Below are positions 1-34,084 of a stretch of DNA of 34,084 nt, piece by piece. Each line of letters opens with the position of its first letter. Position 1 is the stretch's first letter. Origin of the DNA: a virus; IMG/VR virus record IMGVR_UViG_3300042922_000343, positions 1 to 34,084 of that record; one strand, written 5' to 3'. The notes under the pieces are model-generated. The model ran no database searches. It saw only the letters and a program-made list of their open reading frames with translations, and was not told the DNA's origin. Position numbers and translations under genes: made by a program.

Positions 1-3000
1 GAGCAGGAACAGGCCGCAGGTCTGGAGGCCGTTGGGACCGGATTCAATGGGGATGAAGGGAGCAAGGCTATTAGTCAATCTAGGACCTCGCAGGAAGCGG
101 GTATCGGGTCAGGTAAAGATGGGTTGACAAAGGCGGAAGCACCGAAAGCAGAAGCAACAAAGCAAGCCGCAGGAAAATCGGAGCCGCCGAAACAGGCACC
201 GGCAAAGAGTTTTGGTAAGAGTGCCTATGATAAGGGCAAGGGAAGCTATCGAAAGCTTCCTCAGGATCCATCCGTCGTTTATGGTAAGAATTTTGAAGGA
301 ACGATCGTTCCCATCTGTGATATCATTGCGGAGATTGGTGAGGTTGTCATACGTGGCAAGCTGATTAAGCCGGATACGCGAACCATCGGAAATGAAAAAA
401 GCATTATTACCTTTGTTATGACGGATTATACTGATTCCATTAAGGTCAAGCTGTATGCTAAGACAATTGAAGTCGATGAAATTACCTCGTTATTAAAACC
501 GGGCGGATTCTTTTCTTTAAAGGGAATCGCCCAGAATGACACCTATGAGAGAGATATTACCATTGGTTCTGTTGTGGGAATTAAGACAATCAGTGATTTC
601 TTAAGTAATTCGAGAAATGATAATGCCTCTGCTAAGCGTGTGGAGCTCCATGCCCATACGATGATGAGTGATATGGATTCAGTAGTTGATGTAAAGAAAA
701 TGGTGAAGCGTGCCTTTAAATGGGGACATTCGGCCATCGCGATAACGGACCATGGTGTAGTACAAGCCTTTCCGGATGCCAGTCATGCCATTAATCCAAA
801 GGATTATGCGGACGAAGAGGAGCAGAAGCGAGCGAAGAATTTCAAGGTGATCTATGGAATGGAAGCCTATCTCGTGGATGACCTCAAAGAGGTTGTTACT
901 AATGCGAAGGGACAGAGTCTTGATGATGCCTTTGTAGTGTTTGATATTGAGACCACCGGCTTTAGCCAGACTAATGACCGTATTATTGAAATCGGTGCAG
1001 TGAAGGTAAAGAACGGAGAGATTACGGATCGTTACAGTACCTTCGTCAATCCGGAGATTCCGATACCCTATGAGATTGAACAGCTGACCTCGATTAATGA
1101 CAATATGGTGATTGATTCGCCAACCATAGATCTAATCCTGCCTGAGTTCCTGGCCTTTTGCGAGGGCTGTAGTCTAGTTGCCCATAATGCTTCCTTTGAT
1201 GTGGGCTTTATCAATAAAAATGCGTCAAGAATAGGAATTGAAATCGAGTATACGGTAATCGATACCGTTGGTCTATCCCGTATTCTATTACCGGAGTTAA
1301 GCAGGCATAAATTAAACCTGGTCGCAAAGGCGCTTAATATCTCCTTGGAGAATCACCACCGGGCAGTGGATGATGCAGGAGCGACGGCTGAGATATTCTT
1401 AAAGTTCGTTACAATGTTGAAAGCTCGTGAGATTAATAGAGTGGATGAGATTGACAAGCTGGGCAAGATGAGTGCGGAGGCGATTCGAAAGCTTCCTGCT
1501 TACCATGCGATCCTACTGGCTGCCAGTGATGTGGGAAGAGTTAATCTTTATAAGATGGTATCCTTATCCCATATTGAGTATTATAATAAACGTCCAAAGA
1601 TACCGAAGAGTCTCCTGATGGAATGCAGAGAAGGGATTATTCTGGGTTCTGCCTGTGAAGCAGGCGAGGTCTTCCAAGCTGTTTTGACCAATAAGTCCCA
1701 TGAGCAGATCGCCAGGCTGGTGGATTTCTATGATTATCTTGAAATTCAGCCCTTGTGTAATAATGAATTCTTAATTCGCAGCGAACGAAGCGATGATAAG
1801 GACATTAATACAAAGGAAGATTTGATGGAGCTAAATCGCAGAATTGTCGCTCTGGGAGAAGAATACAATAAGCCCGTAGTAGCTACCTGTGACGTTCATT
1901 TTCTGGATCCGGAGGACGAGGTATACCGTAGGATTATTCTTGCCGGTAAAGGCTTTAAGGATGCGGATGAACAAGCTGCTTTATATCTTCGTACCACGGA
2001 AGAGATGCTTGAGGAATTCTCTTATCTGGGCAGAGCGAAGGCAGAAGAGGTTGTTATCACAAATAGTAATCTGATCGCAGATCGGATAGAGAAAATATCC
2101 CCTGTGAGACCGGATAAATGTCCTCCGGTACTGCCTAATTCGGAAGAAAACCTACGTAATATCTGTTACGATAAGGCACATTCCATGTATGGTGAACCCC
2201 TTCCCGCACCGGTAGAGGCCCGACTGGAGCATGAGCTGAAATCAATTATCAATAATGGTTTTGCGGTTATGTATATCATCGCTCAAAAGCTGGTATGGAA
2301 ATCGAACGAGGATGGCTACCTGGTAGGTTCCCGTGGTTCCGTTGGATCCTCCTTCGTAGCAACAATGGCCGGTATCACGGAGGTTAATCCTTTGGCGCCC
2401 CATTATTACTGTCTAAATTGTCACTATTCTGATTTTGATTCAGAGGAGGTTAAGAAATACGGTGGCAGCTCCGGCTGCGATATGCCAGACCGCAATTGTC
2501 CGGTCTGTGGACAGCCTATGGAGAAGGACGGTCATGATATTCCCTTCGAAACCTTCCTAGGCTTCTATGGTGATAAGGAGCCGGATATCGACTTAAACTT
2601 CTCGGGTGAATATCAGAGTAAGGCACATGATTATACGGAGGTTCTATTTGGCACCGGACACACCTTCCGTGCCGGTACGATCGGTACCTTGGCGGATAAG
2701 ACAGCATTTGGTTACGTGAAGAACTATTATGAAGAGCGCGGGATCCATAAGAGAAATGTGGAGATTGATCGTATCGTAGATGGCTGCGTAGGTGTCAGAA
2801 GAACTACCGGACAGCATCCGGGAGGTATCGTAGTATTGCCTCATGGTGAGAATATCTATTCCTTTACCCCTGTACAGCGTCCGGCAAATGATATGACGAC
2901 GAAGACCATTACCACCCATTTTGATTACCATTCCATTGATCATAATTTATTAAAGCTGGATATTCTTGGCCACGACGATCCGACGATGATTCGTATGCTG

Positions 3001-4017
3001 GAGGATCTGACCGGACTGAATGCCCAGAAGATCCGGTTGGACGATGAGAAGGTACTATCCTTATTCCATGATACCAAGGCCCTTGGCATCGCACCGAAGG
3101 ATATCGACGGTTGTGAGCTGGGCTGTCTTGGTATTCCGGAGTTTGGTACCGATTTCGTTATGCAGATGGTGAAGGATACCCAGCCAAAGTCCTTCTCTGA
3201 TCTGGTTCGTATCTCCGGTCTGTCCCATGGTACGGACGTATGGCTGAACAATGCTCAGACACTGATTCAGAATGAGAAATGCACCCTGTCTACCGCGATC
3301 TGTACCCGTGATGATATTATGATCTTCTTGATTGCGACCGGTGTAGAGCCCGGCCAATCCTTTAAGATTATGGAAAGTGTACGTAAAGGAAAGGGCTTAA
3401 CTCCGGAGATGGAACAGGCGATGGTAGCAGCAGGAGTACCGGATTGGTATATCTGGTCTTGTAAGCAGATTAAGTACATGTTCCCGAAAGCCCATGCAGC
3501 AGCATATGTTATGATGGCCTTTCGTATTGCATTCTTTAAGGTATATTATCCGTTGGCCTATTATGCAGCATATTTCTCCATCCGTGCGTCTGCCTTTAAT
3601 TATGAGCTGATGTGTCTCGGCAGAAATGTACTGGAACAGCATATTGCAGATTATAAGAAGCGCAGTAATACCTTAACCAAGAAGGAGCAGGATACCTTCA
3701 AGGATATGAGAATTGTACAGGAGATGTATGCACGTGGCTTTCAGTTTTTACCGATTGATATATATAATGCGAAGGCTCACGCCTTCCAGATCATCGATGA
3801 TAAATTGATGCCTTCCTTAAGTACCATAGACGGACTTGGTGATAAAGCTGCTGATGCGGTTGTGGAGGCTGCGAAACAGGGTCCCTTCCTGTCGAGGGAT
3901 GATTTTAAGATTCGTTGTAAGGTAAGCTCGACAGTGGTAGACAACATGGCGAAGATGGGATTGTTTGGAGAGCTTCCAGCCTCCAATCAGATGTCCTTAA
4001 TGGATTTTCTGTCTTAG
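1..4017 (+). CDS. polC: DNA polymerase III alpha subunit, PolC type (5' end cut by window)
   Basis: Replicative DNA polymerase of low-GC Gram-positive bacteria; copies the chromosome and proofreads its own errors. The frame is open from base 1 without a credible start: the TTG at 124 lies in a low-complexity Lys/Ala/Pro linker and the family is about 1,430-1,460 aa, so roughly 100 N-terminal residues lie outside the window. Seen in order: an OB-like segment, the start of the PHP domain (HTMMSDMDSVVD, about 650-690), an inserted DEDD 3'-5' exonuclease (VFDIETTGF, about 940; HNASFDVGFI, about 1190), resumption of PHP, a four-cysteine zinc finger (CLNCH...CPVCG, about 2410-2510), and the polymerase core with GSRGSVGSS (about 2320) and the catalytic PDIDLNFSG (about 2583). 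It ends with TAG at 4015. Base composition is clearly more GC-rich than the phage DNA to its right. Host core gene; identification is very safe. Confidence 0.98.
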   Translation, partial: EQEQAAGLEAVGTGFNGDEGSKAISQSRTSQEAGIGSGKDGLTKAEAPKAEATKQAAGKSEPPKQAPAKSFGKSAYDKGKGSYRKLPQDPSVVYGKNFEGTIVPICDIIAEIGEVVIRGKLIKPDTRTIGNEKSIITFVMTDYTDSIKVKLYAKTIEVDEITSLLKPGGFFSLKGIAQNDTYERDITIGSVVGIKTISDFLSNSRNDNASAKRVELHAHTMMSDMDSVVDVKKMVKRAFKWGHSAIAITDHGVVQAFPDASHAINPKDYADEEEQKRAKNFKVIYGMEAYLVDDLKEVVTNAKGQSLDDAFVVFDIETTGFSQTNDRIIEIGAVKVKNGEITDRYSTFVNPEIPIPYEIEQLTSINDNMVIDSPTIDLILPEFLAFCEGCSLVAHNASFDVGFINKNASRIGIEIEYTVIDTVGLSRILLPELSRHKLNLVAKALNISLENHHRAVDDAGATAEIFLKFVTMLKAREINRVDEIDKLGKMSAEAIRKLPAYHAILLAASDVGRVNLYKMVSLSHIEYYNKRPKIPKSLLMECREGIILGSACEAGEVFQAVLTNKSHEQIARLVDFYDYLEIQPLCNNEFLIRSERSDDKDINTKEDLMELNRRIVALGEEYNKPVVATCDVHFLDPEDEVYRRIILAGKGFKDADEQAALYLRTTEEMLEEFSYLGRAKAEEVVITNSNLIADRIEKISPVRPDKCPPVLPNSEENLRNICYDKAHSMYGEPLPAPVEARLEHELKSIINNGFAVMYIIAQKLVWKSNEDGYLVGSRGSVGSSFVATMAGITEVNPLAPHYYCLNCHYSDFDSEEVKKYGGSSGCDMPDRNCPVCGQPMEKDGHDIPFETFLGFYGDKEPDIDLNFSGEYQSKAHDYTEVLFGTGHTFRAGTIGTLADKTAFGYVKNYYEERGIHKRNVEIDRIVDGCVGVRRTTGQHPGGIVVLPHGENIYSFTPVQRPANDMTTKTITTHFDYHSIDHNLLKLDILGHDDPTMIRMLEDLTGLNAQKIRLDDEKVLSLFHDTKALGIAPKDIDGCELGCLGIPEFGTDFVMQMVKDTQPKSFSDLVRISGLSHGTDVWLNNAQTLIQNEKCTLSTAICTRDDIMIFLIATGVEPGQSFKIMESVRKGKGLTPEMEQAMVAAGVPDWYIWSCKQIKYMFPKAHAAAYVMMAFRIAFFKVYYPLAYYAAYFSIRASAFNYELMCLGRNVLEQHIADYKKRSNTLTKKEQDTFKDMRIVQEMYARGFQFLPIDIYNAKAHAFQIIDDKLMPSLSTIDGLGDKAADAVVEAAKQGPFLSRDDFKIRCKVSSTVVDNMAKMGLFGELPASNQMSLMDFLS

Positions 4018-4126
4018 GGTTATATTCTGTATCATGTAATCGTATAGGTAGAGATGTACAAATTGACAAAAAGTTGATTGTAAGGTTTTGACACTCTAAT
4101 CAATTTTGAGGTTGATGCTTTGATTT

Positions 4127-4197
4127 GCTGATGCCAGAATATTTGATCCTTTTACTTTGTAGCAAAGGACTAGAGTTTTCTGGTGTCAGCTTTTTTT
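4127..4197 (+). terminator. Long terminator-like hairpin after polC
   Basis: A 13-pair stem with several wobbles or mismatches (GCTGATGCCAGAA 4127-4139 with TTCTGGTGTCAGC 4178-4190) encloses a second stem (CCTTT 4148-4152 with AAAGG 4164-4168) and runs into seven T. It most simply ends the polC transcript. Because it sits about 60 nt before the likely exporter start it could also act as an attenuator of that gene. Confidence 0.7.
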
Positions 4198-4255
4198 GTT
4201 TTTTGAAAGTAATTTACATAAAAATCCCATTAGTGGAATAGAAGTGGTGGTTGTT

Positions 4256-4867
4256 ATGATAATTAAGGGGTTTCGTTTTGGGATTCTGCTTCAGTTAGCG
4301 GTTGGTCCAATGTGTTTACTGGTATTTAATACTTCTGCTTCAGAGGGATTATTATCCGGGATTATTCTTGTCTCTGCCATTACCTTCGTTGATGGTCTCT
4401 ATATACTGTTATCCGGTCTTGGTGTCGCAGCAATTATGAAAAACATTCAGATTCAAAGGATCATAAAGCTTTTTGGATGTGTTATTTTGATGCTGTTCGG
4501 CATAAGTATGATAACCGGAGTTCTTGGGATGCATCTGCTACCATCCATTTCCCTGTTTCCAGCAGAGAAACAGGAGAATATCTTTCTTAAAGGATTGCTC
4601 CTAACAGGTTCGAATCCACTTACAATTCTTTTTTGGAGCAGTGTATTCTCAACCCAGGTTATTCAATATAAGTTGAATAAACTTCAGCTGTTCTACTTTG
4701 GCTTTGGATGTATCCTATCGACCATAAGCTTTCTTAGCATTATAGCAATACTAGGTACCATAGTCAGTAGATTTCTGCCGAAGAGTATCATGAATGGTAT
4801 GAATATCGTAGTAGGAGTATTATTAATATTATTTGGAATTAAACTGGTATTTTCAAAGAAAGAATGA
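4256..4867 (+). CDS. LysE/RhtB-family amino-acid exporter
   Basis: Predicted inner-membrane exporter of the LysE superfamily (203 aa from the ATG chosen here), a family that exports amino acids or other small solutes. The protein is mostly hydrophobic, with about five to six membrane spans, and starts in the family style: a short polar N-terminus, then FGILLQLAVGPMCLLVFNTS, matching the conserved GPxxLxVxxxS signature of helix 1; a LLTGSNPLTILFW segment mid-protein matches the family's second NP(x)xxxFW motif. A longer reading from TTG at 4196 starts in the terminator T-tract and is unlikely; ATG 4256 follows a GTGGTGG purine stretch. The substrate cannot be told from sequence. Stands alone between the polC terminator and tRNA-Glu. 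Confidence 0.85.
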   Translation: MIIKGFRFGILLQLAVGPMCLLVFNTSASEGLLSGIILVSAITFVDGLYILLSGLGVAAIMKNIQIQRIIKLFGCVILMLFGISMITGVLGMHLLPSISLFPAEKQENIFLKGLLLTGSNPLTILFWSSVFSTQVIQYKLNKLQLFYFGFGCILSTISFLSIIAILGTIVSRFLPKSIMNGMNIVVGVLLILFGIKLVFSKKE

Positions 4868-5066
4868 GTTAATTGGGCGATTAGCTAGCTTATATTATGG
4901 TAATGAAAATGATTATAATGAAATGGATCGACTTATAATGGTTAAAAGGTAAATTCTACCACGTTATTTTACATAAGAGCGATAGTGCCAAATATATTTG
5001 ATATCGTCATTATTAACGAAATGTATCAATTGGTAAAACAATTCGAAAAAATAATGAAAAAAGGGC

Positions 5067-5095
5067 TTGCTTTTTTCTTTGTTATAGTATAGAAT
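5067..5095 (+). promoter_or_regulatory. Probable promoter of tRNA-Glu
   Basis: TTGCTT (5067-5072), 17-bp spacer, TAGAAT (5090-5095), about 15 bp before the tRNA. The preceding 200 bp after the exporter gene (4868-5066) is AT-rich and shows nothing else I can name. Confidence 0.5.
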
Positions 5096-5110
5096 AAATA
5101 TTGTTCTTGA

Positions 5111-5182
5111 GGCTCGTTGGTCAAGGGGTCAAGACGCCGCCCTCTCACGGCGGAAACAGGGGTTCGATTCCCCTACGAGCTG
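5111..5182 (+). tRNA. tRNA-Glu (anticodon CTC)
   Basis: Full cloverleaf: acceptor GGCTCGT/ACGAGCT with a terminal G-U pair, anticodon stem CCGCC/GGCGG around loop CTCTCAC (anticodon CTC, reads GAG), T-stem AGGGG/CCCCT around TTCGATT. CCA is not encoded. tRNA genes are common phage attachment sites, and phage-like sequence begins immediately after it. Confidence 0.95.
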
Positions 5183-5365
5183 CTATAAAGCCTTGTAAAT
5201 AAGGCGTTACAGAAAAGAGTCAATCAAGACTCAATCAACAATCCAATCAAACAAGTGTTTGTAATAAACGCAAGTACAAAGGAGTGTTACAAATAATCTA
5301 CATTATGGGACAACCCATAAGAAAGGAGGATTTGTACGCTAGACAAATTAATATGTAAAAAATAA
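5183..5365 (+). other. tRNA-adjacent non-coding stretch with phased CAATCAA repeats (candidate attL arm)
   Basis: CAATCAA occurs three times (5221, 5232, 5244), spaced 11 and 12 bp, about one helical turn, which resembles integrase arm-type sites beside an attachment core in the tRNA 3' end. A ribosome-binding-like GGAGG at about 5326 is followed only by stops, so no protein is predicted. AAATAAGGCGTTA (5197-5209) recurs at 9615-9627. The attachment role is inference; no second core copy can be seen. Confidence 0.35.
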
Positions 5366-5392
5366 AACACAGTCAATCTGGCTGTGTTTTTT
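5366..5392 (+). terminator. Rho-independent terminator
   Basis: AACACAG (5366-5372) pairs with CTGTGTT (5382-5388), followed by a T run. Would end a transcript that starts at tRNA-Glu. The 200 bp that follow (to 5593) hold one TTGACGGC word at 5452 and no gene. Confidence 0.8.
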
Positions 5393-5593
5393 GTTGTGAA
5401 AATTTATACTGTGTAGCTTTGAATTTTAGCCTAGGAGCAATCACAATCCATTTGACGGCGGTTTATATGTTTAAGTGGGAAGTTGGCTAGAAATTGATTT
5501 TAGAGCGTTGGTGTCAATAGAAGTTGTTTTACATACTCTATTGTAAATATTGGCGAATTATGGTAGTATCTGGGTGGAAGGGAGGAAGCTGAT

Positions 5594-5749
5594 ATGGGGA
5601 TGAAATTTACTTTAACATGTCCATGTGGACAATCGCTTGGCACAATATCAGAAAATAGTAGCGGAACTAAAACATGTCCTCGCTGCAGAACAAGGGTTCA
5701 ATATCGAGTTAGTGGTGGAAAGATACATTTAACTACAACTCGCCCATAG
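5594..5749 (+). CDS. Small zinc-ribbon protein, 51 aa
   Basis: A short gene with a strong ribosome binding site (GGGAGGAAGCTGAT then ATG) and its own terminator. The product carries four cysteines as C9-x-C11 and C28-x2-C31 (TCPCGQSLG...TCPRCRTR), a zinc ribbon of the size used by phage regulators such as Mu Com, although the first pair is CxC rather than CxxC. The rest is polar with basic residues near the second knuckle, which would suit nucleic-acid binding. It stands alone at the phage left edge next to the 47-bp repeat array, so it may be a lysogenic or moron gene; it could also be a binder of that array. Function is inference. Confidence 0.7.
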   Translation: MGMKFTLTCPCGQSLGTISENSSGTKTCPRCRTRVQYRVSGGKIHLTTTRP

Positions 5750-5761
5750 TGACATTAATAG

Positions 5762-5784
5762 AAAGCACCCTCCGGGGTGCTTTT
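5762..5784 (+). terminator. Rho-independent terminator of the zinc-ribbon gene
   Basis: AAAGCACCC, three-base loop, GGGGTGCTTT, then T-rich tail. Twelve bases after the stop codon. Confidence 0.9.
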
Positions 5785-5795
5785 CTTATTATCAG

Positions 5796-5983
5796 TTGAC
5801 GGCTTACGCCTTGCAGAACCCAATTAATACTCGCGGATAACCAGGAGCCCTCACGCCTTACAGTATCCAATTAACACATGAAATCAATAGTGCAGCCTCG
5901 CGCCTTTCAGATGCCAATTAGAGCATAAATGTAGCCTGGGAGCTTTACGCCTTACGTCCACCAATTAAGGCGAGTCAATGCAA
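5796..5983. repeat. Four tandem 47-bp degenerate repeats
   Basis: Unit starts 5796, 5843, 5890, 5937: an exact 47-bp period. Invariant positions in the unit are CGCCTT (columns 12-17; starts 5807, 5854, 5901, 5948), a C at column 19, CCAATTA (columns 25-31; starts 5820, 5867, 5914, 5961) and C at column 35; columns 1-11 resemble GGAGCCTTA. The remaining 12 columns vary freely. The array begins on a TTGACGGC word (5796) and is followed at 5991 by the inverse GCCGTCAA. Best explained as an array of protein-binding sites (operator, iteron or partition site); not CRISPR, since the repeats are too degenerate. Confidence 0.8.
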
Positions 5984-6085
5984 AACCTATGCCGTCAAAG
6001 GAATGTGTTATTTCGAGACAGATTCATAGTCATAAATATAACAGGGGCCGTGGGCCTGGCAGACACCAATAGGCGCAGTCGTATC

Positions 6086-6289
6086 CTATGTTCTTTTATA
6101 CTCCAACATATCGCCCGGTTGGATGTCGAGCAGGAAACAGATCGTGTTGATATTTTCCCATGACACAAGAACAGATTCACGCAATTTTTGTATAGTAGCT
6201 TCACCAAGAAGCTTTTCTTTACGCAATCTGTATGTGCTATATCCCTTATCTTTTAATTTCTGAAGAACATCAATTCTATATTGTATCAT
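6086..6289 (-). CDS. Small Cro/CI-like helix-turn-helix repressor, 67 aa
   Basis: DNA-binding regulator of the phage switch. ATG at 6289 follows GGAGGTG; a longer frame runs up to 6328 but lacks that site. The protein is a single HTH_26/XRE-like domain: an N-terminal helix (IDVLQKLKDKGYSTYRLR), a turn and recognition helix (LLGEATIQKLRES), then the family ending VSWENINTICFLLDIQPGDMLEYK, typical of YozG/Cro-like minimal repressors. It is divergent from the early operon, and three matching inverted repeats lie in the 125 bp before its start codon, so it probably represses the rightward promoter and its own. No separate oligomerisation domain is present, so which of Cro or CI it is cannot be decided. 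Confidence 0.85.
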   Translation of the reverse strand: MIQYRIDVLQKLKDKGYSTYRLRKEKLLGEATIQKLRESVLVSWENINTICFLLDIQPGDMLEYKRT

Positions 6290-6322
6290 GAGACACCTCC
6301 ATTTCTTAATATTACCACCAAA

Positions 6323-6415
6323 ATACACACATTACAAGTGTATATAATTACTAAAACATACACACAATATTTGTGCATATTTGATATTTACATACACCAA
6401 AAACAAGTGTATATT
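6323..6415. promoter_or_regulatory. Lysogeny switch: three operators and two divergent promoters
   Basis: Three 21-bp inverted repeats ATACAC-N9-GTGTAT: O1 6323-6343, O2 6358-6378 (one mismatch, GTGCAT), O3 6392-6412; centres 35 and 34 bp apart. Rightward promoter: TTTACA (6387-6392), 17 bp, TATATT (6410-6415), overlapping O3. Leftward promoter: TTGTGT (minus strand, 6362-6367), 17 bp, TATACA (6339-6344), overlapping O1 and O2. Occupation of O3 would shut the early operon; O1 and O2 would control the repressor. Confidence 0.85.
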
Positions 6416-6479
6416 GTATTTATCGGCAACAACAAATCAAATAGATGTTAGCTCTTCGGAGCGGAAGGGATGGAAAAAT

Positions 6480-6800
6480 ATGAAAGAAAATTATTATAGC
6501 AACGAATTGAAGCAAATGAACTACTTCACGGATAGAGAAGAGAATTACAACATATTCGCTGGTGGAGTCAATGAAATGAACGAGGCAATTTTAAAGGACT
6601 TTTATAAAGCAATAGATTGGTTATTAGGAAGACAATACGAAGAATACACAGAGTTAGACAGCAACACAATCAACCCGGCACAACAGAACGCATTCATGCC
6701 ATTAAGAACTTACAGAGTTAAGCGCAACGGTCATTTAAAACTCGTCAGCATATATCATAGATTTATGGGCGGTTGTTGGATAACCGAAGAAAATTATTAA
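6480..6800 (+). CDS. First early-operon protein, 106 aa, unknown
   Basis: First gene under the rightward promoter, so expressed at once when repression is lifted. The start is placed at ATG 6480, preceded by GGAAGGGATGG; an upstream open stretch to 6381 overlaps the promoter and operator and is unlikely to be translated. A UUCG-loop hairpin (GCTC-TTCG-GAGC, 6451-6462) stands just before the ribosome binding site. The protein is acidic in its first half (ELKQMNYFTDREENYNIFAGG) and ends in a basic, aromatic segment (YRVKRNGHLKLVSIYHRFMGGCWITEENY). It has no motif I recognise. Position suggests an antirepressor or early regulatory role, but nothing in the sequence proves it. Confidence 0.6.
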   Translation: MKENYYSNELKQMNYFTDREENYNIFAGGVNEMNEAILKDFYKAIDWLLGRQYEEYTELDSNTINPAQQNAFMPLRTYRVKRNGHLKLVSIYHRFMGGCWITEENY

Positions 6801-6813
6801 TCCCACGCAGAGG

Positions 6814-6831
6814 ACTGGGAGCAATCCCAGT
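6814..6831 (+). other. GNRA-loop hairpin in the leader of the polyvalent gene
   Basis: Perfect seven-pair stem ACTGGGA-GCAA-TCCCAGT in the 88-nt gap before the ATG at 6889; no T-tract follows, so it is not a terminator. May stabilise or space the operon mRNA. Confidence 0.5.
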
Positions 6832-6888
6832 AATGCCCCGGACAGAGAGTTCCAAGGCTCACAGTCAAAAATAAGGAGGATATACACC

Positions 6889-8997
6889 ATGGCATATTTT
6901 AAAAATGTAAAATCATTTGAGGATTTAAAGGAGCAGTTCAAAAAGTTGGCAAAGGCAAATCATCCGGATGCAGGCGGAAACGCTGAGACAATGAAAGAAA
7001 TCAATTGTGAATATGATGCACTCTTCCCGGTTTGGAAAAGCAGATATAATGCAACAGTAACAGCAGATCAACAGACTTCAGAAACCGCTCAAAGTACCAG
7101 AAGTAAATTCTACACTGATTTTGGTTGGGAAGGTCATAACCATGACTGGAATAGAAGCCTAAAAGAAATCGCCGTTATTGTCCGGGCTTATGTAAAGGAG
7201 AAATACCCGACTTTTAAATTCAGTGTTAGGACTTCATATGCTTCCATGTGTCAGGAATTACACGTTTCATTGAAAGAGGCTCCATTCGAGATTTACAAAA
7301 CCATAGATCAGCTTACCGAGGACGACATTGACGAGATCATCAGAAAAGCTAACCGCAATCAGGAATGGACTTTAACAAGTTGGTATCCAGAGGAAGCCAA
7401 AGCAGAGATTCAAAGAATATGGAGTAAAGGCGGAACATTTTTCAAGGTATACAGGGAGGATGTTGCGGAAATGTTGAAAGATGTTGATTCCTTCGTTAAT
7501 TCATATAATTATGAGGATTGTGACGGTATGACAGATTATTTCCACGTTGATTTTTATTATTTCGATTGCAAGCCTGATTATGAATTTAAAATAGTTTCCA
7601 AAACTGCAAGAGTTAAAGATAACAAAACCACCACGCCAGTTCAGCAGCCGGAAGCATCGGAGCCGATCCAATCCGAAGAGTACGATATCACCGAAAGCAT
7701 GCATACCAAGACTGGCGCAAAGATTTGGCTTGTAAAGATCAAAAGAACGCTGTCAAGGGATGAGTATTTGAAGGAAGCTGACAAAATGAAAGCAATGAAA
7801 GCATATTATTCCACGTTCACCCATTCTTTTGTATTTGGATATGATCCAAGCGAATTATTGAATTACAATGCTACGCCAGCACAAAACAATACGGAAGAAA
7901 CGAGCGCAAACGTAAAAGCTGAAGAATATGATAACCAAACGCAAAACAAGGCTAAAAAGTCTCTTTTAATTGACAAGATTAATAAGCAGATCGAAAGTAC
8001 ACAAAAGAAAATTGATTCTTTGAGTGGAAACTATCAAACCAATACATGGAAACGAATGAACGAACAAGCAAGCAGGGATTTAAAAGTTGAAAGTTATCAT
8101 AAAGATATTAATATACTACAATATTTAATTGATACATTGGATAACAGAGATTTAACACCATTAGAAGAAAACTTGATTATTTCATCATTTAGGGATGAAA
8201 TTCATTCATATTACGTTCGTAATGAAGCATACAACAGCAGCAACAGAGGAACGGCTATAGAATTCCCACGTATTAATTATAATAGTCCTCTTGACGGCTG
8301 GTGGAACAAGGAAATACCAACCAGACAAAAACGATTACAAAAAGCCGGAATAAATAATACAGCCGAGCTATTAAAAGCAGTAAATGAGTATAAGCAAATT
8401 TATAATATCAGCAATAAACCAGTTAACTACACGGAAAAGAAAATCAAGCAGCTTGAGCGCGAGTATAAGATGCAGCAAAAGGGAGATATAAACTTTACGC
8501 CGTCAAAGGTTGTTGAGCAATTGATTCAATATGCACATATTGACAGCAATAGCCGAGTATTAGAACCATCAGCCGGAATCGGTAATATAGCGGATCAGAT
8601 TAAAAAATATACTAACAATCTCGATGTGTGCGAACAGATGTTTCACTTTGGCGAATTGTTAAAATTAAAGGGCCATAACGTTGTTGGTAATGACTTCCTT
8701 GAATTTGAAACAAACAATAAATATGATGCAATTATAATGAATCCGCCTTTCTCGGATGAACAAAACCACATTAGACATGCTTACGAATTATTAAATGATG
8801 GCGGTACATTGGTTTCTATTTCTTCTCCGCATTGGACTTTTGCAAATGATAGAAAGTCTATTGAATTTAGAGAATGGCTAGATTGTGAAACATGTTTTAC
8901 GGAAGATTTACAAAGCGGAACTTTTGAAATGACAGGAGTAGCCAGCAAAATTATAGTTATTGAGAAGCATGCACAACAGGAGGTAAAAACAGCATGA
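6889..8997 (+). CDS. Polyvalent protein: J-domain, LPD29-like segment and DNA adenine methyltransferase
   Basis: 702-aa multidomain phage protein. Residues 1-50 form a J-domain start (LKEQFKKLAKANHPDAGG, HPD at 25-27), the signature that contacts Hsp70/DnaK. Residues about 85-235 (SLKEIAVIVRAYVKEKYPTF onward) look like LPD29, a large-polyvalent-protein-associated domain. A charged, low-complexity middle (about 255-400) leads to a C-terminal class I methyltransferase with EPSAGIG (559-565, S-adenosylmethionine loop) and NPPF (618-621, catalytic motif of N6-adenine enzymes). Polyvalent proteins of phages and conjugative elements are thought to enter the cell with or right after the DNA and protect it. 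The strong AAGGAGG site precedes ATG 6889. It overlaps the next gene by four bases. It may modify phage DNA early after entry; target sequence unknown. Confidence 0.85.
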   Translation: MAYFKNVKSFEDLKEQFKKLAKANHPDAGGNAETMKEINCEYDALFPVWKSRYNATVTADQQTSETAQSTRSKFYTDFGWEGHNHDWNRSLKEIAVIVRAYVKEKYPTFKFSVRTSYASMCQELHVSLKEAPFEIYKTIDQLTEDDIDEIIRKANRNQEWTLTSWYPEEAKAEIQRIWSKGGTFFKVYREDVAEMLKDVDSFVNSYNYEDCDGMTDYFHVDFYYFDCKPDYEFKIVSKTARVKDNKTTTPVQQPEASEPIQSEEYDITESMHTKTGAKIWLVKIKRTLSRDEYLKEADKMKAMKAYYSTFTHSFVFGYDPSELLNYNATPAQNNTEETSANVKAEEYDNQTQNKAKKSLLIDKINKQIESTQKKIDSLSGNYQTNTWKRMNEQASRDLKVESYHKDINILQYLIDTLDNRDLTPLEENLIISSFRDEIHSYYVRNEAYNSSNRGTAIEFPRINYNSPLDGWWNKEIPTRQKRLQKAGINNTAELLKAVNEYKQIYNISNKPVNYTEKKIKQLEREYKMQQKGDINFTPSKVVEQLIQYAHIDSNSRVLEPSAGIGNIADQIKKYTNNLDVCEQMFHFGELLKLKGHNVVGNDFLEFETNNKYDAIIMNPPFSDEQNHIRHAYELLNDGGTLVSISSPHWTFANDRKSIEFREWLDCETCFTEDLQSGTFEMTGVASKIIVIEKHAQQEVKTA

Positions 8998-9173
8998 ACG
9001 AATATATTGATAACACGGCAGAGATGCCGAAAGACAATCAAATCATATCTATCAAGTACACCAAAGATGGAAAGGAACGATTTACAAAAGGATTTTTCTT
9101 CATGAATGGAACAAGGCCCACGTTTTGCGCTTATGGGAGTGAGATTGAGAATGTCATAGCCTGGAAAGCATGA
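8994..9173 (+). CDS. Small phage protein, 59 aa, unknown
   Basis: The ATG sits in the ATGA overlap with the stop of the methyltransferase gene, so translation is coupled; GGAGG lies nine bases upstream inside that gene. The product (ending FCAYGSEIENVIAWKA) resembles in size and its IxIWKA-type ending the small phage proteins of the DUF551 kind, which often follow early phage genes. Function unknown. Confidence 0.65.
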   Translation: MNEYIDNTAEMPKDNQIISIKYTKDGKERFTKGFFFMNGTRPTFCAYGSEIENVIAWKA

Positions 9174-9192
9174 TAGAATAGGAGGTATGAGC

Positions 9193-9489
9193 ATGTCAGA
9201 TCAAATCAAATTAGAGGATTGTCCGGAGATTTTAAAAGATGCCGTCAAGGCTGAATTAGCCAAATACAGCGGTTACCCTGGAAATATTGAGGTTATATCC
9301 TGCACAGTGCATAAATCGGAACATGACGAAAATACAACGTATAAAGCATATTTACTAAGCTTTAACACAGTTACGATTTTAACACACATCGATACACCAC
9401 CAGGTAAATTCAAATTTGGAATTATGGAGGATATGGTAACATTCGGAGAGATCAAAGAGATCCTTCGAGCAGCACCGCAATATTTTTAG
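9193..9489 (+). CDS. Hypothetical early phage protein, 98 aa
   Basis: Last gene of the early operon, followed at once by a terminator. Two in-frame ATGs exist (9187 and 9193); GGAGGT ends at 9186, directly against the first, so the second, seven bases away, is chosen. A soluble, acidic protein of mixed strand and helix (NIEVISCTVHKSEHDENTTYKAYLLSFN pattern in the middle), with no catalytic motif I recognise. A TTGACGGC word in inverse orientation is embedded at 9241, read as Ala-Val-Lys. Confidence 0.65.
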   Translation: MSDQIKLEDCPEILKDAVKAELAKYSGYPGNIEVISCTVHKSEHDENTTYKAYLLSFNTVTILTHIDTPPGKFKFGIMEDMVTFGEIKEILRAAPQYF

Positions 9490-9498
9490 TAACACCAG

Positions 9499-9521
9499 AG
9501 CATCCGAAAGGGTGCTTTTTT
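9499..9521 (+). terminator. Terminator of the early operon
   Basis: AGCATCC-GAAA-GGGTGCT stem-loop followed by TTTTTT, ten bases after the stop codon. Confidence 0.92.
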
Positions 9522-9557
9522 GTGAGTGATAACTAGAAATATATAAAATAATCACCC

Positions 9558-9875
9558 TGTAACCAATTTGTAACCATTTTTAAAAACATTTTGGTTACAG
9601 CTACACACCGCATAAAATAAGGCGTTAGAGCTACTTTTTTTATGTGTAACCACTTTTCCTGAGATATACCTCATATATTTTAAGACATATACACACATAT
9701 GTTAATTATTTAACAATTGATGCGAAGTGTCTCGCGCGTAGACCCTATACTCCGGAATCGTTATTACATTGGTTACAGACTATATTAAAAGTGTTATAAA
9801 TCCTTATAAATCAAGGCTTGTAGCTGTAACCAAAAGTGTAACCAGTTTGAAAAATGAGTGGTTACAGTGGTTACA
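9558..9875. repeat. Cluster of nine TGTAACCA/TGGTTACA sites
   Basis: Plus-orientation starts 9558, 9569, 9645, 9825, 9837; inverse starts 9592, 9770, 9859, 9868. Sites at 9558, 9592, 9770 and 9825 extend to the 10-mer CTGTAACCAA or its inverse, and the first two form a perfect 10-bp inverted repeat. Neighbouring pairs are 9-12 bp apart, about one helical turn. Only one further copy was noticed in the rest of the window (about 15118). This is an iteron-like binding array: candidate replication origin, partition site or operator. Confidence 0.85.
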
Positions 9876-10184
9876 CAATGCGATGCGGTGAGAGTTTCAA
9901 ATCTCATAATGATTAACGGATACAAATTACCCATGCGGACTACAACCAACCTTGACAGCAATGGATATAAAAGTATCTATGTAGCCATGGTTAGCTCAGT
10001 ATTCAGATGCTTACCGTCAAGGGATAGTACCTCAGTCCAATCCTAATTAACTTGGTAACTTGCATTATTTGGGGATCATGATAATATATAGGTGATACAT
10101 TATATAGAGTTGTAAGGATGCGATATAACACCAACACAACCTCGTATTTTGACCATAGAGGCATTTTAGGAACGGAGTGATAAA
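9876..10184 (+). other. Non-coding stretch before the small terminase
   Basis: No convincing gene. It contains a tRNA-D-arm-like string (TTAGCTCAGT at about 9991) and a T-arm-like hairpin (TGAGA...TCTCA at about 9889-9906) that do not complete a cloverleaf, one ACCGTCAA word (10013) and AT-rich strings such as TTATATAG. The region may hold decayed phage tRNA genes and the promoter of the small terminase; neither can be proved by eye. Confidence 0.3.
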
Positions 10185-10790
10185 ATGAGCGATATTATTA
10201 ATATAGATAGTGGAAATGACAATTTTGAGCAACCAACCGTCAAAGGAAAACGCAACAGGGATAAGTCAACCTATGCATTGTCTGGTAAGTCCAAGGACCC
10301 TGATAAAGAAGCCAAGAAAGCAGAGTTATTCAAAAGGTTAACGGAGTTACATTTAAAACAGGGAATCCCGAAATTTTCAACCGTGGATGAAATGTCGTTG
10401 TTGATTGAGGAATATTTTGTTGATTGTACAGAGTTTCAATTACGTCCTACTGTTAGGGGATTGGCTCTTGCATTAGGAACCGTTTATGATACTTTAAATG
10501 GGTGGGAAAGAGGCGAAAGAGACGCACAACTCGGCTCTTCCTGTTCCGCAATAATAAAAAAAGCTAAGCAATTAATAGCCGAATATGACGAGGTTATGGC
10601 CCTAGAGGGCTATGATAATCCAATACTTTTTATGTTCCGCGCAAAGAATTATTATGGTATGCAGGATAAGCAAGAAGTCGTTATTCAGGGAAATCAGTCA
10701 CTAGGAGAGTCATTGACCGCTGAAGAGATCGCAAAGCGTGTAGGGTTGCCGGATAATCACGGGGCTATAGATGTGGAGTGGAAAGAATAA
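10185..10790 (+). CDS. terS: Terminase small subunit
   Basis: DNA-recognition subunit of the packaging motor; it would bind phage DNA and hand it to the large subunit. 201 aa. After a charged N-terminus, residues about 60-130 hold a helix-turn-helix (STVDEMSLLIEEYF ... RPTVRGLALALGTVYDTLNGW), and residues 130-175 the family-typical AIIKKAKQLIAEYDEVMALEGYDN and FRAKNYYGMQDKQE, as in the gp3-like small terminases of Siphoviridae. A strong GGAGTG site precedes ATG 10185. Unusually, its partner TerL lies 7 kb downstream. An ACCGTCAA word is at 10236. The identification rests on motif resemblance, not on a search. Confidence 0.8.
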   Translation: MSDIINIDSGNDNFEQPTVKGKRNRDKSTYALSGKSKDPDKEAKKAELFKRLTELHLKQGIPKFSTVDEMSLLIEEYFVDCTEFQLRPTVRGLALALGTVYDTLNGWERGERDAQLGSSCSAIIKKAKQLIAEYDEVMALEGYDNPILFMFRAKNYYGMQDKQEVVIQGNQSLGESLTAEEIAKRVGLPDNHGAIDVEWKE

Positions 10791-10821
10791 ATGATAATTA
10801 CATATTTGACGGTATAAAAAT

Positions 10822-10848
10822 AGCCTGGATGATGAGTCCAGGCTTTAT
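10822..10848. terminator. Bidirectional terminator between converging genes
   Basis: AGCCTGGA (10822-10829) pairs with TCCAGGCT (10837-10844), followed by T-rich sequence on the plus side and preceded by AAAAATA, giving a T-run on the minus side. It lies between terS and the inverted recombinase gene and can serve both. Confidence 0.85.
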
Positions 10849-10861
10849 TATTGCGATAATG

Positions 10862-11425
10862 CTATTTTATTTTATTCTCATGTTCTTTTATTAGTTTATC
10901 CAAAGTAACCCTTGATATATTTAACTCTGCAGCTAGCTTTGGTTTGCTTATTTCTCGCTTCATATAGCGATCATAGTGCTTTCCGAATTCCGGTATGTTA
11001 ACTTCTTTACGGCCTTTATACTTTCCTTCCTTGACGGCGATAGCGATCCCTTCACGTTGACGCTCTAACATATTGGTACGCTCAAATTCATTAATTGCGC
11101 CTATCATGGTAAGCATGAGTTTTCCTGTTGGTGTTGATGTATCGATGTTCTCCTTGTTACTAACCAGGTGAATGCCTTTTTTATTTAGTTTCTCAACGAT
11201 CTCTAGTAAATCCTTTGTGCTTCTTGCTAATCTGCTGAAATCATGAATATATATTGTATCACCTTCACGGGCAAACTCTAACATTGCGGTTAATTGCGGT
11301 CTGTCTGTGTTCTTGGCCGATACCTTTTCTGTGAACCACTTATCAATATTGTGTTTCTTCAATCCTTCAAGCTGCCTTGCTTCGTTCTGCTCTACTGTAG
11401 ATACTCTTACATATGCTATCCTCAT
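10862..11425 (-). CDS. Serine recombinase (resolvase/invertase type)
   Basis: Site-specific DNA recombinase of 187 aa. The catalytic N-terminal domain begins MRIAYVRVSTVEQNEARQL, with Arg7 and nucleophile Ser9, and continues through the active-site arginine region (YIHDFSRLARSTKDLLEIVE) and the long E-helix (IGAINEFERTNMLERQREGI). A short C-terminal helix-turn-helix (KPKLAAELNISRVTLDKLI) completes it. At this length it is a small Pin/Hin/resolvase enzyme, not a large serine integrase, so it is unlikely to integrate the phage. Start ATG 11425 follows GAGG. It is inverted relative to all neighbours and has its own promoter, typical of a cargo gene that can be expressed in the lysogen. Possible roles are dimer resolution or inversion of a DNA switch; no flanking inverted sites were found. 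Confidence 0.92.
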   Translation of the reverse strand: MRIAYVRVSTVEQNEARQLEGLKKHNIDKWFTEKVSAKNTDRPQLTAMLEFAREGDTIYIHDFSRLARSTKDLLEIVEKLNKKGIHLVSNKENIDTSTPTGKLMLTMIGAINEFERTNMLERQREGIAIAVKEGKYKGRKEVNIPEFGKHYDRYMKREISKPKLAAELNISRVTLDKLIKEHENKIK

Positions 11426-11467
11426 ATTAATAACCTCGCTTTCATTGAATGATTACTGATTACCTAT

Positions 11468-11496
11468 ATAATAGCATTATGTATATTATAAGTCAA
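11468..11496 (-). promoter_or_regulatory. Promoter of the serine recombinase
   Basis: Minus strand: TTGACT (11491-11496), 17-bp spacer, TATTAT (11468-11473), about 43 bp before the ATG. A good vegetative promoter. Confidence 0.75.
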
Positions 11497-11499
11497 GGA

Positions 11500-11817
11500 C
11501 TAAATAAACATATTGTAAAATAAATAACATTAATAACTTTATATATACAGTTATTATCTAGTCTAATCATGTTTAACTAGATAGTGGTCTATTTTTACAT
11601 ATATATTCGTGATTTATACATCATTACCCCGGGTAGGGGTCTACAGAGAACACCCCCGGGTGAGTATAGTCACCCCCTCAAATTCCGAAAATTACAAAAA
11701 AGCCTTCTTCGCTATGGATACCACTATTCTAAAATTCCGCAAAATCAAAAAAGAGATTCCCTCTCAACCCGAATAATCCGCTTAAAATGATACCTTAAAA
11801 TAATCCCACATGGTAAC
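11500..11817. other. Non-coding block with a GC-rich repeat (cos/pac candidate)
   Basis: No gene found. At 11626-11681 an isolated GC-rich island holds two copies of a CCCCGGGT core (11626-11634 and 11652-11661), a possible stem GGGGT (11636-11640) with ACCCC (11652-11656), and a further CACCCCCTC; purine-rich AT sequence follows. Such abrupt C-rich/A-rich junctions near small-terminase genes remind me of cohesive-end regions, but the 68-codon open stretch through it has no ribosome binding site. The role is a guess. Confidence 0.3.
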
Positions 11818-11845
11818 TTGCGCTTTATGAAATTTATGATATACT
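11818..11845 (+). promoter_or_regulatory. Promoter of the Tad1-like operon
   Basis: TTGCGC (11818-11823), 16-bp spacer with an extended TGA, TATACT (11840-11845). It leaves a leader of about 135 nt carrying a hairpin GAGCT-GGATG-AGCTC (about 11940-11954) and the variant word TTGACGGG (11957) just before the ribosome binding site. Confidence 0.7.
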
Positions 11846-11985
11846 ATCGGTGAAATAAGACAACAACAACAAAATATGGTAGTTGAGATGTAGAATAAGT
11901 ACTATTAACCACAATATGTAGTGAGTAGCCAAAACACCAGAGCTGGATGAGCTCATTTGACGGGAAGGGTTTGGAGGGATGAAAA

Positions 11986-12207
11986 ATGAAGTTTTGCTTC
12001 GGCGACATTGTAGTCGTAGATGAAATTAATATTGGAGTCATAGTGAAAAGCTGGGCAGGAAAGAATCCAAGCCATGATGTCTATGTACGGATGTATAACG
12101 GGATTAAGAATTATCCTGAGGATACTATTCAACGATATATGGTAAGGCATAAATACTTGAATGAAGAGGAAATCGAGTATCAGAACAATGCCGTCAATGG
12201 ATTATAG
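11986..12207 (+). CDS. Small phage protein, 73 aa, unknown
   Basis: First gene of a three-gene operon with two others on the same strand; GGAGG lies eight bases before ATG 11986. The N-terminal half (FGDIVVVDEINIGVIVKSW) reads like a small beta-barrel of the KOW/SH3 kind, followed by a helical, acidic C-terminus. No catalytic residues stand out. Its place ahead of a predicted anti-defence gene suggests either a regulator or another counter-defence factor, which is inference only. Confidence 0.7.
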   Translation: MKFCFGDIVVVDEINIGVIVKSWAGKNPSHDVYVRMYNGIKNYPEDTIQRYMVRHKYLNEEEIEYQNNAVNGL

Positions 12208-12222
12208 AGGGAGGGGTTAATC

Positions 12223-12405
12223 ATGGAAACAACGGGAATTAATTACGAAGCGCAATGTCAGGAATTGCAAGCAAGACTTAAACACGAAAAGGACAGATCA
12301 GATGCTCATATTGCTGAACTGGTTGACAGGCTACAAGGATATGAGAAGGAAAATGAAATTTTACGGGCTAAATTATCAGTGGTTGAAATGATATTTGGAA
12401 AATAA
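12223..12405 (+). CDS. Small coiled-coil phage protein, 60 aa
   Basis: Starts at ATG 12223 after GGGAGGGG. Almost the whole product is one amphipathic helix (EAQCQELQARLKHEKDRSDA, then HIAELVDRLQGYEKENEILR) with leucine-rich heptads, so it should form a parallel coiled coil. No other domain. Role unknown; such small proteins may bind a partner encoded nearby. Confidence 0.7.
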   Translation: METTGINYEAQCQELQARLKHEKDRSDAHIAELVDRLQGYEKENEILRAKLSVVEMIFGK

Positions 12406-12426
12406 TTAAACATTGGAGGAATTGCC

Positions 12427-12795
12427 ATGAGAGAATTAAGCACTATTCAGAAAAGAGAAAAATTAAACAGGGTATTTGCAATCGATGAATCAGGCAACGG
12501 CGGAGCTAATCACGCATATGTGGTTGTATCTGATGTCGGCTTGATGGTACCTAAAGAAACCGTTATCCAGTTTCAAAACGGAGCAAGAAAAGAAGAATTA
12601 ACGTCTATTCCCGGAGTTCTCGATACCGACCTACTTGAAATCGTCCGTGACAGATTAAAAGGTTTTCAATCCGGTCAATTTGCAACCAGAGAAAATGCAA
12701 TTGCATTAACTCATATCGAAGAAGCTTTGATGTGGATGAACCGCAGAGTTGAAGATCGCATCGAAAGAAATGTACTTGGAACTAATCAGAAATAG
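12427..12795 (+). CDS. tad1: Tad1-like anti-defence protein (cyclic nucleotide sponge)
   Basis: 122 aa. The C-terminal half is the Acb2/Tad1 hairpin domain: [20 protein letters not shown], then [20 protein letters not shown] and [13 protein letters not shown] (residues 68-122). The N-terminal half ([22 protein letters not shown], residues 28-56) adds the beta-rich part that marks Tad1 rather than the all-helical Acb2. Family members sequester signalling nucleotides (gcADPR isomers of Thoeris; some also bind CBASS cyclic oligonucleotides) without cutting them, so the effector is never switched on. GGAGG precedes ATG 12427. The gene closes an operon with its own promoter and is followed directly by the structured RNA region. 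The assignment is from recalled family motifs; the ligand cannot be predicted from sequence alone. Confidence 0.77.
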
Positions 12796-12895
12796 TCATA
12801 TCCCCTATCAATATCTCAGGAAGCGCGAGAAGTTAAGTAGTGTGAACGGTCACATCGGCTGATGATAAGAGGGATGTTGGTGGGGTTGATATAAA

Positions 12896-13003
12896 TGGAA
12901 CGTAGCATAATGGTAATGCACTGCCCCGGCTACGGGCGCGTAATTGGTTCGAGTCCATTAATCACAGGTGTGATAATATGCAGGTTCGACCCCTGCCGTT
13001 CCA
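12896..13003 (+). tRNA. tRNA-like element with two T-arms in tandem
   Basis: Acceptor TGGAACG (12896-12902) pairs perfectly with CGTTCCA (12997-13003). D-arm GCAT-AATGGTA-ATGC (12905-12919). Anticodon arm TGCCC/GGGCG (12922-12938) around CGGCTAC; reading the middle as GCT would mean Ser, but position 33 is G instead of T, so decoding is doubtful. A T-arm-like stem with TTCGAGT (12943-12959, one mismatch) follows at normal distance, and a second, perfect T-arm GCAGG-TTCGACC-CCTGC (12980-12996) precedes the acceptor. Between them, ATCAC and GTGAT form a further hairpin. Either a mosaic of two tRNAs or a tRNA-like domain of the large RNA. Confidence 0.55.
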
Positions 13004-13473
13004 ATCATCTTCTTCATCATTTTGTGTTCTCCTTTTGTGGGTGAGAATCCCACGTTGTGCTGACCGATTGGCGGTTATGGCGGTTCAATTCCGTCCGGTG
13101 CAGTTTCGGTTTACAATCGCTATGAAAGATTTGAATTGCTTCGTTTTCACGATGTATAAAATTTTTGGATGAGTGGTTAACCGATTGTGGAAGAGGTCTG
13201 AAAGAGCGATGATGTGTAACATTATTGCGGCGGCTACATAGGAAGCAGACCATAGTACCGTGAACTGTGTGGGTCTATTCGGTACGGACAGTGGGAGAGA
13301 CTACTATTCTTGCAAGAATATGCTTGTCGGAGCAACTAAACCGAACGGGAACTAGCATACTTCCTTGAATGTCGAAAGACGTATGTCGTTGCGCTATCTG
13401 GCTGCTGAACTTTTGTCGCAGGATTTCATGGGTGTCCGATTCACCCAGGCGCATTACATAAATTAGCACTTCA

Positions 13474-13505
13474 TTGACAGCATGTTTTGAAATAAATTTT
13501 ATAAT
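13474..13505 (+). promoter_or_regulatory. Possible promoter before the phosphoesterase operon
   Basis: TTGACA (13474-13479) and TATAAT (13500-13505) are both perfect consensus boxes, but the 20-bp spacer is longer than normal and the -10 box overlaps a candidate RNA stem. Weakly supported. Confidence 0.3.
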
Positions 13506-13529
13506 CTATCCCAAGAAAGATGGTGAACC

Positions 13530-14852
13530 ATGCAAAAAATACATATTCCTGAAGAAGTCAAACAAAAATGTGTTGAGATGATGGAGGCTGGCAATTCTCC
13601 AATCTACATATATGAGAATTATTATCGTGGTAAATCCAATATGAACTACGATACGTTCAATCGGGCCTTGAGAAAATGGAGAAGCCGGATTAATGGTACG
13701 GAAACGGCAACCGCAAAAAATACCGTCAAGGAGAATATATCCCATGATGGAATTCCTCGCACTAAGTCAGTCGATTATAAAGCCGATGGGTCCGCAACCT
13801 TCGAGGGAATTATTGAACTGATGGAAGGCGATCCGATTACTCCGGATATTATCATGGAGGCACACAACCTGGATAGTGATAAGTGGGATGTAATCTCGCA
13901 TAAAAGTAATTTCTGGCAAGCCCAAAAAAAAGGAGGTAACACACTTCTTCTTTATCAGAGTAAAATTTCCGTGAGACCGAAGAAAGAAGAAATTACATTA
14001 CAGGAACTTCAAAGACATTTTGAGACTTTTTCAAAGGAATATAAACCAGAGTACATAACTCCTAGTCCAAAAATTGAAAGTCAAAAAATGCTCGAGGTAA
14101 ATATCTGTGATCTTCATCTTGCAAAGCTTGGATGGCATAGGGAATGCGGTGAAAATTATGATAGCAAGATAGCCAGAAGCCGATTCATGGAAGTCATTGA
14201 TGGCGAATGCAGACGGCTAGAGAGCATTCCGGTAGAGAAAATATTATTTGTTTGGTGTAACGACTTTTTCAACAGCGATAATATGGCAAGCACTACGACC
14301 GGAGGCACACCACAGAACACGGATGTAAGATGGCAGAAGATGTTTTTAACAGGTGTTGAAATGTTAGTGGAGGCTATTGATAAACTACAGCATTATGCCC
14401 CCGTTGAGACTTTCTATATTGCATCAAATCATTGCCGAACTACTGAATTTTACGCTATTAACTATCTATTTGCATGGTTCAGAGATAACGAGCGTGTAAA
14501 AATAGATATCAATTGCAAGGCAAGATATTACTATCAATATGGCGTTAATCTGATTGGATTTAGTCATAGTTATTATGAGAAGAAAGAAAATCTTCCTGGA
14601 TTAATGAGTGTTGAAGTGCCTGAAATGTGGGTTAATACAACTTATAGGGAATACCATTTAGCACACATTCACTGTGAAGAAGTAAAAGAAAAGAACGGAA
14701 TTATATTCCGATGGCTGCCTAGTGTCACCGGAAGTGATGCATGGCATTATGATAGTGGGTACATCGGAGCTACAAAACGAAGTTATTCGTTCTTATGGGA
14801 CAAGGAACACAAATTGGAAAGTATCAATGTGATACATACGGAGTTGAGTTAA
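13530..14852 (+). CDS. Metallophosphoesterase-like phage protein, 440 aa
   Basis: A calcineurin-like phosphoesterase by its ordered metal-ligand motifs: DLH (about residue 194), ND (about 244, replacing the usual GD), NH (about 300, the GNH motif as SNHC), SHS (about 345) and HIH (about 379). The first 170 residues are a separate, charged domain that begins like a helix-turn-helix (EEVKQKCVEMMEAGNSPIYI) and may bind DNA. Related phage proteins are often annotated as Mre11/SbcD-like nucleases, but the substitution of glycine in two motifs leaves activity uncertain. It opens a run of closely spaced genes leading to TerL. The ribosome binding site before ATG 13530 is weak (AAAGATGGTG). It overlaps the homing endonuclease start by one base. 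Confidence 0.75.
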   Translation: MQKIHIPEEVKQKCVEMMEAGNSPIYIYENYYRGKSNMNYDTFNRALRKWRSRINGTETATAKNTVKENISHDGIPRTKSVDYKADGSATFEGIIELMEGDPITPDIIMEAHNLDSDKWDVISHKSNFWQAQKKGGNTLLLYQSKISVRPKKEEITLQELQRHFETFSKEYKPEYITPSPKIESQKMLEVNICDLHLAKLGWHRECGENYDSKIARSRFMEVIDGECRRLESIPVEKILFVWCNDFFNSDNMASTTTGGTPQNTDVRWQKMFLTGVEMLVEAIDKLQHYAPVETFYIASNHCRTTEFYAINYLFAWFRDNERVKIDINCKARYYYQYGVNLIGFSHSYYEKKENLPGLMSVEVPEMWVNTTYREYHLAHIHCEEVKEKNGIIFRWLPSVTGSDAWHYDSGYIGATKRSYSFLWDKEHKLESINVIHTELS

Positions 14853-15601
14853 TGAGTAAATCAGCGAGACGCTATGCTGTATATATGCATACATTTCCTA
14901 ATGGTAAAAAATATATAGGAATTACTTGCAGAAAACCAGAGTTGAGATGGAGAAACGGAAACGGATATAGTTATAATCAATACCTCAAAAATGCCATCGA
15001 AAAATATGGATGGGATAATGTAGCACATGAAGTATTGATGGACAACCTAACAAGAGAGCAAGCCGAGTCTTGGGAAATTGCATTGATCGCGCAGCACCGG
15101 AGTAATTGCCGAAAATATGGTTACAACATAGCTAACGGAGGCAAAACAGCAGGAATGACTTCGGACGAAACGAGACTGAAGCAGAGTAAAATAAAATTAG
15201 AAAATCCTTCTCAGTTCAGTAATATATGTAAATATTCTCTTGATGGCAAATTCATATGTGAATATAAAAGCGTGGCGATGGCTGCAAGGGATGTTAACGT
15301 ATCCGTTAATAGCATATTTCAAATATTTAGAGGCGGTGCAAAAATTTCAGCCGGTTTTCAATGGAAAATATCAGACGGTTCTTATGATGATATTCCTTGC
15401 TATAATCCAAAACTAAACTACAACTATAAAAAGATGTGCAAGAGGATAGCACAGTATACATTTGATGGTGATCTAGTGGCCGTGTACGATAGTGGAGCCG
15501 AAATGGAGAGAAAAACCGGAATATGCAGAAAACATATACCCGATTGTTGCAACGGTAAAAGAAAATCAGTTGGTGGCTACATTTGGAAATATGCAGCTTA
15601 A
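14852..15601 (+). CDS. GIY-YIG homing endonuclease with two NUMOD1-type repeats
   Basis: Free-standing mobile endonuclease, 249 aa. Start ATG 14852 overlaps the previous stop (TAATG) with GGAG 11 bases upstream; the longer frame from 14795 runs inside the previous gene. The catalytic domain shows the GIY-YIG pair as YAVYMHT and KYIGIT, the conserved arginine in ELRWRNG, and glutamate in WEIALI (residues about 7-110). Two DNA-binding repeats follow: KYSLDGKFICEYKSVAMAAR... (about 137-182) and QYTFDGDLVAVYDSGAEMER... (about 208-248), each ending in a Gly-Gly-Tyr/Phe-x-W(K) turn. Such enzymes cut phage genomes lacking the gene at or near its insertion site and so spread it. Its tidy coupling to the phosphoesterase gene suggests the site lies between that gene and the next. 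Confidence 0.9.
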   Translation: MSKSARRYAVYMHTFPNGKKYIGITCRKPELRWRNGNGYSYNQYLKNAIEKYGWDNVAHEVLMDNLTREQAESWEIALIAQHRSNCRKYGYNIANGGKTAGMTSDETRLKQSKIKLENPSQFSNICKYSLDGKFICEYKSVAMAARDVNVSVNSIFQIFRGGAKISAGFQWKISDGSYDDIPCYNPKLNYNYKKMCKRIAQYTFDGDLVAVYDSGAEMERKTGICRKHIPDCCNGKRKSVGGYIWKYAA

Positions 15602-15646
15602 CCGGATTAAGAGAAACGTGGTACACGATGATTTAGGAGGTAACAC

Positions 15647-15976
15647 ATGAGTCCAGAACAAATTTTATCAACCGAATATTCCACTGAGTTTGATCGTATC
15701 CGTCAGAACATGATGGTTATGTCGTATTATAAGTATGGTCCGATGCAGGAGAACTATAAGCAAGAAAAATGCCTTGATGCAATTGGCAACCTTGAAAAAC
15801 GGCTGCAGAAATATAAAGATACCGGAAACACCGAATTCCTTGCAGATATAGCCAACTTCGCCATGATTGAGTTTATGTATCCGCAGAATCCGAAAGCTTT
15901 CTATAAACCCACTGATAGCGGAGCATGTGAAGTTGTTGGGTTTGGTGTGAATGAAGTTAAGAACTGGGAGGGTTAA
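15647..15976 (+). CDS. Conserved phage protein, 109 aa, unknown
   Basis: Excellent AGGAGG site before ATG 15647. The central part (YYKYGPMQENYKQEKCLDAIGN, then LEKRLQKYKDTGNTEFLADI and FAMIEFMYPQ) has the look of a widespread family of small phage proteins found beside nucleotide-metabolism genes; it resembles the helical MazG-type fold only loosely. No catalytic motif is certain. It is closely packed with the next two genes as one transcription unit. Confidence 0.7.
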   Translation: MSPEQILSTEYSTEFDRIRQNMMVMSYYKYGPMQENYKQEKCLDAIGNLEKRLQKYKDTGNTEFLADIANFAMIEFMYPQNPKAFYKPTDSGACEVVGFGVNEVKNWEG

Positions 15977-15978
15977 GA

Positions 15979-16284
15979 ATGTTAGTTTATACATCGCATC
16001 CATATTCAGGTTTAGAAGAAAATAAGCAAAAAGTTGAAACCATTGTTCGCAAATTGGTCGCTGAACATCCAGAACATACATATATCAGTCCGATTCATGC
16101 ACTCGGGTATTTATATTACGATACTTCTTACGAGAGAGGACTTGAAATGTGCATTGAATTGCTTGGTAAGTGTAATAAGATGTTAGTCTTCGGTGATTGG
16201 AAGAATAGCCGAGGTTGCACAGCTGAGGTTTTATATGCTGAAATGAACATGATACCGTATGAGATTGTGGGTGAAAATCAATGA
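15979..16284 (+). CDS. DUF4406-like protein (nucleoside 2-deoxyribosyltransferase fold)
   Basis: 101 aa. It begins MLVYTSHPYSG and continues to YISPIHALGYLY, then GLEMCIELLGKCNKMLVFGDWKNSRGC...AE, a pattern I know from phage DUF4406 proteins, distant relatives of nucleoside 2-deoxyribosyltransferases; the C-terminal Ser-Arg-Gly-Cys-x-Ala-Glu would place a glutamate in the active site. Members may act on nucleosides or NAD-related compounds, but activity is unproved. Preceded by GGGAGG and overlapping the next gene by four bases (ATGA). Confidence 0.7.
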   Translation: MLVYTSHPYSGLEENKQKVETIVRKLVAEHPEHTYISPIHALGYLYYDTSYERGLEMCIELLGKCNKMLVFGDWKNSRGCTAEVLYAEMNMIPYEIVGENQ

Positions 16285-16700
16285 AAAAATCAGATATTTA
16301 TAAACGCATCCAAAAATATTGCACGACACACTTCCAGAAACTCAATCCAACAGATTTTGTGATTGGTGAAGCTCCGTTCAATCTTAAATGTCACTTAAAT
16401 TCAGTACAAGCCGTCAAGCAAGGTCGTGCCGTTAAAGTATTCGCTTGCTATTGCTTTGATCGTAGCGATAATTCGCAGTGCATCCACTTTATTAACCAAC
16501 TATCTGACGGAAAATATCAGGATAATACTTGGGGATGGATGTATCAATGGAATGATTATTACATAATCAAGGAGATTTCTACGGATGAGCAAGAACATAT
16601 ATGGGATTCTCTGGTGGATACCAGAAATACGATTGTAAATATGTGTAGTACGAAGTTTGAGAGGTTTGTTTTGAGGTTGAAACCGTTGGATTGTATTTAG
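16281..16700 (+). CDS. Phage protein with possible Cys-His-Asp triad, 139 aa
   Basis: Coupled by ATGA overlap to the gene before. The middle of the protein has three motifs in the order and spacing of a papain-like or transglutaminase-like enzyme: KCHLNS (Cys37, His38, Asn40), CIHFIN (His69) and DNTWGW (Asp81). I recall similar CHxN...HFIN...DNTxG patterns in other uncharacterised phage proteins, but cannot name a family. It could be a cysteine hydrolase, deamidase or transferase; equally the residues may be structural. No signal peptide or membrane segment. Confidence 0.65.
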   Translation: MKKSDIYKRIQKYCTTHFQKLNPTDFVIGEAPFNLKCHLNSVQAVKQGRAVKVFACYCFDRSDNSQCIHFINQLSDGKYQDNTWGWMYQWNDYYIIKEISTDEQEHIWDSLVDTRNTIVNMCSTKFERFVLRLKPLDCI

Positions 16701-16713
16701 GGATGGATGAAAT

Positions 16714-16956
16714 ATGAAGCAGATTATTGATGGAAAGATGTACGATACAAAGAAAATGACCAAAATATATAGCAGAGGATGGCTTTATAGAGAAACAATT
16801 TGGAAATCAGATAGTGGAACATATATCATACTTATTGAAAATCCGTTATATGGAGATACAGTTCGAGTAATATCTAAACGAGAGTTAGCAGATTTTTTAG
16901 GGGTTAATGCACCTGAAAAATACATTGAGTTGTTCGGAGAAGCGGAGGAAGGTTGA
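16714..16956 (+). CDS. Hypothetical phage protein, 80 aa
   Basis: ATG 16714 follows a GGGATGG purine stretch; stop overlaps the next start by one base. The product reads as a small antiparallel beta domain (MYDTKKMTKIYSRGWLYRET, then YIILIENPLYGDTVRVISK) with an acidic helical end. No family recognised. Part of the tightly packed run of small genes before TerL. Confidence 0.6.
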   Translation: MKQIIDGKMYDTKKMTKIYSRGWLYRETIWKSDSGTYIILIENPLYGDTVRVISKRELADFLGVNAPEKYIELFGEAEEG

Positions 16957-17222
16957 TGGGTGAAAAATCAGATGCAAAATTAATGTATTCCATTGACGGC
17001 AAGGAATTTAGGGAGATTGGGGATCCGGTAAATATTAGCCATGATATCGGAGGTTTAGATATTGATGATTTTGGCTTACATAGTTCGACCATGAGTGCTA
17101 GTTTCACAATAAACCTATCAAAGAAGCAGTCAAGGCGATTAGTTGAAATACTTATTCCGAGGCAATTCAAAAATAATTGGCGCAAACGTCATGGATTGCC
17201 AATGGTCAGGAGGCACAGATAA
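16956..17222 (+). CDS. Hypothetical phage protein, 88 aa
   Basis: Start ATG 16956 overlaps the preceding TGA (TGATG) and has GGAGGAAGG just upstream. The sequence shows a beta-rich start (KLMYSIDGKEFREIGDP) and a strongly basic end (LIPRQFKNNWRKRHGLPMVR), suggesting nucleic-acid contact. The exact TTGACGGC word at 16993 encodes its Asp-Gly. Family not recognised. Confidence 0.6.
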   Translation: MGEKSDAKLMYSIDGKEFREIGDPVNISHDIGGLDIDDFGLHSSTMSASFTINLSKKQSRRLVEILIPRQFKNNWRKRHGLPMVRRHR

Positions 17223-17417
17223 ATGTATCATGCAGTTTATAAGTGCCGGTTATGCAGCGAAACTACAAGTGATGAGATAATCAATAAAATTACCAAAATC
17301 AACCCGTTATTTGACTGTAGTGAGAACATGGCATTAGGGCTAATAAACAGATTCGCTGAATTTCAAACTACGCATTATTGTCTTGACGGTAGCATTGGCA
17401 TTGCAGACTTCCAATGA
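17223..17417 (+). CDS. Small cysteine-containing phage protein, 64 aa
   Basis: Follows the previous stop without a gap, so probably translated by re-initiation; an AGGAGG site lies 11-16 bases upstream inside the prior gene. It contains KCRLC near the start and THYC near the end, with a conserved-looking centre NPLFDCSENMALGLINRFAE. The cysteine spacing would allow a zinc site but this is unproved. Resembles small conserved phage proteins of unknown role. Confidence 0.6.
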   Translation: MYHAVYKCRLCSETTSDEIINKITKINPLFDCSENMALGLINRFAEFQTTHYCLDGSIGIADFQ

Positions 17418-17438
17418 TTTAAGAAAGTTGGTGCATAA

Positions 17439-17711
17439 ATGACATTATTAGAATTCGCAGAAAAAACCACACCAGCCCCTTTGACGGCATGGCAAGTAAC
17501 CTTTCTCACAATGTATGAACAGGCTGTCAAAGATGGCAAAGAGCTGATTTGTATTCCCGGGCGATGTATCGGCAGGCAGATGATTAAAGACATTGTAAAT
17601 CAGATGCACGAAGTAAGATGCAAAGAATGCGGAAAGTTATTAGGTAAACTTCCACCGGATACACCTTATGAAATTGTTTGCTCAAAATGCAAAACCACAA
17701 ATAAACAATAA
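17439..17711 (+). CDS. Small protein fused to a C-terminal Com-like zinc ribbon, 90 aa
   Basis: Residues 1-55 resemble the start of a packaging ATPase (LTAWQVTFLTMYEQAVKDGK, then CIPGRCIGRQM, a Walker-like basic loop without the GK[ST]). Residues 57-90 are a zinc ribbon of the Mu Com type: C61-x2-C64 (VRCKECGKLLGK) and C81-x2-C84 (IVCSKCKT). In Mu, Com binds mRNA and opens the translation start of the DNA-modification gene mom. An internal ATG (residue 56) would give a Com-only product of 35 aa, but no ribosome binding site precedes it. It lies directly before the hairpin ahead of TerL, so a post-transcriptional role there is conceivable. Confidence 0.7.
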   Translation: MTLLEFAEKTTPAPLTAWQVTFLTMYEQAVKDGKELICIPGRCIGRQMIKDIVNQMHEVRCKECGKLLGKLPPDTPYEIVCSKCKTTNKQ

Positions 17712-17726
17712 GACAGAGAGCCATCG

Positions 17727-17761
17727 AGCACCAGTTCTTAGAAAGGATTGGTGCTATTTTT
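17727..17761 (+). promoter_or_regulatory. Terminator-like hairpin covering the TerL translation start
   Basis: AGCACCA (17727-17733) pairs with TGGTGCT (17749-17755), then ATTTTT runs straight into the TerL ATG at 17762. The only ribosome-binding-like sequence (GAAAGGA, 17741-17747) is in the loop, 14 bases from the ATG. It may be an intrinsic terminator, an attenuator, or a translational control element. Confidence 0.6.
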
Positions 17762-19411
17762 ATGATATCCCAACGAAACCAACAAATATTAGACAAACTC
17801 AAAAAATCCGACTTAACCAATTATGATAACTTATATCTGATTTTCCAGACCGCCAGAAACATTCTCAACGATGATGGTGATGTCGATGAGGCCATGAAGG
17901 TTGCGGAGAATGTGAAGAGGATTAGTCAGCAACTCTCAAGCAGAGGAACAAAATATTTTGAATTATACAACAAGTGTTTACTGTTCCGTGCACCGTATTT
18001 CTTCGATGATTATCTTTTATACATTGAAAAAAACCGTGATTTAAAATCAATGTTCTACCTTCCCAGGAGAAAACAGTTTTTAAGACTTGGAATCATACAA
18101 GCATTGCAGGAACTTGAAACAGGGGATTTGGAATTACTGAGTTTATCACTACCACCCGGCACAGGTAAGACGACTTTGGGAGAGTTTTTCATATCATGGG
18201 TGGTTGGCAGAAGACCAGAGAATTACAACTTATTTGTCAGCCATTCCGGTGATATTACTAGGATGTTCTACGATGCCGTCAATAACATTACATCCAGTGA
18301 TGAATATTTATGGCACGATGTATTTCCATCGGTTCAAAAGGAATCGGAGAACGCGAAGATAGAACAAATAAATTTTGGTAAATTCAAACCATTCAAGAGC
18401 GTTCAGTGTACTTCGGTAGGGTCCAAGAATGCTGGTAAAGTTCGATGTAATGGATATCTGTATTGTGATGACTTAATAGGCGGCATAGAAGAGGCATTAT
18501 CCAAACTTAGACTCGACAAGCTATGGACTACATATGCGGTTGATTTAAGACAGAGAAAGAAAGACGGCTGCAAGGAAATCCATGTTGCAACTAGGTGGTC
18601 AGTCCATGATGTCATTGGGAGACTACAAGTAAAATTTGGTGGTTCTAAAAAAGCAAAATTCATCGCAATCCCTGATGTTGACCCTGATACAAATAAGTCA
18701 AACTTTGATTATGATTATGGCGTTGGATTTACTGAAGAATATTTCCACGACCAAGAAGATACCATGGATGATATTTCGTATAAGTGTCTATATAAGAGTG
18801 AACCACTTGAACGTGAGGGATTATTATACACCGAAGAAGAGATTAGGCGATACCTCGAATTGCCATTACGAGAACCAGATGCAATTATCGGAATATGTGA
18901 TACTAAAAACGAAGGAACAGACTTCATGTTTTTACCGGCTATATATCAATACGGCGAAGATTTTTATTGTGTTGAATGCGTCTGTGATGATACCGCAGAT
19001 TTTGGTATCCAAGAAAAAAATTGTGCTGATATCATTGTTAACCATAACATGCAGCAATGCCAATTTGAATCTAACAATGGTGGTAGTAGGGTGGCATATA
19101 ACGTCAATACGCTTGTTGAGAAGAAACATGGACGATGCAATATCACTTCCAAAGTTACAACCTCGAACAAGGAAACTAAGATCATCGTTAATGCCGATTG
19201 GGTCAAGAAACATGTGTTATTCAAGGATAAATCCATGTATACGGCAAAGAGCCAATATGGAAAGATGATGGGATTTCTGCTTAGTTATTCCGTTAAGGGG
19301 AAAAATCCCACTGACGATATTCCGGACGGTTTTGCTCAGCTTGCATTGTATGTGACTAATCCAACCACCGTCAAAGTAACCGTATCTGATCGTAGCAAAT
19401 TAGGATTTTAA
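17762..19411 (+). CDS. terL: Terminase large subunit
   Basis: ATP-driven motor and nuclease that fills the phage head. 549 aa. Walker A is PPGTGKTT (131-138), Walker B ends YLYCDD (Asp236/Asp237), and a coupling-type motif follows (HVATRWSVHDVIGRL). The RNase H-like nuclease starts at Asp380 (IIGICDTKNEGTDFM) and continues to the C-terminus. Both domains are complete, so the enzyme should be functional. An N-terminal helical extension of about 100 residues precedes the ATPase. Its upstream hairpin and the 7-kb distance from terS are unusual. The next gene follows after 15 bases. Confidence 0.95.
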   Translation: MISQRNQQILDKLKKSDLTNYDNLYLIFQTARNILNDDGDVDEAMKVAENVKRISQQLSSRGTKYFELYNKCLLFRAPYFFDDYLLYIEKNRDLKSMFYLPRRKQFLRLGIIQALQELETGDLELLSLSLPPGTGKTTLGEFFISWVVGRRPENYNLFVSHSGDITRMFYDAVNNITSSDEYLWHDVFPSVQKESENAKIEQINFGKFKPFKSVQCTSVGSKNAGKVRCNGYLYCDDLIGGIEEALSKLRLDKLWTTYAVDLRQRKKDGCKEIHVATRWSVHDVIGRLQVKFGGSKKAKFIAIPDVDPDTNKSNFDYDYGVGFTEEYFHDQEDTMDDISYKCLYKSEPLEREGLLYTEEEIRRYLELPLREPDAIIGICDTKNEGTDFMFLPAIYQYGEDFYCVECVCDDTADFGIQEKNCADIIVNHNMQQCQFESNNGGSRVAYNVNTLVEKKHGRCNITSKVTTSNKETKIIVNADWVKKHVLFKDKSMYTAKSQYGKMMGFLLSYSVKGKNPTDDIPDGFAQLALYVTNPTTVKVTVSDRSKLGF

Positions 19412-19426
19412 GGGAGGGATAAAACC

Positions 19427-19867
19427 ATGACAAAAAAACAACTTGAGCAATATCGATTTATCGAAAAGCGAATTGCTTCAATACAAAAAAAGATTGATAG
19501 ATGTGAGGCTAATCGTCCAGGAGTGATATCTGGAAAGGTTAAGGGATCGTCTGCTCGATTTCCTTATTGTCCAACATTTCAGACGGTATCCGCACCTGAA
19601 GGTCATGAAAATTACAAGAAGTGGTCTGAACGATTACAAAATCACTATCAGGAATTGAAATATGCAAAACAATCATTGGAAATGACATGGCTGGAAATCG
19701 ATGAATTTATAGAATCAATCCCCGATGAGAGTACTAAGCTAATTTTTACATATTCATTCATTGAAGGGATGGATCAGCAAAAAATTGCTGATAAATTAGG
19801 TTTTGAACAAAGTACTATTTCCAAACGAATATCACAATATCTTGAACACTCAAATGACGGGAATTAG
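19427..19867 (+). CDS. Sigma-region-4-like phage regulator (DUF1492/ArpU type), 146 aa
   Basis: Strong GGGAGGG site before ATG 19427. The N-terminal half is a helical coiled region with a conserved-looking loop (EANRPGVISGKVKGSSARFP); the C-terminal part (DESTKLIFTYSFIEGMDQQK, then IADKLGFEQSTISKRISQYL) is a helix-turn-helix like region 4 of sigma factors, as in DUF1492 and ArpU/RinA late regulators of Firmicute phages. It probably binds DNA or RNA polymerase and could turn on late genes. Such proteins usually lie just before the terminase; here the gene is between TerL and portal. Confidence 0.75.
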   Translation: MTKKQLEQYRFIEKRIASIQKKIDRCEANRPGVISGKVKGSSARFPYCPTFQTVSAPEGHENYKKWSERLQNHYQELKYAKQSLEMTWLEIDEFIESIPDESTKLIFTYSFIEGMDQQKIADKLGFEQSTISKRISQYLEHSNDGN

Positions 19868-19905
19868 GTGTGTTATGAAGTTTCATACCATTCATATTCC
19901 AGTGT

Positions 19906-19913
19906 GATATAAT
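19906..19913 (+). promoter_or_regulatory. Extended -10 promoter
   Basis: TATAAT (19908-19913) with the TG of an extended -10 two bases upstream (TGA-TATAAT); the -35 region is poor. Lies in the gap after the regulator gene and would start transcription near 19920. Confidence 0.5.
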
Positions 19914-19917
19914 GAAG

Positions 19918-20010
19918 ACGATAAAATTTATCAAAAAACGAACAAGCCCCTCACTTATCCTCCCATTAATAGACCGCTTACGATCCCCCTCAATCGTAGG
20001 CGGTCATTTT
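19918..20010 (+). ncRNA. Candidate small RNA ending in a strong terminator
   Basis: Between the extended -10 promoter and a two-part terminator stem (GACCGC 19972-19977 with GCGGTC 20000-20005; ACGAT 19980-19984 with ATCGT 19993-19997; then ATTTTATT) lies a roughly 90-nt stretch with no gene. It contains two unpaired C-rich strings, CCCCTC and CCTCCC, that could base-pair with ribosome binding sites. Alternatively it is only the terminator of the regulator gene. Confidence 0.45.
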
Positions 20011-20058
20011 ATTATGCCGTAGAGGATGATTTAATATACATAAAGGTCAGGTGATTTT

Positions 20059-20253
20059 ATGGCAGCGTATTATGATTTTCATTGCCAGAAATGCAATCGG
20101 CTCCTTGGAAAAGTAAAAGGTGATTCCGAAATCACTTGTCCGAGTTGTGGAGGCATTAATAAATTAGTATTTAGAACAAAGGATATCTCTTATATATCCA
20201 GATTACGCAAACAATCCGAACGAACATCGTCAAGCGGAAAGGTATTCCATTGA
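20059..20253 (+). CDS. Com-like zinc-ribbon protein, 64 aa
   Basis: Four cysteines as C9-x2-C12 and C27-x2-C30 (HCQKCNRLLGKVKG, then TCPSCGGINK), matching the spacing and the CxxCxxLLxK signature of phage Mu Com, followed by a basic, Ser-rich tail (SRLRKQSERTSSSG). Com proteins are mRNA-binding translational activators. Ribosome binding site AGGTGA precedes ATG 20059. It is the second Com-like gene bracketing TerL (the other is the fusion at 17439), so a shared role in late-gene translation is possible but inferred. Confidence 0.75.
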   Translation: MAAYYDFHCQKCNRLLGKVKGDSEITCPSCGGINKLVFRTKDISYISRLRKQSERTSSSGKVFH

Positions 20254-20298
20254 CGGTGTTTTTTGTTTTTATAAATTTCCTTAAGGCGGTGAATGCAC

Positions 20299-21819
20299 AT
20301 GGATGAATTTACGGGCAGAAAAAAAATATATACGGATGTTAAGAACATTGATGCTTCTAATGTCATTCAGGTGTTGAACGAATCACTGATTGATCACGAA
20401 ATGAATCGTATTCAAATTGATTATCTACTGAAGTATGAAAAAGGAATTCAACCAATCAGGGATAGGGAAAAGAAGATCAGGGATGATATCAATATTAAGA
20501 TAGCCGAAAACGGAGCCGCCAAGATAACAGATTTTAAAGTCTCTTATGAGTTCGGTAGTCCTATCACATATATCCAGCGCACAAAGAAGCAAGTTCCCGA
20601 GAGCGATTCTGATAAAGATGATTTAAGGATCACCGCTCTCAATGAAATGCTATTGGAAGAGTCCAAAGCTTCTGCCGATGTTGAACTTGCGAGATATTTC
20701 AAAATTTGTGGAGTTGGATACCGGATGATTAAAGCCAAACCTTTTGTTGACGGCAAATCAGTTTTTGATGTATTGGTGCTTAATCCGCTAACAACATTTG
20801 TTGTCTATTCGAATGATATCTACCAACGCCCGGTTATGGCGGTTACATATAGTGTTCAGAAGAATGGTAATACACTGTATGGATGTTATACCAATGATAC
20901 TTACTTTGAGATTGACAATGGTACAAGGATTGTTAATGGAGTTGAAACCAAAGGAACTCCTTCAGTTACCAATGGTCTAGGCGTAGCCAATATCCCGGCG
21001 ATAATTCCAATCGTTGAATATGTTAATGACTATGACCGGATGGGATGCTTTGAAAAGGTTATGTCAATCCTGGATGCAATCAACATTATTAATTCGGATC
21101 GTGCAAACGACATAGCTCAACACGTTCAGAGTATTATATGGATGAACAATTGCGCGTTGGATGAAAAAGAAGGTATTAAGCCGAATGGGGTCATTCAAAC
21201 CAAGTCACCTCAGGGTGTGCAAGCAAATATCCAATTCCTTGAAAACGTGCTTAATCAGTCCGAGGTTCAGACGTTGATTAATTATTTGCAATCTCAAGCC
21301 ATGGAAATAGCTGGTGTTCCACAGAGACAAGAGAATTCTGGCGGAGGTTCAACCGGTTCAGCTATGAATTTATCAAGCGGATGGCAATTTGCTGAAACAA
21401 GTGCCATTAATTCGGAGTCAGTATTCGAAAAATCCGAACGCCAAGTAATCCGTATTATGTTGGAGATTATAAAAAAGTCCACTGACATTCCAGAGGAAAT
21501 TTCTGATATCGTGAACCTCAAAGTATCAGATGTCGTGATTAGGTTTAGCCGGAACAAGATTTATGATATCGCTACCAAGAGTAATGCACTTTCAACTTTG
21601 CTCAGTGCTGGAATTGATGGAAAACACGTTATTGAGACTGTTTCATTGTTTACAGACCCTCAATCCGTTTGGAATGATAGCAAGGAGTTGATTCAAGCTA
21701 TTCAAAAGGCAATGAAGGAAAAACCAAACAACCAATCTTCAGTTAATAACGCTGAAGGTGGCAAGTCCATGGCTGATGCTTCGGACCAACCACGGAAATC
21801 AGCGTTTAGCAATATTTAA
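20299..21819 (+). CDS. Portal protein, SPP1 gp6 type
   Basis: Forms the dodecameric ring through which DNA enters the head. About 506 aa. The family course is clear: LLKYEKGIQPIRDREKK near the N-terminus, FEFGSP-like entry (KVSYEFGSPITYIQR), DVELARYFKICGVGYRM, the clip and stem (DAINIINSDRANDIAQHVQS) and a Gly/Ser-rich loop with SGGGSTGSAMNLSSGWQFAE. Two in-frame ATGs at 20293 and 20299; the second leaves proper spacing from AAGGCGG. The C-terminal tail (MKEKPNNQSSVNNAEGG) is flexible. Exact TTGACGGC at 20747. Confidence 0.92.
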   Translation: MDEFTGRKKIYTDVKNIDASNVIQVLNESLIDHEMNRIQIDYLLKYEKGIQPIRDREKKIRDDINIKIAENGAAKITDFKVSYEFGSPITYIQRTKKQVPESDSDKDDLRITALNEMLLEESKASADVELARYFKICGVGYRMIKAKPFVDGKSVFDVLVLNPLTTFVVYSNDIYQRPVMAVTYSVQKNGNTLYGCYTNDTYFEIDNGTRIVNGVETKGTPSVTNGLGVANIPAIIPIVEYVNDYDRMGCFEKVMSILDAINIINSDRANDIAQHVQSIIWMNNCALDEKEGIKPNGVIQTKSPQGVQANIQFLENVLNQSEVQTLINYLQSQAMEIAGVPQRQENSGGGSTGSAMNLSSGWQFAETSAINSESVFEKSERQVIRIMLEIIKKSTDIPEEISDIVNLKVSDVVIRFSRNKIYDIATKSNALSTLLSAGIDGKHVIETVSLFTDPQSVWNDSKELIQAIQKAMKEKPNNQSSVNNAEGGKSMADASDQPRKSAFSNI

Positions 21820-21830
21820 CCCATTCATTA

Positions 21831-21857
21831 GGCAGTCGAGAAATCGGCTGTCTTTTC
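21831..21857 (+). terminator. Hairpin with T-rich tail after the portal gene
   Basis: GGCAGTCGA-GAAA-TCGGCTGTC with two wobble pairs, then TTTTCTTT. As capsid genes follow on the same strand it probably attenuates rather than stops transcription. Confidence 0.6.
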
Positions 21858-21933
21858 TTTATGGACTACGGAGAGAACCGTAAAACGCACATTTAATTGA
21901 TGGTCAGAGAAGACCTAAATCGCAGGAGGATTT

Positions 21934-22512
21934 ATGAACGATTCAACCAAAACAAAAACCCTATTACCTTATCACTTACAGTTTTTTGCTGATCCTGATC
22001 CCGAACCCACACCGGAACCTACTCCGATACCTACGCCAAGTCCAGAGCCTACGCCATCTCCGGAACCTACTTTGACGGCAGAGGAACAACTTGCAAAGGT
22101 ATTAGCTGAACAAAAGAGGTTAAAACTCGCCATGGATAAAGCTGCATCTGATGCAGCTGATTGGAAAAAGAAATATCGAGAGACTCTTGATGCTAAGGCT
22201 CAACTTGATCTTGAAAAGGCTGAACGCGAAGCTGCTTTCCAGACTGAATTCGAAACATTGAAGCGTGAAAACACTGTCAATAAAATGGCGAAGTCATTCA
22301 TTGGAATGGGTTATTCAGAGGAGCAAGCAATCAAAGCTGCTAGTGCACAACTTGACGGTGATTATGATGAGTTCTTCCGTATTCAGGCTACTTTCCAAGC
22401 AGCACGTGATAAAGCAAGAGAAGCGGAGTGGATGAAGAAAGCTCCCGTTCCCCCTGCTGGCGACCCAGGTAAGATTACAGATGCTTTTGTAGCCGGTTTT
22501 GATAAGGGCTAA
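21934..22512 (+). CDS. Scaffold (capsid assembly) protein, DUF4355-like
   Basis: 192 aa. Starts after GGAGG at ATG 21934. Near the N-terminus is LPYHLQFFADPDP, the usual opening of Firmicute scaffold proteins, then a Pro-Glu-Pro-Thr repeat (about residues 26-48) and a long coiled coil (AEEQLAKVLAEQKRLKLAMD onward, to about 115). The C-terminal segment (MAKSFIGMGYSEEQAIKAAS) is typical for DUF4355. It assembles inside the procapsid and is removed before packaging. The TTGACGGC at 22072 encodes Leu-Thr-Ala at the hinge between proline repeat and coil. Confidence 0.88.
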   Translation: MNDSTKTKTLLPYHLQFFADPDPEPTPEPTPIPTPSPEPTPSPEPTLTAEEQLAKVLAEQKRLKLAMDKAASDAADWKKKYRETLDAKAQLDLEKAEREAAFQTEFETLKRENTVNKMAKSFIGMGYSEEQAIKAASAQLDGDYDEFFRIQATFQAARDKAREAEWMKKAPVPPAGDPGKITDAFVAGFDKG

Positions 22513-22567
22513 ACAAATAACGTAGGGATAACAATTATCCCACCATTACCCCAAGGAGGTAAATATT

Positions 22568-23623
22568 ATGGCTGTTAATTATGCTGAGAAATATTCCAGT
22601 AAAGTAGATGAGAGATTTACATTAGGTTCTCTCACAAATGGATTAGTTAATTCTGAGTACGACTGGATTGGAGTTTCTACCGTCAAGGTATATTCCATTC
22701 CTACCGTAGGATTAAACGACTATTCCCTAAGCGGTACAAGCCGTTATGGTACTCCTAGCGAGCTTGGCAATGAAGTACAGGAAATGACTGTATCCAAAGA
22801 TCGTTCTTTTACATTCACCATTGATCGTAAGTCTTATGACGATACTCAGATGACCATGGAGGCAGGTCGCGCACTCCGTAGACAGGTTGACGAGGTTATT
22901 ATTCCTGAGGTTGATACATATCGTATTGCAGCTTTGGTAGCTGGCGCAAAGATTGGACATGTCGTTTCTGAGGCAGTAACAAAAGCCAATGCATATGAGC
23001 AGTTCCTCGCAGTACAGGAAATTCTTGACGATGCAAAGGTTCCTACCGCCGGTAGATTATGTATTTGTAAGTCTAAGTTCCACAACTTGATTAAGCTTGA
23101 TGAAGCATTCACCAAGAAAGGTGACATGGCGACTCAGATCGCAATTACCGGATTGGTTGGTGAAATTGATAATGTTCCCGTTATCAAAGCTCCGGCATCT
23201 TACTTCCCGGTTAATGTCGATTTCATTATCACTAATCCGATTGCTATGCCTTCTCCGGTTAAGCTCCAGGAATACAAGATCCACACTGATGCACCTGGTA
23301 TCTCTGGTTGGTTAGTTGAAGGTCGTATTCGTTATGATGCTTTTGTACTGAATGAGAAAGCTCCGGCTATCGGCGTTCACGTTGCTAAGACTCTTGCATC
23401 TATCGCAATTACTACGGCACCCACCAAGACATCTTATACCGCTGGACAGGCATTTGCTCCGGCTGGCATGGTTGTAACTGCTACATACAGTGATTCTAGT
23501 ACCGCTGTTGTAACCAATTACACATATTCCCCTGCAACTATCGCCGCATCCGGTAATGTAACGATTACTTACGTTGAGAACGGCGTTACAAAGACCGCTA
23601 CACAGGCTGTTACTGTAGCGTAG
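22568..23623 (+). CDS. Major capsid protein with C-terminal Ig-like domain
   Basis: 351 aa; AAGGAGG before ATG 22568. The first 275 residues are the shell protein (NYAEKYSSKVDERFTLGSLT ... FTFTIDRKSYDDTQMTMEAG ... VDFIITNPIAMPSPVKLQEY), of the HK97-fold type often found after DUF4355 scaffolds. Residues about 277-351 are a Big_3-like bacterial Ig domain (SIAITTAPTKTSYTAGQAFA ... VTNYTYSPATIAASGNVTIT), which should project from the capsid surface and may bind polysaccharide or mucus. Codon choice is more even and GC-richer than in neighbours, as expected for a highly expressed protein. Confidence 0.9.
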   Translation: MAVNYAEKYSSKVDERFTLGSLTNGLVNSEYDWIGVSTVKVYSIPTVGLNDYSLSGTSRYGTPSELGNEVQEMTVSKDRSFTFTIDRKSYDDTQMTMEAGRALRRQVDEVIIPEVDTYRIAALVAGAKIGHVVSEAVTKANAYEQFLAVQEILDDAKVPTAGRLCICKSKFHNLIKLDEAFTKKGDMATQIAITGLVGEIDNVPVIKAPASYFPVNVDFIITNPIAMPSPVKLQEYKIHTDAPGISGWLVEGRIRYDAFVLNEKAPAIGVHVAKTLASIAITTAPTKTSYTAGQAFAPAGMVVTATYSDSSTAVVTNYTYSPATIAASGNVTITYVENGVTKTATQAVTVA

Positions 23624-23633
23624 TCGTTGGTAT

Positions 23634-23945
23634 ATGAAGTTCGCTAAAGGCGGATTAATAATTGAGAGCCTTAACCCTGTTTGCGATAGTTTATATCTAA
23701 AGCAGGGTTGGGTTCCTGTTGTTGACGAGCTGATCGAGGATAAGACTGTTGAGGTTACCGAAGAAACCGATGAAAACGGTCAGGATGAAGGTGGAGATGA
23801 TTCCGCTGAAGTCAACAAAAAAATCAACTTTACAACGATGTCAAAGGAAAAAATTGTGGAGTTAGCTGAAAGTCTTGGATATAAAATCACTGCAACTAAA
23901 AAGGCAGATATGATTACTGAGTTTTTAGCTCAGCAGAACACATAA
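23634..23945 (+). CDS. Head-associated protein with SAP/HeH-like C-terminus, 103 aa
   Basis: Follows the capsid gene by ten bases with only a weak ribosome binding site, so it is probably coupled to capsid translation. A short N-terminal domain (FAKGGLIIESLNPVCDSLYL) is joined by an acidic linker to MSKEKIVELAESLGYKITAT...MITEFLAQQ, a helix-extended-helix (SAP/HeH or Rho-N-like) module that binds nucleic acid. Proteins of this plan occur next to capsid genes in many siphoviruses; exact role unknown. Confidence 0.7.
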   Translation: MKFAKGGLIIESLNPVCDSLYLKQGWVPVVDELIEDKTVEVTEETDENGQDEGGDDSAEVNKKINFTTMSKEKIVELAESLGYKITATKKADMITEFLAQQNT

Positions 23946-23970
23946 ATAACTCAAAAAGTAGGTGGCAAGG

Positions 23971-24324
23971 ATGGCAAAAATCACTCTGGAAAATCTAAAA
24001 ACATATTTGGATAACGATGGTTCCGAGGATACTATGCTGTCCTTGTTACTTAATCAAGCAGAGAATAAGGTACTGAACAAGCGGTATCCATTTGGATATA
24101 CGGATGAACAGAAGATAGCAGCATTAGAGAAGTATTCTGATATCGTCTTGGATATCGCTGTATATCTCTATAACAAGCGTGGAGCCGAAGGCCAGACCGG
24201 ACATTCCGAGAATGGCATTAATCGTTCATATGAAAAAGCCGGAATTCCAGATAGTTTTGTCGTTGATATAGTTCCGGTTGCTAAAAGCCGAACGACCTAT
24301 GTTGTGGATGGTGATGTGTTATGA
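23971..24324 (+). CDS. Head-tail connector (adaptor) protein, gp6/gp15-like
   Basis: 117 aa, mainly helical: ITLENLKTYLDNDGSEDTML, then LLNQAENKVLNKRYPFGYTD and YSDIVLDIAVYLYNKRGAEG, the plan of the adaptor that sits below the portal. ATG 23971 is preferred over GTG 23962, which overlaps the ribosome binding site. Stop overlaps the next start by four bases. Function from position and fold pattern. Confidence 0.8.
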   Translation: MAKITLENLKTYLDNDGSEDTMLSLLLNQAENKVLNKRYPFGYTDEQKIAALEKYSDIVLDIAVYLYNKRGAEGQTGHSENGINRSYEKAGIPDSFVVDIVPVAKSRTTYVVDGDVL

Positions 24325-24713
24325 GAAGCTTAGAGATAAACAAAACCACTGTATATTATGCATTATATCTTGGCAAGCAACCAATCCTCGATGAAAACGG
24401 TGACGAGACAGGAGAATTTACAAAGGGCTATGCACTCCCGGTAAAAACCCGTATTAGGGTATCACCGAATAAAGGCGAAACTAATTCGCAGTATTTTGGT
24501 GCGATCCTCGATTATGATAGCACTATGGTAACAAATGATATTCTCCCTCTGGATGAATATTCAATTTTATGGATTGGAAAAACCCCAGAACTCATTGACG
24601 GCACATATCCGCTGGATACTTCCGGTAATCAGATAACCGGACATACCCATTCAGTTGTTAGGGTTGCGAAGGATATCAATGTTACGCAGTATGCGATTAA
24701 GAAGGTGAATTGA
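24321..24713 (+). CDS. Head-closure (stopper) protein
   Basis: 130 aa, beta-rich (TTVYYALYLGKQPILDENGD ... GYALPVKTRIRVSPNKGETN ... YSILWIGKTPELIDGTYPLD), in the position of the stopper that closes the packaged head, between adaptor and gp10-like genes. Starts in an ATGA overlap. The family is variable and the name rests mainly on order and size. Confidence 0.72.
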   Translation: MRSLEINKTTVYYALYLGKQPILDENGDETGEFTKGYALPVKTRIRVSPNKGETNSQYFGAILDYDSTMVTNDILPLDEYSILWIGKTPELIDGTYPLDTSGNQITGHTHSVVRVAKDINVTQYAIKKVN

Positions 24714-24964
24714 TGAATAGCCTACCAAAAATTGAAATAAACACTGATGGAATAATCGCTCACATCAAGGTTGATGGAAATGATGTTTGCGGTGTACGTG
24801 GATACGTACTTACTCACAATGCAGGAGAAATTCCTGTATTGCATCTTGATTTAATAGCCACCAACTTGACTGTTGACGGTGTTATGCTTCCGGAATTACC
24901 CGATGTGTTCAAGCCGTTTTACAAGGAGGTTTGCGAGGAAGGTGAACTGATGGAAGGTGATTAG
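24713..24964 (+). CDS. Small connector-region protein, 83 aa
   Basis: ATG 24713 overlaps the preceding TGA (TGATG) with GAAGG upstream. A compact beta protein: VRGYVLTHNAGEIPVLHLDL is followed by a hydrophobic strand and an acidic end. Similar small genes sit at this spot in many Firmicute siphoviruses; function not established. Confidence 0.65.
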   Translation: MNSLPKIEINTDGIIAHIKVDGNDVCGVRGYVLTHNAGEIPVLHLDLIATNLTVDGVMLPELPDVFKPFYKEVCEEGELMEGD

Positions 24965-25474
24965 GTGAGTAAGAAAATATCCTTTGGATTATCAGTATCC
25001 GAAATAAACCGCGCCGTCAAAGAACTCCGTCAATATCAAGCCGAGATTAATTATAAGTGTCAGAAACTAGCCGAGAAATTAGCTGAAGAAGGCGTATTTA
25101 TTGCTCGATTAAAAATTGCTGAGTATGATGCGGTTTATACTTCCGAGCTACTTCAAAGTATCAAATCTGAATATGGTGGAGTTGTTCAGAATGGTGCAAC
25201 ATGGATTGTCTACACCGATTGCCCTCATGCGGCATGGGTTGAATTTGGTACTGGCATAGTCGGAAGTCAATCACCACACCCTGATACTTCTCTTGTAAAT
25301 TGGAGATACGATGTTAATGAGCATGGAGAAGCCGGATGGTTCTACTTTAATTCAACCGATGGTAAATGGCATTGGACAAAAGGAATGATATCCAGACCGT
25401 TCATGTTTGAGACAGGACAGGAACTGCATAAATTGGTTTCTAAGGTTGCTAAGGAGGTGTTTGGAAGTGGATAG
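24965..25474 (+). CDS. HK97 gp10-like tail completion protein
   Basis: 169 aa from a GTG start preceded by GGAAGGTG. Shows the family hallmarks: a helical start (AVKELRQYQAEINYKCQKLA), HAAWVEFGTG in the middle (about residues 88-97) and SRPFMFETGQELHKLVSKVA near the C-terminus. gp10-like proteins link the closed head to the tail. Inverse GCCGTCAA at 25013 reads Ala-Val-Lys. Confidence 0.85.
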   Translation: MSKKISFGLSVSEINRAVKELRQYQAEINYKCQKLAEKLAEEGVFIARLKIAEYDAVYTSELLQSIKSEYGGVVQNGATWIVYTDCPHAAWVEFGTGIVGSQSPHPDTSLVNWRYDVNEHGEAGWFYFNSTDGKWHWTKGMISRPFMFETGQELHKLVSKVAKEVFGSG

Positions 25475-25850
25475 AAGCAATAATCTTTTTACACAAGTCA
25501 AAAACATTTATACCACAACCCAACTTAAAGATGCTTCTCAAACTTTTCAATCGACCCCTCCAGAATTTCCAAGCATGTACTTTAATGTCCTTGGGAATGA
25601 GTCAGCAGCTGATGATTTCGACAATAACGACAATGCTAATAACATGACAGTAGAAATCACTTTTTATACTACTGGTTCAACCAAGTTGACTACAGCCAAA
25701 AGTCTCATGAAAATTGCCGAAGATAAGATGAGGTCGAAGGGATTCCGAGTAGTATTTGGCCCGCGAGAAGTCACTAATGCTGCCAATACAGATATTTGCC
25801 GATACATAGCGAGATACAATCGTATCATTGGCACAGGCGATACATTATAG
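25467..25850 (+). CDS. Tail terminator-like protein
   Basis: 127 aa from GTG 25467, which lies nine bases after AAGGAGG and overlaps the previous gene by eight bases. The sequence has the terminator/tail-completion plan: NLFTQVKNIYTTTQLKDASQ, a strand PSMYFNVLGNE, then VEITFYTTGSTKLTTAKSLM and a C-terminal RYIARYNRIIGTGDTL. It would cap the tail tube at the head end. Order supports the call; family members are diverse. Confidence 0.75.
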   Translation: MDRSNNLFTQVKNIYTTTQLKDASQTFQSTPPEFPSMYFNVLGNESAADDFDNNDNANNMTVEITFYTTGSTKLTTAKSLMKIAEDKMRSKGFRVVFGPREVTNAANTDICRYIARYNRIIGTGDTL

Positions 25851-25924
25851 GATTGCCAAAACTCCCAGAGCAAAACAATCCTTTGACGGCAATCTTTTGA
25901 ATTTAATATAACCCTCAACTAAGT

Positions 25925-25952
25925 ACATGGAAATCCATGTGCTATTTTTTTT
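25925..25952 (+). terminator. Terminator-like hairpin before the tail-tube gene
   Basis: Perfect ACATGG-AAAT-CCATGT stem followed by TTTTTTTT; about 25 bases before the tail-tube ATG. Attenuation or RNA end processing within the late operon. Confidence 0.75.
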
Positions 25953-25976
25953 ATTCCCGAAAGGAGCGAATAAACT

Positions 25977-26393
25977 ATGGCATTTTCAAGTTTTAACGCA
26001 AAACTTATGTACGATTCAAGCGCTACAGAGACACCGGATTGGGAGCAAGTTTGTCCAATTAAAACCATTCCTCAGATTGGCGGTCCCCCAGAGCAATTAG
26101 AAACCACCACTCTTGACGATGAAATCCAGACTTTTGTCGATGGTATTCAGTCTCAGGAGGCTATGAGCATTACGATCAATGCTGACAAGACTATGAGAGC
26201 AACCCTCAAAACTTTAAAGGGTGTTGAAAAGAAATACTCTTTCTGGCTTGGTAATGATGGTCTCGGAGGCGAAGGAAAGTTCACAGGCAAAGGTAAACTC
26301 AGCTATTACATTAATGAGGCTGGAGTAAATGCAATTGTTGAAATGACAATTACGCTTACCCCTACTACGCCATTTGAGGAAGAGACTGTTTAG
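25977..26393 (+). CDS. Major tail (tube) protein
   Basis: 138 aa; GAAAGGAG before ATG 25977. The start AFSSFNAKLMYDSSATETPD, the loop IPQIGGPPEQLETTTLDD and the end VEMTITLTPTTPFEEETV are typical of short siphovirus tail-tube proteins that stack as hexamer rings. Flanked on both sides by terminator hairpins, giving it a separate short message, which suits a protein needed in hundreds of copies. Confidence 0.9.
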   Translation: MAFSSFNAKLMYDSSATETPDWEQVCPIKTIPQIGGPPEQLETTTLDDEIQTFVDGIQSQEAMSITINADKTMRATLKTLKGVEKKYSFWLGNDGLGGEGKFTGKGKLSYYINEAGVNAIVEMTITLTPTTPFEEETV

Positions 26394-26407
26394 TAATGAG
26401 TAATCGT

Positions 26408-26438
26408 GGGGATGGATTTTGATGTCTATCCCCTTTTT
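26408..26438 (+). terminator. Terminator after the tail-tube gene
   Basis: GGGGAT (26408-26413) pairs with ATCCCC (26428-26433), then TTTTT. Confidence 0.8.
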
Positions 26439-26479
26439 ATTTATGCAAATATTAATTTGAAATTTATGGAGGATAAATT

Positions 26480-26833
26480 ATGAGTATGGTTAAAATCAAT
26501 AATAAAAATTATGAAGTACCGGAGTTGAATTTCGCACATTCCAAGAGATTGGAACAGTATGGTGTTCCGTTGAGACGATTAATTGACCCTGATTTAATGT
26601 TTACCATCGTAAGTGCATTTGTGGCAATCGTAACCGGAACTATTCCGGCAGAAGCTGATTATTTGATGGAACAACACGTTCTTGGCGGCGGCAACATTGA
26701 AGATATCTATGAGGCTTATGTTAAGGCCATTACTGATAGCCATTTTTTCAAGAAACTCCTGGAGACACAGGAGACCAAAATCAAAGTAGCGAGAGCAACC
26801 AAGGCAACGAAGGAAGCAACACCGACCGAATAG
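26480..26833 (+). CDS. Tail assembly chaperone, short form (gpG analogue)
   Basis: 117 aa, GGAGG before ATG 26480. Folded core MVKINNKNYEVPELNFAHSK ... LMFTIVSAFVAIVTGTIPAE, with a lysine/threonine-rich end. It binds the tape measure and keeps it soluble until tube protein polymerises round it. It is the zero-frame product of a frameshift pair: ribosomes that do not slip at 26743 stop at TAG 26831. Confidence 0.88.
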   Translation: MSMVKINNKNYEVPELNFAHSKRLEQYGVPLRRLIDPDLMFTIVSAFVAIVTGTIPAEADYLMEQHVLGGGNIEDIYEAYVKAITDSHFFKKLLETQETKIKVARATKATKEATPTE

Positions 26834-27198
26834 AGGTCAATTCATTTACCGACTTAATCGACAAGGTTTATTTTCCTGCAGCTATACGGTATGAGATTCC
26901 GTTTGAAACTTTCCCTAATCTAAATCCCAAATACATGGAAATGTATCAAAAGGATTATTTGGCTAAACGAGATGCGCGATATGAGGAAATGAATTACTCT
27001 AATTGGCTTCAAGGTTTGTATATAAGAGATGCAGTTCAAAACGCTTTGCATGGCCGTAAAGCAAAATATCCAGAAAAACCTTACAGTAAGGACGAGACAG
27101 AAGATGGAAAAGCCGTTGACGTTTATGAGAAGTTTAGACGCTCAATGCGAGCCATGAATGAAAGAATGAAAGAAAACGATAGCAAGGCACCTGAATAG
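26480..27198 (+). CDS. Tail assembly chaperone, frameshifted long form (gpGT analogue)
   Basis: Formed by a -1 slip: residues 1-90 are shared with the short form (26480-26749), then the reading continues one base back and stays open to TGA... TAG at 27196 (base 26749 is read twice), about 239 aa. The -1 frame has no stop between the slip site and 27196, and the sense of the extension (FTDLIDKVYFPAAIRYEIPF, then NYSNWLQGLYIRDAVQNALH) is helical, with the FPAA/IRYEIPFE and KY motifs usual for gpT parts. The internal ATG at 26935 has no ribosome binding site, so a separate downstream gene is unlikely. Confidence 0.87.
26743..26773 (+). other. Programmed -1 ribosomal frameshift signal
   Basis: Slippery heptamer T-TTT-TTC in the correct phase (26743-26749), spacer of six bases AAGAAA, then a perfect six-pair hairpin CTCCTG (26756-26761), loop GAGACA, CAGGAG (26768-26773). 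All three parts match the standard signal. Confidence 0.9.
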
Positions 27199-27219
27199 TT
27201 TTGGGTGCCTTGTTTTTTT
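27183..27219 (+). terminator. Terminator overlapping the end of the chaperone gene
   Basis: CAAGGCACC (27183-27191) pairs with GGTGCCTTG (27204-27212), then TTTTTTT. The stop codon of the long chaperone form is in the loop, so translating ribosomes would disturb the hairpin. Confidence 0.88.
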
Positions 27220-27288
27220 AATGTCGAATACGTGTGTCAGATATGACACTTCCTATAAAATTATTTCCCCGAAAGGTTGGTGTGAGAT

Positions 27289-30200
27289 ATGGCAGAAAAT
27301 CAAATCGACCGCTTAGAAATTCAAGTACAGACCCAAGCACAAAAAGCGAATGCCGACCTTGATAAACTCGTAAACAAACTCGAAAGAATGTCAAGTTCAC
27401 TCAACCGATTGAATGCCGGTGGATTGAAAAATCTTGCAAATGGCGTAGATTCTCTTGGTCGGTCTGTTCAGAATATGAGCACTGTCAAGACAGCCGATTT
27501 CACTAGACTTGCGAAGAATATTGAAAAGCTCGGTTCCATTAATCAATCCGGTATCAACAACACTGCCAACGCACTAAGGCAAATCTCATCCGCTTTGACG
27601 GCAACCAATGGAGCTTCTTCAAGTGTTCAAGGTATAGCTGATTTAACCAAAGGTATTTCTAAACTCGGTAATAAAAGCGTGTCGAACGCAATCACTAACC
27701 TACCATTATTGGCCAATTCTATGAAGCAGTTCATGACTGTTATGTCATCCGCTCCGAATGTATCTCAGAACCTCATTCAAATGACTAATGCCATGGCGAA
27801 TTTGGCTTCACAAGGCAGTAAATACAACTCAACGATAAAATCTATGGGTAATGCTGCCAAGAACCTCTCTAGGGCACACAACGAAGCTTACAAGAGCAAT
27901 ATGAACTTCTTCGCAAGTCTTAGTAAGTTAACGGTGGGATTTTATATTCTTAGACGTGCGGTTAGAGCTGCGCTGGAGCCGATTCAAAAAGCTATGGATT
28001 TCGGAGAAACCATCAACTTATTTGAGACATCATTTAAGAAGATCGGTATGGAGGCAGCAGAAGAGTCCGGATTAGAGTGGGGCAGTACCGCTGCCGATGC
28101 TTTTGCACTTGAATTTGTTGATAGAGCACAATCTTTCAATGATAAGATAACTAAGGCTTTGTCACTCGATCCTAACATGACTATGCAATATCAGGCGATA
28201 TTTGCTCAGATGGCTAATGCATTCGGATTGGCTACCAAGACTGTTAATAATTTTTCAGAGTCGTTTACGTTACTTGGATTAGATATTGCATCATTCTTCA
28301 ATACTGATGTTGAAGAGGCTATGGTTAAGCTCCGTGCTGGTCTGGCCGGAGAAACTGAACCATTAAGACGGCTCGGAGTAGATATCACTGAAGCAACGTT
28401 AAAAATGACAGCCATGAAATACGGCATTGAAGGTACCGTCTCTAAAATGAGCCAAGCCGCTAAGACACAATTAAGATGGCTTGCAATTATGGATCAAACT
28501 GAGACAGTATTCGGTGATATGGCTAAGACGATCCAGTCTCCAGCTAACCAAGCCCGTATCATGCAACAGCAAATGGAAAACCTCAGTCGTACCTTAGGTA
28601 CAATATTCCTTCCGATTATTACAAAAGTGCTACCATATGTTAACGCATTCTTTATCGCTCTACAACGATTGGCAAGTGTTATCGCCGGGGCAATGGGTTA
28701 TGAATTACCGGATTATACTGGTTCGGATATTTATCAAGATGTTACTGGAGATATTACTGGAATTGGTGATGCGGCTGGTGAGTCGAATAATGAAGTTAAG
28801 AAGCTACAAAAGTCCCTTGCAAGTTTTGACTCGCTCAATATTCTTTCAAGTGGTTCTGGTAGCTCTAAGGGCTCCGATGTCGGCGGTGGCTTTCCTGTTT
28901 TGGACGATGCGATTGCTCAGAGGACAGATTCCTACATGAAAAAATTCAACGATGAATTAGCTAAGATGTCTAACTCATCCAATGAAATTGCTGATAAAAT
29001 CAGTGGATTTCTTAATGAAATTGCAGAAAAAGCAAGCCCAACAACAACGGCCTTAAAGAACCTATGGAACAATGGTTTATCGAATTTCATGGGGTTTTAT
29101 GCAAATGGTGTTAAGGATTTTTATAATAACTTTTTAGTACCGGTTGGGTCGTGGGTTATTGGAAAAGGACTGCCTGATTTAGTAAACACCATTAATGATT
29201 TTTCAGATAATATAGACTTAATAGATTTATCACGTGCGTTCGGAAACTTGTGGGATTCATTAGCTCCATTTGCTATTAATGTCGGAACTGGATTTGTATC
29301 CTTTGTTGATGCTATTACGGAAATGTTGACACCTGTTGTTAACAATACAATATCTGATTTTGCCGATGGGATTAATGGTTTCACTACTGCAATCGGACTA
29401 ATACCTGAAGATACTGCCATTGCAATCGGTGGAGCTATTGCTGGAATTGCTACTGCATTCTTGCTATATAAAGGCGCAAAAACCGCCGTCAAGGTGATTG
29501 ATAGTTTGAATGTATCATTTAATGGCATGTTGACGGCAATCAAAGCACACCCAGTACTTGCTATAGCAACGGCTGTTACCGCAATTGCAAGCGCATTTAT
29601 CGCTCTCGATAAAGCGAAGTTTAACAGAAGCGAAATTGGATTATACATCCAGGAACTAGACAAATTAATTCAGCGTTCAAAGGATTTCAACGAAGAAACC
29701 AAGGAAATGTTGGAGAATCACGCTGAACGCAAGTCTGATATTGAGGCTGAATATGGTGCTGTTCAAATTTTAGCTGATAAATATTTCGATTTAGCAGATA
29801 AAGCATCTTTGACTAATGCAGAACAAGAATTATTGAAGTCTTATGCCGAAGAGCTTATTAAAAAGGTTCCTGAGTTGAGCGAATTAATCGATGAACAAAC
29901 TGGTGCTTATAAGGGAACCAAGGATGAAATTGAAGCCTTAATTGAAAAAACCAAAGAGTATTATCTTGTTCAAGCTGCCCAAGAAAGTCTTGTTGAAACT
30001 GCAAAAGCAATGTACGAGGCTGAAAAGAACCTGAAAGATTTAGAGGACGAAAGACAAGCCGTTGTTGATCTATTAGCTGAAAAGCAAACGGCATACAATG
30101 ACACCGTAAAAACCGCAGAAACCAATATGCATGGGGCTACCGAGGAGCAAAAACAAGCCGCACTAAAAGCAATTGAATTGTCCGCCGAGATATCGAAACT

Positions 30201-30804
30201 TGAAGGCGTACAAGACGATCTGGATGGACAAATTACCACGACTCGCAAAAGTCAGAAGAAACTCAATGATGAATTTGATTATGCGGCTGATTACATAAAG
30301 ACATATTCGGATACGGCTGGTGTTGAGATGCCCAAAGTTGAAACTTCGGTTAATACAGCTTTAAAAAATATTTACAAGACTGTATCTAATTTCAAGCTTC
30401 CCAATCTCAGCATTACAACCGATGTGTTGTATAAGTTGAGCGGGATTAGTGGTGACGATCCATTAGGCATCATTAAGCCGGAATATAAAGTCAAAGGCTA
30501 TGCTGGTGGCGGACACCCCAACACCGGAGAGTTTTTTATGGCTAGGGAAAACGGATTAACCGAGTATGTAGGCAGGATGGGTGGTAAAACCACTGTAGCC
30601 AATAACGCCGATATCTCAGCCGGTATCGAAGAAGCCGCATATCGAGGTTATATGAGAGCTGTAATAGAAACGAGAAGTATGAGCAATTCGGCTCCGGTTG
30701 TAGAGGTTCCGCTTTACCTTGACGGCGAAGAACTTGCTAGAGGAATTTATAACGGCAAACAGTCCTATGAAGGACGAATGAACCCTGTGAGAGTAGGAGG
30801 TTGA
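27289..30804 (+). CDS. Tape measure protein
   Basis: 1,171 aa; sets tail length and leaves with the DNA. The N-terminal 230 residues are helical repeats rich in Asn/Leu (LERMSSSLNRLNAGGLKNLA and similar), then a conserved segment (LEPIQKAMDFGETINLFETS ... ANAFGLATKTVNNFSESFTL, about 225-335) common to Firmicute tape measures. Two hydrophobic segments (AIAIGGAIAGIATAFLL about 705, VLAIATAVTAIASAFIA about 752) may insert in the host membrane. A coiled coil follows (about 785-1010), then the C-terminal GGHPNTGEFFMARENGLTEY motif. TTGACGGC words at 27595, 29485 (inverse), 29530 and 30719. Confidence 0.95.
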   Translation: MAENQIDRLEIQVQTQAQKANADLDKLVNKLERMSSSLNRLNAGGLKNLANGVDSLGRSVQNMSTVKTADFTRLAKNIEKLGSINQSGINNTANALRQISSALTATNGASSSVQGIADLTKGISKLGNKSVSNAITNLPLLANSMKQFMTVMSSAPNVSQNLIQMTNAMANLASQGSKYNSTIKSMGNAAKNLSRAHNEAYKSNMNFFASLSKLTVGFYILRRAVRAALEPIQKAMDFGETINLFETSFKKIGMEAAEESGLEWGSTAADAFALEFVDRAQSFNDKITKALSLDPNMTMQYQAIFAQMANAFGLATKTVNNFSESFTLLGLDIASFFNTDVEEAMVKLRAGLAGETEPLRRLGVDITEATLKMTAMKYGIEGTVSKMSQAAKTQLRWLAIMDQTETVFGDMAKTIQSPANQARIMQQQMENLSRTLGTIFLPIITKVLPYVNAFFIALQRLASVIAGAMGYELPDYTGSDIYQDVTGDITGIGDAAGESNNEVKKLQKSLASFDSLNILSSGSGSSKGSDVGGGFPVLDDAIAQRTDSYMKKFNDELAKMSNSSNEIADKISGFLNEIAEKASPTTTALKNLWNNGLSNFMGFYANGVKDFYNNFLVPVGSWVIGKGLPDLVNTINDFSDNIDLIDLSRAFGNLWDSLAPFAINVGTGFVSFVDAITEMLTPVVNNTISDFADGINGFTTAIGLIPEDTAIAIGGAIAGIATAFLLYKGAKTAVKVIDSLNVSFNGMLTAIKAHPVLAIATAVTAIASAFIALDKAKFNRSEIGLYIQELDKLIQRSKDFNEETKEMLENHAERKSDIEAEYGAVQILADKYFDLADKASLTNAEQELLKSYAEELIKKVPELSELIDEQTGAYKGTKDEIEALIEKTKEYYLVQAAQESLVETAKAMYEAEKNLKDLEDERQAVVDLLAEKQTAYNDTVKTAETNMHGATEEQKQAALKAIELSAEISKLEGVQDDLDGQITTTRKSQKKLNDEFDYAADYIKTYSDTAGVEMPKVETSVNTALKNIYKTVSNFKLPNLSITTDVLYKLSGISGDDPLGIIKPEYKVKGYAGGGHPNTGEFFMARENGLTEYVGRMGGKTTVANNADISAGIEEAAYRGYMRAVIETRSMSNSAPVVEVPLYLDGEELARGIYNGKQSYEGRMNPVRVGG

Positions 30805-30808
30805 TGTT

Positions 30809-31180
30809 ATGGCATCCAGTTACATACTAGAAGTAAATGGAATAGCACTTGAAGCACCAGCCTCCTGCACATGGGGGCTTCATTTTTTATCAAGCGAGGA
30901 ATCCGGTAGAGATACACAAAGCGGAGAAATGAACATTGATGATATCGCACAAAAGCGAGAATTGAGTAATATATCGTGGGCGTACCCCACAGAAACACAA
31001 GCTAGGGCAGTTTTACAAAAATTCATGACAAAACGAATGATGCAGATCAAATATGTGGATTTGCTTAATGGGATAGAAACTAGAACGTTCTACATGAGCG
31101 ATCCTACAGCTCAAGTGTATCGATGGTCGGATGGAATGAAAATATATACTTCACTCGGATTTAATCTGGTAGAAAAATAA
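30809..31180 (+). CDS. DUF6711-like tail protein, 123 aa (distal tail position)
   Basis: Begins four bases after the tape measure stop with GGAGG upstream. Beta-rich: SYILEVNGIALEAPASCTWG, ISWAYPTETQARAVLQKFMT, RTFYMSDPTAQVYRW, LGFNLVEK. The order (right after the tape measure) and the all-strand look suit a distal tail (Dit-like) hub component. The family is common in clostridial phages but not functionally studied as far as I know. Confidence 0.72.
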   Translation: MASSYILEVNGIALEAPASCTWGLHFLSSEESGRDTQSGEMNIDDIAQKRELSNISWAYPTETQARAVLQKFMTKRMMQIKYVDLLNGIETRTFYMSDPTAQVYRWSDGMKIYTSLGFNLVEK

Positions 31181-31205
31181 ATGATGATTGGGAGGTGGTT
31201 GCTCT

Positions 31206-33416
31206 GTGATAAATGTTAGTAATGAATTTAAGAACGCCGTCAAGGGTGATAACCGCCAATTCTATGCCGGAGCAGAAATCACTCTCTTTGACGGCACGGT
31301 TTTGAATTTGGATAACTCAAAAATTCGTAGTTTAAAAATTGAGGATGCAACAAGCCAAGACGGTTCATTTACAGTAGGTGGGGTAGTTGTCAATAAGCTC
31401 TCGCTCACATTTAATAATTTCAATGATGAATACTCCGAATACGATTTTACCGATGCTGTTATTCGCCCCACGGTAGGCCTTCAATTGTCTGAGACGATAG
31501 AAACTGTTAATAAAGGTGTTTTCACATCGGATTCGCCGAAATTCAGAAGTTCAGTAATCACCTTGACGGCACTTGATAATATGAGTAAGTTTGATAAGCC
31601 GTTTAGCGGAGTAAATCAGTCATATCCATGCACAGCACAAGATTTATTGAATACTGTCTGCACCTATTGCGGAGTGGTATTGGCTACGCAAAATTTTGAT
31701 AACTACAATTATGTTATTGCATCAAAGCCCCCAGCTATCGAATCAACAAATTGCCGTGAAGTTGTTTCGTGGATTGCTCAGTTGGGTGGAAATTTCGCAA
31801 GGTGCAATACCTCTGGTGCACTAGAAATTAAATGGTATGACTTTGAAGTATTTGAGCAAACCAACCTTGACGGCGGATATTTTGACGATACCGAAGAACC
31901 AAATTATCAATCCGGTGACAATGCAGATGGCGGTAATTTCACCAACTATTCAAGCGGAGATACCTTTGACGGCGGTACTTTTGATGATATGTCGAGATAC
32001 CATCATCTCTATTCTACCAAGTCCACTCCATCAATCGCCACAGATGATGTTGTGATAACAGGTGTTCAAGTATCTGATAACTCCGAAACGCCTCACACAG
32101 AGTTATTTGGACAAGTTGGATATATAATAGCTATTGAACAAAACGACCTCATACAGAGCCAATCAGATGCATTAGCGGTAGTAAACTTTGTGGGTAGTAA
32201 ATTGGTTGGAGTGAGATTTAGACCATTGACGGCAACCGTAAGAAGCGACCCAACAATCGAAGCTGGCGATGTTGCTTATGTGTCTACTCGCAAAGGTACA
32301 TATCAAATTTTTGTATCGAATGTGTCGTATGGAGTTGGACAGCCAATGCGAATAAGTTGTGATGCAGAACCCCCGGCGAGAAATTCGGCAACGCGATACT
32401 CAGCAGAAACTAAAACTTATGTTAAGGCAAGAGAAACTACCGACAAAAAATTAACCGCATACGATTTAATGGTGCAGCAACTTAACAATTTGATAAGCCA
32501 CTCATTTGGATTTTATTCTTCCGAGGAAGTTCTTCCAGATGGCTCTAAAATTTATTACAAACACGACAAACCAACCAGAGCGGAGTCAACAAAGATTTGG
32601 AAAGAAACCATAGATGCATTTGCCGTCAGTACGGATGGTGGAGTTACATATACAGCCGGATTTGATGTGAATGGTAATGCGGTATTCAACGTATTGTCAG
32701 CAATCGGTATTAATGCAGATTGGATACGACTTGGAAAACTATTGTCAAATGACGGAGCAACCCTCATCGATATGGCTTTTGGTGTTGCCAACTCCGATAA
32801 TTTTAGTTTTATTGATAACATACAGAATGGCTTTCCGTTGACAATGCCATTTAATATAGACGATAGTGTTTCAAGGATTAACAAGGTACTTCTAAAATTT
32901 ACACAACAGGCATTCAGGACATATTCGACAACGGCTAGCAGTGGAGGCGGTTCCAGCACTACAAGTTCAAGTGGTGGTGGTACTTCTACATCAAGTGGAC
33001 TTGGAGGGATATTAAATGCGCTTACAACATCTGCAACTATTTCAGGAAATACAGATGGAGTGGTAGCATCTGAAGCCTTGCCTCATAGCCATCCTATTAG
33101 CCTAGGTCAGCACCAGCATGCAGTTACACTAGATAGTCATACCCATGATGTCAGCATCCCGGCGCACACTCATGATGTCAGCATACCCAGTCATACACAC
33201 ACGTTGAATTTTGGTATTCAAGAGCAAGCGATTAGTAACAACGAAATTACAATTTATGTCGACGGAACACTTCGAGCAACCATGAGTGAATTGCAAGGCA
33301 TTATTGACTTGACGGCATTCGTCACAACTTCTGGATGGCATATCATTGAGGTTAGAAGCTCAACGCTGAAACGCATATCGGCACAAATAAATATTAAGTC
33401 ATACATAAGGAGTTAG
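31206..33416 (+). CDS. Tail tip/baseplate protein with His-x-His collar
   Basis: About 736 aa. GTG 31206 is preferred, 11 bases after GGGAGG; an in-frame TTG at 31188 overlaps that site. The N-terminal 390 residues (EFKNAVKGDNRQFYAGAEIT ... LTALDNMSKFDKPFSGVNQS ... ALEIKWYDFEVFEQ) are of the Tal/gp18 hub type. Residues about 220-260 carry repeats of Asp-Gly-Gly-x-Phe. A Gly/Ser/Thr-rich linker (about 577-602) leads to six His-x-His motifs (about 627-665), which in trimeric phage fibres bind metal ions along the axis, and then a short C-terminal domain. It carries the densest set of TTGACGGC words (31236 inverse, 31288, 31563, 31867, 31966, 32226, 33309). Confidence 0.85.
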   Translation: MINVSNEFKNAVKGDNRQFYAGAEITLFDGTVLNLDNSKIRSLKIEDATSQDGSFTVGGVVVNKLSLTFNNFNDEYSEYDFTDAVIRPTVGLQLSETIETVNKGVFTSDSPKFRSSVITLTALDNMSKFDKPFSGVNQSYPCTAQDLLNTVCTYCGVVLATQNFDNYNYVIASKPPAIESTNCREVVSWIAQLGGNFARCNTSGALEIKWYDFEVFEQTNLDGGYFDDTEEPNYQSGDNADGGNFTNYSSGDTFDGGTFDDMSRYHHLYSTKSTPSIATDDVVITGVQVSDNSETPHTELFGQVGYIIAIEQNDLIQSQSDALAVVNFVGSKLVGVRFRPLTATVRSDPTIEAGDVAYVSTRKGTYQIFVSNVSYGVGQPMRISCDAEPPARNSATRYSAETKTYVKARETTDKKLTAYDLMVQQLNNLISHSFGFYSSEEVLPDGSKIYYKHDKPTRAESTKIWKETIDAFAVSTDGGVTYTAGFDVNGNAVFNVLSAIGINADWIRLGKLLSNDGATLIDMAFGVANSDNFSFIDNIQNGFPLTMPFNIDDSVSRINKVLLKFTQQAFRTYSTTASSGGGSSTTSSSGGGTSTSSGLGGILNALTTSATISGNTDGVVASEALPHSHPISLGQHQHAVTLDSHTHDVSIPAHTHDVSIPSHTHTLNFGIQEQAISNNEITIYVDGTLRATMSELQGIIDLTAFVTTSGWHIIEVRSSTLKRISAQINIKSYIRS

Positions 33417-33454
33417 GGATAATCTAACTCCTTTAATTATACCAAAAAGGAGTT
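33407..33454 (+). promoter_or_regulatory. Mutually exclusive hairpins at a gene junction
   Basis: Segment A AAGGAGTTA (33407-33415, overlapping the stop codon), segment B TAACTCCTT(T) (33425-33434) and segment C AAAGGAGTT (33446-33454). B pairs with A or with C over nine bases. C contains the ribosome binding site of the next gene, so pairing B-C would hide it. Confidence 0.65.
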
Positions 33455-33460
33455 GATACC

Positions 33461-33769
33461 ATGGCATTAGGCAAAACCATAGTGACACCATCTGGAACGG
33501 CTAAGTTTTGGATTGTTAATTATGCAGTAAGAGATACATTTGCGAAAACTGCTTTCGCTCAATTAAGAGGTTATGCAAACAAAGAAGATTGCGATTCCGA
33601 TCTTGCATCTCTCGAACATTACGAATACAACATTCCAAAAACAGTATTTGATGATTTTTTCGGCACGGATGTTTTGAAAGAGTCCGGAGTATGCGATCTC
33701 GGACAGTTTTATAAATTTATTAAGCAATACGATGCTAGATTTGATGGTGCGGAAGATTTGATCTACTAA
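33461..33769 (+). CDS. Small tail-region protein, 102 aa
   Basis: ATG 33461 follows AAGGAG, which can be hidden by the hairpin just described. The protein (AKFWIVNYAVRDTFAKTAFA, then LASLEHYEYNIPKTVFDDFF and LGQFYKFIKQYDARFDGAED) is aromatic-rich with an acidic end. It lies between the tip protein and a fibre gene, so it may be a fibre accessory or chaperone. Not recognised. Confidence 0.7.
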   Translation: MALGKTIVTPSGTAKFWIVNYAVRDTFAKTAFAQLRGYANKEDCDSDLASLEHYEYNIPKTVFDDFFGTDVLKESGVCDLGQFYKFIKQYDARFDGAEDLIY

Positions 33770-33787
33770 TAGATAGGAGTTGATTAG

Positions 33788-34084
33788 GTGGCTATTGTAA
33801 TAAGAAAGGGAACCATTGATAAATTTGATAAAAATAAATTGTTGCCCGGAGAACTTGCCATAGTGACCAATGGCAGTACATATGGTAATGGTGCAATGTA
33901 TTTTTGTGCGTCGGCTGGTAATGTCAAGGAGATTGCAACGAGAGAAGATTTGCAATTAGTTTTAGATGCATCTGAAACATCATATGCTGCATTGCAGCAG
34001 TTGATTGCGGACTTAGAGAATAATCCAAGTGAGCTGACGAACATTTTAGCCAATATATCTAACTTATCCGCTCGTATGCAATCC
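33788..34084 (+). CDS. Tail fibre / receptor-binding protein, 5' part (cut by window)
   Basis: GTG 33788 with TAGGAG upstream; open to the last base (99 codons). The start VAIVIRKGTIDKFDKNKLLP, then GELAIVTNG...AMYFCASAGNVKEIATREDL, is the usual attachment module of Firmicute phage fibres (binding to the tail tip, with GELAI/xFC motifs), followed by a coiled-coil stretch (LQQLIADLENNPSELTNILA) where the fibre shaft begins. The receptor-binding part is outside the window. Confidence 0.8.
   Translation, partial: MAIVIRKGTIDKFDKNKLLPGELAIVTNGSTYGNGAMYFCASAGNVKEIATREDLQLVLDASETSYAALQQLIADLENNPSELTNILANISNLSARMQS

Follow-up and report, generated by a model that had tools for sequence, protein, structure and literature searches.

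A probable array of non-canonical tRNA-like elements between a Tad1-like gene and a phosphoesterase gene of a viral contig

The interval between the Tad1/Acb2-like gene and the metallophosphoesterase gene of a viral contig probably carries, on its plus strand, an array of separate, non-canonical tRNA-like elements together with one pseudoknotted RNA domain. The array is recognisable by its sequence, its predicted folds, compensatory changes and its recurrence in several phages. That the interval is a cluster of small RNAs which copy both ends of a tRNA without a working anticodon, and not an RNA of the ROOL/GOLLD kind, is moderately well supported.

The window, the entire stretch of 34,084 nucleotides that was analysed, is a viral contig (34 kb) from IMG/VR. 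The interval (12797-13529) is flanked by a gene for a protein of 122 aa with the Acb2/Tad1 hairpin domain (PF24729, E=1.1e-7) and a gene for a protein of 440 aa that belongs to the phage 'DNA repair exonuclease' family (phrog_704, E=5e-71). The initial annotation had seen no plausible protein between these two genes, and this holds: no conserved protein was found in the interval. Its three ORFs (64-78 aa) have no genuine protein relatives, and the only match, of the minus-strand orfC, mirrors the conserved RNA block. A coding function of the interval was thus rejected.

Standard tRNA finders and Rfam overlook elements of this kind: with default settings, ARAGORN calls no normal tRNA inside the interval, and cmscan of the interval against Rfam 15 finds no family at the gathering cutoff. 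At E<=5 (12000-14400), Rfam returns, besides two snoRNA matches that are due to chance, only a tRNA below threshold at 12903-12959, whose 18.1 bits are the best tRNA score in the interval (cutoff 29). At the DNA level, relatives of the interval among annotated phages and plasmids are restricted to short tRNA-arm matches.

The only normal tRNA of the window is a tRNA-Glu (5111-5183). It is part of a left end (124-5183) that also has a PolC-type DNA polymerase III alpha gene and a LysE-type gene and resembles a host chromosome; the record may therefore comprise a prophage and adjoining DNA of its host. A reading of the interval as attP was rejected: no copy of at least 12 bases of the tRNA-Glu region is present elsewhere in the window, and an attP would leave the compensatory changes described below unexplained.

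The features of the array and its surroundings are the following (L-numbers are our labels for other loci; R1 is a covariance model, see below):

12798-12892, plus strand: hairpin of 95 nt with an imperfect stem of about 20 bp at the 5' end of the interval (fold z=-3.13)
12896-13003, plus strand: oversized tRNA-like element of 108 nt (descriptor scans, MFE, ARAGORN with introns, topology of L050)
13037-13053, plus strand: T-arm-like hairpin GTGGG-TGAGAAT-CCCAC without acceptor partner (T-arm scan)
13056-13102, plus strand: short tRNA-like element of 47 nt, weaker (R1 17.8 bits, E=0.15 in 746 kb)
13247-13285, plus strand: H-type pseudoknot of the initial annotation (complementarity in the sequence, counterpart in relatives not seen)
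13321-13387, plus strand: pseudoknotted domain that abuts the 64-nt element (pairs kept in L091, two-sided changes)
13390-13453, plus strand: D-arm-less tRNA-like element of 64 nt (length kept in relatives, pairing, compensatory changes)
13474-13481, plus strand: TTGACAGC motif just 3' of the array and outside the RNA (enriched in the window, L087 and L115)

The 64-nt element and the adjoining pseudoknotted domain

Related loci were reached by several routes. L087 was found by terminase similarity (68% identity); its matching interval is upstream of a homologous phosphoesterase gene and includes a block of 115 nt that is 86% identical to window 13370-13482. A motif from this block led to a third phage, L091, whose phosphoesterase belongs to a different family (17% identity), and a covariance model built from the conserved block (R1) indicated a fourth phage, L115. 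Two bacterial pattern matches, L092 and L093, were discarded, as both apparently represent one conserved, unrelated protein-coding gene. Among the Tad1-linked loci that were screened for homologues, only L050 has a comparable element.

The element at 13390-13453 consists of an acceptor stem of 6 bp (13390-13395/13448-13453), the linker ATCTGG, a 4 bp helix (CTGC/GCAG) that closes a 12-nt loop, and a T-arm (13430-13446); a D-arm is absent. It is exactly 64 nt long in the window, in L087 (6702-6765) and in L091 (3234-3297, minus strand), and the fold is common to all three phages: the linker between the 6 bp acceptor and the 4 bp helix, whose loop has 12 nt, always ends in GG, and the T-loop of the T-arm is canonical or nearly so. 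Across the three sequences, 97.8% of the 45 cells are paired, in comparison to 29-56% in slid-partner controls. Three pairs show two-sided changes (acceptor pair 4 and T-arm pairs 43-55 and 44-54), and the one broken cell is the T-arm pair 42-56 of L091. The observed pair count was reached by 22 of 500 shuffles and, with three sequences of high similarity, the covariation is suggestive and not conclusive.

R1, built from the block of the 64-nt element and run over 746 kb, found beyond its training set a weak match 5' of the L115 phosphoesterase gene (2174-2249, 20.3 bits, E=0.028) and a second element of 64 nt in L091 (3554-3617, 20.0 bits); over 536 kb of other phosphoesterase-linked loci it had no match.

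The pseudoknotted domain (13321-13387) aligns with L091 3332-3462 (minus strand) and has 18 pairs in four helices: H1 (13327-13330/13341-13344) with an invariant 10-nt loop (AGCAACTAAA), H2 (13347-13351/13361-13365), H3 (13371-13373/13378-13380) with a GAAA loop, and a loop-strand pseudoknot helix (13355-13360/13381-13386). H3 is the GAAA-capped stem at 13371-13380 that had already been noticed in the initial annotation. In the two sequences available, window and L091, all 35 scorable cells are paired (one pair is unscorable in L091, due to a gap) and three pairs have two-sided changes, while slid controls pair at 19-39%; the pair count was matched by 61 of 500 shuffles. L091 carries an insertion of about 65 nt at the position of the window's GAAA tetraloop, as would be expected of an RNA that tolerates the growth of a peripheral hairpin. 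Judged by eye, L087 has an analogous complementarity between loop and strand (GATACG...CGTATC) of different sequence.

The oversized element, its counterpart in L050 and minor elements

The 108-nt element has an acceptor stem with 7 of 7 bp (12896-12902/12997-13003), a D-arm of 4 bp (12905-12919, GCAT-AATGGTA-ATGC) and a T-arm of 5 bp (12980-12996, GCAGG-TTCGACC-CCTGC), and three hairpins (12922-12940, 12945-12957 and 12961-12974) replace the anticodon arm; its MFE structure is a cloverleaf of six helices. If introns are allowed, ARAGORN makes a forced 'tRNA-Val' call with an insert (12896-13004), and a 7-nt loop (CGGCTAC) can be drawn, yet position 33 is a G.

A counterpart is found in L050, an unrelated phage that was reached only via its Tad1-like neighbour gene. 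The L050 element (2154-2265, 112 nt) matches the topology of the 108-nt element and shares little sequence outside the positions typical of tRNAs: it has a 7 bp hairpin whose 1-nt bulge is the same as in the window, another whose loop measures 7 nt, and one more that precedes the T-arm. Of the shuffled middles, 0.7% (window) and 1.5% (L050) gave three simple hairpins of which the first had a helix of 7 bp or more, by a shape criterion set after both elements had been seen; automatic alignment of the two forms (n=2) breaks the first hairpin. The L050 element starts 6 nt past a promoter match (TTGAAC-17-TATAAT) and is followed by a 9 bp terminator match at 2278-2301 (two terminators found, 0.1 expected), and it is absent from L201, the closest relative of L050 with a 93% identical Tad1. 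With these matches and this absence, the L050 element looks like an independent, insertable small-RNA gene and not like a decaying tRNA. Around the window array, no promoter or terminator was recognised.

These data also bear on the possibility that the elements are relics: tRNA genes in decay that remain from a tRNA cluster of an ancestral phage or from a recombination with tRNA genes of the host. Arrays of tRNAs in phages are fluid, and the array of L087, with a tRNA-Asn, a tRNA with defective anticodon stem and a tRNA-Tyr-like element with a 12-nt anticodon loop, resembles a gradient of decay. However, decay should not spare the acceptor and T-arm with compensating pair changes, and neither the exact length of 64 nt in three phages nor the position of the L050 element between promoter and terminator matches is expected from it; we consider an origin as relics improbable.

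Unusual tRNAs that still decode, either after removal of the inserts (a short intron with ligation) or with the loop used unchanged, are highly improbable. ARAGORN proposes inserts of 34 nt (window), 23 nt (L050) and 5 nt (L087), and in Dulem virus 39, a phage less closely related, an RtcB ligase is encoded near the terminase. Removal of the inserts, however, leaves no normal 7-nt loop with U33, and in the 64-nt element the loop is 12 nt long and the D-arm is missing. RtcB is absent from the records of the window, L087, L091, L050 and others, which are possibly fragments; RtcB-linked splicing was rejected on these related records. In the circular genome of Dulem virus 39 (L094, PP511791.1), which has several tRNAs, the gene for the RtcB tRNA ligase (10460-11665) is located just 5' of the terminase.

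The MFE structure of the weaker 47-nt element has an acceptor, a small D-like hairpin and a T-arm (GGCGG-TTCAATT-CCGTC) and lacks an anticodon arm. Four of the six T-arm-like hairpins of the window (both strands, 68 kb) are inside the 709-nt interval and a fifth belongs to the tRNA-Glu. A strict search for an acceptor with T-arm across phage sequences totalling 845 kb, excluding matches that overlap normal tRNAs and with none expected in shuffles, found two matches each in the window, L087 and L091 and one in L038. The scan for oversized D-armed elements (1.40 Mb) found only the window, L050 and L091 and nothing in three shuffles, and strict descriptor scans had no matches in shuffles of 0.85-1.4 Mb. 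The hairpin at 12798-12892 was equalled in stability by 1 of 200 shuffles; no relative of it was found in L087, L091 or L115 and its membership in the array is thus uncertain.

The L038 match is a tRNA-like element of 66 nt (1514-1579) among 14 normal phage tRNAs, in which CACC-TAAA-GGTG replaces the anticodon arm. The descriptor scan of phosphoesterase-linked loci returned only L133, which has a tRNA-Leu-like element (3135-3251) 5' of the phosphoesterase gene, with an anticodon loop of about 47 nt closed by a 6 bp stem (CTAGTC/GACTGG); L084 may have a related oddity at the same position, and both cases were judged by eye.

One large RNA or separate elements

Initially, the region had been annotated as a single structured RNA of about 700 nt and candidate of the ROOL/GOLLD type. 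Neither part of this proposal is supported: cmscan was negative for ROOL and GOLLD at the gathering cutoff over the whole window and at E<=5 over 12000-14400, with no Rfam match to them in the relatives L087, L091 and L115 either, and the MFE of 12797-13505 (709 nt) is no better than that of dinucleotide-shuffled sequences, of which 16 out of 20 were equally stable or more so (z=+0.65). The minus strand of the interval has z=+0.36, and 13240-13453 also folds no better than shuffles (z=+0.92). Group I and group II intron models had no match (Rfam, gathering cutoff and E<=5), and both the tmRNA search of ARAGORN and Rfam were negative for tmRNA.

The interval had further been described as packed with complementary segments. 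The named segments are indeed present on the plus strand; folded as one RNA, the interval is not exceptionally stable. The H-type pseudoknot has its complementarity (AGACC/GGTCT at 13247-13251/13272-13276 and GTACCG/CGGTAC at 13255-13260/13280-13285), and the palindrome at 13305-13320 exists in the sequence without counterpart in L091. The 10 bp closing pair (13155-13164/13494-13503) is complementary but consists entirely of A/T and is missing from the matching flank of L087; its segment overlaps sequence downstream of a TTGACA box/TTGACAGC. A conserved long-range closing helix of a fold of several hundred nucleotides was not found in the relatives. Covariation, proposed earlier as a check, was seen as compensatory changes in two separate local domains. 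What remains correct of the earlier view is a structured noncoding phage RNA with tRNA connections, in the form of local tRNA-like and pseudoknot domains.

A giant ornate RNA of the ROOL/GOLLD kind that has diverged beyond Rfam, with the tRNA-like elements as its modules, would be consistent with the phage location, the tRNA association and the structured look; moreover, the linker of GOLLD can contain tRNAs (PMC12286853), and the regions of L087 and L091 beat shuffles in folding (z -2.85 and -2.46). Against it stand the silence of Rfam, the fold of the interval, the unconserved closing helix and the variation in order, number and spacing of the elements among L087, L091 and L115. What is conserved comes as short, individually separable units (47-108 nt) that vary between phages in number, order and type. 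This fits poorly with a single giant scaffold, and we regard such an RNA as very improbable.

The octamer TTGACAGC is enriched on both strands in this phage group, with 5 copies in the window (7749, 8540, 9952, 13474 and 17523; 0.88 expected), 12 in L087 (0.44 expected) and 6 in L115 (0.12 expected). In the phage group it is perhaps a promoter or operator element, and the copy at 13474-13481 is probably a promoter or regulatory site of the downstream gene.

Possible roles of the array and likeness to known systems

A canonical 7-nt anticodon loop with U33 on a 5 bp stem is absent from the 64-nt, 108-nt and 47-nt elements, while the array does have acceptor stems that stack on a T-arm whose loop is of the TTCRANY form. 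As no element of the window has a normal anticodon loop, decoding is unlikely. The half of a tRNA that consists of acceptor and T-arm is what RNase P, 3'-processing and CCA-adding enzymes recognise, and its retention favours processed, non-decoding mimics. The array as a whole is thus quite possibly, if tentatively, a source of such mimics directed against host tRNA-binding factors. Some array members may still decode, since L087 holds a normal tRNA-Asn next to a tRNA with a defective stem.

From these features we infer transcription, processing, a binding partner and a counter-defence role, in a scheme that is doubtful when taken as a whole. The array would be transcribed with the neighbouring genes, or from a promoter of its own as in L050; RNase P, 3' tRNA processing and the CCA-adding enzyme, by recognition of the top half, would excise and finish the elements; the products would be stable tRNA mimics unable to decode, and these would occupy proteins of the host that bind tRNA, with tRNA-targeting defence nucleases as the most plausible candidates. 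The Tad1/Acb2-like neighbour gene suggests a counter-defence setting, and phage tRNAs have been proposed to evade anticodon nucleases via altered anticodon loops (PMC10264068).

The elements might instead act mainly as tRNA-like punctuation, that is as sites of RNase P and 3' processing at which a long phage transcript is cut. The distance from the end of the last tRNA-like element to the phosphoesterase start is 64-112 nt in each of the four related loci, every element keeps only the top half, which suffices for RNase P-type recognition, and the pseudoknotted domain adjoins the 64-nt element. On the other hand, parts outside the top half (TCTGGCTGCTGAAC and GCAGGATTTCA) are strongly conserved, although they are not needed for processing, and the L050 element stands alone with its promoter and terminator matches. 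We think such punctuation unlikely; in it, the pseudoknotted domain would be released between the cuts and the phosphoesterase mRNA would gain a defined 5' end.

If the reading as non-decoding mimics is correct, the elements could define a new class of anticodon-less phage tRNA mimics (the 64-nt form with pseudoknot and the form of about 110 nt with three extra arms), encoded by small-RNA genes and serving either to decoy tRNA-targeting immunity or to regulate the translation apparatus of the host; this is a speculative and rather unlikely proposal. Why phages carry tRNAs is a long-standing question, and current ideas presume decoding: elements that do not decode and whose acceptor and T-arm are kept by compensation would mean that phages also select tRNA mimicry itself, and a decoy or regulatory role would be directly testable with short, defined RNAs. 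No description of anticodon-less or extra-armed phage tRNA-like elements was found in the open-access literature that was searched; subscription papers were mostly outside this scope and we claim no priority.

Several known systems resemble the array in part. Compared to a canonical tRNA, the array has the acceptor/T-arm half, lacks the anticodon features and stays below the thresholds of ARAGORN and Rfam. The tRNA-like domain of tmRNA has an acceptor and T-arm, a stemless D region with a GG pair and pseudoknots nearby. The array is similar in its acceptor and T-arm, its stemless D region with GG and its nearby pseudoknot, but it has no tag reading frame, and its pseudoknot is 5' of the tRNA-like domain and not inside. 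Bacterial Y RNAs (YrlA) carry a tRNA-like module and are, like the array, small RNAs of bacteria or phages that naturally mimic a tRNA; a Ro60/Y RNA reading was rejected, as the TROVE domain (PF05731) is absent from six records, including the window, and Rfam had no match.

D-arm-less mitochondrial tRNAs (PMC12221289) are likewise cloverleaves of about 64 nt without D-arm, whereas the 64-nt element is encoded by a phage in a bacterial context, and a 12-nt loop on a 4 bp stem takes the place of the 7-nt anticodon loop. Phage tRNA arrays with altered anticodons, for which a link to tRNA-targeting defence has been proposed (van den Berg et al. 2023, PMC10264068), are also phage-encoded with intact tRNA ends and a changed anticodon region. 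They have point mutations in otherwise normal tRNAs, while the elements of the window array have a replaced or enlarged anticodon arm or none at all, can lack the D-arm and are unlikely to decode. GOLLD and ROOL, which assemble into nanocage multimers, are noncoding, structured, phage-encoded and tRNA-associated too (PMC12286853); the array, known here from sequence and predicted fold, has no covariance-model match and is not one giant fold, and its conserved parts are small tRNA-like units.

Other RNAs were observed in the same loci. L087 has two near-threshold matches to the type-P5 twister ribozyme (600-657 and 916-969; 34.1 and 35.3 bits, cutoff 37.6, E ~1e-3). At the end of the L091 contig, an IscB-like gene with its HEARO (omega) RNA (144.9 bits) at 4101-5557 (minus strand) adjoins a fragment of a Tad1-like gene, which it apparently interrupts. 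L082 has, beside a tRNA-Thr and 5' of its phosphoesterase gene, a long, noncoding and apparently structured stretch (3212-3740) that has no Rfam match and contains a perfect 12 bp pair (TGAAATTACATC/GATGTAATTTCA).
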